DNA of 64,000 bases from positions 930,001-994,000 of the forward strand of contig BSYQ01000008.1 in assembly GCA_030272585.1 (NCBI GenBank), written 5' to 3'. The notes under the pieces are model-generated. The model did no database searches. It was not told the origin of the DNA and saw only the letters and a list, made by a program, of their open reading frames with translations. The translations under genes were made by a program, and so were the position numbers. This stretch comes from Bryopsis sp. KO-2023. Lineage: Eukaryota; Chlorophyta; Ulvophyceae; Bryopsidales; Bryopsidaceae. Of the stretch, positions 1 through 64,000 are shown piece after piece (positions within the stretch are counted from its first letter, which is position 1; every line of letters begins with the position of its first letter).

Positions 1-2
1 TG

Positions 3-1712
3 AGAAAAGCTCTGGAAAGACAAGGCACGGCGGCCGGAATCGAATGGGCCGTTCACACACCAAAAGTTGCTCAATCAATCGACGTAAGGCAGGGGAACCT
101 TTCCAACATTTTTTTCCGGCATTTTTTTTTTCTCATCTTCCATTTGCTTGTGCAAAGCTTCATTGTTTCGGTCAAGAATAGACTCTCCTATCCTTTTTTC
201 CATTTTTTCGTTTTTTGCGGTGCATTCTTCAGTACAACATGATTTTTTATTTAAATCCTATGCATGGTCCGGTTTGGGCAATCGTCAAAAAGGACCTCGA
301 TTAATCCAAAATAGGAAAAGCAAAAAAAAATGGTGGAAGCTTCCTTCCGAAAAAAGGAATTTCCTGTTGGGATTTCCCATAGGTGGTCCACAGCGCCTCC
401 CAAACTGCAAAAGTGGTTGGGGAACTGGCCGATAAACCTCCGATCGCTGGAAGAAAACTGAAAGGCTTGCTGGTCAAAGAAGGATTTGACACCACGATGA
501 TGCACCCATCCGATTTAACCACGTTCACTGGCTTGCACACCGGTCGAATCACCCATCGGCAAGCATTGCCGTTTTCGGGGTCCTTCGAGGACCTCAGACT
601 AGCTTTAGAAATGATTTTCGATGGCGTGGATTTCGGGGGGACGCATATCGGTAACATCAAGCGGATGAAAACTGGCGATAAAGGGTGCGGAGAAGCCATC
701 ATGATCAACGGCTTGGTTGGGTTGACCCATATGCCAGGGGATTCGGCGGAAGGCTACGATTCCCATGTGGTGTTGGAGTGGCAGGGGGGCCCAATGGGGG
801 ATATGGTGGCGGATGCGATCATTGCTGCTTTGCTCCAGGTAAAATGGGGAAAATTGAATTAACAGGGTCTGAAAGGAAGGTTGAACAATGGAGTCGGTGT
901 AAAGGAATGCTTTTTGAGGGATGGAAGGATTTTTGTTTTTCATATGTTTATGCATGTCAGTCACACAACCTTGGCTCGACCACAAATGTGGGAGGTAGGA
1001 GGGCAGCCTGGAGGTAGTCCAATTCAATTTTCCAATCCATTCTTTCTACCCCCAGGTCCTGGGTATAATTTACAAAATATATGTATATATATATCTGAAA
1101 ACAGTACAGTGGACTTGCTTTGAAATTTCGATTTTGTTGCACCGCTCCAGGCTACAGGAGAATTTCCAGAACTGGCAAATGCCGAGAAGAAGCGCCGGAA
1201 TTGCTTGTCCAAAGGGGACGTGCACGGCACTCAACTGGCGGAATTGGAAATGTTGCATCAGCTCATGAAGGCTCAATACGGAGAAGCTGAAATGAACGAG
1301 GTCGAAGGCACTGTGTCGTTGAAGGTGCAGTGGGAATATAAATCACTTTCACTATTTTTTTAGACAAGGTGTTTTACATCAATTAACCCGAAGGTCACAT
1401 CAACTGGTTTAGTTTGGGGTTTTTAGTCGTCTTGATATTTATTTTGTTTCATTTTATTTTATTTCATCTGCGTGGCCATTTTTTTACTGAAGAAAGGCTC
1501 TCCTGAATCCGATCGATCCAATTAAGGATAATATTTTGACGTGAAATTCTTGCTTCAATTTCTGGCAGGCAAATGACATGCACGTGTTGATCGAGAATTG
1601 GTCAGGCAAAGTCGATTGTGAAGACCCCACAGTGAAGGCTAGAATTCAAAAGACGGTGGATCGATTCCAAGAAGCACTGAAACCTTGCAGTTTGGACATC
1701 GAGGATGAGTGA
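3..1712 (+). CDS. CPSF73: CPSF73-type pre-mRNA 3'-end endonuclease, C-terminal part (5' end outside window)
   Basis: This is the 3' part of the gene for the endonuclease subunit of the cleavage and polyadenylation complex, which cuts pre-mRNA at the poly(A) site in the nucleus. Exons read as 3-83, 383-838, 1151-1324 and 1569-1712, all joined in phase 0 by GT-AG introns; about 284 residues are visible. The catalytic metallo-beta-lactamase and beta-CASP domains lie off the left edge. What remains is the family's C-terminal domain: GELADKPPIAG and LKGLLVKEGFD match the 'LADKKPEQG...ILVKRNF' region, SHVVLEWQGGPMGDMVADAI matches the 'ILEW...NDMYADA' block, and the last exon (NDMHVLIENW...RFQEALKP) matches the conserved end before a TGA at 1710-1712. 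The exon 1 start is only the window edge. The paralogue CPSF100 is less likely, because the spacing of these blocks follows CPSF73. Identification is by remembered family sequence. Confidence 0.88.
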
Positions 1713-2140
1713 AAACCAACACTATCCAAGCTTAAAAAATCGTACTCCTGGATTTGCCATTTTTACTGTTCCAAAAATCAGCGTGAGAGTGTGAGGGTGG
1801 GGTCAGAGTGTAGGAAGCATGATAGATGTGGTTTTCGAATTGGAGATTTGAGGGTTAGATGCAGCAGGAGGATTGGAAATTCATTTTTGGTGAAGGAAAA
1901 GATATAGTTGATAGAAGCGATCGATTGGTGTCGACGACTGAGGTGTAAAAACAGATGTTCTAGCTTGCAAATGCTTCTTGAAATCCTTTTTTCCAGCAGT
2001 GATCACAAGGAAAACATGCAGTGAATGTGTGAATGCTTGTATGAGTAGATGTTCAATATGCATGCATGCATGCATACAAATGAAAAAAATGAATTCCCAG
2101 CCAAAGAGGGGTGTACGACACTGAACAGATGATCATTCAA
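1713..2140. other. Intergenic spacer between CPSF73 and the docking-complex gene
   Basis: No coding potential stands out. The spacer holds a short palindromic ATGC microsatellite at about 2059-2074 just before the next gene. The two genes share the same direction, so this stretch should contain a 3' UTR and the next promoter, but no specific element could be recognised. Confidence 0.5.
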
Positions 2141-5100
2141 ATGGCGCTCCGACCCACCCAACCGTTTCAGACCATTCAGACCAGCCTCTTGGAATTGCCT
2201 TCCTGTGAAATGGAGGTCCCCGTGAGCGACCCGCAAAACGAACTGAAAGCGCTTCAAAAGAAATGTCGGGTGTTGGAGGTCAATCGAAACGTTCATTTAG
2301 AGGATTCGCAACGGACCATCGCCCAGCAACAGAAAATCATCGACAAGTTGAAGTACGAAAACAAGAAGCTAAAGACTGAACTCAATTTGGAGACCAAGGT
2401 GGGCCATTCGACCAACACAGAATCGGATTCAAAGTGCACATTGAAAGGTTAAAGTTTCGATTTCAATGCGTGCCTTCAGAAGAAGCTCTTTTTCCAAATC
2501 CTTTTGCTGCAAAAGCTGGTCAAATCAAGCATTGCATCACTTCCAGATGCATTTTCTTTATTGGGATGTGCATGCCTGGTTGCATGTACAACCAAACCCC
2601 CAACGATCTGGCAAAGGAAAATAGATTGATGTAATACGTAACAATGTACACCCTGCTATATATTAGACCCTGCATTCCAACGCATTATGTGGAGCCAGAA
2701 GCAAAGGAATGCATCAAAAAGCTACATGCATGCATGCATGTAAAGATGCATTTTGTCGTCATCAAACATGATGGTGATTGTGCGACATCTATTTTTGGCT
2801 CGAATTCAGACTAAGTATGCGGCTCCGTCGATGTTACAACAACAGAGGGTGGTGGACTTGAATGATATGGTCGAGACGTTCACCAGCAAGGTGAGGTGCA
2901 TTCTCATGTGTGTGTGTGGATGCTTGCATGATTGGCAGTTGATCGTGAAAACTTAAGCAGAAAAGCCAAAGCGTTTCTCGTAGATCGAGGTCGAACGGCG
3001 GCGAGTGGAGGAGCTTGAAAAAACCATCGATGTGTGTCGAGCAAAGGTAAATTCTTCAACCAGCCATGGTTATTCATTGAACCCACATTTTAGCATGTCA
3101 GGGTGGGGGTTCAGCTCCGACTTATTCAGAAAAGGCAGTTATGGACAGAATACCAGGTTGAGGATTTAGAAAAAAGATGCTGAGAAGAAGGGTGGCTGAG
3201 ACAAACACCACATTCAGCGCGCATCGTCTGGAAATTTGACATGGGTGCCTTTTTGTTTCGGACTCCCCCCAAAAAATAATAAAAGCAGGCTTTCGAAACT
3301 CGAAAAAAAGTCGGGGGTGCGAATTCGGCGGAAGTTTCCTTAAAGGAGGCAGCGAAAAACATGAAACTGCTGGAAAATCGATTGGATCAAATGTTGCAAT
3401 CTTTCAACGAAACGATATCCCACAATAAGAAGCTCCGTCAAGAAATAGATGATATGCAACGGGAACGATCCTCCCTCGAACAAATTTACCGGCGAATGGA
3501 AAAATGTCTGGTGGAACAGAGGTCAGTCGGGTTTTCTTTTATCGTATTGCTTCAATTGGGGGGAAAAAAGAAAAAATTGTTCAAGGGAAAAACCCACCGA
3601 GACAAAAAAAAGAACTGGAAAAAAAATCCTCAACAGAATCTGACGAAATCAATGCAACGAATTGAGCAAGGATGTACGGCCACAATTTGTTTTTCTCGAG
3701 AAAATGCATCTATTACAACTGTTCCATTCACAGCCAAACATAATTTGAAGAAATCCTCCATACATTATTGAAAAAAATCCTGAGTTAGTGACATGAGGCA
3801 TTTTGCTGTTGTTATTACTAACACTGCAACTTTCAAAATTTCTTTTTTCTTTTTTCAATCAACAGTGCCCATGCAATATATCTTTCCACCATAAAATTCG
3901 AGCCAAAAAAAACCCCACAGAATTGGTCCACTGTTTTCTCTTTTTTTTTCGTGATTTGCTGGTGCTGCTTATTGTCATTGCAACAGGAAAGAAATGAGTG
4001 ATACTTTGGAGGCGACTAACGTTGCTTATGAAGCCAGAGATCAGGCGGAGAGTGAAGTGGCGTCTTTGAGGGCCCAAGGAGATCACGAGCAAGCGCTGTT
4101 CGATTCAGAAATGAAAGAGTTGACTAATCTGATCGAAGCCGATCAGCAGATTTTCGATTCCTCGGGAAGACATGGGGCCCGAGCCAATGTGAACTCGCAA
4201 TCATGCAGGTGAGTGAAAAAAAAACAAAGGAGCAACAGATTCTATTTATTTAACTTAATTTGTTTCTTTTTAATTTTTATTATTTTTTTTTTCGCGGAAG
4301 GTGACCTTGGTGCTGAAACTGAGACAATAAGAGAGTGTATAAATTGGTGATCTGCTGAATGGCAATGAGTCATAGAAAAACTCCTAATATATCCTTGAAC
4401 TCTAATTTACCCTGCACATGCTGCTCAAAAAAATGATAAGAGAGTGTCAAAAGAGTGACAAAAGGGTGGTCAAAGAGTGAGAGTACTTGTTGTGCTTTGC
4501 AGTGCAAATTCAAACAAGGCTTTGGATCGAGCTTCAGTGAATTCATGGGACATCGGCATTACGTACTCAGAAGATTACGTGGATAATGCGTTCCTGGAGG
4601 CGATGGAGCTGGCCGGCACATCAGATCTGGACGAATTCGTAGCAGTTTTCCGGGAGCGTGAAAAGAGAAATTTTTTGCTGTTTTCTGCATGCAACGATTT
4701 GGATCATGAGATCAGGGACACGGAACACCAAATCCAAAAGCTGGACGAAGAAAGGCTGGCGATCGAAAACGAGGCCAGAAACGGCCATGGAAATGAAATG
4801 GTGAAGGCATTGAATCAAAAACGGGACCAAGCCAAGGTATTATCCCCTATAAATAGACTAAGTTAATAATTCGTTTTCATTTTTTTTAGAATTGCGAGTA
4901 GACTATATACTTAATACATGAATGATTGAATGCTCAATTTACATTAGGCAAACTTGCCCAACGAAGGCCGTCCACAACGAGGTGATTCAGCCCTGCCCTT
5001 AGTAAAAATCCAGCTCAAATAAAGTCAGCTCTAAATTTAATACTTAAGTACATAGTATTAACCTTGTTTTCCCTTTTTTTTAAATCTGTATTTTCTCGAT

Positions 5101-5384
5101 CGGAGTTACTTTTTGCATGATGAACGAGTTGATGTGAAAGGGATGTTACATATGCTGTTTTGAAGGTTCGACTGACAGGGTTTCTCAAAACCCACAAGTC
5201 GAACGAAAGAATAATGAAGGATTTGAGAGTGGCGTTGCAAGGAGTCGTCCATCGATCAGGATTGAAAGTTGATTTTGAGAACGGGGAAAATTTGGGGGAA
5301 GGCATATTGCAGCACTTGGCTGCCCTCGAAGCTGGGGCCAGAGAACTCACGGAGGGAATGGAGGAAAGCGCTGCTGGATGTTGA
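2141..5384 (+). CDS. Outer dynein arm docking complex coiled-coil protein (CCDC63/CCDC114/ODA1 family)
   Basis: Proteins of this family form the coiled-coil base that fixes outer dynein arms to axonemal doublet microtubules. Seven exons fit: 2141-2398, 2810-2890, 2984-3046, 3289-3521, 3987-4208, 4503-4836 and 5166-5384. Phases agree at every junction, and the product is about 469 residues, near the family range. Diagnostic stretches are VGGANSAEVS followed by LLENRLDQMLQSFNE (exon 4), NVAYEARDQAESEV (exon 5) and FLEAMELAGTSDLDEFVAVF followed by REREKRNFLLF (exon 6). Exon 7 carries KDLRVALQGVVHRSG and ENGENLGEGILQHLAALE. Almost the whole protein is predicted coiled coil, with no membrane segment. 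I chose ATG 2141; an in-frame ATG at 2129 would add four residues. Exons 2 and 3 rest mainly on splice signals and heptad character. The gene is strong evidence for motile flagella. Confidence 0.87.
2724..2740. repeat. ATGC palindromic microsatellite (four sites in window)
   Basis: Short runs of alternating ATGC/CATG occur at about 2059-2074, 2724-2740, 8690-8704 and 32039-32059. Each unit is self-complementary, so the runs are perfect palindromes. This one lies in an intron of the docking-complex gene. Confidence 0.8.
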
Positions 5385-5756
5385 GTTGCTGTTTGGAGCC
5401 AATCCTTCAGCAAAAAAAGGGAAGATTGTAGCTAAACAAGAAACCACAAGGGGGGGAGGAGGGTTCTGTATTTTAAAACGAGCATAATGTAAACAGGAAT
5501 TACGAACACCATCCATCAACCAATCCTCCGTGTCCATGGTTCACTGGAGAATATCCAGCTTCTTCTTTCTTTATTTAAATTTAAGAAACAAATTAAGAAA
5601 AAAATAATTAGGTTGTGGATAATCACGTAACGTAGAACTCCCCACCACAGTTCGAATCCCCGTGACACCATATCAAGAAACCAGAAAGCGACAGTCCAAG
5701 GCTCCAAAATATTGGGGCTCCCTTTTTCTCCCTTATGTTTTTCTGTTAAAAAAATC

Positions 5757-6437
5757 ATGAAGGCCACAGTGAACCACCAGAGTCTTCCACCATCGTTGGA
5801 AGCGAACATGTCCGTTGGCCACCCTTCCTCCAATCATAAGCGTCACCGTCTATCAGCTGACGAAAACAGAATGGAGGGCGCTGTGGGCGCACACGAAGAA
5901 CCTGAGGACGAGGCGCATGCGGGAATGAGCGCGCTGTCCATTCAGCACCACTCTAACGCAAACTCGGAGCACTTCTCGCCCAGGAGCGCGTGCATCGAAA
6001 CCCTGTCCCCTCGAAATCAAGCCGGTCGAGTGGGTGATATTCTCAAGAATAACCCCGGGTTGTTGTGGTTTGCGATACCAGGGGCGTTCATTTGGAATGG
6101 AGGGCTGGTAATAGTCGTCAGCGAGCTCATCCAGGGGATGACGTCGCATGTGCACCAGCCACTCCCCGTGGTTTTGATTCTCTTGGGCCTGGTTATCTTG
6201 TTGGGCTGTGTGGTTGGAGGGATAAGAATGCTGCAAGTATTGTCCCTGAGTTTTCCCCAGTTTCTTTTGCAATCTCTATGTATACTTGTGGTGGCAGGGG
6301 TGGGGTTGTTCACTGTGCTCATGGAGGGTTTTTTCTCAGGGGCACTGTTTGGGTTGTATTACTGCGTAGTGGTCGGCCTGGTTTACTGGCTAGATGTTCA
6401 AAATTCCAAAATCAAAACGGGGTTCGATTCGCTGTAG
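5757..6437 (+). CDS. Multi-pass membrane protein of unknown family
   Basis: An uninterrupted frame of 226 codons begins at ATG 5757 (the first ATG in frame) and ends at a TAG at 6435-6437. The first 95 or so residues are hydrophilic and rich in H, S, E and N, with no signal peptide. Four hydrophobic segments follow. Their cores are LLWFAIPGAFIWNGGLVIVV, VVLILLGLVILLGCVVGGI, FLLQSLCILVVAGVGLFTVL and a GFFSGALFGLYYCVVVGLVYW stretch. The short tail ends KTGFDSL. The pattern, a charged cytosolic N-terminus with four closely spaced helices, resembles small tetraspan proteins, but I recognise no family motif and give no function. No intron is needed, although splicing to further exons cannot be excluded. 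It lies in the same direction as the two genes upstream. Confidence 0.6.
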   Translation: MKATVNHQSLPPSLEANMSVGHPSSNHKRHRLSADENRMEGAVGAHEEPEDEAHAGMSALSIQHHSNANSEHFSPRSACIETLSPRNQAGRVGDILKNNPGLLWFAIPGAFIWNGGLVIVVSELIQGMTSHVHQPLPVVLILLGLVILLGCVVGGIRMLQVLSLSFPQFLLQSLCILVVAGVGLFTVLMEGFFSGALFGLYYCVVVGLVYWLDVQNSKIKTGFDSL

Positions 6438-6827
6438 TGAGGTTTAGTCATGTTTCCAGCAAAACTTGATGCAGTGGTTTTGCCAAAAACAGGGTGGGGA
6501 AGAAATCAGCCATGGAAAATAAGGGGCGAGGTGCTCCAGGAAACGAGAATTTGAGACAGAGAGAGTGTTTAATAACAGTTCAGGGTTAGTTTTTCTTCCA
6601 TCTGTTCGAAAAGAGGTGTTCACACGTATCAAAAAAAAAACTGGGTGTTTTTTGTCAGAAAAAATAGGCGAGAAGAGGGGTGAGCTGGAGGGTGGCTGCT
6701 GGGGTCGAGAGAATCGCTGGTGTAAACTGTTCCCTTTCCTGGGCATTTCCTTAGACCCAGGTGCTTTACTTCAGACAAGCCGGGCGCTCCGGTTCACACA
6801 GAATGCATCTGATCAAAATAATTGGGA

Positions 6828-7028
6828 ATGAAAATATGCATCAGTTTGTGGGGATTCATTACCAGCCGCATGGGTCTGACAATCTGCGTGATGCTGTTCG
6901 GAGTGATCGTGATTCCCATGACGAAAGTGGACCCCGAGGAATACAAGCAAATGAAAGAGATGTGGAATCAACCAGCTGGGGCCTGTTGGTTGGCCCCAGC
7001 TTTACAGGGTCGATACAAGAGGGAATAA
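6828..7028 (+). CDS. Possible small single-pass membrane protein or exon
   Basis: A 66-codon frame starts at ATG 6828. It has one strong hydrophobic segment (MGLTICVMLFGVIVIPM) followed by a charged stretch, KVDPEEYKQMKEMW. That arrangement is typical of very small organelle-membrane proteins and is unlike the random frames around it. It could also be an internal exon, because a putative acceptor (ttaccag) precedes the in-frame ATG at 6870. I do not recognise a family. From 7030 to 7430 nothing further is supported. Confidence 0.35.
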   Translation: MKICISLWGFITSRMGLTICVMLFGVIVIPMTKVDPEEYKQMKEMWNQPAGACWLAPALQGRYKRE

Positions 7029-7429
7029 TGACTTGCATTAACAGCCTCGAATCCTTAGTTGTGGACACCAGCTTTTCACGAGGTCATCGGGTGCTTTATT
7101 TACAAAATCGATGGCACGAACACCGCATTCGGTTGGGTTTTTCGCTGGTAAATTTCCTGGAAGTGTCATCCCTGGGTGGGCCAGCCAGGAATTAGTTTTT
7201 CTTAAAAAAAACGTACAAAGGAAGGGGGGGGGGACAGAAAAAACAGATTGTCGAAAAAGAAAAGAAAAAAAAGGGAAGGGTTGGGTTTGAGAATTTTCTC
7301 TTGTCGTGTTTCGGAATATTTGCAATGTAACAGCTTGTGCAACCTCAGATATCGGTTAAAGAAAACATAAACCTGAAGGTGTGGAAGAAAAGCATGTCAT
7401 CTTCTAACCCCCCAAAAAAAATTAAAAAA

Positions 7430-8220
7430 TCAATCTCAACATGCATGCATTGATGTGTTGTTACGCAGTACCAAAGGCATGAAATGATCATTTGCAGTCT
7501 TTTCATTTTGTCAAACAAAATCGACCAGAGTTCGATATGGGGCGGGAATGGGCTCTTGACGGGGAGAGAATGGACTCCCGACAAACCAAACCAAACCAAC
7601 CAAACCAACCAAACAAACAAACAAACAACGACGCAAGGTTACTCTCAGCAAGAACCAGATGATCATTACAGTCGAAAACCCATTGTACCTCTACGTTGCA
7701 CTACCGAAATACAACTGTAACAATGACGGACGCGCGTGAGCACTACCACAATGGTACTGGGTAAGGAAAAAATCTGAGGGTGGCTCGCTCAGCGGGGCAG
7801 CATTCTGTTTCTGGGCGTTTGCCCTAACTTGCAGCAAGTTAGGCTTGCTTAGGACGAACCAACTTTTTGAATCGTTGACGCGCACCATGTCCGATACTGC
7901 AACAGGACATCATCCGACGTCCGCTGATGGGACCCACGCATCCCCCTTGGCTGTGCTGTGAGCAACGAACCATTCTTGGAGAGGAGGGGGTGGAAACCTG
8001 GGTATGTCGGCCCGTCTTGGAAGGCCATGCTGTGTCTGTGTTGTACTGTGGTTTGCTATGATGTGTGTTGTTTGTTATGTTTGTGCTGTGTGTTGCGTGT
8101 TGTGTGTTGTTTGTTGTGTTGCCACTCCGTTGCTTGTTCAATGTTGTGTTTTGACACTCTTGAGTTTATGCACCAGTATCGCGACAACACCGGAGCGAAA
8201 GATGGGGAAAACAAGAGACC
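7430..8220. repeat. Repeat X, copy 1
   Basis: This stretch is closely similar to 48100-48840. The best-conserved block, 7626-7745 versus 48267-48388, is nearly identical over about 120 bp. It contains a short open + strand stretch (KVTLSKNQMIITVENPLYLY...) and an open - strand stretch (NAQKQNAAPLSE...). Both copies then continue into a TG-rich stretch (Cys/Val/Leu-rich in translation) and end near the motif gtatcgcgac-aacacc-ggagcgaaag. Copy 1 carries an AAACC/CCAAA simple repeat at 7585-7630 that copy 2 lacks. I cannot decide whether the conserved block is coding. Confidence 0.7.
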
Positions 8221-8758
8221 ATAGTGCGTTAGACCATTTCACGAACAGCGAAAAGTTGAAGATTCAACCAGCAGCGTTAAACACTGAAGTGAGTCTGGGG
8301 GAGGGCACTGTGGAATATCCTCCGTCAACAGCTGTTGCCTATTGTGGGGCCGATCAGTTCTTACTACTAATCCACCCACCTCTGCAATTCAACGTGTGAT
8401 CGACGCTGTGATGCAAGTAACGTATTTTTCTTTTTGTCCATGACAATGTTAGTAGGGTAATTTGATTTGATTCAATGCGATTTCATTTTTTCCCCTCACA
8501 GAGCGCATAAAAGGAATTGGCAACATCCTGAAGATACCGTCTTCGAAAAAGGTAGTCTTGGCAAGACTTTCGGAAAAAAAATATATGTCTTTTGAAGTTG
8601 CTCTATTCAACAGAATGAAAACAGTTCACTGACTGACCACTCATCCTGCTCTGCTTCCCCAAGGGACTGGAGGTGGATCCAATTGTGAAGGCATGCATGC
8701 ATGCTTAATATGGAAAAAGTAGAGGCATCCCAGCCTGACAAGAAATTGATTCTTACAG

Positions 8759-10420
8759 GTCGATACTCAAATCATCGTCCATCTACAATGAAGTTCTCCG
8801 CGACCTCCTGGTGGACGATGAGAATAAAAATAACAATCTGGCTATTCAACCCACCGAAAAGAGCAGCCTCAATGTCCCGGATGCCGTCCAGAAAGCGGTG
8901 TAATGCACAGAGGATGTTTTGGAGGTCATGGACATTGGATCCAATATGGGCAGCACCAAGATGAACGATGGGTCCAGTAGGTTGCACAGTATCTGACTGT
9001 AGTGGAAGCCGCTACCAACAGGTTGATTGGGGTGCAAATTCTCGGGTGCCTTCACCTGGTAGAGTTGGCTGGTAGCAAATGCATTTCCAGAAGTCCAGCG
9101 ATAGGTGAGGCAGTGATTTTGCTGCTGAAAATCCAATGTAATTTCGCTGTCAGATATTTTCCATTTCCTGTTGCAGCTGGAAGAATTCAATCGATAAATA
9201 TTGATCAAAGAGGAGCTGTTGAAATATCACTTCGATTTAGGCCTGTTGGTGTTTGTTTTTTTTCGATTCTTTTAGCTGTCAGGGATGATCCCAATCTTTG
9301 TGGACATGGTGTGAATGTCAGATGACTGATTGGAAGAAGCCAACCACTTTAACAATAGCTTGAGTGCGTTGGGGGGTGTGATGGCAGCTTTGGCTTCCAA
9401 AAGCAACCACATGCCTTTCAGAAATAGCAACCTCAAAGACAAACGATATTCATGCACGTTGCCCCATGTTTGGAGCCAGATAGTCACAGATCACCCTCGG
9501 ACAGGTATGCACAAGGAAAAGAATAATTTTCGATAAATGTTGATCGAAAAGGAGCCGCTGAAATATCACTTTGATTTAGGCCTGCTGGCATGGTTTTTTA
9601 AATTCTTTTAGCTGTCAGGAATGATTCTAATTCTTTCGGACATGGTGTGAATGACAGGTGACTGCTTGGAAGAAACCAACCACATTAACAAGAGTTTAAG
9701 TGCGTTTGGCGGGGGGGGGGGGGGGTGATGGCAGCTTTGGCTTCCAAAAGCGACCATGTGCCTTTCAGAAATAGGAACCTCAAAGACAGCCTTTCAGGCC
9801 AAGTCAAATCCATTATGTTTATGCACGCTGCCCCAGAAATGTCGACCAGAGGGAAACCCCTCAGTACTGCCATGTTCAGAGCCAGAATGTCACAGATCAC
9901 CCTCAGACAGGTATGCATAAGGAAAAGCTTACTCAATGGTGCCCTCATTGCTGTATGACTGTCGTGGGATTACAGAACCAATTAGAATCGATGGTCCAAT
10001 TGTTTAATTGTGGGAGTCTGTGGTGATTGGATCCTGTGATTGATAATGGTCAGGTATTTGATATTGATATCCATGACCGAAAAGCAAAGGATGGAGGAAG
10101 AGCTGAAATCCTTGAGGGAGGGAGCATCTCTCTTCAAATCACATCTGTAGCAGCAATTCCTTTTGTTTTCTGCAGCTCAAACAACTGGGTTCTCACCACC
10201 AAAGCCATTATTCCAGTGCCTGGTCCAACTCCCACTCCGGCTCCAGTGGGGTCGACCTCGGCGGCTTTGGGAATCAGGAATCAGGAATCAGTTAAGCTTT
10301 GGGCTTCATGTGCTCAGGGAATTGAGAAAAGGAATGCCAATAGAACTCTTTTCGGGTTATCTTCATTCACAATCGCATGGCAAAGGCCGAAATCTATTGT
10401 TGAGAAGCAAACGCTGAAAA
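8759..10420 (+). pseudogene. Kinesin-14-type motor fragment, copy A (broken)
   Basis: Exon 1 (8759-9104) keeps a motor segment (EVLRDLLVDDENKNNN..., SSLNVPDAVQKAV) but has an in-frame stop after QKAV and a one-base loss after the SRSH-like motif. The switch II motif is changed to ELAGSKCIS. Exon 2 (NKSLSALGG, MAALASKSNH) is present twice, at 9322-9504 and 9658-9910. The second copy retains SLSGQVKSIMFMHAAPEMST but has a run of 12 G that breaks the frame. A coiled-coil remnant (MTEKQRMEEELKS in the parent frame) lies near 10070, followed by a Pro/Thr-rich stretch near 10200. GT-AG sites remain, so this is a DNA-level duplicate and not a retrocopy. The ATP-binding P-loop region is absent. Confidence 0.82.
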
Positions 10421-10439
10421 CTAGGTGATATGATTGGGA

Positions 10440-11300
10440 ATTGTTGTGATTGTGAGACTGCCAATGCTGCTTTGATTGTTTTTTCAGATATTCTCGCTGT
10501 CTGTCTCGTTGCATCGCCAGAAAGACATTCTGTGAAATTTGAATATAAATTGCCTGACAGGAGTTCCATTCTGTTGTGAACAGGTTTGGAGGATGCTGGC
10601 TGGATATTTGCCTCTGAGTTCATGATGGTGTGTCGACCAAGAAACAAATGCTTTAAAGAGGTTTTTAAATGCGAAAATTTTGGGCAATGCACAGATTGGA
10701 GCGAGGGGCAATGCCTGACTTCCTGAAAGAACCCCTGCCCAGCTTTATCCCAGGTAGTTTAAGATGTTGCTTAGCCAGGGTGGTCAGAATTTCGAATTTT
10801 GCACCATCATTCCTCTGGCATCATTTCAATAAATAGAACTGTTATATTATGTAAAATGGAGGTTGAAAAAAATAGGAAGGGCATTGCCACATCTTTCTTG
10901 TCAGGTTTTTCCTCTGAGGGTTTTCTTATTTCAGAGAGGAGGGGGGGTTGTCGGGCCTAACAATGAAGGACTTGGGCATGGAAATGCATGCTCAGAAATC
11001 CCCTGATCATCGAGGTTGGCAGTAATTGGCTTCTGCCTGTTTTAAATGTTTTTATTAAATCTTGTTTTTGACTACTGCTATTAAGTATTTATGCTTATCA
11101 TTTTTGACAGGGTTTTCTTTTTAATGTAAAGAACTTGTTTAGTCAGCAGCCCAAGCATTATAAAAACATCGACATGCGATATGTTTGATTTTGATTTATT
11201 CATTTATTTTGATTATGGGCCTCATAGCTGCGTTAGTCAGAAGAGCAACTATAGTTTTTTTCATTTTCTTATTATTTTCTTGTTTTGTTATTTTTTTTCA
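10440..11300 (+). repeat. Kinesin-copy tail repeat, copy A
   Basis: The stretch recurs after kinesin copies D and G, and in shorter form at 30980-31090, 55930-56250 and 60730-60980. It carries an acceptor (gtgaacag) before a short open stretch reading LEDAGWIFASEFMMVCRPRN, then a Cys-containing segment near 10660-10720. Further on lie a conserved aattttgcaccatcattcc block (10796) and a poor AT-rich stretch to 11300. No family was recognised; it may be further exons of the duplicated gene. Confidence 0.6.
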
Positions 11301-11301
11301 G

Positions 11302-11396
11302 GAGTGAATGCTAGGGATGCTGACAGCTATACGCTGTTGCATTGGGCCAAAAGGAAAGGCCACCTGCCAGTGGCTGAGCCGCTTTTGGAAAAAGGT
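11302..11396 (+). pseudogene. Lone ankyrin-repeat exon
   Basis: After a polypyrimidine stretch ending in ttttttttcag at 11301, the sequence reads VNARDADSYTLLHWAKRKGH and then LPVAEPLLEKG. This is one ankyrin repeat with the TLLHWA and LLEKG hallmarks. It is followed by a GT (aaaag|gtttgtg). No further ankyrin repeat was found on either side, so it is an orphan exon or part of a broken gene. Confidence 0.6.
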
Positions 11397-11619
11397 TTGT
11401 GAAACTTCATCTTTTCAGGAATTCAAGCGGCTGAAATTTATGTGATCTGAATGGTCAACAAAATAATAACAAAATGAAATAAAACAAACGAGAACTGAAT
11501 TGAATTGAATATATTTGAATTAAGAAAAATCAAATCAGCCTATTCAGATCGTATAGGAGGAAAGACATTGTCGCTTTGATGTTTCAGTATCGCAACAACA
11601 CTTGGAGCAAAAGCGTGCA

Positions 11620-11852
11620 TAGGAGGGAGCCTGGGGGAGCGACATGGTGATCGTGGCCTACCAAAAAAAAGCTTAAGCTAAAAAAAAAAGGAAACATAGG
11701 AGGGAGCAAGGGGGAAGCAACATGATGATTGTTGCCTGCAAAAGAAAATTGAAGTTTTTGAAAAAAAAAAGGAAAGAACAAAGGAGGGAGCAGGGGGAAG
11801 CGGCATGATGATCGTTGCCTGCAAAAAAAAGTTTGAAGTTAAAAAAAAAGGA

Positions 11853-11924
<72 letters not shown>

Positions 11925-12000
11925 ACAAAGGAGCAGGGGGGAAGCGACATCATGATCGTTGCCTGCAAAAAAAAAATAGAAATTTTTGAAAAAAAAAAAA
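11620..12000 (+). repeat. 80-bp minisatellite with (GAAA)n expansion
   Basis: Four diverged units of about 80 bp each contain a gggggaagcgacatgatgat core followed by cgttgcctgcaaaaaaaa. They lie near 11625, 11700, 11785 and 11935. The third unit is followed by a pure GAAA tetranucleotide run at about 11850-11926. A single related unit lies at 48840-48870. Confidence 0.8.
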
Positions 12001-13700
12001 AAAAAAAATGATAAAAAGGAAGAATGAAAAAAGAATTTAAAAAAATGAAGATTAAAAAAAAAGAAGAAGAAGATTTAAAAAAACAAGAAAAAAAAACAGG
12101 ATGATCTAAAAGAAAAGAGAAGAAGATTTAAAAAAAAAAAAAAAAAAATAACAGGAAAAAAATACTGATAATGATATAAATATAAACTATATTTAAACTA
12201 TTTTATAAAGTAAGACACCTAAAATATTATTTAATGTAGTAAAACTTAAAACGTATGTATTTATATGTTCATTTTTATGCTTTTCTCTACATTTATCTTT
12301 ATATGAAGATAGAAGAAGCAAGAAAGGCGAAGTACAAGAAAATTTTCTGATTGATTTGCGGCGTGTTGATGTTTCTGGGAAAAAGTGTTTAAAAAAAAAA
12401 TAGAGGAAATGCAACAGGTGAACGAAAAGAGCATAGTTTGTTGTAGTTAAGAGGAAAAAAAAGAGTAGAGATAGAAAAAAAATGAAGTCAGGAGAGATTA
12501 AAAGAAAAGAAAACAAGGCAGTGAAAAAAAATGAAGACAGGAGAGATTAAAAGAAATGAAAACAAGATAGTGAAAAAAATGAAACTGATTCCAGGAAAAG
12601 TAGACCTTGTGTGAAAAAAAAATCAAAAAGTCAAAAGAGGAGCTGCTAGATAGATTCTGATCGAGAACATCCAAGGATTGAATGATGAATGGTTACTTTT
12701 TCTCCTGCTAGGAAGAAAAAAAAAAAAAAGGGAAGATCCATTAGATGAGAAGAGAGATGCAAAGGGGAAAAATAAAAGGGAACAGAAAGCGTAGATACAA
12801 AAAAAGTATATTGGATGAAAAAGTAAGAAGAATTGGATTTTCTTTTCCGCATCAGCCTATTTATTGTGTTTAAACTAGATTAGGAAGTAATGCAAGACAG
12901 AAATAGGAGAAAAAGAAAGTGATTGAAATGAAGGGGGGGAAAAAAGAGAAAATGACGAAAAAAAAAAAAAATGAAGGAAAGACAGAAAGAGAAAAAAGAC
13001 GATGTAGCAGGACTGTCAATGAAAAAAAAGAAAAGGAAAGAGAAGAGTAGAGTAGAGAAAAAAAGAAAAAAGAAGGCATTGATGACACTAAGAAAAAAAA
13101 AGAAATCAATATCAGCAGAAAGATATTTTGGGCCGACTGGGGGAGCGAAAACCACCGTTCAGAAGAAGAAAGTGAAAAGGTGAGTCAAGGACTCATAAAC
13201 AGTGGTAGTTTTGTTCAGTCACCACAGAGGTGTTGCGTTCGATTTCAATGCAAGTGCATTCAAAAACTTTTACCTATTTTTTTCTTTATTTTTTCCAACT
13301 GCTTCCCCAGGTGATGGATGCGTCTCAGGGCCCCGACATGGAAATGTGGAAAAAAATGGAAATCAGCATCAACAGATGCCACTTCAAAATTCAAAAGGAA
13401 TCCAGAAAAGAAAAAAAGAGAGAGAGAGAGAAAAAAAAAAGAGAAGAGACTGGTGTGACGAATCACTCCCCCACCAAAAAAAAATAAAAATAATCTGGCC
13501 AAAAAAAAATGATGATTAATTGTAGGAAAAAAAAAAGGCGCAGAAAAAAAAAAGAGAGAGAGAGAAAAGACTGAGAAAAATGAGAGCAGATTAAAAAAAA
13601 AAAATCAGGAAAAATATACATTGTGATGAGCATTAAAAAAAAGAAAAGGGGGCCAAAAAAAATCATGTGGGGATTGAGGAGCACCGGTCTTTTCTCTTTG
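12001..13700. repeat. Purine-rich (+ strand) tract, copy related to 49340-50740
   Basis: The + strand is overwhelmingly A and G, with many A8-A17 runs. Landmarks shared with the second tract are gcatagtttgt (12431 and about 49777) and ggattttcttttccgcatca (12834 and about 50128). The apparent frames here (Lys/Glu/Arg-rich on +, Phe/Ser-rich on -) are composition artefacts. No gene is supported between 11400 and 13790. Confidence 0.75.
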
Positions 13701-13789
13701 CTTGATTCTTTGTGTTTTATTTTCTGAAAGTTCATGTGTTCTGTTTTTTTTCTTCTTTTTTTTCGTATATTGTTGCCCCCACCCCTGCC

Positions 13790-15090
13790 AATGCCAATGG
13801 GGGCAGGTTATGTGTGAATCTCTCCTGCAACACCGCCAGGAACATTAACAATACCTATGAACAAGGTGCCCCAATTCACTCAGATTCATGGGGATCGAAC
13901 GCTCCAGTGTTTATAATGGGCTCTCTGCGGAGGTGGATAAGTTCACCAGCATTCGGATTTCCTGCCAATTTTTGCGGGAGGGAACTATGGGGAATTATCT
14001 CCAAAATATGTGGCGACACTCACGACCCCAACGGAGGCAAAGAATTGTTGAGCAGTTGGGGCCACTTTGACATCGAATCAACCTTCGAGGGCGTTCAGGG
14101 TCCCTGAATCAGGGAGGAAGAGAGTGGAAACTTATGAAATCTTGGTCGAAACCTTGATGACTGATGGAAAGATCACAGAAGTGAGTGAAAAATGAGTTCT
14201 ACTTTTCACTGTCACTGTTTTATATTGACCATGATCCAAGTCGGGCTTATTCCTGACACCACGCAGGACATAAAACGACTTGATTTGACTTGAGTTCCGG
14301 CCAACTTCTTTTTTTTGGGGGGGTAAAAACCTGGTAGAATTCAAGATGGGAAATTCCTGTGTTTGTGTTCTGGACACAAGGTGCATGAGGCAGGATTTGG
14401 TGGATCAAATTCCCAGTCTCATTTCCCGATCCAAGAACGGAGGGATTGATTTTGCAATGTGCAATCTCACGGACAGGCTGCATTCCTCTAGCGGGGAGCG
14501 TGAAAGGGTCCATCGTCATTGTGGAGAGGGGCAACTGCAAGTTTGTTACCAACTTGCATGGAATGCTCAGATAAGAAATGCCTTGGGAGTGACTGTCACT
14601 GATAATTTCCAGCGTGGCCACTTTCAAATGACATCAATTGTGACCACGGATCATCTATCAATCCCCATGGGGGCTGTTTCCCCTCAACATCGGCTGAGAG
14701 CTTTGGGAAATGGTGGAACTGGAGCGTGAGATGGTATGCTTATTTTTTCTATTCTTATTCTTTTTTTAAAATTTTTTCAGATCAGCTTCTCAGCTAGACC
14801 ATTGTAGTTCTGTTTGATTGCCTGTTATGATTTCCAATTTCTTGGCAACACTTACTACGCTTGCTGGTTTTCAGACTCATGGCTTGTTTGTAGTTTTATG
14901 TGGGGTTTTGTATTGCGTACATGAAAGGTGTGGCTTTGGCACATTCGTTCGACCACACTCACATGTTGTGCTGTTTGTCTTGGTGAAGGTGGTTACGGTG
15001 TCTGACTGGACGAATGGATCCGAAATGCTCCTAGGACAACATTGCAGATTTCTCCCCTGGGGGCCCAACACCAGAAGAGAGACATAAAAA
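13790..15090 (+). pseudogene. Subtilisin-like (S8) protease fragment with PA domain, copy 1 (broken)
   Basis: Three protease pieces occur in order. Near 13860-13960 is HSDSWGSNAPV, with GLSAEVDKFT continuing in a shifted frame; it matches the 'HS.SWG...Y......D.F' block that follows the catalytic His in many S8 proteases. Near 14490-14690 is a PA-domain segment (GSVKGSIVIVERGNCKFV...RNALGVTVTDNFQ...LSIPMGAVS), broken by one frameshift after GMLR. Near 15030-15080 is DNIADFSPGGPTPEER, which matches the 'FSSRGPT' region before the catalytic Ser. A donor (gagatg|gta) follows the PA piece. The Asp, His and Ser catalytic exons are not present in this copy. Assignment rests on motif order, which agrees with copies 2 and 3. 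Confidence 0.68.
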
Positions 15091-15109
15091 TATAGATTGT
15101 TGCAGGAAT

Positions 15110-15560
15110 GTCAAAAAAAAAAAGAATAAAAAAAAGGAAAAAGAAGAAAAAAGAGGGAATTGATGGCATTCCAAACAGAAAAAAAGAAATCGAGATCCTC
15201 TTTGATTATTAAAAAAAGAAAAAAAAATTGGCATAGGACTGAGATTTTCCTGACAAAAGCATTGATTTGGAGATAAGGACATGCAAAGGTGGAAAAAATG
15301 AAAATTGCTTTTTTCCGAACCGAGCCCTGGCCCATGACAGAAGCCACTTTACAACATTGAAAAGGAATTTAGTTTAGAAAAAAAAAGGGAGAAAAAAAAG
15401 TGATTCATAAAAAAAACATGGAGAAGAGACTGGTGTGAGGAATCACTCCCCCACCAAAAAAAAAAATGAATAATTGTGGAAAAAATCAAATGGCCAGAAA
15501 AAAAAAGGAGAGAAAAATGAGAAGCAAAAAAAGGGGGCCAAAAAAAAATCATGTGGGGAC
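15110..15560 (+). repeat. Purine-rich intronic tract, unit 1
   Basis: This A/G-rich tract sits between the FSPGGPT piece and the GC-rich exon pair. It shares blocks such as ggaatcactcccccaccaaa and atgtggggactgaggagcac with 20590-21170 and 52890-53490, and with the shorter copy at 13440-13700. Confidence 0.8.
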
Positions 15561-15649
15561 TGAGGAGCACCGGTCTCTTCTCTTTGCTTGATTCTTTGTG
15601 TTTTTATTTGCTGAAATTTCATGTGTTTTTTTATCTATTTTGTATATTG

Positions 15650-16140
15650 TTGCCCCCACCCCTGCTCCCCCCAACACAATGCCAAGGGGGGCCCTAGGAG
15701 TTGTATGTGAAGCTCTCCCGCAACACCGCTAGGAGCAAGAAAGAGCCCTAAATGCCCAAGACATCCTGCTGCAAGGTACTATGTTCACTTTCTATCATCC
15801 CCTCCTAAAACGATTCCTTAACAAAGTTTTTTTTCCTTTGCAATCATGTTAATACTCTACTGACCAACCAGTCTCTTTGTGGGGCAAGGGGGTGATTCTT
15901 TCGAATTACCCCCTTGCCCCAATCTGACCAGGTGACCCGAAGCCGCAGCCGCAGCCGGAGCCGAAGCCGAAGCCGGAGCCGTAGCCTCGAGAGAAGACCA
16001 AGACGGAGTGCGGTGTTGCGGGAGAGGTGTAAAGGAGGGAGAAGATCGAGGGAGGGTGGGCCCCCGATTCAAGGGGAAGAGGGGGGAGCAAAAGCAAGGG
16101 GTGGGGGAAAGGTGGTTACATCTTTCTTCATAATATCGAG
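15650..16140 (+). pseudogene. GC-rich exon pair with intronic hairpin, U1
   Basis: The first piece ends at a donor after ctgcaag (15775). A perfect 12-bp stem, GGGGCAAGGGGG with CCCCCTTGCCCC (15881-15920), lies just before the acceptor at 15931. The second piece (15932-16140) opens with an Arg-Ser codon run from a GCCGGA-type hexanucleotide repeat and ends in PPIQGEEGGAKARGGG before a GTAAGA donor. The kinesin motor exon follows 100 bp later, so this pair is probably an upstream part of the same duplicated gene. The protein is not recognised. Confidence 0.55.
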
Positions 16141-16239
16141 GTAAGAAATGAGCATTAAGGTTAATGGCATTGATTTGAGCATCTGTTAATATGGAAGTAA
16201 TAAAGACATCCCAGCCTGACCAAAAATTAATTCTTACAG

Positions 16240-17035
16240 GTCAATTTTCACATCAACATCCAAACGCTGAAAATCTACAATAAGGTTCTCTCCGCGACCT
16301 CCGGTGGAAACATCAATATGGCCATCTGTTCCACTGTAAGGAGCGGGCTCAATGTCCCGAATGCCGTCCAGAAAGCGGTGGAATGCACAGAGGATGATCG
16401 GGAGGTTGGATATTGGATCCAATGATGGGGCTGTGGGGAATATGAATGATAGGTCCAGTAGGATGCACAGTGGTCTGACTGGAGTGGAAGCCAGTACCAG
16501 CAGGTTGATTGGGGTGCAAACCCACAGCCTTTACTTGGTAGACTTGGCTGGTAGCGACCGAATCGCCAGAAGTCAAGCGACAGGTGAGGGAGTGATTTTG
16601 CTGCTGAAAATTTAATGTAATTATGCTATCTGATATTTTTTATTTCCTGTTGAAATACCACTTCGATTTAGGCCTGGTGGAATGGTTTTTTCAATTTTTT
16701 TAGCTGTCAGGGATGATTCCAATTTTTCTGGACATGGTGTGAATGACAGGTGACCCACATTAACAGTTTGGGGGGTGATGGCAGCTTTGGTTTCCAAAAG
16801 CAACCACGTGCCTTCAGAAATAGCAACCTCAAATACTGCATTTCAGGCCAAGCCAAATCCATGATCTTCATGCACGTTGACCCAGAAATGTTGTCCAGAG
16901 GGGAAACCCTCAATGCATTCATGCTCGGAGCCAGAGTGTTGCAAATCACCCTCGGAGAGGTATACATAAGGAAAAGCTTACTCAATGGCACCCTAATCGC
17001 TGTGTGGCTGTCGTGGGATTACAGAACCAATTAGA
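16240..17035 (+). pseudogene. Kinesin-14-type motor fragment, copy B (broken)
   Basis: Exon 1 (16240-16583) is poorly preserved at its start but retains NVPNAVQKAVE and a clean switch II, YLVDLAGSDRIARSQATG. Exon 2 (16750-16959) has lost most of the NKSLSAL segment and joins directly to GDGSFG; it keeps ISGQAKSMIFMHVDPEM. The sequence after copy B runs straight into the Asp exon of the second protease fragment, which shows the mosaic structure of the array. The P-loop half is absent. Confidence 0.78.
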
Positions 17036-17089
17036 ATCGATGGTCTTTTGTGATGCTAGGTCTGCTGCCCCGCAAGAGCCCTTTTTGAA

Positions 17090-20000
17090 ACCCAATTATC
17101 AGTACACGGGATTCACCCTCAGCTCCACAATTTGCGGGCTAGTGGAATCACACAGTCTGGCATGGCTCCCAAGGACGAAAGTGGTGCGTCGATTCTGCAT
17201 CGACACATCCCATTTGGGCGGCTAAATTTCAAGGAGAGGGTCAAGTCGTCGGTTGTGGATTTAGTGGAATTGATGTGGACAGTTGCTTCCTTTACAGTTC
17301 TGCTTTGAGGTTCAAAGATGGAATTAAGGTGAGCTGCTTTCATGCAAAAGAAAAAGGGAGGGAAGCAGCAGTGGCATGCTCCTTGTTGTTTCTGATACTG
17401 TTTTACCTATCGAAGGAAGTTTTGGTATTTGATGCATAAATATAACATGTTGGACAGCACAGCTTGAGCACAGAGGAAAACTAATTCCAAAAGATTTCAA
17501 TATCTGGGAAAACAGTCTTGGCTAGAACAAGATATCAATCGGTTCAAGTTACAATGTCCTATAGATTAACCTCCACGGAAATAGACAAGAACATTTTAAT
17601 TTCTTTTAATATGGACATTTATTTATTTATTTTGCAGATGCAGTATGCCAATTCACTGAAAGGGGCCGCCTGTTGTAGTACCCTGTTATTATTTGTTGTT
17701 CTGGCCCTATCTGAGCTCAATCTCACCCCTAATAAATTGGCTTGTAGATTTTCGCATCGAAAGAGAAAAATCGGGAAAGCAAGAGATTCTTCGAGAGTCA
17801 TGCACATCGCAAAGTGAAGTACTATCTGGGCACCAGTGCCTGGATAGTACTGCTGATTTTGTGGATATCAATGGGCATGGGGGCCATGTCGTCAGCTCCA
17901 TATTAGGAAACCCTCACCACAACACAGACCCTGAGGCAACTGCAAATGGCGGGGTGGATTCGCAGGCTCGAGTTGCTTTCATAAATCTTGGAGGTGACGA
18001 TTCCAGGTGACTATTCCGCAGCCTCGGAGAAGGACTCCACTATCTGTCGATGCCAGAATGTCCGAGTTACCAGTTTTCACTACTAGCGCTAGTACTGAAA
18101 ATGACTTCCACGTTCATCATTCCACGGTTATTGGAAAAAAGATTTTAGATCTCATTTTCTGAACAATTGTTCACAAGACAAAGATAGATCGCATAAAAAA
18201 ATCTAAAGTTGAAAAAAAAAGTTGAGAGGCTCGTAGCTTCTCACCAAAATTAGTGCATTTTTGGCTTTTTCTGCATAATTGTCTTTTCTACCATATTATG
18301 GTCAGTACCTCAAAAAATAAAATTTTCGAGCTCATAGCATAGATTGTAGGTCAATCCACACCTATTGAGGGTTCTAAGGAAAAAAAGCCGGCCTCGTTTG
18401 ATGTAAAAAACGTTTCGTTAGGTCAATGCAAACTTGATGCATTTTGACAGTTTCTTGCCGTTTCTTGCCGTTGGAACAATGTATTCTACATGTGGACAAC
18501 TTATTGTCGACTAATCTTCAAAACTTTCAGTGTAATGTTTCAAGAGGGATATATTACCTCCAAAGTGATGATTTTGGTGGGAATGAATGTGTTCAGAATG
18601 TGTTCTATGTGCCCATGATTTCTAGGCTATACTTGTTAGAACCCTTCCAAAATATGAAAAAAAATAGAGATTAAGATGTTTTTTAAATAAAGTTTTCATA
18701 TTACGAAGTTTTGCGTTGATATCTTATGATTTTTGTACAATTAAATCGTACATAAGATCACATCTATGATTCAGATAAAATAAACTCCTAGCAAGGAGAT
18801 AGGAGGAGTGCATTAGGATCTAATGTTTGAATTTTGATTTCATTTTTATTTCCCAATACATTCAAGTCATAAGAAAGGTCTGTGCAAAATTTTGGGAAAA
18901 AATATAAAGTTTGAAACAGAAAGTGTGGGGGGGTGAACATCGTTACTAGCGCTAGTAGTTCAGAACTAGCGCTAGTAACCTGGTAACTCGGACAAGAAAC
19001 AGGCTGATGTGATATACATCAAATTAATATACATGCACATATACATTCACAAGGGATTCTCTATTAGGCTTACTTTGTCTTAGATGCAACTATTGAGGGT
19101 TTCCAAAAACTGACTTTTATTTTGTAAGCTAAACATTCATTCAAATTAAACATTCATATATGTATATATTTATAAAACGTTTATTGATTTTCTGTTCGTC
19201 GTTCGATGTCTGTATCTGCGAACCATCTTCACTGCTATGTCCCCCAAGTCTGACCTGGCCTCTTATTGAGTGGTCTTCCAGGTCCATCTGCACTCCCAGG
19301 TAGATGTTACAATTTTGCTACCCGAATACGTACGAACAAGGTGCCTGAATTCACTCAGATTCATGGGGATCGAACGCTCCAGTGTTTATAATGGGCTCTC
19401 TGCGGAGGTGGATAAGTTCACCAGCATTCGGATTTCCTGCCAATTTTTGCGGGAGGGAACTATGGGGAATTATCTCCAAAATATGTGGCGACACTCACGA
19501 CCCCAACGGAGGCAAAGAATTGTCGAGCAGTTGGGGCCACTTTGACATCGGTTCAACCTTTGAGAGCGTTCAGGGAGGAAGAGAGTGGAAACTTATGAAA
19601 TCTTGGTCGAAACCTTGATGACTGATGGAAAGATCACAGAAGTGAGTGAAAAATGAGTTCTCTTTTTCACTGTCGCTCTTTTATGTCGACCATGATCCAA
19701 GTCGTGCTTATTCCTGACACCCACCCAGGACATAAAACAACTTGATTTGACTTGAGTTCCGGCCAACTTCTTTTTTTTGGGGGGGGGAAGCCTGGTAGAA
19801 ATTAAGATGGGAAATTCCTGTGTTTGTGTTCTAGACACAAGGTGCTTGAGGCAGGATTTGGTGGATCAAATTCCCAGTCTCATTTCCCGATCCAAGAACA
19901 GAGGGATTAAATTGGCAAGGTACTATCCCACGGACAGGCTGCATTCCTCTAGCGGGGAGCGTGAAAGGATCCACTGCCATTGTGGACAGGGTGACTGCAA

Positions 20001-20590
20001 GTTTGGGACCAACTTGCGTGGAATGCTCAGATGACAAATGCCTTGGGAGTGATTGTCGTCAATAATTTCCAGCATGTCCACTTTCAAATGACATCAAATG
20101 TGACCACGGATCATCTATCAATCCCCATGGGAGCTATTTATTCCCAGCATCGGCTGAGAGCTTTGGGAAATGGTGGAGCTGGAGCGTGAGATGGTAAGCT
20201 TATTTTTTCCGTATTAATATTATTTTATTTATCGTTTTCAGATCAGCCTCTCAGCTGAACCATTGCTGTAGTTCGGTGTGATTGCCTGTTATGATTTCCA
20301 ATTTCTTGGCAACACTTACTACGCTTGCTGGTTTTCATACTCATGGCTTGTTTGTAGTTTTCTGTGGGGTTTTGTATTGCGTACATGAAAGGTGTGGCTT
20401 TGGCACATTTGTTCGACCACACTCACATGTTGTGCTGTTTGTCTTGGTGAAGGTGGTTAAGGTGTCTGACTGGACGAATGGATCCAAAATACTCCTGTGA
20501 CAACATTGCACAGGAGTATGCAATTCTCCTCTGGAGGCCCAACACCAGAAGAAAGATATAAAAATATAGATTGTTGCAAGAATGTTGATA
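17090..20590 (+). pseudogene. Subtilisin-like (S8) protease fragment with PA domain, copy 2 (most complete, broken)
   Basis: Pieces appear in family order. At 17220-17330 is GEGQVVGCGFSGIDVDSCF, the Asp region, ending at a donor (attaag|gtgagc). At 17820-18008 is DFVDINGHGGHVVSSILGN followed by QARVAFINLGGD, the His region with HGGH in place of the usual HGTH, ending in a GTGAC donor. At 19330-19580 lies the HSDSWGS block. At 19930-20190 is the PA domain (GSVKGSTAIVDRGDCKF in its frame), broken after GMLR. At 20510-20570 is the FSSGGPTPEER block. The catalytic Ser exon is not seen. An inverted-repeat element fills the intron after the His exon. Stops and frameshifts make a functional product unlikely. 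Confidence 0.7.
18059..18994. mobile_element. Non-autonomous terminal-inverted-repeat element (936 bp)
   Basis: Both ends carry the same perfect 15-bp inverted repeat, TGTCCGAGTTACCAG. The element is flanked by AGAA on the left (18055-18058) and AGAA on the right (18995-18998), which looks like a 4-bp target duplication. The 12-bp palindrome ACTAGCGCTAGT occurs once near the left end and twice near the right end. The interior is AT-rich with no transposase-like frame. It sits in an intron of the second protease fragment. Superfamily is not assigned. Confidence 0.72.
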
Positions 20591-21170
20591 GAAAAAAGTT
20601 ATTGAAAAAAGGGAAAGAGAAGAAAAAAGAAGGAATTGATGACATTCCAAACAGAAAAAAAAAAAAAAAAAAATCGATATGGAGAGATACTCTTTGATAA
20701 AAAAAATTGGCATAGGACTGAGATTTTTTCTGACAAAAGCATTGATCTGGAGATAAGGACATGCAAAGGTGGAAAAAATGAAAATTGCTTCTTTCCGAAC
20801 CAAGCCCTGGCCCATGACAGATGCCACTTTACAAAACAAAAGGCATTTAGTTCAGAAAAAAAAAGAGGAGCACAAAAAAAAGAGAAGCAAAAAAAAAAGG
20901 GAAGCATAACAAAAAGGAGAAGAGACTGGTGTGAGGAATCACTCCCCCCACACAAAAAAAAGGAAAAAAAATTGGCCCAAAAATAATTGTGACTAATTGT
21001 AGGAAAAATCAAGGTGGCACAGAAAAAAAAAAGAGAGAGAGGAGCGAGAAAAATGAGAGGAGATTTGAAAAAAAAAAAGTTCAGAAAAAATATAGGTTGT
21101 GATGAGTATCAAAAAAAAAAAAGGGGCAAAAAAAAAATCATGTGGGGACTGAGGAGCACCGGTCTCTTCT
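20590..21170 (+). repeat. Purine-rich intronic tract, unit 2
   Basis: This is the same arrangement and the same shared blocks as at 15110-15560, and again the purines are on the + strand. It includes an A19-type run near 20660. Confidence 0.8.
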
Positions 21171-21235
21171 TTTTGCTTGATTCTTTGTGTTTATATTTTC
21201 TGAAATTTCATGTGTTTTTTTTCTATTTTTGTATA

Positions 21236-21746
21236 TCGTTGCCCCCACCCCTGCTCCCCCTCACACAATGCCAAGGGGGGCCCAAGGGGTTGTATGTGAA
21301 GCTCTCCCGCAACACCGCTAGGAACAAGAAAGAGCCCCAAATGCCCAAGATCTTCTGCTGCAAGGTACTGTGCTCACTTTCTAAAAAAAAACATAAGATT
21401 CCTTATAAAGTTTTTTTTTTTTTTTTTTTTTTTAAGCTTTCCTTCGCTATCATGTAAATTCATTTCCAATGCACTCTACTAACCAACCAGCCTCATTGTG
21501 GGGCAAGGGGGTGATTCTTTGGAATTGCCCCCTTGCCCCAATCTGACCAGGTGACCCGAAGCCGCAGCCGGAGCCGGAGCCTCAAGAGAAGATTGAAGCC
21601 AGTCCAAGATGGAGTGCGGTGTTGCGGGAGAGGTGTGGAGGAGGGAGAAGATCGAGGGAGGGTGGGCCCCCGATTCAAGGGGAAGGGGGGGGAGCAAAAG
21701 CAAGGGGTGGGGGAAAGGTGGCTACATCTTTTTCCATCTTATCGAG
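21236..21746 (+). pseudogene. GC-rich exon pair with intronic hairpin, U2
   Basis: The first piece ends at a donor after ctgcaag (21364). The hairpin GGGGCAAGGGGG/CCCCCTTGCCCC spans 21500-21539. The second piece is 21551-21746, ending atcgag|gtaag. The Arg-Ser hexanucleotide run is shorter than in U1, and the PPIQGEEGG frame is shifted here. The kinesin copy C motor exon follows at 22233; 21750-22230 holds only intron-like sequence. Confidence 0.55.
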
Positions 21747-22232
21747 GTAAGAAATGAGCTTGGGGATGATATTTTTTGCTTTTATTAATTTTCTAGTTCT
21801 TTCCCGACTGGTGTTTTCGAGCATGTACATATGGAAATTTTTTGCATTGTTTTTTTTTTTGGTTTCTCAACTAGATGTGAATGTGTTTTCTTTTCCAGGT
21901 ATCCATTCCAAGATGGAACTTGGTTTTCTGAATGTGGTTGGAGGGATTGAGGGTTAAGAAAAAAGGCTGGTCCTGGACTCCATGACCCATATCATTTTCC
22001 CAATAAAAGAGTCAGCATCCCTGACTTTGTTTTCAAACAGCTTCAATGGCAGGTAGGAATCAAACTCTTATTTTCAAGATCAAACGTGCTCCATGAAACG
22101 CGTTCCTTCAAAGCCTTAATCTTTGTGGATAAACAGGTCGCGCTTCATTCATTTTAATGGCATTGATTTGAGCATCTGTTGATATGGAAGTAATAGAGAC
22201 ATCCCAGCCTGATAAAAAATTTATTCTTATAG

Positions 22233-23470
22233 GTCGATTTTGAAATCAACGTCCAAATGCTGGAAATCTACAATGAGGTTCTCTCCGACCTCCTGGTGGA
22301 CGACGAGAATAAAAATAACAATCTGGCTATTCAACCCACCGAAAAGAGCGGCCTCAATGTCCTGGATGCCATCCAGAAATCGATGGAATGCACAGAGGAT
22401 GTTTTGGAGGTCATGGATATTGGATCCAATAGCAGGGCTGTGGGCAAGATGAATGATAGGTCCAGTAGGTCGCATAGTGTCGTGACTGTGGTGGAAGCCG
22501 GTACCAACAGATTGACTGGGGTGCAAACTCACGGGTGCCTTCACCTGGCAGATTTGGCTGGTAGCAAACGCATCACCAGAAGTCAACCGACAGGTGAGGG
22601 AGTGTTTTTGCTGCTGAAAATCAGATGTGACTATGCTGTCAGATATTTTCCATTTCCAGTTGCCATTTTGTTGCTGTATGTACAGCCTCGACAGTTGTAA
22701 GATTGCAATCAATAAATATTGATCAAAATGGAGCTGCTGAGCTATCACTTCGATTTGTGCCTGGTGGCGTGGTTTTTTCAATTCTTTTACCTATCAGGGA
22801 TGATCCCAATCTTTGTGGACATGGTGTGCATGGCAGGTGACTGCTTGGAAGAAGCCAACCACATTACCAAGAGTTTGAGTGCGTTGGGGCGGGGGGGGGG
22901 GTGATGGCAGCTTTGGCTTCCGAAAGCACCCACATGCCTTTTAGAAATAGCAACCCAATTGCTCCAAGACAGCCTTTCAGGCCAAGTCAAATCCATGATG
23001 TTCATGCACATTGCCCCAGAAATGTCGTTCGGAGGGGAAACCCTCAGTACTGCCATGCTCGGAGCCAGAATGTTGTAGATCACCCTCGGACAGGTATGCA
23101 CAAGGAAAAGCTTACTCAATGGGGCCCTGAATGCTGTAGGACTGTCTTCGGAGTGCAGAACTGACTCGGCGGTCCAATTGCAAAATTGTGGGAATATGTG
23201 GTGATTGGATTCTTTTATTGACATTGATCAGGTATTTGTTATTGGTATCCATGACCGAAAAGCAAAGGATGGAGGAAGAGCTGAAATCCTTGAGGGAGGG
23301 AGCAGCTCTCTTCATATCACATCTACCAGCGAAGCCTTTTGTTTTATGCACCTTAAACAACTGGGTTTCCACCACCAAAGCCACCATTCCAATGCCTGGT
23401 CCGTCCTCGGTTCTGCCTCAGCGGTGGTGAGCGACTTTGGGTTTGATGTGTCTTTCTACTTTCGGGATTG
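22233..23470 (+). pseudogene. Kinesin-14-type motor fragment, copy C (best preserved exon 1)
   Basis: Exon 1 (22233-22593) is open throughout: FEINVQMLEIYNEVLSDLLV, then NVLDAIQKSMECTEDVLEVM, MNDRSSRSHSVVTVVEAG (the switch I region) and LHLADLAGSKRITRSQPTG. The only visible loss is a two-residue deletion before KMNDRSS. Exon 2 (22837-23093) begins DCLEEANHITKSLSALG, then breaks at a run of G and again at RNSNPIA. The neck-like MTEKQRMEEELKSLREG coil follows near 23248. Switch II has Lys where the family has Glu (AGSKR for AGSER). The P-loop half is missing. Confidence 0.82.
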
Positions 23471-23479
23471 ACAGTTGTA

Positions 23480-24216
23480 ACTCTCGGTTTACCAACTTCA
23501 ACCTTTTTTTTTCAAAGGCACCTTTTTTTCAAGTGGCTGTTTGCTGCGAATGCTTCATATTCTGACTACTTGCATGATTCGAATTTAACCTAAAGTTAAG
23601 CACTGACAACAAGAAACGTTATATGTCATGGTTTGAAAAGAAGTAAACACAAGACTGCTGAAGATGTTGCGATTCTTAGGTGACCTTCTACCCTGCCCCA
23701 CAAGAAAAAGGACGACGGGTTTTTTTCATATACGGAGGACAGTCATGTTGCGCAAAACAAAAAAAGGAAGACAGGAGCTCTGATCACAATAGCTTTGGAG
23801 GCAGCAGAATTCAAGGAGACAGGCAGGTATGAATATGCTTGTTGGCTTGATTCGAACTTCCAGAATTGGAAAGTTGTACTTTATCAAATCATGGTATTTC
23901 TGTTGATTGAGTGGGTGATTTTTTTTCTAGGATGGCTTGGTTTCAACTCTGGCCTACCTTTCGATCAGGGTGCATTTTGGAATACAACGGAAGGAAGGAG
24001 CAAAGGACTTGGCCCAATGTTGGCAGGCTGCTTCCATGCAGGGAATCGATGTGTGGGAGCTGACGAGCGATTTCAGGATTGAAAACTCTTGCTCCGTAGA
24101 ACTACGTCAAGGCGGTCCAGTTTGCTCTAGTTTCTGGCATTGGTTGAACAGTTTTTATAAAGTTGGATATAAGATATGGTGGTGACCTGAAGGGGATAGA
24201 TGGTGGTGTTTTCGTG
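23480..24216. other. Sequence without a recognised gene
   Basis: One possible exon reads ITIALEAAEFKETGR, ending at a donor (acaggcag|gtatga) near 23827. A second follows an acceptor near 23931 (tttttctag) and is open in two frames to about 24110. Neither could be assigned. They may be exons of the duplicated unit that occur only here. Confidence 0.35.
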
Positions 24217-24218
24217 TA

Positions 24219-24647
24219 GTGCCCTCACCCCTGCTCCCCCAGGTCGATGCCAGGGGGGGTCCGTGGCTGCCGTCGAGTGGAACCCTCCTGCAACACCCAC
24301 AAGAAGCAATCAACGCCAGAAGACAAAAACACCCCCGGAAAGAAAACCTATGGTAAGAGAGTTGTACTTGCGGGGATCAGTTCGGTGCTTTTTTTTTGAT
24401 AATTTTTACATGACAATCTATTAACTAGCCAGAGTTGTCCGGGGGCTTGCCCCCTTCAAAATCCAGGTGCCGAGAAGAAGTCAAGAAGAGGAAGCCGACC
24501 AAGATGGAGCCTCAAGCCCGGGTGCTGCAGGAGAGGGGCCCTCGGCTGGTGGCCACAGTGCTGGATCCCCCCATTCAAGGGGAAGAGGGGGGAGCCAAAG
24601 CAAGGGATGGGAGGCGAGGTGGCCATATCGTTTTGATTCCTGCTGAG
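24219..24647 (+). pseudogene. GC-rich exon pair with intronic hairpin, V1
   Basis: The first piece ends at 24352 (acctatg|gtaaga). A short hairpin, GGGGG-CTTG-CCCCC, lies 15-20 bp before the acceptor at 24466. The second piece (24467-24647) is open as PQARVLQERGPRLVATVLD followed by PPIQGEEGGAKARDGRRGGH. The last part is shared with U1-U3, so V and U pairs are diverged homologues. The kinesin copy D motor exon follows after a 204-bp intron. Confidence 0.55.
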
Positions 24648-24851
24648 GTAAGCTGCATCTGCTTAAAAACACAGGAAGGAATTTCCAAAACTAGAATATC
24701 AATATGAGCAAGAGATTGGTGTTCCTTCAAAGCCTCACTCTCTGGGGATGAGCGGGCAGCACTTTCTTCAGTTCAATGGCATTGATTTGAGCATCTGTTG
24801 ATCTAGAAGTAGTAGAGGTATCCCAGCCTGACAAAAAATTACTTCTTGCAG

Positions 24852-26480
24852 GTCGATTTTCAAATCAACATCGAAAGGCTGGAAATCTACAATGAGTTTC
24901 TCTGCGACCTGCTGGTCATCCGCTCCACCGAAAAAATTGGCCTCAATGTCCCAAATGCCGTCCAGATATCGGTGTAATTCAAAGAGGATGTTTTGGAGGT
25001 CATGGACATTTTGGATTCAATAACAGGGCTGTGGGCAGCACTAAGATGAATGATAGAGCCAATAGGTCGCACAGTGTCTGACTGGAGTGGAAGCTGCTAC
25101 CAACAGGTTGATTGGGTTCAAACTCACGGGTGCCTTCACTTAGTAGACTTGGCTGGTAGCTAACGCATCGCCAGAAGTCAAGCGACAGGTGAGGGAGTGA
25201 TTTTGCTGCTGAAAATTCGATGTGATTGTGCTGTCAGATATTATTCATTTCCTGTTGGAGCTGGAAGAACACAATCGATAAATATTGATCAAAAAAGAGC
25301 TGCTGAGCTATCACTTTGATTTATGCCTGGTGGCATGGTTTTTTCAATTCTTTTAGCTGTCAGGGATAATCCCAATCTTCGGGGACACGGTGTGCATGGC
25401 AGGTGACCCACATTACAATTTTTTGGGGTGATGGCAGCTTTGGCTTCAAAAAGCACGCGCGTGCCTGGCAGAAATAGCAACTTGATTGCTCCAAGACAGC
25501 CTTTTAGGCCAAGCCAAATCCATGATGTTCATGCACGTTGGCCCAGAAATGTCGTTCAGAGGGGAAAACCCTCAGTACAGCCATGTTTGGAGCCAGAATG
25601 TTGTAGATCACCTCGGACAGGTATGCACGAGGAAAAGCTTACTCAATGATCCTCAGCGTTGTACGGCTATCGTAGAATTGCATAGCCAACTAGACTCGGT
25701 CGCCCTTGCTCAAAGAGCTGGCCAAGGTTGTGGAAACGAAGAGAGCAGAGGCTGTCAGCACCATCCATGACCGAAAAGCAAAGGATGCACGAAGAGCTGA
25801 AAACCTTGAGGGAGGGAGCAACTCTCTTCACATCTATAGCAGCACCTCCTTTTGTTTTCTGTTGTTCAAACAACAGGGTCCCCATCACCAAAGCCATCAT
25901 TCCAGGTCCTGGTCCTGGTCCTACTCCCACTCCGGCTCCTGTGGGGTCGACCTCGGCGGCTTTCAGCTTGATGAGCTGGGGGAATTTAGAAAAGGAATGC
26001 CAACAGAATTCTTTTCGGGTCTTCTCCATTCACAATCGCATGGTAAATGCCAAAATTGATCTTTGAAAAAAACACATGCTGAAAACTAGGTGTTATGATT
26101 GGGAATTGTTGTGGTTGTGAGACTGTCAATGCTGCTTTGATTGTTTTTTCAGACATTCTCGCTGTCCTTCTCGTTGCATCGACAGAAAGGCGCTCTGTGG
26201 AATATGAATACATAATTGCCTGACAGGAGTTCCATTCTGTTGTGAACAGGTTTGGAGGATGCTGGCTGGATATCTGCCTCTGAGTTCATGGTGGTGTGTC
26301 GACCAAGAAACAAATGCTTTCGAGAGTTTTGATTACAAAAAACTTAAAAAATTGGGGAATGCACAGATTGGAGCGAGGGGCAGCGGGTGACTTCCTAAGA
26401 ACCCTACCCAGCTTTATCACAGAGGTAATTTAAAATGATGCTTACCTAGGGTGCTCATAATTTTGAATTTTCCACCATCA
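24852..26480 (+). pseudogene. Kinesin-14-type motor fragment, copy D, with tail
   Basis: Exon 1 (24852-25188) keeps FQINIERLEIYNEFLCDLLV and NVPNAVQIS, then a stop, plus the one-base loss after RSHSV. Switch II is followed by a stop. Exon 2 (25403-25620) lacks the NKSLSALG start but keeps LLGQAKSMMFMHVGPEMSF in frame. A coiled-coil stretch, LKELAKVVETK, follows near 25706 and MTEKQRMHEELKTLREG near 25768. The tail block (LEDAGWISASEFMVVCRPRN) lies near 26250-26330. Confidence 0.8.
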
Positions 26481-26499
26481 TTCCTCCGGCATCAGAACT

Positions 26500-27295
26500 A
26501 TATAACTATAACTATATGACAATGAAGGACTTCATTCAACATAATAATATTAGATGCAAAAAATTGTGCACCGAGGTCCAAATCGTTGGACAGGTAGTTT
26601 TCACCGAATGTAGGAGGGTCGCTGATGACTTTTTCTTGCTCGTTTTTCTGTTTTGTGCAGCCCTGTGTATAGTTTTTTCTCAAAAAACAACAGGGATCAA
26701 AGCAACCCCTGGCACCCCTGTGTCTGACCAGGACCATGCTGATCAGAAAAGTGTACATGTATGCAAATAGCCTAAAGGGGGGAAGGAAGCAGAAAAAGAA
26801 GAAGAATATCAGCAATAGTTGAGCCATTCAGTAGCAATGTGCCTCTGAACAAAACATTGCCAACCCAGTAACAGCGGAGAGGAAGGTGCAAGGAAGCTGC
26901 GAGGAAGCTGCACAAGACAACCTCTACACACAGATGCTCCATTGACGTTTAACATTGACAAGGTGCGTTCCCCTTGCCAGGCCAGCTCCCTTCACCTGTC
27001 ATTTCCGATGTGCAAGCAGTACCTTGAGGGAGGAAAAAAATATTGACAAGTGATTTCATGTGTTGAATGCACCAGGGTAGCGTAGGCATCTTGAGGATAG
27101 GGGCTCAAGATGTGGCTCGCAGTTTGGGGGTGGGAGTTCAGATGCTCCTGCCAAGTGACTTCTCGCCAGAAGAAGGATTAAAGGAAGATATTAGTGGTTT
27201 AAGGGACACCAGAGGGAAGGAGCTTTTTACCCGATGACCTGTTTTGATTTTTTTTTTGGAGGAGTCGAAAAAGAGACGGAGAATGACATGCAAAG
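26500..27295. repeat. Spacer repeat, left part (paralogue at 59120-59815)
   Basis: This stretch parallels 59120-59815 block for block: an accgaggtccaaat block, a ttgtgcagcc block, a gaccatgctgatca block and a tgttgaatgcaccagggtaac-like block. The match includes the sequence flanking the CACTA insertion at 27296. No intact frame is conserved between the two copies. Confidence 0.75.
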
Positions 27296-30160
27296 CACTA
27301 GTAAAAACAGGGCCGATTTACCACTTTTTTTTACCAAAAACTGGTAAAAAATCACGCTAATTTCAAGAAACTGAGAGAAAAAGTGGTAAAATAGAGGCTT
27401 TCACCTCAAACTGGTAAAATTTACCACAATCTGGTAAAAATTTACCATATTCACCAAAAATCGCCGCAACATGGTAATAATTTACAAGATTCACAAGATT
27501 TTACCAAAATATGGAGAAAAAAAAATCCAGAATGCGCTGCAATAAGTGCGATCAGAGGTTATCGACCAAGGCGATCTGGTTGTACTTCTTGCGAGGCACG
27601 AAACCCACGAGGGCAAACAAGCTACGAAGCAAACCAAGGTCCCATCACAGTTTTCCAGTTTTTTTTTCCAGGAAAGGCGCAAGGCCTATCGCGGTTGGTT
27701 GGGGCGGTGTGCAGACATCTCTCAAACATCGAGATTCTTTTTGTGGTCGATGATCACGTCAAAGGCGACGGGATAACAGCAAGTCTCGTGACAGTGGTGG
27801 CTCAAGTCTCGTGACAGTGATGGCTGGGGTTGTACCTCTTGCGTGGTCACGAAACCCACGAGGGCAAACAAGCAGCGAAGCAAACCATCACAGTTTCCCA
27901 GGAAAGGCGCGAGGAGAACCTTCCCCGGTTGGTTGGAGCGGTCTGCAGACATCTACTGAACAGCGCCAGTAAGAACAAGCCAAAAGCGACGAGACAGTAA
28001 GAGGTCTCGTCAGAGGGGAGGACATAAGACTACGAGGTCATGTGCTTCTATTGCCAGTGGGTAAGTTTTAACAGCAGCTCCCTGAAAACAATCCATTTGG
28101 CCATTTTTTTTTTTCTTCTTGGGATATACCGGTTAGAATCATATTGGAGTTCAATTGCACATCGCAAAGTGAAACCAATGGTCTTTCTTTTAATCGATAA
28201 AATTCCTTTGTTTTTGTTCATACAGTTGTACTTTCTCACGAGAATCAATCTCACACGACCAGGCCATACCCTGCACACCAGAAATCCCCAGCAAGATCAC
28301 TAAGGTTATTTCTCCAGTTTGGGTTGTTTCTGATTTGAAGTTTTCTTGATATACAGACAACAAGATGAGGCAGTGCTTCTGATGAATTGACAGAGAAAGA
28401 AGGTACTTTCAACTGAGAGTCGTATTTGAATTGTGATTATGCAACTCCTGGTTATAATCTTGGGGTCCAAACAGGGAAGAAATGGGCAACCCTAATCCTA
28501 CCGTGCAGAATTTTGGAAGGGTTCTGCAAACGACGATCCCCACGGTGTGCTTCGGCTCTTGCCAGCCTGGCACAACATGCACACCATCATAAGAATCTAT
28601 TCAATGGGAACAGGATGCCCATTGACTTTCAAACAAGCGGAGTGGACTTAGGTTTTATTGTTTTTATAGCTTTTCGCAGAATCGGGGAGTTGCAGTTGGA
28701 CCACTACATGGCAGCGATCACTCGGCAATTCAGAGCTGGCCGTTGCGAAAGAAAGAAGGAAACAGTTGGGCAGGTGGAAGAGGATGATCGATCAAACAAA
28801 ACAAGCTGCCGCTGATGAAAAAAAGTGGGTGATAAAAAATAGTAACACATCTCTGTGCGTGTGTTCTTTCAATTTCCTCTCAATTCACATGTTGAGGAAA
28901 ATCCACAAAACCACGACAATATCGCTTTTGAAGGTGTAACAAGATAACATATAACATAGAACAAAATTCCCTCCTCCCTCTCAGGTGCAGTCTGATGATT
29001 GTAATGTTTGCTAATTTTTATCATTTCAATGCTGCTGCTGGTGATGGCAATCCTTATCTTCTGTGGAAAGGATCGTTTCCTCCACCAACAATCGGAAAAA
29101 AGAGCAGAGACCTGTTCTTCTTCGAGAACAGGTTTGTGGGAGGAGCTCTGGGTATTGCAGTTCTGGGGTTCAGACATGAGGAATGCAGGTGCCTGAAAAA
29201 GAAACCAGGAATGCAGGTGCCTGCTTATCACCCACTTTTTTTTTTCTCTGTTTGAAACTCTGCCCCTGGCAAACAGAAAGAAGCAAAGGAGGGAGGGAAC
29301 TTTTGCGGGATACACAGATTGGTCACATTTTTCCATTCTTTCTTTATTTTCTTTTACTTTGTTTTATGGAGAGATGGTGAATATCCAATCAATGGGACAG
29401 TTTGGATCTCGGATCTCACATTCTGAACAGGGACACAGTGCCAACGATACCATCAAGGGAATATATTATATATATATACGAGAAGAACTTGTTTCTTGGA
29501 TGAGCAAAGTGGTTGCAGGAGATGGGTGGTCTCCCCCAGTTCTAGTTTCAGATCGGAGTAGTGATAGGAAGAAGAGTTCCAGGGACAGGAATATTAGATC
29601 TGAAAATGATGGGAAACACGATTTCAGGGCAACGGGGGGTTGTTGAATGTGGGGGCAGTGGGGGGTTGGATGCGTGGTTTGGCTCTGTAAAATTATTACT
29701 CAATGAACTTGTTTCCCGTTTCGATAGTTTTGCCTGTTACCAATTACCAAATTTTCACAATTACCAGTTTTCCTGAAACTACCAGATTTTCAAAGTGCAT
29801 CACTTTTCCAATTTACCAGATCGTTCTCACAATTACCAGTTTTTCAAAAGTCGTCACTTTTCGAATTTACCAGATTACGACCACGATTACCAGTTTTTAA
29901 AATTACCAGATTCTTGAAATTACCAGATTTTCAAAAGTCGTCACTTTTCGAATTTACCAGTTTACGACCACGATTACCAGTTTTTTCACCTCCCCAGAAA
30001 ACTGGTAAATTCTAATAATGTGGTAAAAAAAACTGGTAATCGTGGTCGTAATCTGGTAAATTGAAAAACTGGTAAACTCAAAAAAAACACGAAACGACTG
30101 TTGGAACTTCGTGCAAAAACTGGTAAATAAACTGGTAAATCGACCCTTTTTTTACTAGTG
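27296..30160. mobile_element. CACTA-superfamily DNA transposon, copy 1 (2865 bp, no transposase seen)
   Basis: The left end is CACTAGTAAAAACAGGGCCG followed by ATTTACCA; the right end is its inverted match, 26 of 28 bases. A 3-bp duplication, AAG, flanks it (27293-27295 and 30161-30163). CACTA termini with a 3-bp target duplication define the CACTA (En/Spm, CMC) superfamily. Both ends carry many copies of ACTGGTAAA or its complement TTTACCAGT over 200-450 bp, as expected for subterminal transposase-binding sites. No frame inside shows a transposase domain, so it is probably non-autonomous. Inside, 27578-27728 and 27824-27960 are a direct repeat, and 28430-28815 and 28990-29255 hold short open frames of unknown origin. 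Confidence 0.9.
29951..30062. repeat. Large subterminal palindrome of CACTA copy 1
   Basis: An arm at 29951-29986 (aatttaccagtttacgacca...) is the near-perfect inverted complement of 30025-30062, with about 40 bp between. CACTA copy 2 has the same structure at 46476-46510 and 46552-46588. Confidence 0.85.
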
Positions 30161-30221
30161 AAGGGGACTGAGGAACTTGGCAGGAGATGTGTGCGTGTGG
30201 TTTCTTTTTGTGTTGCAGTGC

Positions 30222-30630
30222 CCTCACCCCTGCTCCCCCAGGTCGATGCCAGGGGGGGTCCGAGGCTGCCGTCGAGTGGAACCCTCCTGCAGCACCCTCA
30301 AGGAGCAATAAGTGCCAGAAGACAAAAACAAACCCCGGAAAGAAATCCTATGGTAAGAGAATTGCACTTGCGGGGATCAATTTGGTGCTTTTTTTTATAA
30401 TTCTTACATGACAATCTATTAACTAGCCAGAATTGTCCGGGGGCTTTGCCCCCTTCTAAATCCAGGTGCCAGATGAAGCCGAGAAGAGGGAGCCGACCAA
30501 GCCCGGGTGCTGCAGGAGAGGGGCCCTCGGCTGGTGGCCGCAGTGCTGGATCCCCCCATTCAAGGGGAAGGGGGGGAGCCAAAGCAAGGGGTGGGGGGCG
30601 AGGTGGAATCATTGCTTTTTTCCTATTAAG
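30222..30630 (+). pseudogene. GC-rich exon pair with intronic hairpin, V2
   Basis: The first piece ends at 30352 (cctatg|gtaaga) and the second is 30466-30630, ending at a GTAAG donor. The intronic hairpin here has a CTTTG loop. Unlike V1 and V3, no kinesin motor exon follows; the array stops here and the single-copy island begins. Confidence 0.55.
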
Positions 30631-32107
30631 GTAAGAAATGAGTGTGGGAATAACATCGTCTGAATTGAATTCTACCAAGGAAACCGATTGATACTAGATC
30701 ACACTCAGTTTGTTGTTGGGGGCTTTTTGAAAACATGTGTTTCTGTGGATTCATCGTTCGGGATTGGAGCTCCTTCTTGATTGAATTTTTTAAGAGATTT
30801 ATTTTCTGGAAGATTCGAGTGTTGTTGGATCTGATGGGGGGGGATGTGGCAGTGGGCTGCCCTGAGTTATCGACCTAGCAAATAATAAAGAAAAAAAGGA
30901 ATAATTTTGAGTTCTTGAATTGTATTGTCAAAAATAGGCTTTCTGAGGAATGGGCGCAAAACTGCAATGGCCTGACAGACGTGGGGGATCCCTATCGAAC
31001 AGTTGTGCTGGTGGATCGACCAAGAAGCAAATGCTTTGAATCTGTTGAGTGCGAAAAACTGGACAATGCAGTCGAAGGGTTGGATAAAGGAAAAATGATG
31101 GGGGTGTAGAAGATAGGTGCAGTGTGGTTATATAATGGAAAGATTATGAGTAGGAATGGGTGGCAGTACGATCTAGTTGGAGTGTGGTTACAGGTAGAGG
31201 TACGTGTTGAAAGGTATTTGGGGCGTCGAAACGGAGGTGTAAGATGAAGGCTTTGAGTCCCTCTCGGGCGTTCCCAAGAGTGTTCTTTGTGTGTTCAGAG
31301 TTGCCCTTCGGGGCTTAGGTGATGGAAGACCCTAAACTTTCAGAGTGTGTCAGCAACTCTAATTGATTGGGAAATGAAAGATGCCAAGTGACCAGAGCAA
31401 GGATTCACTCAACTCAATAGAAAAGAAAAGGGAAGAAAAGGCAGATCGAAATTGGCCGACTTGATTAAAACCTTCGAGTCCCCAAAGGTCTGGAAGATAC
31501 CACAAGAGTCTTTTACGAGGCGCTTCTGGTGAAATTATCACCATTTATCATGTTGAACCTATCCCTCTGCTCATGGACTTTGCATGAAGACTAAAATGCT
31601 GTTATTCCTATTGTAGTCCTGTCAGACTGAGACCACCCACCAGATGCCCATCGTATACCATCGCAATTGGATTTCAACATCCCTTTCACATCTCTTGTTA
31701 AGGTTTGTAACCAAGCACAGGGAATCAGCCCCCAAATTCAACAAATTGGTGAATTGTCTTGGGTTTGTCCAACTGCCATCCGTGGTCAAGTGTTTGCTTC
31801 ATACAGATAAAGGATATTGCGTCAAATCATTACAATTCTTCAAAAGCTTTGAGCATCAATACCATGACGCTCAACACCTCATGCATTCTCACAAAATATC
31901 GTTTCGTTCTGAAACCCCCAGCCAAAATTTTCGATCCAACACCAAAATCTTTCCCAACTCGAGTTCACAAAGTGATATATATATCCCATATTACATGCAA
32001 TGCATGTCCATGATCATGAATGAAAGATGGATGAAATCATGCATGCATGCATGCATGCAGATCTTCAATTCCACACACACACATACACATAGCAACGCAT
32101 TTCCTTT
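30631..32107. other. Spacer at left edge of the single-copy gene island
   Basis: A degraded copy of the kinesin-tail repeat (VDRPRSKCFESVECEKLDNA) lies near 31010-31080. The rest, including the long + strand frame at 31644-32240, shows no family resemblance and overlaps the last OASTL exon, so I do not call it. An ATGC microsatellite lies at 32039-32059, with CA-rich sequence after it. Confidence 0.5.
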
Positions 32108-35098
32108 TCACTCGAAGGTCATTTTCTCAGCCTCTTCTCTAGCGGACTGGTACAGAACAGAGGACAGGTATCTTTCTCCAAAACTTGGGAAAACGCAGAC
32201 GATGAGTTTCCCGGCCATGTCTTCCCTCTTGGCGACCTGAATCGCAGCCAAAGCGGCGGCTCCGGAAGAGATTCCAACCAAAAGACCCTCCTCAGCAGCC
32301 AACCTCCTGGCCATCTCCACAGCATCATCACTCGAAATCTGGCACACAATGAACGAAACAAAGGAAAAGACAATGAGAAAGAGTTCCACAAAAGTGCCAA
32401 CAGCATCTGAAGAATTTAGGAAGCCCAGCAGAACGACAAACTCATTTCTGAATCGTTCAACACCACTCCACCCATTTGTACGATTATGACAGCCAGCAAC
32501 ACTCCGGCATATCTTACCTGCACAACCTCATCGTAGATATCAGTGTCCAAAACACCAGGAACGAAACCTGCTCCAATACCTTGGATCTTGTGAGGTCCAG
32601 GGCTACCACCCGACAAAATGTTTGACTCCGTTGGCTCCACAGCGACGACCTGTTACATCAAAGTGACCAGATGGTGCAGTGTTACGACACTGATCTTCCA
32701 GTGATAATAATAATAATGAACGATGGACAGCAGAAATCTCAAATTGGAAAATAACGCCATGAACTCTGCTTCATTCAATATACGGCAATCCTCCATCTTG
32801 CCAGGAGTGCATTCACTGATGGCGGAATGGAGGAGTTTCAACCATTCAAATTCGGTGCTTACCCTGATGTCAGACTTTTGCTCCTTGAGGTATTTCCCAG
32901 CCCCAGTGATGGTTCCCCCAGTTCCAATGCCAGAAACAAAGGCATCGATTTTCCCCTCTGATCCAGTCCAAATTTCAGGCCCAGTGGTTTCGTAATGAAT
33001 CTTTGGATTATTGGGGTTCTCGAATTGCTGAAGGATGAAGGAGTCCGGTGTGTTGGCTGCGATTTCCTCAGCCTTACTCACCGCTCCCTGTTCAAGCATC
33101 AAACTCGGGGTCAAATAACATCACCACGGATACCAGACACTAGACAGTCATATATATATAGGGAGAGATACTTATATAGAAAAACAATATGTAAAGATAT
33201 TCTGTTCATTTCACTTTTTTTTTAACTTTCCATTATTTGTCCAAGATGATGCAACTGGCCGAATAAGACCTTCTGGAACCCTAGGGAATCAATAACTGGG
33301 CAGAAAGTGTTGTCGAAATTTGAATTCGAATGTCAGAGTACGTATCCTTGACATCCTCCATTTGTCGGGGCACTCCATCAAATTAACAACAAAAAATGCT
33401 TGCCTTCATTCCCTTGGCTGGGTCGGTGAGAACGAGTTCGGCCCCGAAGGCTCGCAGCAAAATCCTCCTTTCCAAAGACATGGAGGCGGGCATGGTCAAC
33501 ACCAGCTTGTAGCCCTTGGCAGCCGCCACAAAGGCAAGACCGATGCCAGTATTACCACTGGTGGGCTCCACCAAAGTGGTCTGAAAGCAGCACAGGACTC
33601 CTCTTAGAAAGAGTAAATGCAGCGATATACCTCAGTGCACCAAAAGACCTGGGCGGTAGTCCCTTGGAAAATTATTCTAGGAATTTCCAAAATCAATATT
33701 CGAAGATCGGATTTCAAAACTCCCAACAAAAGCGGGCAATAATTATATCCATCTCGATTGTGGTGGCAAAAAAGCTTTGGCTAAAAGTCTACATTTGCTC
33801 CTCCTTTTTCAATTTTTGTATGTTCAGTACAGAATTCCAACCAAGCTGGGCCAGGTCCGATTTTCCTGACAGAGGGAAAAAAGAAAATACCTTGCCGGGG
33901 ATGATTTTGCCCTCTTCCTCTGCTGCGCTGATCATGCTGAAGCCGATCCTGAAGTAACCCACACCATGGATCGCTCATATCAGCTTTCTGCACCCCAATT
34001 TCTTTTATTTCTTAGGAAAATACACACCCCATCAACACAACAACTTGGTCCCCTTTATTTTTAGTCAAATATTTTATTTTTGTATTTTTTGGGGGGGGGA
34101 AGGAGAAGGGGAATAATCATACTAAGATTGGAACAGACCAACGATGCGAAGAGGGACCAACAGTAAGGCCTCTGATTCTGGGCAGATTTCAACATGGAGC
34201 TGCAGGTGGTATGACTGTCCTCGACGGGATATAGATGCATACGATGTATGGGTTGGTGCTTGTATGCATGCAACCACACCTGTCTTTAACACTGCAGCAT
34301 GGCTCCATGATTTCCAGCTTGGCAGCCACTTTCCCCACACATCCATCGGTGACCTTGTTGAGGTACACCATCGGTGTGTTTCCTGTTGGGATGTGGTACA
34401 TCTAAGCATTAGATTTTTCTTCATGAATGGTGATGACCGTTGACTGTGATTCTCAGTTGCAGGGTTCAAACTCGATGTCAGAAGAAACCAAAAAGGGAGG
34501 TGTTTTGAGCGAAAAGATTCTACCCTTTTCCAGAGCTGAGTATTTTTCTTAGGCTTGTCCCAGAAAAAGAAAAAAAAGTTTCACATGGGTTGATTTTGCA
34601 TCTAGAGAAGCATGGCTCCAAGGAAGAAGTTTTGTGCCAATTTAGAGTTTTGATTTGGTTTGGGTTTTCTTCCATGATCCTTTTTTTTTTTTGATTTTGA
34701 TCAAGGCAGACCAAACACCAAAAGATTAAACCTATCCAGAATAGTGGCTCACCAATCAGCGCGGTGACGTCCTTCGCGATGTTCATCTCCACACCAGCAG
34801 CGACGGCCTTGCAAGGCACACCTTTCCTTTCGCCGACGTTTGGCAACTTCTGCGCAACAGAATTCAACACTAGATCACGATCTTGCCGAGGATTCGTGAT
34901 CTTATTCACAATCGTCGCAAGAAAAGTGCGACGCAAACGCTACGAAAGACAAAAAAAAGGAAAGTCGTTCGGGTGGGCGGTTCGCACAGGAAGAGATCTC
35001 GGCTTGGATGCAACTCTAGACGCGGTAGTTGGAGCAGGGATCAAGGATGCGACGCCGGCGGGGCAGGCAGTTCGACCCAACGAAGCTGTTTTCGCCAT
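32108..35098 (-). CDS. OASTL: O-acetylserine (thiol)lyase / cysteine synthase, plastid-type
   Basis: The enzyme makes cysteine from O-acetylserine and sulfide using pyridoxal phosphate. Eight exons fit, in coding order: 35098-34988, 34849-34753, 34382-34280, 33948-33891, 33580-33404, 33087-32863, 32649-32518 and 32338-32108. Together they encode 377 residues with every phase consistent. The PLP lysine is Lys102 in [14 protein letters not shown] (residues 130-135) binds the substrate and GIGTGG holds the PLP phosphate. The [35 protein letters not shown] and [11 protein letters not shown] blocks are close to land-plant enzymes. The first 37 residues are rich in A, S, T, P and R with no acid, like a plastid transit peptide. 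The exon 1 donor is the least certain. The intron after GMK has a GC donor (GCAAGC). It is monomeric PLP fold type II, not a threonine dehydratase. Confidence 0.93.
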
Positions 35099-38000
35099 TT
35101 TCGTTCGGGTGTTGCTGGCCGGTCGATTACCTGAGATCAAGAAAAAGAAGAGAACGCTTGGGGCTGGCAGAGAGTGAGATTCAATTTTGTTTGTCTCTTT
35201 GAAAACAGCATTTTGTTTTTAATTGACCAATCTGTGGATTCCCAATAGATACATAAGAAATTTTCTTTTTTGTCTGAGTCTGTTCCCCAACACCGTTTCC
35301 GAAGCGGACCTGACGAACGCCGGCGTTGTTCTGTGCACCTCGCGTCGTGGCTTATGGGGAAGCAGCTCTGGGATGGCTCGGTCGATCATTCACAAGAAGA
35401 TGTCTTGCAGCGAAATCGTGGTATCCCGCAACGTGGAGAGCTGAGCACCGGTTACCACCCCACTGGGTACGACGGCGACTACAGGAGATCACGCGAGCTA
35501 GTAAGCTTATTCCCAGCTACGGTTATTGAAGTCGAATGCAATTTCCTCCGTTAAGTACTTTTTTCAAGGAGTATCACAGTGATGTAATCTGTGGGACTTG
35601 TGCTGTAGGTCCTCCAACATTAAACTCACCCCTCTTCATTCCTGTTTTTCTCAGACAGAGGTTTCCTCACCATCTCAAGAAATACCACCCAGTAAATTAT
35701 GCGAATATACCTGGCAATCATGCTCACTTTGCTTCATCCTCTTTCAAGTGTGTTTTTCCAGTAACATACCTGGCATGCGCCTATGGCAGACTATGCTTTG
35801 ATTCCGGTTGCATATGAAGTATTGTACTTTTCATCATCAAGCAAGTCTGTTGCTACAATAGTTCCTTTTTTTTTCTGTCTTTCTTTCTATCCACCAAAAA
35901 AAAAAAATGAAATGAAAAATTGAGACTCTCCGTTGGTAGAGGTATAGCGCTGCATGGATGTGAAACGATAAGAATTCTGTCCTTCGACTCCACTGGAGTC
36001 AAAAAAACTGAAAGATAGAAGGAAGTAGTGCTTATGAATATCAGTGGTGGAATCTGGACAGCATTTTTTCCATCACTTCACCCCAATCTGGTTTTCTTGA
36101 CAGCAAAAAAAAAAAAAACGATTGGGCCCCGAGCTTCTTGTTTTGCTTCTTTTCAAAAGTATGGTTTGCAGGATCAAGTGCATTCAAATTCTATTGACTA
36201 AATCATGCAAGTTGCCATCAACTCATCGACGCATTTTTATAGTTCAACAACCATCAAGTCTTTGGAGCTAAAGGAGAAGTTTTTTTCGCACATTTCCAGT
36301 GTTCTTCGAATCAAGATATTGAGCGCCCTCTGTTAGAAACGGCCCCTCCGGTTAACCCCTTATCTTTTCGTCCGGCAGATTTAGTAACGGAGTGTTCCAC
36401 TTTAAACTCGAAACGGGATCTTTAAAATGAGTGGTTTCAGGGCATCGGCTTCCTCGTCCCTCTTGCGAGCAAAGTTGATGAAGGTTGTCTGGTTAAAAGT
36501 TTTTCAACGATATTTAAAATCTTCAACACCTTAAAAAGCGTTTGGGTGAATGAACGGCTGCGTTTTCCTTCAAATATACCATGCTTTTCAATTCATCTGT
36601 TTTTTTTGCTTGGAAATTCTTTTGCACCAAGTAGATTGCTTTATTGCTTTATTGCATTTTCAATTCGAATTGCCTCAAGGTTTCAAGACGCTTCCGATAG
36701 CGAGCTGTGAATAAGGTGCGTGTGGGCAAAGGCTGGGGACCTCCCCGCTCAGGAATCCCAAACAAGACTAACTGGTCGAAAAAAAGAAAACATTTGCAAA
36801 GATGAAAAAATTGATCTGGAAGTTGATTTGTTTGAGTTAAACCCCATCAATCGAGAGAAAATCATCCAAACTATACAAAGTTGCTTCGTTATTCAAATCA
36901 ATCCAGGGAGTTGTGTAATCGCCAACAACTTCTTGATGGCCTTCTCTTTTTCATTAGATCACGGTTTTGGAAAAGTGAAGATATTTCTTTGTGCTCGATG
37001 AATGGTTTGGTATCAATGAGACAATGTTGCACTGAAAATTTGAGGTGGTTTTCTGGAGAAAGTGGTCAAAGGACACAGAGAAGAGTACATGTACAAAGTT
37101 GGAAGTTTTGGAAGCACCTTGTTTTTTGTTATTTTGAGAAAGAAACGGGGTGTTCTCTGATGTGAACAAGGATTTTATGTTGATGATTTGGCTGTAAATT
37201 GTCTGCTTGGTTTCGACCAACCCTGTGATTTCACCCTCTTTTTTTTCAGCAATCAAACATGTCACATCCCCAAAAAAAGTGCTCCTCAAACCAAGTATTT
37301 ATGGTAATGAGGCAGGGGCAGAGAAAACAAAGTATGACTGTGAGTAGTGTTGCATTATAGCCTCTTGTCTTGCTTGAACGCCATGATGATTCTGGGTAGT
37401 CAGCCGTGAACTTAATGGAGGGTTGAAACTGCCTTTACCCACCCCCTTTGTGCGTGAATCCGCAGCAGCAAGATATGTGTGTTTCACACTGGAAGAAGAG
37501 CTTTTGATAACTTGAAAGGGGGAGTTGATTCTGGATGTTTTCTGGGCGATATGCGTTGGGTGCTGGTGCAGTCATCGTCCTCTTGTGTTTTCTGCTTTTT
37601 GCCCGACTTCACTCACCATCTATCCGGAACAATACAAGTATAATTCACAGCACGGAATCTTGTGCACTCTGATTGCGCCTTCCCAGAAATCATATTTTCA
37701 TAAACAGGGTACACTCCCTGATTGAAACCTTGGCCCTGGCTGCATTCAATTTTCCATATGTCGGCACCCAGGTTTGCTGCCCTTGAATTCTGTACTACCT
37801 TGGAGCCCATTTCTCTCCACTGTTTCAGGGAAACAACTCATCTCCACCGATACCACTGGAATGGCAGGTTATCGAAGAGCCCATTAAATTGGCAACTGTC
37901 ATTAAATCAAAGAACCTTGCACTATTCTAAGCCAGAGATCTCCCATTGTCTGTTATTGACATGCCAATCACGGAGAATGGTAAAAGCGGCCCCAACTTAT

Positions 38001-38247
38001 GCAAACTTCATCATTGCCATGCAGCTGAGCTCAATTCTAACCATGGCTATGATCATGAAAACCAGCAGCTTTTGAACACAAAGGCAGACAAAGAGAGGGG
38101 AACTCCATTTGCTTTCCCCGAAACGCTGACTGAGAACAGGGACGACTATAAAACCCCTTGAGTGATATTCTTGCATCAGGCGAAAATGTGGCACTCCTGC
38201 TCCTGCTGAAATGCAACCAAGAATTGCACAATCAAACCCATCAGCAA
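35099..38247. other. Region upstream of OASTL with one possible exon
   Basis: A possible + strand first exon is 35354-35500: ATG, then GKQLWDGSVDHSQEDVLQ and more hydrophilic sequence, ending at a donor (gcta|gtaagc). It is divergent from OASTL and GC-rich like a first exon, but no downstream exon was found. Other open frames (36720-37001 +, 37722-38075 +, 37997-38344 -) show no family resemblance or conserved splice context. I see nothing else to support in this 3.1 kb. Confidence 0.35.
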
Positions 38248-39723
38248 TCATCTCAGGCTTCCAAGATTCTCCAGAACACCAGCCCACGATATGCTTTCCT
38301 TCCATGGCACCCTGCTCGATTCCAACATCCCTGACTGCATGCACCTCTCTACCTCCCTCACTTGATAATGCAGCCCATGGCCGGTTTTAGCGACCGAATC
38401 TCTCTTTCCGTCGATATGAAATGAGTCAGGGCCCCCAAAAGGAGCTTCAATAACACATACTCCCTGGCTTCCCCTGATGACTGCAGTTTGACTTGTATTT
38501 TCCACAATCGAGGTCCGAAACGACAGCATTAGGTTCTCTACCTGGGAAGAGAATAAAGAAACATGTGACAAAGATGGCAATGCAGCTCCGTTTTATCAAC
38601 AAAGTGACTCACAGCTGCTGACCAACATCCTAATCTTTCCGATCTCCGGCATTTTCAGCCTCTTCACCCCCTCCCCCCCACACCCCACCCACAACTAAAA
38701 ATAACAACCATAGTTAAAGAAAGAAAGAAAATCAATGATCGACACCTAACCGGAATTCATGACACAAAAGGAAATGTGCAAGTAAGACCAGGCAGCAACA
38801 TGCTGCTACAATAAAAAAAGCCATACAAAACACACAAATCTAATTTAATATGCTCACTTCAGATGAGTAACACAACAAGGCTCGAAATGAATCGTCCACT
38901 CCATTGGCCTGATTCTTGCTTTCGGTGTGCAGGATTTTTGGAGCCAGGGCTTTTTTATCTTCGGGCAGGAACAATGTTGGGAGGTGGAGTGCGTAGGAAG
39001 CCACATCAAACAACGATCCCCCCCCTAGGGCTGGGTCAGTCAATCTGGGGGGTCCGTTTGCTCCATCGAATCCAAAATCAGTGTCGATGCTCATGAGAGT
39101 GCCGATTTCCCCTGACTGGATGCATGCACATACAGCCTCCATGGCTGGAAGGAACCTCGTCCACAGAGCTTCCATGGCAAAGAGTCCATTCTCTCTTGCA
39201 ACCTGTTCAATCCATGATATTTCAGGAGCAACATCTGCAACCTGATCTGCACGTGATGCTGACGCTTATAAAACGCGTGTGACGTCTTTGGTCGTGAAAC
39301 GAAGCGGGTCGGTGGTGGACACGCTGAGACTAAACGGATCTCGAATTCCTAGGCGAGTGCAGCTTTTCCCACCCGAAAGACTCTTTCAGCGTCGGATTTG
39401 GAGAGAGCTAGGGGCTTTTCGACCAAAACAGAAACACCGCCACTGAGACATCTCAACGCCTGCTCGACATGCGCTGTGTGCGGCGACGCTATGTAGCAAA
39501 CGTCGACGCCCGACGCCAGAAACTGGTCGAAGTCCACGAAACACTTGTCCGATGGAACGCCACAGTCGCAACCGAAAACCTCTGCTCTCGCGCGGCTTCT
39601 CGACAAGACTGCAGCGATAATAGATCTGCCAGTTCCGTGTCTCCTTAGATCTCGAACGAAAGCGGTGGCGATCTGCCCTGTTCCGACGATCCCCCACCTC
39701 AGTTGAAACTCGCCATCTCCCAT
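38248..39723 (-). CDS. Gfo/Idh/MocA-family NAD(P)-dependent oxidoreductase (dihydrodiol dehydrogenase-like)
   Basis: Three exons, 39723-39373, 39202-38858 and 38541-38248, join in phase 0 to give about 329 residues, the usual length. The N-terminal Rossmann fold shows RWGIVGTGQIATAFVRDL (residues 9-26). The hallmark EKPLAL (102-107) contains the catalytic lysine region. Exon 2 begins VARENGLFAMEALWTRFLPA and carries GGGSLFDVASYALHLP, both typical of trans-1,2-dihydrobenzene-1,2-diol dehydrogenase and related sugar oxidoreductases. Exon 3 has ENTSQTAVIRGSQG and a closing LENLGSLR. The exact substrate cannot be told from sequence. No transit peptide is evident, so it is probably cytosolic. It is divergent from IMPL1, with 177 bp between start codons. 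Confidence 0.88.
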
Positions 39724-39900
39724 GTGGCTGGATCAAAACTACCACAAACTTGCTTTCTCTAACTGAACCAGCAAGAGTGAGTATGTTCTACTCTTGAACG
39801 CTCTGTACAGATCTCGTCGGCGGGAGAAACTGGGAGGTTGGACAAGTTGACAGAAGTTTACGAACTTGAACGGGAATCTGTCGTGAAACTAGCCGATTAG
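39724..39900. promoter_or_regulatory. Short divergent intergenic region (probable bidirectional promoter)
   Basis: Only 177 bp separate the ATG of the oxidoreductase (- strand) from the ATG of IMPL1 (+ strand). Both promoters and 5' leaders must lie here or overlap the coding exons. I recognise no TATA box or named motif. Confidence 0.5.
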
Positions 39901-42562
39901 ATGAGCAACCAAATGCGATTTATTCCGGGCAGTTCCCTTCGACATTCTGCTGGCGTTGCGACGACTTTCCGCGATAAAATCTTCAAGATGGTATCTGGGC
40001 TGCGCTTCAGTCGCTCAGGATGCGCGGGTTTACAGGGAAGTTTGGTCAGAAATGGCCTCCTATCTCGCGCAAAAGCTCCACAGCGCGCTCGCAAAAACCT
40101 TCCAATGTGCGTCACAGCGACCGCCGAGAAAGTTCCCGTCGATCAGCTACTGAGCGCCGCCAAGGAGGCGGCCGAGGCTGGAGCTACGGTACCGAGCACC
40201 CCTTCAACCCCCCCCCCCCCAATCGAATGTCTATATTAAGTGGTTGGAGGATCATGCATGGAGTCCAGATGGCATTCATACATTCACATCGATAAATCAC
40301 CTCTTTCTATTCTAATTCCCCTGGACAACCCCCCCCCCTTCCCCAATCTCCCCAAATTTGTTCCAGATGAAATTTTGAGAAGGGCTTGGGCTTGATCGGC
40401 AAATTTTTGAGATTTTGATTGCATTGGCTGTGATAGGTGGTCATGGATGGCGTGGATAAACCTCGTCAAGTTTCGTACAAGGGTTTGACCGACCTGGTGA
40501 CCAACACAGATCAAGCCAGTGAGGATGCGGTGTTGGGCTCCCTCAGATCGGCTTTCCCAGATCATGCACTTCTTGGGGAGGAAGGGGGAGTCAGCGGTAA
40601 GCTTCGAAAAGACATTCAGCATTGTGACTTTTTTTTCTATTGTTTTTTTTATAGCATCCCATAGCTCGCATTGGCAGATTGGACAGACTACACTCGTCTT
40701 TTAGCATTGGATTGGGGGGGGGGGGGGCAAAAAGCTGGTGTGGGTGCATTAACCCAGAATTTCAGGTGGTGGCAGAAATGCTTCACTTTGCTGGGTGAAC
40801 CTCACGTGAAGGGGGTTTAACCCCTGAAGCAAACTCCATAGAAGTTGATATTTTTATTTTTTTTTGTCGTTCAACATGTTTTTACGACATATTGTTTGGG
40901 ATATTATCGATCCCTGAGTGTCATGCTTTTTTGCAGGGAACACATCTTCAGATTATTTGTGGTGCGTCGATCCTTTGGACGGCACGACTAATTTTGCACA
41001 TGGCTATCCATCTTTCGGCGTTTCGGTCGGAGTTCTGAGACATGCCATCCCAGTTGCTGCCTGTGTGGTGGAATTCACTGGAGGTCCAGGACTCTGGAGC
41101 ACCCGAACCTTCACAGCAAGTCGAAATCATGGAGCTTTCGCTGATGGCAAACGAATTACCGTCAGTAGAGTCAAGGAACTGGAGCGCTCCTTAATGGTAG
41201 GAATTCTCTTTGCAGCGTTTTTTTTCTGGAGGAGGTGCAAATACACCCTTCATCGTAGTTAGTGTAGCCACACTACACTTTTTCTGCTCTCTCCTTTTTT
41301 TTTTTTTTTTTTTGAACTGCAGAAATTTCAGAAAACAGAAAGTAGTGTGGGCCACACTATTCCTGAAACCTACACTTCTTGTTGTTAACGTTTTGGTTTT
41401 CCATGGATTAGTGTGGCCTGCAGCATTACTGGGGTAACGCTGTTAAAAAACCCACACTAAATACGATTGAGAGTGTTGTTGACTTTCTTATCGTGCTATC
41501 ATGCTGTATATAGGCCACAGGATTTGGGTATGATCATGATGAACCATGGGCAGCCACCATGGATCTTTTCAGACACTTCACCGATGTGACGCAAGGAGTC
41601 CGGCGGCTAGGAGCGGCTGCAGTAGATCTTTGCCATGTTGGATTAGGTAGGCTCTTTTCTGTAATCGAGTGTAAAAAATCTTGAATTTGAATTCGAATTC
41701 CTTTCTGTTTGTATTTTTGATTATTGGACAGAAACAAACACACTTGAGACAGTTCATCAGGCCAAGGGTATACATTCTCGCTACTTTTGCTGTTTTCATG
41801 GCATATTTTCCCTCCAGTGCTGAATGTCGAGTGATAAGCAAGAAATTACCTTCTGGAAATTTACAGTTTAAAAAAAAAACTGTTTGTTATTCTCGGTGGT
41901 GTTAGGGATTTCGGAGTGTTTTTTTGAGTATCGGTTGAAACCTTGGGACGTTGCTGCTGGAGTGCTGGTGGTGGAGGAGGCCGGGGGTTTAGTCACCACC
42001 ATGGATGGCTGTGCCTATTCTGTATTCGACCGCTCCGTTCTCGCTACAAACGGCTCAGTTCACGGTGCCATTCAGGTAAATTAAAAAAACAAAGAGCAAT
42101 CGAATCTTTTTAATATGCTGACCCTGCTGATTAACACTGTATGAAGGTTCTGTTTTTTCTGTTGAAAAGGTGCAGTTGCCCCCCTCTTTTCCTTATTTAC
42201 TTTTTGTAGAAGATTTTTTCTGGTAGTAAATATCAGCATTTGTGGTGTCTTATATTTCTGCTTCTGAAATATGCTGAGCAAACCGAAATGGAATCATGAA
42301 GATTGCTCCTCGGTTTTTATATTTGTTTCAATGAAAGGTCATATTTTTTCCAGTTTTTCTCGAATATAAAACCTGTCTTAGTAGGAATTTATCCGTAGCC
42401 TTGGTGTCATCTTGTTTTCGTTTTTCAATTTTATTTGTTTCAACTTTCTTGCAGGAAAAAACCGAGGCTGCAACAGCTGATCTAAGATCAAAATATGGTG
42501 TTGATTTTTCGCCTTGGTTTGTTCCTGAGGGATATGGTGTCAAGTCAGGAGCCCAGTTATGA
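39901..42562 (+). CDS. IMPL1: Plastid inositol monophosphatase-like protein IMPL1
   Basis: Family members hydrolyse inositol or related sugar monophosphates with Mg2+. Six exons, 39901-40188, 40437-40596, 40937-41196, 41514-41646, 41906-42075 and 42455-42562, join in phase to give 372 residues, close to the land-plant IMPL1 length. Metal-binding motifs are complete: LLGEEGG (Glu144-Glu145), WCVDPLDGTTNFAHGYP (Asp161, Asp164) and the C-terminal PWDVAAG (Asp295). GVRRLGAAAVDLCHVGLG and FDRSVLATNG also match IMPL1 rather than IMPL2 or SAL1-type phosphatases. The first 70 residues are Arg/Ser/Ala-rich and basic, consistent with a plastid transit peptide. A small inverted-repeat element lies in intron 3. 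It is head-to-head with the oxidoreductase and convergent with the protease gene. Confidence 0.94.
41259..41460. mobile_element. Possible MITE in IMPL1 intron 3
   Basis: This 202-bp stretch starts TTAGTGTAGCC and ends ...CCCACACTAA, which is inverted. The motif aGTGTgGcC or its complement occurs four times within it. No clear target duplication was found. It could instead be an intronic repeat with chance symmetry. Confidence 0.4.
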
Positions 42563-44621
42563 AACTTGGGCAATCGAATATTTTTTTGAGTTCATTTTTG
42601 GATGATTGTGAAATTTTGTTGCTGCTTTTCAAACGAAAGACTATTATGTAACGAGGAGAGTCAGTTCTTTTGCACTAGGAGGAGTTGTCTTTTCCCCCCC
42701 CCTAGTATAAGGTTTAAAATTTAGAATATCAAGGAATGACGCATCACAAAAAAAAACCCTCTTATTGTCTAGGTACTTTCAAATGACAGATATTCAGCAA
42801 GAGAAATATTAAAAATTAAAAGAAGAATCTTGAACCTTATGGAGCGCACGCCTTGGGAACTGAAAACATCGTAAATTTCGTAAATAAAAAAAGTGGCAAG
42901 GATTTCTCGTGCTTCATGCAATACAGTAACAAAAAAAACCCCTGCACGACCCATGTTTTTCTCTCCAGGAAGAAACAAAAGCATGCTTTTTTTGGTACTG
43001 GTTGAATTCAGCTTCTTGAAAATCGTTCGAAAACAATAGAAGAAAACCCCCCTTCCGTGCCTTCAGATTCGCATGTTGCAATACGACTGATTTTGATGGA
43101 TTTCTGGGTTTTTTCTAATTATGGTTTTCAGGAGACAAAAATAGGATAACTAGTTTTCTCATTTTAAAGACAGACCAGCAATGGTATTATGCAAGTTTAT
43201 AGCAATAGGATTTTGAGGGACGATGCTGTGATAACCATAATATAATATATGGGTTTCATGGATACTCCAAGTGGGCCCTGCACAAATTCCACCTTCAGTT
43301 GCAGGAACATTGGATCGAAGTTGCATTGATTTCACAGTGTTGATAATCTCCTGCAGGGGGAAGTGAAAAAATGTATCGTTTCTTCTTGGCCGAATGGACC
43401 CAAAAAAAAAAACGAAAAGACAATTTTCTGGCATTTATTTATATCGTAGGGAGGTCTCAGTCTCACTCCGTTGTCCCCAAAATATCTGACAGGATGAACA
43501 CATTTCCCTCCAAACAGAAATCAACAGCATTCATTCAACAGATAAACGATAGAGATTAACAACATCAATTCGACAGCAAAACGACTGTGTCAATTTTCCT
43601 CTGGAAGCTTTGCTTGACATGAAGCTAACAACAAATATTTTTTACATTGAGCAAATCTGCTCCGATTAATCAAATACAAGAAAGGACCCTTGAGGGGAAT
43701 GCCACTGCACACAAACTCCATTGTGATTGCTACAATCTAAAATTATTCGATCGCACTGCTTTGGTTTTAACCCTGTTCCCCTTTTTTGCTATTCATCAGC
43801 TAATCAATGAAAAACACCAGACCAAAAAAAACCAAAATGATGAGATTCATCCACCGGTGAAAGCTAAAAACACTTTTGTACATTTAGCAAACAAATGCCC
43901 CAGTAGCCCAGTTTTTCGGAAATATTCTAAATTTTTTGAAATATCTGCAGAAGTTGTAGGAACCTTAGCAGCTTTGCTGTGAGGTGTGTTTTTCGGAAAG
44001 AGCCCCCTAGCATTGCACGCACCCTAGTGGGAAGTATTGCCCGAAAAGAAAATTTATGCAGCAATCTATTAATGGAGAAAGAAAAACACACAAAAACAGC
44101 AAGCTAAGAGTTGGATCCACATCTTTAAAAATAAAATAAAGAAATCAATATTGTGCATTAAAGTACAGGCAATATTTAATGAAGCAAATAGTACCCGCAA
44201 AGTCGCAGCAAAAAACAAACATCTAATAAAATGAAGAAATTGTTGACAAAAAAATCTGGGAAGGATACAAGATGATTGCACATGAGGAATTCTTTTCAAC
44301 AGGAAATTAACAATGACTCACTTTCGTTTTTTTTCTCCTCTTCTTCCTGCAAAAGGAAAAAAATAAAATAAAAAAATAAACATCTGATCGCCACACGAGG
44401 GCTGTAACACATCAGAAAGAAACGAAAGAGGAATTGTAATGAAGCCATGGTTTTATTCAAGGGGCTACATTAGCAAGCCAAATCATTGAATGAACCCCAC
44501 TAATGAAAACAAAAACAGGTTAAAAAAAAGAAGCTCGATCACTGATCTGGGCGTTGGTGGTGGAAATACATATTCTCGATTTCCACAGATATACTCTGTT
44601 AATATATAGAACAGAGCATAT
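42563..44621. other. Convergent intergenic region between IMPL1 and the protease
   Basis: Mostly AT-rich. One possible terminal exon on the - strand is 43350-43159, preceded by cctgcag and reading EIINTVKSMQLRSNVPAT and on to a stop; it has no partner exons and no known family. Nothing else is supported. Confidence 0.35.
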
Positions 44622-44779
44622 CTATGTTCTTCGAATCCTAATTCTTTTTGCTACCTTCTTTTTGATCCTTTCGAGTTGGACCGCAATCCACCCCCTGACG
44701 TCGAGAACGTTGGCGTACACGCCGGGGTACTCCTCACCACACCCACGCCCCCAAGAAACCAACCCAGTCAATTGCTGCT

Positions 44780-46686
44780 CACTAGTAAAAAAAGGGCCGA
44801 TTTACCACTTTTTTTTACCACAAACTGGTAAAAAAACAGACTAATTTCAAGAAACTGAGAGAAAAAGTGGTAAAACAGAGGATTTTACCTTAAAGTGGTA
44901 AAAGTTTACCAGAATCTAGTAAAATTTTACCAGAATCTGGTAAAAACAAGCTTCGAAAACGTGTAAATCGGTCGCGTCTCTCATAATCGGACCAGAATCA
45001 GATCCGAAATGTAAATTCGTCAGGGCCAACACCTTGTTTTCCAAGCCACGCCACAACACTTTCCAGAATCAGTTGCGCCTACCAACTCGCGGCGACGAGT
45101 GATAACTCGAGTTGTCTAGGAGGTTTCAACGTTGGCGGCGCGTTCGTGCGCGCAAGAAGGGTTAGGTTAAGTTTAGGTTACCGAACAAGGCGATGGGTTG
45201 CATGGTCAAGGTTGGAGAAGGCAAACAACGCGGAGGTAACGTTCGACTGTGCGCGTAGTTTGGAAAAAAAGCCATGGGAGTAACAAGTGAGGCAAACCAA
45301 TGTGCGAGCAGAGTTGCCAGGTAAGTGGTCGAGACAAAATGTGTGGAAGAGAAAGGAAAAAAAAATGTTATTTAGACTCTGAGTATCAGTGCAACCTCAC
45401 CCTCCAGCCACCCAATTATATTCAGGATAAAAACTAGTTTCTGGAGGGGCAAAGTGGCGGATGGGTGGTGATGATGGTCAGTCTCCTGTGGTTCCAATTT
45501 GAGATTACGGATCACAGCATGAGAGGATTCCAAGAGGCCCCAACGAGCCAAGCTTTTACGGTGATGAAAAAGTAAAATATGTGTGCGGCCTAAGAGTTCT
45601 GGTGAGCATTGAGATAATTTAGCTGCAGAAAACATTGCTGAACCTGTGCCCCACAACCACCACCAAGTAAAAAAAGATATTATGTGCTCCAGCTTCCCTG
45701 TAAAATCAACAATTGAAATGCAAAAATTAAAGATATACATGTGCAGCCAGTACCGTCTGGTTCTCAAGACTGAAGGCTTAACATCGTGTGTATTAATTCT
45801 GTTTATGTACATTCTCGGCTTTTAAGAGTGTGTATTCTTACTCTGTCGATTTACATGTGTAAACAAACTCAAGTTTTCCATTTATATCATTGACTCGCAA
45901 GGACATCATTGCCCTGCACAGTTCTGGGGGTGAGAGGAAACGGAGTGCGAATGTGATATCAATCGAGGTTTCGTCAGCAATATTCAGATGATAGGGAGGG
46001 AAGGGCTAGAAGGGCAGGTGTCCAAGCTGGGATAAGAATCTTGGATTGAAGCAGCGATAGGAGGAGGGATTCCAAGAACACGAATATTAATGATGGGAAA
46101 TATGAAATAGGGACAAGACTTGGAGTTTCTGTGTTACTGTGCACCTTGTGCGTTTGGGGCTTTCAAATGGTTGGAGTTCGAGATAAGAAAACCCCAGCCA
46201 GGTTCATCCAGGGTTATGTGTTTTGCAGTTGCTAGTATTTGGTGGGGCCTGTGGGAGGACAGTGGGTTATTGGATGTGGGTTTGGTTTATGGTTGTGTAA
46301 AGAGAGTACTTAATGACAAGAAGTTGTGTTCAGTTCCATCTCAAACTGAATTTGAATCACCAGTTTTGCATGCCAAACATTACTGTGATGACTGATTCTC
46401 TAATTCTTGAGTTTACCAGTCTCAGAATTACCACATTCCTGAAATTACCAGTTTCTCAAAAGTCGTCACTTTTCGAATTTACCACTTTACGACCACGATT
46501 ACCAGTTTTTCCACCTCCCAGAAAACTGGTAAATTCTGATAATGTGGTAAAAAAAAAACTGGTAATCGTGGTCGTAATCTGGTAAATTGAAAAACTGGTA
46601 AACTGAAAAAACGCACGAAACGTTTGTTTGAACTTCGTGCAAAAACTGGTAAATAAACTGGTAAATCGAGCCTTTTTTTACTAGTG
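44780..46686. mobile_element. CACTA-superfamily DNA transposon, copy 2 (1907 bp, no transposase seen)
   Basis: The left end is CACTAGTAAAAAAAGGGCCG followed by ATTTACCA; the right end is its inverted match at 26 of 28 positions. A 3-bp duplication, GCT, flanks it (44777-44779 and 46687-46689). Subterminal ACTGGTAAA/TTTACCAGT repeats fill about 170 bp on the left and 250 bp on the right. The right 700 bp resemble copy 1; the left interior does not. The interior has a short - strand frame at 45812-45372 but no transposase motif. It is inserted in the coding exon of the serine protease. Confidence 0.92.
46476..46588. repeat. Large subterminal palindrome of CACTA copy 2
   Basis: Arms at 46476-46510 and 46552-46588 are inverted complements (gaccacgattaccag versus ctggtaatcgtggtc at the core). 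This is the same structure as in copy 1. Confidence 0.85.
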
Positions 46687-47473
46687 GCTCAACCAACAGC
46701 GGGCCCCCCGAATCCTGGCTGCATGAATCTTTGTCCACTTCCCCCGCACACAGCATATCGTTCGTTATATCCACGCTCTGGTATGTCGTGTTGCATTCCA
46801 GCCGGGGCACCACTGGAACATCGACTTTCAGTAGTCTATCCGACAAGGAGCGGCGGTTATCTGCGATCGTTCTGCCCCACCCCAACACGGTACCGTACGA
46901 ACATGACGACCCATCCGGAGAGCACACATTCTTTCCCCTAATATCCACGGGAGGAGCCTCCGATTCGCCGTCCAAAACCAGCAGCGCGAAATCGAAGGAG
47001 TAAACGCCCCTCCGAACTTTGCGGTAGCTCGGGTGGGTGACAGATTCGATCGATTTGAACGCTCGAAAACGCCCCTCGTCGTTTCCTTCCCGCTCGAATC
47101 GACCGATGTGCACGTCAGGTTTCGACACTGAGTCCAGGCAGTGCGCCGCCGTGATGACCACGTTTTTCGCAATCAGCGACCCACCGCACAAATGGCGACC
47201 GCCGATGAATCGGCGTTCTTCGGGGACTCTGAGCGACGCCATGAACGAGAAGTTTCCAGGTTTGGTTTCGGTCCCACCTATGATTCTACCCGAACTCTCC
47301 ATGGCGGCCGTGTCGTTGTTTTGCAGCATGCGACGGCCACGTATCGCTCCCGAGCGAAGAATCTCGTGAGAAAACTCGCCGCCGATCGCCGGCCTTTCAT
47401 CAGACTCAGAGTTGGCGTTTGAAACCAATGATGAGAGTGCCAATATCAGGAGCAACCCTCTTGTAAAGCTCAT

Positions 47474-48099
47474 TCTGGAGAATGCTGGCAGTATGCCCAA
47501 AAAAAAGACAGAGAGCGTGCACTCTTTCACAACAAAAGTAGTAGCAGATGGTGAGAAAAGGTGTTTTTGTTTTTTCCAGGCGTATTTGCCCTAAATGCTG
47601 CAACACCAACAGTGACGTCCTTGGAGGAGTTTGGTGTCGTACTGGGGAAATCTCGTCAGACCCATCCACCCAATCAAATGCAACCAGATGTCGAAAGCGT
47701 CAAATCTGATTGAGTCGTTTGAATGTCTGTGGAGTTGATACGAGCTGGGAGTGAATTCAACTGGCAGTTGCAGGATTCGCCCACGATGCTCTCCTGGGCC
47801 TTCACTGCGAAAAAAAGTGCAGACTTGCGTTCAAAAACTTGCTGTTAGGAGGCCTTATCATGGAATATTGATTGATGAATGTTGGAAGTACTTGGGGAAA
47901 AGCTTTCTCTTTCTGTGTATTGATCGAAATCTTGACGCGGATGCCCTCCACTGAGAGTGGTGGACAAATATACACAATGAAAACAAGATGATGAAGCCCG
48001 TGGTATCGTGTGAATCTTTTTTTTTTCTCAAGGAGGAAAGTGAAAGAAAGTATGTCATCTTGTGACCCCCCCCCCCCAAAAAAAAAAGAATCAGTCTCA
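47474..48099. other. Spacer upstream of the protease gene
   Basis: It should hold the protease promoter (- strand) up to about 47700. The rest leads into repeat X and has no supported gene. Confidence 0.4.
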
Positions 48100-48870
48100 A
48101 CATCCACGCATTGGTGTGTGGTTACGCTATGCCGAATGCATGAAATGATCATTTACAGTCTTTTTCATCTTGTCAAACGGAATTGACCAAATATCAATTC
48201 GGGGAGAGGATGGTTGTTGTTGGCAAATATTTTCAGACTCCCACACTGTGGAAGCGGCACTTGACAACGACGACGCAAGGTTACTCTCAGCAAGAACCAG
48301 ATGATCATTACAGTCGAAAACCCATTGTACCTCTACGTTGCACTACCGAAATACAACTGTAACAATGACGGACGCGCGTGAGCACTACGACAACGGTACT
48401 GGGTAGGGAAAGAATCTGGGGGTAACTCGCTCAGCGGCGCAGCATTCTGTTTCTGGGCGTTTGTGAATTGCCCTAACTTTCCAACGACCAAAGGCGGAGC
48501 AAGCCTGCTTGAGAACGAACCATCGTTGACGCGCGCGCGTGTGTCCAGTGCGATGCTGCAAGAGGACACCATCACCCCACGTCCGCTGATGGTACCCGCG
48601 CATTCTCCTTGCTGTGCGCGAACCCGAGCTTGGGTCAACGAAGCATTCTTGGAGAGAAGGGGGTGGCACCTAGGTCTATCGACCCGTCTTGGAGGTCTGT
48701 GCTTTTGTAAGCTGTGCTGTGCTGTATGTGTTGTACTGTTGTGTTGTTTCTTGTGTTGCCAGTTCGTTGCCTCTCCAATGCTTTGTTTTGACACTCTTGA
48801 GTTGATGCCTTAGTATCGCGACGACACCTGGAGCGAAAGCACGAACGGGGGGAAGCAAAACGATAGTGGT
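48100..48870. repeat. Repeat X, copy 2
   Basis: Second copy of the repeat at 7430-8220; the 120-bp core is 48267-48388. The copies differ by many indels outside the core. Here the block ends with a single gggggaagc unit related to the minisatellite at 11620-12000, which suggests that both arrays descend from one longer segment. Confidence 0.7.
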
Positions 48871-48879
48871 CTCCTACTC

Positions 48880-49270
48880 ACTCGAGACGAGGAATAGGCA
48901 CTGCCCACCACAGGACCCCCAAAGACCCGCCACGCATGGGCCCCCCGATCGCGAGTCCTGAGCTCAAGGAGTTGTTCTGGGGGGGGAGAGAGTTTACAAG
49001 TGGGGTCCTTGAGCTGTCGGTCGGCGTTGCGCCAAGAAGATGGGGTTCACCACAAGCGGCTGGACGAAACGTTGACGTCCCTGCCCGACGGCGAGTAGTA
49101 TGTCGGGCTGGAGAGTTTTGGCAACACGTACCACTGCAATTCCGTGCTCCAGGCACTCTATTTGTGTCAACCGAGCAGAGCGGCTGGGTGGGATTTCCTG
49201 CCAGCAAGGAAAAGTGTGACGCCTATTCAATGGATATGCGTGGTCTGAGGGACCGTGTCGGTTGAGTGCC
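48880..49270. other. GC-rich segment, possibly coding, unassigned
   Basis: Both strands are open here: + from 48936 to 49265, - from 49207 to 48878. Composition is clearly richer in GC than the flanks. The + frame (LELSVGVAPRRWG..., [16 protein letters not shown]) and the - frame ([15 protein letters not shown]...) both look protein-like by eye, and I cannot choose between them or name a family. Confidence 0.3.
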
Positions 49271-49339
49271 GCGAGATAGTTGACGCCCGTGGGTGTCACA
49301 AGCTTCTTTTTTTTCTCGACTTGTTGGCCTTCGGGGTCG

Positions 49340-50740
49340 ACCTTTTGAAAAAAAAAAGGGAAAAAAATCGAAAGAGGAAGAAAAAAAATATTCAAAAAAG
49401 GAAGAAAAAAAATATTCAGAAAAGGAGAGAAAAAAGAATTCAAAAAAGGAAGAGAAAAAATATTCGAAAAAGGAGAGAAAAAAGAATTCAAAAAAAGGAA
49501 GAGAAAAAAGGTTTAAAAAAAAGATTAAAAAGTATAAAAAAATATTGAGGAAAAAAAAGAAACATAAAAGGAAAAAAATATTAAAAGTGAAAAAAATATG
49601 AATATAAATATAAATAAATAAATAAATACAAAGTGAGTAAATATATGATCTTGAATATGTTTATATACCTTTAAAATCTATAATGTAAATAATAAATATA
49701 TATAAATATATAAATAATTGAAAGAAGTGCTGTAAAAAAAAAAGGAAATGGAAGAGGTGCACAGAAAAAGCATAGTTTGTTTTTGTGAACAGGAAAAGAG
49801 ACAGAAAAAGTGCAGAGATGTTAACAAAAAAAAGGAAAACAGGAAAATTATGAGGAAAAAAAAACAAGGGGATGAAACAAAAAAAAAAGGATCCAGAAAA
49901 AGTAGTCCTCAGGCAAAAAAAAGCAAAAAAGCAAGGGAGAGATTGGTAGATAGATTCTGATCAAAAACATGAGGACTGGTAAAAAAAATTAAAAATATCA
50001 CTGTTTATTATATGATGGACGATTTTTTCCTGTTGAAGTAGGGAAATACATCAGATGACAAGAGAGATGCAAAGGGAAAAAAAAAGTTGAAAAAAAAAAC
50101 AAAACGGATGAAAAAGCAAGAAGAATAGGATTTTCTTTTCCGCATCAGCCTATTTATTGTTTTTAAAGTAGATTAGGAAGAAATGCAAGTCAGGAAAAGT
50201 GAAAAAAAATGTACTTCAAATAAAGGAGAGAAAAAAAAAGAAAATGGAGCAGGATTGTTTTTTTTTTCTTATTTAAATAAGAAAATGAAAAAAAGAAAAA
50301 AATAGTATAGAAACAGATTTAAAAAAAGTGAATAAATGGTTGATAATAACAAGCAGGATTCTGTGTTCAAGGGAGGAAAAAAAAGGAGAAAAAAAAACCA
50401 CAGTTTCTAATGTGAATAGAAAAAAATTATAGAAAGAAAAGGAAAGAGAAGAAAAAAGAAAGAATCGATGACATCACAAAGAGAAAAAAAAGAAATCGAT
50501 GTGGAGATTACTAAAAAAAGAAAAAAAGTAGTACAGTCTTGAAAACAAAAGAGAGAAAAAAGTAGTATAGTTTTGAAAAAAAAAGAGAAAAAAGTAGTAT
50601 AGTTTTGAAAAAAAAAGAGAAAAAAGTAGTATAGTTTTGAAGAAAGAAGAGAAAAAAGTAGTATAGTTTTCAAAAAAAAAAAGAAAAAAAGTAGTATAGT
50701 TCTCAAAAAAAAAAAGAGAAAAAAATGTTTAAAATAGCTC
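49340..50740. repeat. Purine-rich tract with two short tandem repeats
   Basis: The + strand is almost all A and G. A ~30-bp unit (aaaggaagaaaaaaaatattc and variants) repeats about six times at 49365-49520. A ~36-bp unit (gaaaaaagtagtatagtttt) repeats about six times at 50515-50728. It parallels 12001-13200. The stretch from 49600 to 49710 is AT-rich. Confidence 0.8.
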
Positions 50741-50989
50741 ATTTTGGAACTAAGCCCTGGCCCATGACAGATGCCACTTTACAACATTCATAGGGCATCC
50801 AGTTTAAAAGAAAAAAGAGAAGCGTAAAAGAAAGAAGAGAAAAAAAAAAGCGAAGCACAAAAAAAAATGGAAAGAGAAGAGACCGGTGCAAGGATTCACT
50901 CCCCCCTAAAAAATAAAATAAAATAAACTCCGGCCAAAAACAAAATTGTGATAAATTGTGGGAAAACTCAAGTGGCCAGAAAAAAACAG

Positions 50990-51905
50990 AGAATGCGCAG
51001 AGGATGTTTTGGAGGTCATGGATATTGGATCCAATAACAGGGCTGTGGGCAGCACTAAGATGAATGATAGGGCCAATAGGTCGCACAGTGTCTGACTGTA
51101 GTGGAAGCCGGTACCAATAAATTGACTAGGGTTCAAATTTACGGGTGCCTTCACCTGGTAGAGTTGGCTGGTAGCAAACGCATTTCCAGAAGTCAAGCGA
51201 CAAGTGAGGGAGTGATTTTGCTGCTGAAAATTTGATGTAATTATGCTGTAAGATATTTTCCATTTCCTGTTGCAGCTGGAAGAATACAATTGATAAATAT
51301 TGATCAAAATGGAGCTGTTGAAATATCACTTTGATTTACGCCTGTTTGATTTATGCCTGGTGGCATGGTTTTTTCAATTCTTTTAGCTATCAGGAATGAT
51401 CCCAATTTTTGTGGACATGGTGTGAATGGCAGGTGACTGCTTCAAAGAAGCCAACCACATTAGCAAGAGTTTGAGTGCGTTGACTAAGTGCCTTTCAGAA
51501 ATAGCAACTCGATTGCTCCAAGATAGCCTTTCAGGCCAAGCCAAATCCATGATATTCATGCACGTTGGCCCAGAAATGTCGACCAGAGGGGACCCTTCAG
51601 TACAGCCATGTTCGGAGCCAGAATGTCGCAGATCACCCTCGGAGAGGTATGCACAAGGAAAGGCTTATTCAACGGTCCTCAAAGGTGTACGGCTGCTATT
51701 GGATTGCATAACCGATTAGACTCGGCGGTCCGATGCGCAATTGAACCTGTGGTGATTGGATGCTATGTTTGATATTGGTTAGGCCCAAGAGAATGCCAAA
51801 AGTGAAAAGATCTGTGTGAAACCATCTCCAATCTGACCTCGACCAGCCAAAACAAGGACCAAAGATCAAAGAATTAGCCAAGGTTGTGGAAACAGAGAAG
51901 ACGTC
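50990..51905 (+). pseudogene. Kinesin-14-type motor fragment, copy E (5'-truncated)
   Basis: The copy begins abruptly within exon 1 (ECAEDVLEVMDIGSNNRAVG in the parent frame) directly after purine-rich sequence, so its 5' part is lost. The one-base loss after RSHSV is present. Switch II is ELAGSKRISRSQATS. The base before the donor is changed (caa|gtgagg at 51203), as in copy F. Exon 2 (51433-51646) has lost the MAALAS segment but keeps LLQDSLSGQAKSMIFMHVGP. A coiled-coil piece near 51860 (KELAKVVETEK) follows, then the copy stops. Confidence 0.8.
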
Positions 51906-52109
51906 ACCTTAGTTGCTGAGGGGCATGTTGTGATCGAGGTATGTCTTTGTCCGTATTGTGAAGTGCACGTCTGTACTGAAAAGTTCTGTGTGTGAAAAAG
52001 TGTTCTGAAATTCCTTGGTGAAAGATGTTAACATTTCCAGGTGTTTGTTTTTCTTTTGTGCTGCTAGATCCTCTGCCCTGAACTTCTCTTTTTTTTTGGG
52101 AAAAACCTG

Positions 52110-52890
52110 GGAGAATTCAAGATGGGAAATTCCTGTGTTTGTGTTCTAGAGGTGCTTGAGCCAAAATTTGGATCCCGGTACATTCTCAGTTCTCGATCCA
52201 AGAACAGAGGGATTAAATTGGCAAGTTGCTATCCCACGGACAGGCGGCACTCCTCTAATGGGGAGCGTGAAAGGGTCCATCGTCATTGTGGAGAGGGGCG
52301 ACTGCAAGTTTGTGAGCAAATTGCGGAGTGTCCAGATGAGAAATGGCTTGGGAGTTATTGTCGCCAATAATTTCCAGCACGGCTACTTACAAATGACATC
52401 AAATGTGACCACAGATCATCTATCAATCCCCATGGGGGCTGTTTCCCCTCAGCATCGGCCGAGAGCTTTGGGAAATGGTGGAACTGGAGCGTGAGATGGT
52501 AAGCTTATTCTTTCCGTGTTCTTATTTTTTTTATTTTTTTTTTCAGATCAGCTTCTTAGCTGAGCCATTGCCGTAGCTGTTGTTTTTGATTGCCTATTAT
52601 GATTTCCAATTTCTTGGCGACACTTACGCTTGCTGGTTTTCAGACTCGTTGTTTGTTTGCAGTTTTCTGTGGGGTTTTGTATTGCGCACATGAAAGGTGT
52701 GGCTTTGGCACATTCGTTCGACCACCGTGGTGTGACACTCACATGTTGTGCTGTTTGTCTTGATGAAGGTGGTTACGGTGTCTGACTGGAAGAATGGATC
52801 CGAAATGCTCCTGGGACAACATTGCGGATTTCTCCCCTGGGGGCCCAACACCAGAAGAAAGATATAAAAATATAGATTGTTGCAGGAATG
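52110..52890 (+). pseudogene. Subtilisin-like (S8) protease fragment with PA domain, copy 3
   Basis: Only the PA and FSSRGPT-like pieces are present. The PA piece is open from 52156 to 52494: GSVKGSIVIVERGDCKFVSK, LRSVQMRNGLGVIVANNFQ and LSIPMGAVS are all in one frame, unlike copies 1 and 2. A donor (gagatg|gtaagc) follows at 52499. The second piece near 52810-52870 reads DNIADFSPGGPTPEERYKN. The catalytic exons are missing, so it is a fragment even though its PA part is intact. Confidence 0.7.
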
Positions 52891-53490
52891 TCGATAGGAA
52901 AAAAATAATAATGAAAAAAAAAGGAGAAAGAAGAAAAAAGAAGGAATTGATGACATTCCAAACAGAAAACAGGAAATCGATATGGAGAGATACTCTTTGA
53001 TTAGAAAAAATAAAACTTGGCATAGGACTGAGATTTTTCTGACAACAGTACTGATTTGGAGATAAGGACATGCAAATGTGGAAAAAATGAAAATTGCTTT
53101 GTTCCGAACCGAGCCCTGGCCCAGGACAGATGCCACTATACAAAATTCATATGGCATTTAGTTTAGGAAAAAAAAAGAGAGAAAAACAGAGAAGCATAAA
53201 AAAAAGGAGAGACAAGAGACTGGTGTGAGGAATCACTCCCCCCCCCCCCCCCAACCACCAAGAAAAAAAAAAAAAAAATCTGGCCACAAAAGAATTGTGA
53301 TTAATTGTAGGAAAAAAAAGTGGCTCAGAAAAAAAAAGAGAGAGAAAGAAAAAAGACTAAGAAAAATGAGAGGAGATTTGAAAAAAAAGGACAGTTCAGG
53401 AAGAATACACATTGTGATGAGCATCAGAAAAAATTAAAAAAAGGGGGCAAAAAAAAAGATCATGTGGGGACTGAGGAGCACCGGTCTCTT
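52891..53490 (+). repeat. Purine-rich intronic tract, unit 3
   Basis: Third copy of the tract at the same position in the unit, with the same shared blocks and purines again on the + strand. It includes a run of 14 C at 53239-53252. Confidence 0.8.
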
Positions 53491-53566
53491 CTCTTTGTTT
53501 GAAATCTTATTGTTTGTGTTTTGATGTTCTGAAATTTCATGTGTTCTGTTTTTTTTCTATTTTTGT

Positions 53567-54080
53567 TATTGTTGCCCCCCCCCTGCTCCCCCCAAACACA
53601 ATGCCTAGGGGGGCCCGAGGGGTTGTATGTGAAGCTCTCCCGCAACACCGCCAGGAGCAAGAAAGAGCCCTAAATGCCCAAGACATTCTTCTGCAAGGTA
53701 CTATGCTGACTTTCTAACAACCCCCCCTTGGAAAACAAAAAAAAAAAGATTCCTTACTAAAGTTTCCTTCGTTATCATGTTGTTTTTCCAAAGCACTGTA
53801 CTGACCAGCCAGTTTTGTCGTGGGGCAAGGGGGCGATTCTACGGAATTGCCCCCTTGCCCCAATCTGACCAGGTGACCCGAAGCCGCAGCCGGAGCCGGA
53901 GCCGGAGCCGGAGCCTCAAGAGAAGATTGAAGCCAGTCCAAGACGGAGTGCGGTGTTGCGGGAGAGGTGTGAAGGAGGGAGAAGATCGAGGGAGGGTGGG
54001 CCCCCGATTCAAGGGGAAGAGGGGGGAGCAAAAGCAAGGGGTGGGGGAAAGGTGGCTACATCTTTTTCCATCTTATCGAG
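53567..54080 (+). pseudogene. GC-rich exon pair with intronic hairpin, U3
   Basis: The first piece ends at 53697 (ctgcaag|gta). The hairpin spans 53822-53861; its loop is TACG closed by C-G, a UNCG-type tetraloop in RNA. The second piece is 53873-54080, ending atcgag|gtgag. The copy F motor exon follows at 54569; 54081-54568 is intron-like with no gene. Confidence 0.55.
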
Positions 54081-54568
54081 GTGAGAATTGAGCTTGGGGA
54101 TGATATTTTCTGAACTAAATTCTGCCAAGGAAACCGATTGCTGTTTTGTTTCTTTATTCGATCTGGAAAACATCCGTTCATTAAGCATATTTTAGTCGAT
54201 TGATTGAAATTCATTGCTTCCAGGCTGATGCCTTTGCTTTTACAGATTTTCTAGTTCTGAGATGTCCTTCCTGAGATTGACGGTCCAAAAAAAGGGCACA
54301 TCCTGGACTTCATGACCCATGTCAGTTACCCAATCGGCATCCTCGGGTCAGCATCCTTGACTTTGTTTTCAAACAGCTTCAATGACAGGTAGGAATCAAA
54401 CGCTTGTTTTCAACTTCAAACGTGCTCCATGAAACGCGTTCCTTCAAAGCCTCACTTGCTGGGGATAAACAGATCGCACTTTTTTAAGTTCAATGGGATT
54501 GATTTGAGCATCTGTCGATATGGAAGTAACAGAGGCATCCCTACCTGACCAAAAATTAATTTTTACAG

Positions 54569-55860
54569 GTCGATTTTCGAACCAACGTCCAAATGCTGGA
54601 AATCTACAATGAGGTTCTCTGCGACCTGCTGGTGGATGATGAGAAAAGAAATAACAATATGGCGATCCGCTCCAACGATAAGATCGGGCTCAATTTCCCG
54701 AATGCCGTCCAGAAATCGGTGGAATGCACAGAGGATGTTTTGGAGGTCATGGATATTGGATTCAATAACAGGGCTGTGGGCAGCAATAAGATGAATGATA
54801 GGGCCAATAGGTCGCACAGTGTCTGACTGTAGTGGAAGCCGGTACCAATAAATTGACTAGGGTTCAAATTTACGGGTGCCTTCACCTGGTAGAGTTGGCT
54901 GGTAGCAAACGCATCGCCAGAAGTCAAGCGACAAGTGAGGGAGTGATTTTGCTGCTGAAAATCCAATATAATTATGCTGTAAGATATTTTCCATTTCCTG
55001 TTGCAGCTGGAAGAATACAATCGATAAATATAGATCAAAAAGGAGCTGTTGAAATATCACTTCGATTTAGGTAGTGTGTCTCTTCTTTCAATTCTCTTAG
55101 CTGTCAGAGATGATTTCAATTTTTGTGGACATGGTGTGAATGGCAGGTGACTGCTTGAAAGAAGCCAACCACATTACCAAGAGTTTGAGTGCGTTTGGGG
55201 GGGGTGATGGCAGCTTTGGCTTCTGAAAGCACCCACATGCCATTTAGAACCCAATAGCAACCCAATTGCTCCAAGACAGCCTTTCAGGCCAAGCCAAGTC
55301 CATGATGTTCATGCACGTTGGCCCAGAAATGTCGCCCGGAGGGGAAACCCTCAGTACTGCCATGTTCGGAGCCAGAATGTCGCAGATCGCCCTCGGAGAG
55401 GTATGCACAAGGAAAGACTCATTCAATGGCCTTGAATGCTGCACGACTGTCTTCGGATTGCAGAATCGACTCGGCGGTCCAATTGCTCAATTGTGGGAAT
55501 ATGTGGTGATTGGATCCTGTGATTGATATTAGTCAGGTGTTTGATATTGGTATCCATGACCGAAAAGCAAAGGATGGAGGAAGAGCTGAAGCCCTTGAGG
55601 GAGGGAGCAACTCTCTTTACATCACATCTACCAGCAACAGTTTTCTGCAGCTCAAACAACAGTGTCCCCACCACGAAAGCCATCATTCCTGGTCTTGGTC
55701 TTACTCCGGCTCCAGTGGGGTCAACCTTGGCAGCTTTGGGCTTCATGTGCTGAGGGAGTTGAGAAAAGGAATGCCAACAGGCTGTGGGGTCTTCTCCATT
55801 CACAATCACATGGTAAATGCCAAAATCCATTGTTGAAAACAGCAAATGCTGAAAACTAAG
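54569..55860 (+). pseudogene. Kinesin-14-type motor fragment, copy F (broken)
   Basis: Exon 1 (54569-54933) is open from FRTNVQMLEIYNEVLCDLLV through NFPNAVQKSVECTEDVLEVM to MNDRANRSHSV, then meets the shared one-base loss and a stop. Switch II is ELAGSKRIARSQATS, with the caa|gtgagg donor shared with copy E. Exon 2 (55147-55400) starts DCLKEANHITKSLSA, then shifts; LLQDSLSGQAKSMMFMHVGP and ETLSTAMFGARMSQIALGEV are intact in the second frame. MTEKQRMEEELKPLREG follows near 55557. Confidence 0.82.
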
Positions 55861-56545
55861 TGTTATGATTGGAAATTTTTGTGGGTGTGAGACTGCCTTT
55901 GCTGCTTTGATTGTTTTCAAAGATATTCTTGTTGCCCTTTTCATTGCATTTTTCAAGTGCGAAAATTTTGGGCAATGCACAAATTGGAGCGAGGGGCAAT
56001 GCCTGACTTCCTAAAAACTTTGCCCAGCTTTATCCCAAGTATTTTAAGATGTTGCTCAGCTAGGGTGCTCAGAATTTCGAATTTTGCACCATCATTCCTT
56101 CGGCATCATTGCAATAAATAGAACTGTTACATTATGTAAAATGGAGGTTGAAAAAATAGGAAGGGCGTTGCCACATCTTTCTCGTCAGCTTTTCTTATTT
56201 CAGAGAGGGGCGGGACGGGGGGTTGTCGGGCATTGTGTTCCATCTTCTGATTGCTCTAGGGGAATGTAGGAGGGTTGATGATGACTTTTTCTGGATCTTT
56301 TTTCTGTTTTGTGCAGCCTCGTGTGTAATTTTTCTCAAACCATAGGGAGCAAAGCAGCTGGTACCCCTGGGTCTTGACCAACACCATGCTGATCAGAAAA
56401 ATTGTGTATATGTAGGCAGATCGCCTAAAGGGGGGAATGAAGAACAACAAGGAGAAGAATATCAAAAAGTCGAAAAAGAGATGACATGCAAAGGGGACAG
56501 AGGAACAAGGCAGAAGATGTGTGTGTGCGTGTGGTTTCTTTTTGT
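55861..56545 (+). repeat. Tail and spacer repeat after copy F
   Basis: It joins blocks also seen after copies A and G: the ggcaatgcacaaattggagc block near 55970, the aattttgcaccatcattcc block near 56080 and the gaccaacaccatgctgatca-like block near 56380. A paralogue of the CACTA copy 1 flank (gacatgcaaaggggac) occurs near 56483. No intact frame is present. Confidence 0.65.
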
Positions 56546-56551
56546 GTTGCA

Positions 56552-56991
56552 GTGCCCCCACCCCTGCTCCCCCCAGGGCGATGCAGGGGGGGTCCAGCAT
56601 GGCTGCCGCCGAGTGGAACCCTCCTGCAACACCCTCAAGGAGCAAGGAGCAAGCAACGGGCCCAAAGCAAACACGCTACCGGAAAGAAATGCCATGGTAA
56701 GAGAATTGCACTTGCTGGGATCAGTTCAGGATTTTTTTCTTGTTAATTCGTACATGACAATCTATTAACTAGCTAGAGTTGTCCGGCGGCTTGCCCCCTT
56801 CAAGATCCAGGTGCCCAGATGAAGCCGAGAAGAGGAAGCCGACCAAGATGGAGCCGACCAAGACCGGGTGTTGCAGGAGAGGGGCCCTCGGCTGGTGGCC
56901 GCAGTGCTGGATCCCCCCATTCAAGGGGAAGGGGGGAGCCAAAGCAAGGGGTGGGAGGCGAGGTGGCCACATCGTTTTCATTTTTGCTGAG
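56552..56991 (+). pseudogene. GC-rich exon pair with intronic hairpin, V3
   Basis: The first piece ends at 56696 (gccatg|gtaag). The intronic stem before the acceptor is weakened by a G-to-C change (ggcgg-cttg-ccccc). The second piece, 56811-56991, ends gctgag|gtaagc. The copy G motor exon follows after 197 bp. Confidence 0.55.
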
Positions 56992-57188
56992 GTAAGCTGC
57001 ACATGCTTGAAAACACAGGAAGGAAATTCCAAAAGTAGAAAAAATCAGTGAAAGCAAGAGATTGGTGTTCCTTCAAAGCCTCGCTCTCTGGGGATCAATG
57101 GGCAGCGCTTTGTTCAATTCAATGGCATTAATTTAAGCATCTGTTGATATAGAAGTAGTAGAGCCTGACAAAAAATTAATTCTTGCAG

Positions 57189-58560
57189 GTCGATTTTAAA
57201 ATTAGTATCCAAAGGCTGGAAATCTGCAATGAGTTTCTCTGCGACCTGCTGGTGGACAATGAGAATAGAAATAACAATCTGGCCATTCGCTCCACCAAAA
57301 ATATCGGGCTCAATTTCCCGAATGGGGTCCAAAAATCGGTGGAACGCACAGAGGATGCTTTGGAGGTGATGGACATTGGATCCAATGACAGGGCTGTGGG
57401 CAGCACCGAAATGATTGGTCCAGTAGGATGCACAGTGTTCTGACTGGAGCGGAAGCCGGTACCAGCAGATTGACTGGGGTTCAAATTCACGGGTGTCTTC
57501 ACCTGGTAGATTTGGCTGGTAGCGAACGCATTGCCAGAAGTCAAGCGACAGGTGAGGGAGTGTTTTTGCTGCTGAAAATCAGATGTGACTATGCTGTCAG
57601 ATGTTTTCCATTTCCTGTGGCAGTTGGAAGAATACGATCGATAAATATTGATCAAAATGGAAATGGTTTTTTAAATTCTTTTAGCTGCCAGGGATGATTC
57701 CAATTTTTGTGGACATGGTGTGAATGACAGGTGACTGCTTGGAAGAAGCCAACCACATCAGCAACAGTTTGAGCGCGTTGGCAGCTTTGGCTTCCAAAAG
57801 CGACCATGTGCCTTTCAGAAATAGGAACCTCAAGGACAGCCTTTCAGGCCAAGCCAAGTCCACGGTGTTTATATAAACAGCAGCGTGCATATATGCACGC
57901 ATATATGCACGTTGCCCCAGAAATGGCATCCAGAGGGGAACCACTCTGTACAGCCATGTTTGGAGCCAGACTGTCGCAGATCACCCTCGGACAGGTATGC
58001 GGAAGGAAAGGCTTATTCAATGGGGTCCTCAATGTTGTACGGCTGTCGTAGAATTGCATAACCAATTAGACTCGGCTGCCCTTGCTCAACCTGTGGCGAT
58101 TGAATCCTGTGTTTTGATATTGGTTAGGCCCAGAAGAATGCCAAGAGTGTAAAGATCTGTGAAGCCATCTCCAAGCTTTAGCTGACCTAGTGCAGCCAAA
58201 ACAAGGACCCAAAGCTCAAAGAGCTGGCCAAGGTTGTGGAAACGAAGGGAGCTGTCAGCACCATCCATGACTGAAAAACAAAGGATGGAGGAAAAGCTGA
58301 AACCCTTGAGGGAGGGAGCAACTCTCTTCACATCTATAGCAGCAATTCCTTTTGTTTTCCGCTGTTCAAACAACAGGGTCCCCACCACCAAACCCATCAT
58401 TCCAGTGCCTGGTCCTGATCCTACTCCCACTATGGCTCGAGTGGGGTCGACCTCGGCGGCTTTGAGCTTGATAAGCTAGGGGAATCGAGAAAAGGAATGC
58501 CAACAGAGTTTTTTTTCGGGCCTTCTCCATTTACAATCGCATGGTAAATGCCAAAATTTA
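57189..58560 (+). pseudogene. Kinesin-14-type motor fragment, copy G (broken)
   Basis: Exon 1 (57189-57551) reads FKISIQRLEICNEFLCDLLV, ERTEDALEVMDIGSNDRAVG and then loses four bases in the MNDRSS motif. Its switch II is canonical, HLVDLAGSERIARSQATG. Exon 2 (57731-57994) is open as DCLEEANHISNSLSALAALA and onward, with a 30-40 bp AT-rich insertion of tandem gcatatatgcac units at 57865-57915. A long coil follows (NKDPKLKELAKVVETKGAV near 58205, TEKQRMEEKLKPLREG near 58268). The tail block near 58735 is also present. The MAALAS deletion keeps frame. Confidence 0.82.
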
Positions 58561-59861
58561 TCTTTGAGAAAAACAAATGCTGAAAACTAGGTATTTTGAT
58601 TGGAAATTTTTGTGGTTGTGAGACTGTCAATGTTGCTTTGGTTGTTTTCGAAGATTCTTGCTGCCCTTTTCATTGCATCGTCAGAAAGCCGTTCTGTGGA
58701 ATTTGAATACATAATTGCCTGACAGGAGTTTCATCCTGTTGTGGACAGGTTTGGAGGATGCTGGTTGGATGACCACCTCGCAGTTTGTGGTGCTGGTGTA
58801 TCGACCAAGAAACAGATGCTTTGGGTGCAAAAAACTTGGGAAATGCACAGATTGGAGGGATGGGCAATGCCTGACTTCCTAAAAAATTATCCCAGGTAGT
58901 TTAAGATGTTGCTTAGCTAGGGTGCTCAGAATTTCGAATTTTCCACCATCATTCCTCCGGCATCATTGCAAAAGAACTTTTGCATTATGTAAAATAGAGG
59001 TTGAAAAAATAGGAAGGGCGTTGCCACATTTTTTTCGTCAGCTTTTTCCTTTGAAGTTTTTCTTATTCCAGAGAGGAGGGGGGTTTCTTGGGCCCAGCAA
59101 TGAAGGACTTCATTCAACATAATATTATATAATTATATTAGATGCAAAAAATTGTACACCGAGGTCCAAATTGTTGGACGGGTAGTTTTCACCGAATGTA
59201 GGAGGGTTGCTGATGACTTTTTCTGGACCGTTTTCTGTTTTGTGCAGCCTTGTGTATACTTTTTCCTCAAACCATAGGGAGGAAAGCAACTGGTTACCCC
59301 TTCGTCTTGACCAGGACCATGCTGATCAGGAAAATTGTGTGTATGTAGGCGGATCGTCTGAAGGGGGGAAGGAAGCAGAATAATAAGAAGAATATCAACA
59401 ATAGTAGAGCCATTCAGTAGCAATGTGCCTCTGAACAAAACAGTGCCAACCCAGTAACAGCGGAGAGGAAACTGCGAGGAAGCTGCACAAGTCAACCTCT
59501 ACACACAGATGCTTTTTTTTTTTTTTTCTTTCTCCTTGAGGGAGGAAAAGAGTATTAACAAGTGATCTTATGTGTTGAATACACCAGGGTAACAGGCATC
59601 TTGAGGACAGGGGCTCAAGATGTGGCTCGCTGTTTTGGGGTTGGATTTCAGATGCTCCTGCCAAGTGACTTCTCGCCAGAAAAAATATTAAAGGAAGATA
59701 CTAGTGGTTTAAGGGACACCAGAGGGAGGAAGCTTTTTCTCTGTTGGCCCGTTTGGAAACTTTTTTTGGAATCGTTCAAAAAAGAGATGGGGAATGACGT
59801 GCAAAGGGGACTGAGGAACTTGGCAGGATATGTGTGTGGATGGTCTATTTTTGTGTTGCAG
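58561..59861 (+). repeat. Tail and spacer repeat after copy G (contains the CACTA copy 1 empty site)
   Basis: Blocks match the tail of copies A and D (58690-59120) and the spacer 26500-27295 (59120-59815). At 59790-59830 the sequence gcaaaggggactgagg is the uninterrupted counterpart of the CACTA copy 1 insertion site. A frame of 147 codons starting within this spacer (59562) and running on into V4 is open but matches no family. Confidence 0.75.
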
Positions 59862-60294
59862 TGCCCTCACCCCTGCCCCCCCCCCAGGTCGATGCCAGGG
59901 GGGGTCCAGCGAGGCTGCCGTCGAGTGGAACCCTCCTGCAACACCCTCAAGGAGCGATCAGCGCCAGAAGACAAAAACACCTCCTGGATAGAAAACCTAT
60001 GGTAAGAGAGTTGCACTTGCGGGGATCAATTTGATGCTTTTTTTGGATAATTCTTACATGACAATCTATTAACCAGCTAGAGTTGTCCGGGGGCTTGCCC
60101 CCTTCAATACCCAGGTGCCCAAAAGAAGTCGAAAAGAGGAAGCCGACCAAGATGGAGCCTCAAGCCCGGGTGCTGCAGGAGAGGGGCCCTCGGCTGGTGG
60201 CCGCAGTGCTGGATCCCCCCATTCAAGGGGAAGGGGGGGAGGCCAAAGCAAGGGGTGGGGGGCGAGGTGGAATCATTGCTTTTTTCCTATTAAG
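59862..60294 (+). pseudogene. GC-rich exon pair with intronic hairpin, V4
   Basis: The first piece ends at 60001 (cctatg|gtaag). The GGGGG-CTTG-CCCCC hairpin lies just before the acceptor at 60114. The second piece, 60115-60294, is open as PQARVLQERGPRLVAAVLD followed by PPIQGEGGEAKARGGGRGG. As with V2, no kinesin motor exon follows. Confidence 0.55.
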
Positions 60295-60980
60295 GTAAGA
60301 AATGAGTGTGGGAATAGCATTTTCTGAACTGAATTCCACCAACGAAACCGATTGATACTAGACCAACACTTACTTTGTTGTTCGGGGTCTTTTTTACATC
60401 TGTTTCTGTGGATCCAATTTGGGATTGGAGCTCCTTCTTGATTGAACTATTTAAGAAGTTTCAATTTCTTAAAAATTCGAGTGTTGTTGGATCTGGTGGG
60501 GGTGGATGTGGCAATGGGCCACATTGAGTTGTGGATCTAGCAAGCTGTTCAATCTGATGGTTTGAACCCCCCTCTCAGAACTAGAAAATTATTAAACTGG
60601 CTGGTTGTATTTTTAATGCCAGATTTTTTTCAAAGGGGCATATGAATCATCTTGCAAAAGAAGATGTACCATGCAAACTCATCACAATGTGTTTTTTTTT
60701 CTCCAGGAAGCCATTGCAACACGACAGTTGTCTTTCTGAATGCTTTAAAGACTTTCGAGTGCGAAAAACTGGGCAATGCACAAATTGAAGCGAACGGCAA
60801 TGACTGACTTCCTGAAAAACCCTGCCCATCTTTGCACAGGTAACTCACCAGCATTGGTACTGAATGCCTCTGGTGTGTAGCAGTCAGAATTTTGCATCAT
60901 CATCCCTCCCGCATCATTGCAACAGAAACAGAACTGTTGTACGATGCAAAAACGAGTTTCAAAAAATAGGGCAGCCATGG
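60295..60980. other. Right edge of the repeat array
   Basis: 60300-60500 parallels 30631-30830 (the gttgttgggggctttttg-like and gagtgttgttggatctg blocks). A short tail remnant (cgaaaaactgggcaatgcac) lies near 60760. No gene is supported. Confidence 0.55.
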
Positions 60981-60984
60981 AGCA

Positions 60985-61700
60985 TTGTTCTCACGCCGAG
61001 TATGTCTTGTTTCCCAGAAAACCCAGCACCCGTTCCTGGAGTGGCTGCTCCAGACCCCTTTGAGTCAAGGGAAAAAGGACAAAAGAAAAAGGATGGGGGC
61101 AACCTATTTCCAAATCCCATGTCACATCGCATCCCAAACTGTCTTGACGTTGTGGGAGTACGCTTGCACCAAGCGGTCAGTCCTTGCATTGGGGGGACGG
61201 CCGGGCGGTCGCCCAGTCCGACTGGGGACGCGAGCCCATTGATCCGCGAAATCCTTCCAAAACCTTCCAGGTGCGCGATCGCGAAGACGTCGGGACGACG
61301 CGACCGTCCGAGGTGTGACCCGAGGTGAGGAACGGGCGGACGAGGTAGGGCGTGGAACTCGCGCGCGCGCGCGGCGGCGGCCACGGATCCAGATCGGCGG
61401 GGGATTGCGGGAGAATCGAGGAAACGACAGGAGAGTCGAGGAAGCGACAGGGAAGCCCTCTGTCTCTTTTGAACGCTGTTTTTCTTTTTTTTGGGGGGGG
61501 GGAGGGAGGGAAAAAAAAGGAAGCCCTGGCGCGGCCGTCGCAGGTCGTGATCGGCGGGAAATTCCAGCGGAGCTCGAGCAGATGGGAAATTCCAGCAGGC
61601 TCGAGCAGATGGCGGGCGAGGCTCGGCCGGCGAGGTGCCACGGCGAGGAGCATACTTTTTCAGGGGAAAGCTCGTTCTGTGAGAAGCGGAGCTGAAGCCT
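60985..61700. other. GC-rich segment with overlapping open frames
   Basis: GC and CpG content rise sharply between about 61170 and 61660, with CGCG-rich runs near 61355. Several frames are open on both strands (+ 60864-61328, + 61315-61695, - 61653-61177), as expected in GC-rich DNA. One + frame, 60985-61242 (ATYFQIPCHIASQTVLTLWEY...), looks protein-like but has no recognised family. It could be the promoter or first exon of a gene. Confidence 0.3.
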
Positions 61701-61954
61701 GAGATTTATTTTTTAGTTTTTTGGGGGGGGGTATTTTTTCGAACTGGACAGGGGTTGCGTTTCTTTCTGGGAAGACTCTTCCTCTATTTCTTTCGATTTG
61801 GGGGTGATAGTGGGCTGTGATCTGGAACAGAACTCTGGAAAAGACTCTCAGAAACATCCAAACATAGATCAAGGAAAACCCCATATGGATGCATCCTATT
61901 TATCCAATTCTGCCATCTATTCTGACAGGGGTTCAAGGAGGCAAAACAAATGAT

Positions 61955-62330
61955 GCGGTACCATGTTACTAAAAATGCAGAGTTGGATGGTACAGGGGGT
62001 AGAAGTGGAGCTGGCTCCAGGAAGAACTAACTTTCCCAGCTTGCACGTGTTCGGCTTTGGTCGCTGGCATACCCTAGTTCCCCCCTACCCTGAGGGGTTT
62101 TGGAGAAAGGAGTGACAGAGGTGTTTGTGTGTTTTGCTATGAGTTGTTATGAGTGCCTGAAAGTGGGTGGAGCCAATGGTGTCTGGAGAGTTTCTTCGAT
62201 ACGCTGGATCCTGTAACGAATGAATGCTGAAATGTGGACCAGCCTGAGGGTAGGCTGGACGGGGCAGAATGTCTTGAAAGTGAGTGGACTGCTTATCTTA
62301 GTTGAGTTATTATCCTGGGGAGTGCCAGAA
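61955..62330. repeat. Direct repeat Z, left copy
   Basis: It aligns by eye with 62762-63115 over about 350 bp, sharing ggtagaagtggagctggctc, ggttttggagaaaggagtga and agaatgtcttgaa-like blocks in the same order. The two copies are about 805 bp apart and moderately diverged. Confidence 0.7.
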
Positions 62331-62761
62331 TTCAAAAAACCAGTTGAAGAGATCAGTTTTAGTATAAACTGCAGAATGAACAGGCCGGATTAACCTACCG
62401 TAATCAAACATGTCCACTCTTTGGGCATTGTTCAATATTTTCTCAGGGGTAAATCTAGAACTGGTCTGGAGGAATGCCCAAAAGTGGGTGGGAAAGTGGG
62501 AGGGTTCTGTAAGGTGACCTTGTCTGAGCTCGAGGGAGAGTAAAAAGGAACATTGGACCTAGTTTAGGCATCCTTCACCGCCTATCCGTCGCCTGCTTCA
62601 CCCACATATTATCTCACACATTCAGTCAGGAGGAGCGAAAAAAAATCCAAGAAATCAACAGGGAGGAAAACGAAAAATCGATCAAAGGACCCCTCGAACA
62701 AACATAACCAAGAAGAAGACACACCACACGAAAATGGGTGATTTACTCTGGAAGAGTAAGG

Positions 62762-63115
62762 GTGTAGTACCATGTCACTATAGCTTGCTGAGGTCGATGC
62801 TTGCAGGGGGTAGAAGTGGAGCTGGCTCCGGGGAAAGTAAACTTTCCAGCCTGCTCGTCTTTGGCTTGGTCGCTCGCGTATCCTAGCCCCCCCGTCCTGA
62901 GGGGGTTTTGGAGAAAGGAGTGACAGACGTGTGTGTGGGTTTTTCTGTGAGTTGTTATGACTCCCTGGGAGTGGGTGGAGCCGAAGGGAGGAGGTGGTTT
63001 TTGTTCTAGGTAGTTGGATGGGTGCTGAAATGGAGAGTAGGCCAAGTGAGGGGTGGAGTGGTCAAAATGTCTTGAACGTGGTTGAGGCTTTGAACCACTG
63101 TGATGCAAACTGCCA
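62762..63115. repeat. Direct repeat Z, right copy
   Basis: Right partner of the repeat at 61955-62330. A 396-bp + strand frame (62994-63389) starts inside it and continues beyond, but it matches no family and its start lies in repeat sequence. Confidence 0.7.
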
Positions 63116-63389
63116 GAATTCCTACTGGGAAACAATGGAAGAAACCGGCTTCACTCATCTGCAGAATGAACAACCCGTTGTAACCGACTATAAAGACAGA
63201 AATGCAGACCCTAAAAAAACAGACATATGGAAAAGAAGCCCAATAACCTTCAATAGGCTTCAGCCTTGGAGCCCTTTCTTAAGCTTTGAATCAAATCTTT
63301 CACGGCCCTTATCAAAGTGGTTCCCACCAAGGCGTCATCCCATTCGGTTCCTCCCTTGTTTTCATGGAGTTGCGGTTGATCTCAACTAG

Positions 63390-64000
63390 ACTTTTTTTTT
63401 CTTTTTCCCACAGCTTTATGCTTTTGGTGAGGGCCCTTTGTATTCACATTCTCTTTTATGGGTGATTGATTCATGGGTATATGATTTCGACTGATTTCAT
63501 CATCCCCTGAAGCGTTGATATCATCATCCCCTGAAGCATTCATAAACATCTAAATCTGAAGTGTTGTGTTGTTTAATGAAGCGTCCAAAGCCCCCACCAA
63601 AAAAGCACATCCACCTCTTGTTGCTCCATTGACACTCCGCTTAAAAACTTGGAACTTAACATGATAATCTGTAGATACTCCTCTTTTTTAATAGAAAACC
63701 TATCGACACAATGAAAGTATTTTTTTCCACGGAGGAACCTCGCTTCTGCCACGGCATCCCCACAAACGCCCGTCTTAATTCCATGTGAAAATATACATTC
63801 ACCCTCTCCTCTTTCATTCCATTGAAAGAGCCTTTCACCAAGTCTATTAAACCTGCAGGTCTTGTTATCGAAGAAACGCTGATTTCGCCCCCGGCCCCCC
63901 CCCCCCAAATAAAAATAAAAGAATATCTTTTCTTGCAGGGTAAAGTCTATCAAAGAGGAAGCATGACAAATTGAGCTTTATGCATCTTTACCTATCTCCT
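63390..64000. other. No supported feature
   Basis: AT-rich, with a short duplicated block (gatatcatcatcccctgaagc) near 63500-63540 and a C-rich run at 63894-63906. The - strand frame at 63953-63573 has no family resemblance. Confidence 0.4.

Follow-up and report, generated by a model that had tools for sequence, protein, structure and literature searches.

The window, by which we mean the whole 64-kb stretch of DNA analyzed here, carries on its minus strand a gene for an S1 trypsin-like protease, running from an ATG at 47473 to a TAG stop codon at 44622-44624, whose coding sequence is split by a 1907-bp element (Table 1). The 5' part of the gene matches the Pfam Trypsin profile at positions 1-186 (E = 2.1e-33, over 46688-47473), and the 3' part matches it at positions 190-220 (E = 6.7e-05, over 44622-44777); the hydrophobic leader at the start of the protein was called by eye. 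The motifs TAAHC, FDFALL, and DSGGP are all present in the protease alignment and identify a Trypsin domain with its His, Asp, and Ser residues, which we take to be the catalytic ones. When the two flanks are joined with a single GCT retained, they give 942 nt, i.e., 313 residues and a stop codon with no internal stops, and this joined frame, which reads ..DSGGPLLVEQQLTGLVSWGRGC.. across the insertion point, matches the Trypsin profile with an E value of 1.2e-44. An earlier sequence-only reading of this locus had described a 1907-bp CACTA element in a protease exon, seven residues after the catalytic serine, whose removal leaves 314 codons without a stop. The ends of the element, its inverted repeats, and its target site duplication (TSD) were all recovered at the positions proposed, the break comes after a Glu seven residues past the DSGG serine, and the frame is indeed restored, but the figure of 314 includes the stop codon. 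The open frame continues upstream of the start ATG, suggesting that the protease gene has no intron 5' of the insertion, and long uninterrupted frames were also seen in the best-matching paralogues.

Table 1. Coordinates in the window of the interrupted protease gene, the inserted element with its component parts, and a second member of the same family
Feature	Position	Strand	Basis or content
S1 protease CDS, 5' part	46690..47473	-	ATG 47473, hydrophobic leader, His/Asp/Ser region to ..DSGGPLLVE
Protease CDS, 3' part	44622..44776	-	from ..QLTGLVSWGRGC.. as far as stop TAG 44622-44624
CACTA-type element, 1907 bp	44780..46686		ends, inverted repeats, TSD; second copy on contig C9
Left terminal inverted repeat	44780..44815	+	inverted-repeat pair, 36 nt, 89% complementary
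Right terminal inverted repeat	46651..46686	-	inverted-repeat pair, 36 nt, 89% complementary
TSD GCT, left copy	44777..44779		flank sequence
TSD GCT, right copy	46687..46689		flank sequence
Left subterminal repeats, 5 matches	44802..44901		motifs ACTGGTAA / GTGGTAA and complements
Right subterminal repeats, 11 matches	46413..46664		same motif set (ACTGGTAA / GTGGTAA and complements)
Second family member, 2865 bp, TSD AAG	27296..30160		one of eight 2.8-kb copies

A restored frame would be coincidental if the two parts derived from different genes or if the locus were a decayed duplicate of a complete paralogue, circumstances that the sequence-only reading had itself named as telling against its account. 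The S1 family is large enough to give such readings some footing, as a search of the genome (91.09 Mb in 28 contigs) with the protease recovered at least 58 matching stretches. Against them, the profile positions matched by the 5' part run on directly in the 3' part, the 3-bp TSD is exact, and the paralogues are similarly identical to both parts. Seven paralogous loci were taken for alignment, of which L016 was dropped as having no frame by the rule used; in the remaining six, the identities to the N-terminal and C-terminal parts are 55 and 58% (L010), 54 and 55% (L011), 53 and 53% (L012), 49 and 48% (L013), 48 and 48% (L014), and 48 and 45% (L015). The continuous profile and these roughly equal identities indicate that the two halves are one gene, and as the nearest other S1 paralogues are only 53-54% identical to the window protease among the matches listed, it is not a decayed duplicate. 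We therefore dropped the chimeric and decayed-duplicate readings, to which we give hardly any credence. The insertion point itself aligns to a short segment, similar in length in the paralogues, that has LLV on one side and LTGLVSWG on the other. As a separate observation, the residue preceding the Asp of DSGGP (position 193), canonically a Gly of the oxyanion hole, is something other than Gly in all seven aligned proteases (Q, E, K, L, N, N, and H in the window gene and L010 to L015).

The element begins with CACTAGTAAAAAAAGG.. at 44780 and finishes with ..CCTTTTTTTACTAGTG at 46686. It has the termini characteristic of CACTA (CACTR) transposons, with CACTAGTAAAA at either end, a 3-bp TSD (GCT), terminal inverted repeats (36 nt, 89%), and arrays of subterminal repeats amounting to 16 motif matches near its ends. 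The same motif set gives 16 matches in the second family member in the window, which starts at 27296, and 4 in the remainder of the 64 kb. We collected ORFs of at least 80 aa from six stretches, namely, the element, two other members, the element at 27296, and the neighborhoods of two single ends, and a Pfam scan of the resulting 67 ORFs gave no transposase match, the sole hit being Ank_2 (E = 0.007). On the strength of the ends, the TSD, and the subterminal repeats, and with transposase not found in the element or the relatives scanned, we classify it as a nonautonomous CACTA-type element, a kind of CACTA (EnSpm) element that is represented in plants by, for example, maize dSpm. CACTA transposons are mobilized by a DDE transposase of the Tnp2 type (Transposase_21), and a single Transposase_21 gene was found in the genome, at C12:548569-549374 (locus G000, C12:546208-549374). 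We considered this gene as an autonomous member of the family and dropped it, because ends like those of the 1907-bp element were not found on C12. The best CACT-ended pair around it lies at 542760 and 549923, with 15 of 20 bases alike and CCA on both sides; this is a weak lead, unlike the ends of the family, and may be a chance match. A 517-aa open frame beside the Transposase_21 gene has one other match in the genome, a weak one on C10 (31%, E = 5.9e-6).

A search of the genome with the element recovered the element itself, a copy on C9 that is broken into two segments (99.5 and 99.9% identical), older fragments on C15 (89-92%), and further sequences that have only the ends in common with it. 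Between the C9 copy and the window element there are six substitutions and a single 1-bp indel, an eighth difference being a product of the way the segments were joined; the C9 copy has its own TSD, TAG, and flanks unrelated to the protease gene, from which it follows that the element has moved. This copy (C9:44471-56476; L017 and L018) has in turn been interrupted by a Ty3/gypsy element of 10.1 kb, which is accompanied by a 5-bp duplication, TCGTC, and whose 422-bp LTRs are 100% identical. The older C15 relative belongs to the subfamily of the window element and, at 89-92% likeness, makes it clear that the family in its entirety is not a recent one. A 28-base terminal pattern, allowed up to three mismatches, matched the genome 34 times, against none for the pattern read backwards; 26 of the 34 matches pair up to give 13 two-ended copies, and the 8 single ends, among them those at C7:742794 and C3:3960035, were left out of the copy count. 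By length, these copies comprise two of 1907 bp, two of 3913 bp, eight of 2811-2887 bp, and one of 128 bp, the last a miniature member with both ends and a TTT TSD (L030 2199-2326). Perfect 3-bp TSDs flank 11 of the 13, and the other 2 are neighboring inverted copies (L025 1656-7973) whose flank triplets match crosswise, AAT with ATT and CTT with AAG, apparently a sign of a flip of the intervening stretch by recombination between the copies. The two 3913-bp members (L019 2033-5945 and L020 2265-6177) are identical over their full length yet have different TSDs, CAT and GGG, which points to recent transposition. Thus, the claim that the insertion in the protease is young receives indirect support, from the near-identical C9 copy and from these two identical members at different sites.

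The 13 empty sites were reconstructed, and 34 of the 38 frames of at least 60 aa spanning the join were scanned with Pfam, the other 4 frames, from the repeat-rich second L025 site, being left out. Matches with E values of 0.01 or lower were obtained at 5 of the 13 sites: Trypsin at the window protease, DDE_1 (5.9e-15), the dynein stalk MT (7.1e-05), LRR_8 (1.2e-04), and Ank (0.0045), with the LRR, ankyrin, and dynein-stalk scores falling under Pfam's own cutoffs where these are shown. The DDE_1 transposase frame spans one of the L025 sites once the inversion is undone. The copy at L021 2062-4946 (C5) lies in the stalk region of a dynein heavy chain exon that matches 49 distinct PDB sequences with E values of 0.01 or lower (best, 6.3e-14), and the best alignment crosses the join. 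A sixth site falls in a gene for a vWA-like protein (E = 3.5e-06), seen only after manual joining of two putative exons. The insertions lie at C5:448062 (dynein), C5:6462265 (LRR), C4:1565908 (ankyrin), and C4:725729 (vWA). Coding-exon insertion is thus clear for the dynein heavy chain and the DDE transposase and more weakly indicated for the LRR, ankyrin, and vWA sites; the empty site of the 27296-30160 member gave no Pfam match. About 1.1 kb past the copy that interrupts the ankyrin-like frame, we also noted a trypsin-like frame (L022 5792-6289) with 38% identity to the window protease over 63 aa. Two control sets were scanned: 44 positions offset from the sites by 700 or 1400 bp (by about 700 bp in the case of the C9 copy), which supplied 102 frames, and 30 positions spaced on a grid across the window, which supplied 87. 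Pfam matches occurred at about 11 of these 74 positions, a count that is read from family tallies giving neither the matching frame nor the position and that takes in positions within the insertion-bearing protease, DDE, and vWA genes. By one-sided Fisher test, the exon enrichment has a P value of 0.058 for 5/13 sites and of 0.017 for 6/13, with the hand-joined vWA site counted. Exon insertion is common in this family, and its enrichment is not firm.

The presence of these copies in exons raises the alternative that the element is a new, introner-like intron, whose ends, read in the sense of the gene, CACTA/GTAAAA and TTTTTTTACTAG/ (the slash marks the splice boundary), would be spliced to make a near-normal protease. 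These ends do offer a donor GT and, next to a run of pyrimidines, an acceptor AG, several further copies of the family sit in exons, and acceptor AGs in the target sequence itself (TGAG/ and GAGCAG/) would yield the protease in frame with two or one additional residues. The frame arithmetic nevertheless runs against it: if the terminal AG is used, 10 extra nt remain and shift the frame at all six exonic sites examined, so that excision through the splice sites of the element itself does not keep the frame at any of them, and at 5 of the 6, such splicing brings in a stop within the stretch examined. In-frame options that use a host AG within 25 nt exist at only three of the six, the protease (+2 or +1 residues), dynein (-2), and vWA (-1), and none was found within that distance at the LRR, ankyrin, and DDE sites. 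The exon enrichment is also weak (5/13 versus about 11/74), and a length of 1907 bp is far above the medians of 30-654 nt given for introner families in the part of the published account used here (PMC9860276). We therefore dropped the introner as first choice and consider it very improbable. Some rescue by splicing at the protease is possible, and a designed intron looks unlikely. Splice-like motifs do recur in the ends and subterminal repeats (CTA/GTAAAA, CTG/GTAAA, TTTACTAG/, and TTTACCAG/). On that basis, one might propose that the family tends to settle in coding exons, where splice sites on either strand would make its copies partly tolerable and let the host gene remain somewhat functional, as an early stage in the making of an intron out of a transposon; we regard this, too, as improbable, if marginally less so.

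Taken together, these observations make it very probable that a nonautonomous CACTA (EnSpm-type) transposon, at a time that is recent on the scale of this genome, entered one of the S1 trypsin-like genes within its single coding exon. Insertion would have proceeded by a cut-and-paste mechanism with transposase supplied in trans. The frame that reads from the protease into the element ends at a stop after about 63 codons (363-aa ORF, 46499-47590), so that the predicted product, truncated after ..LLVE and extended by about 63 element-encoded residues, would lack the final portion of the S1 domain. S1 proteases that lose this part are expected to lose activity, and this copy is probably inactivated, while some transcripts might be spliced in frame. 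The insertion would be young and may be polymorphic. The restored frame is not remarkable by itself, since taking out any recent insertion that has a TSD likewise restores the frame, and the event is an ordinary and familiar kind of mutation, well preserved here. We treat the protease as an ordinary host gene because the genome looks like that of a free-living alga. Among the other genes of this genome are many for chlorophyll-binding proteins; in a comparison with PDB sequences, one such protein was closest to green-type LHC, with LHCII proteins labeled siphonaxanthin/Bry-Lhcb among its best few matches, and the host is therefore probably a siphonous green alga.

At this locus, a DNA transposon that was recently mobile has cleanly and naturally disrupted an algal gene. 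The insertion is usable as a marker in strain comparisons and as a starting point for tracing the active transposase. The exon insertions, including that in the dynein heavy chain, are sites where RNA data could show whether CACTA elements are ever spliced from exons. Families of this sort seem to be little described for this algal genome, on which the literature searches listed nothing. Among the closest known systems is TgmR of soybean (PMC4219821), which, in the portion of its description consulted, likewise has CACTA ends, a 3-bp TSD, and reiterated subterminal motifs; the same source presents Tgm1 as a defective element interrupting a seed lectin gene. TgmR differs in being a 13-kb, transposase-bearing, intronic element, whereas the sequence and host are different here and a transposase-bearing partner was not found. 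Introners, as described in the part of the report by Gozashti et al. (2022; PMC9860276) drawn on here, share with this family DNA transposon features, insertion into exons, and splice-like motifs at the ends. According to that account, mRNA length is unchanged in most introner families, and an Aureococcus family adds 12 bp; in contrast, splicing at the termini of the present element would lengthen the mRNA by 10 nt, a frameshift, and the element is far longer than those introners.
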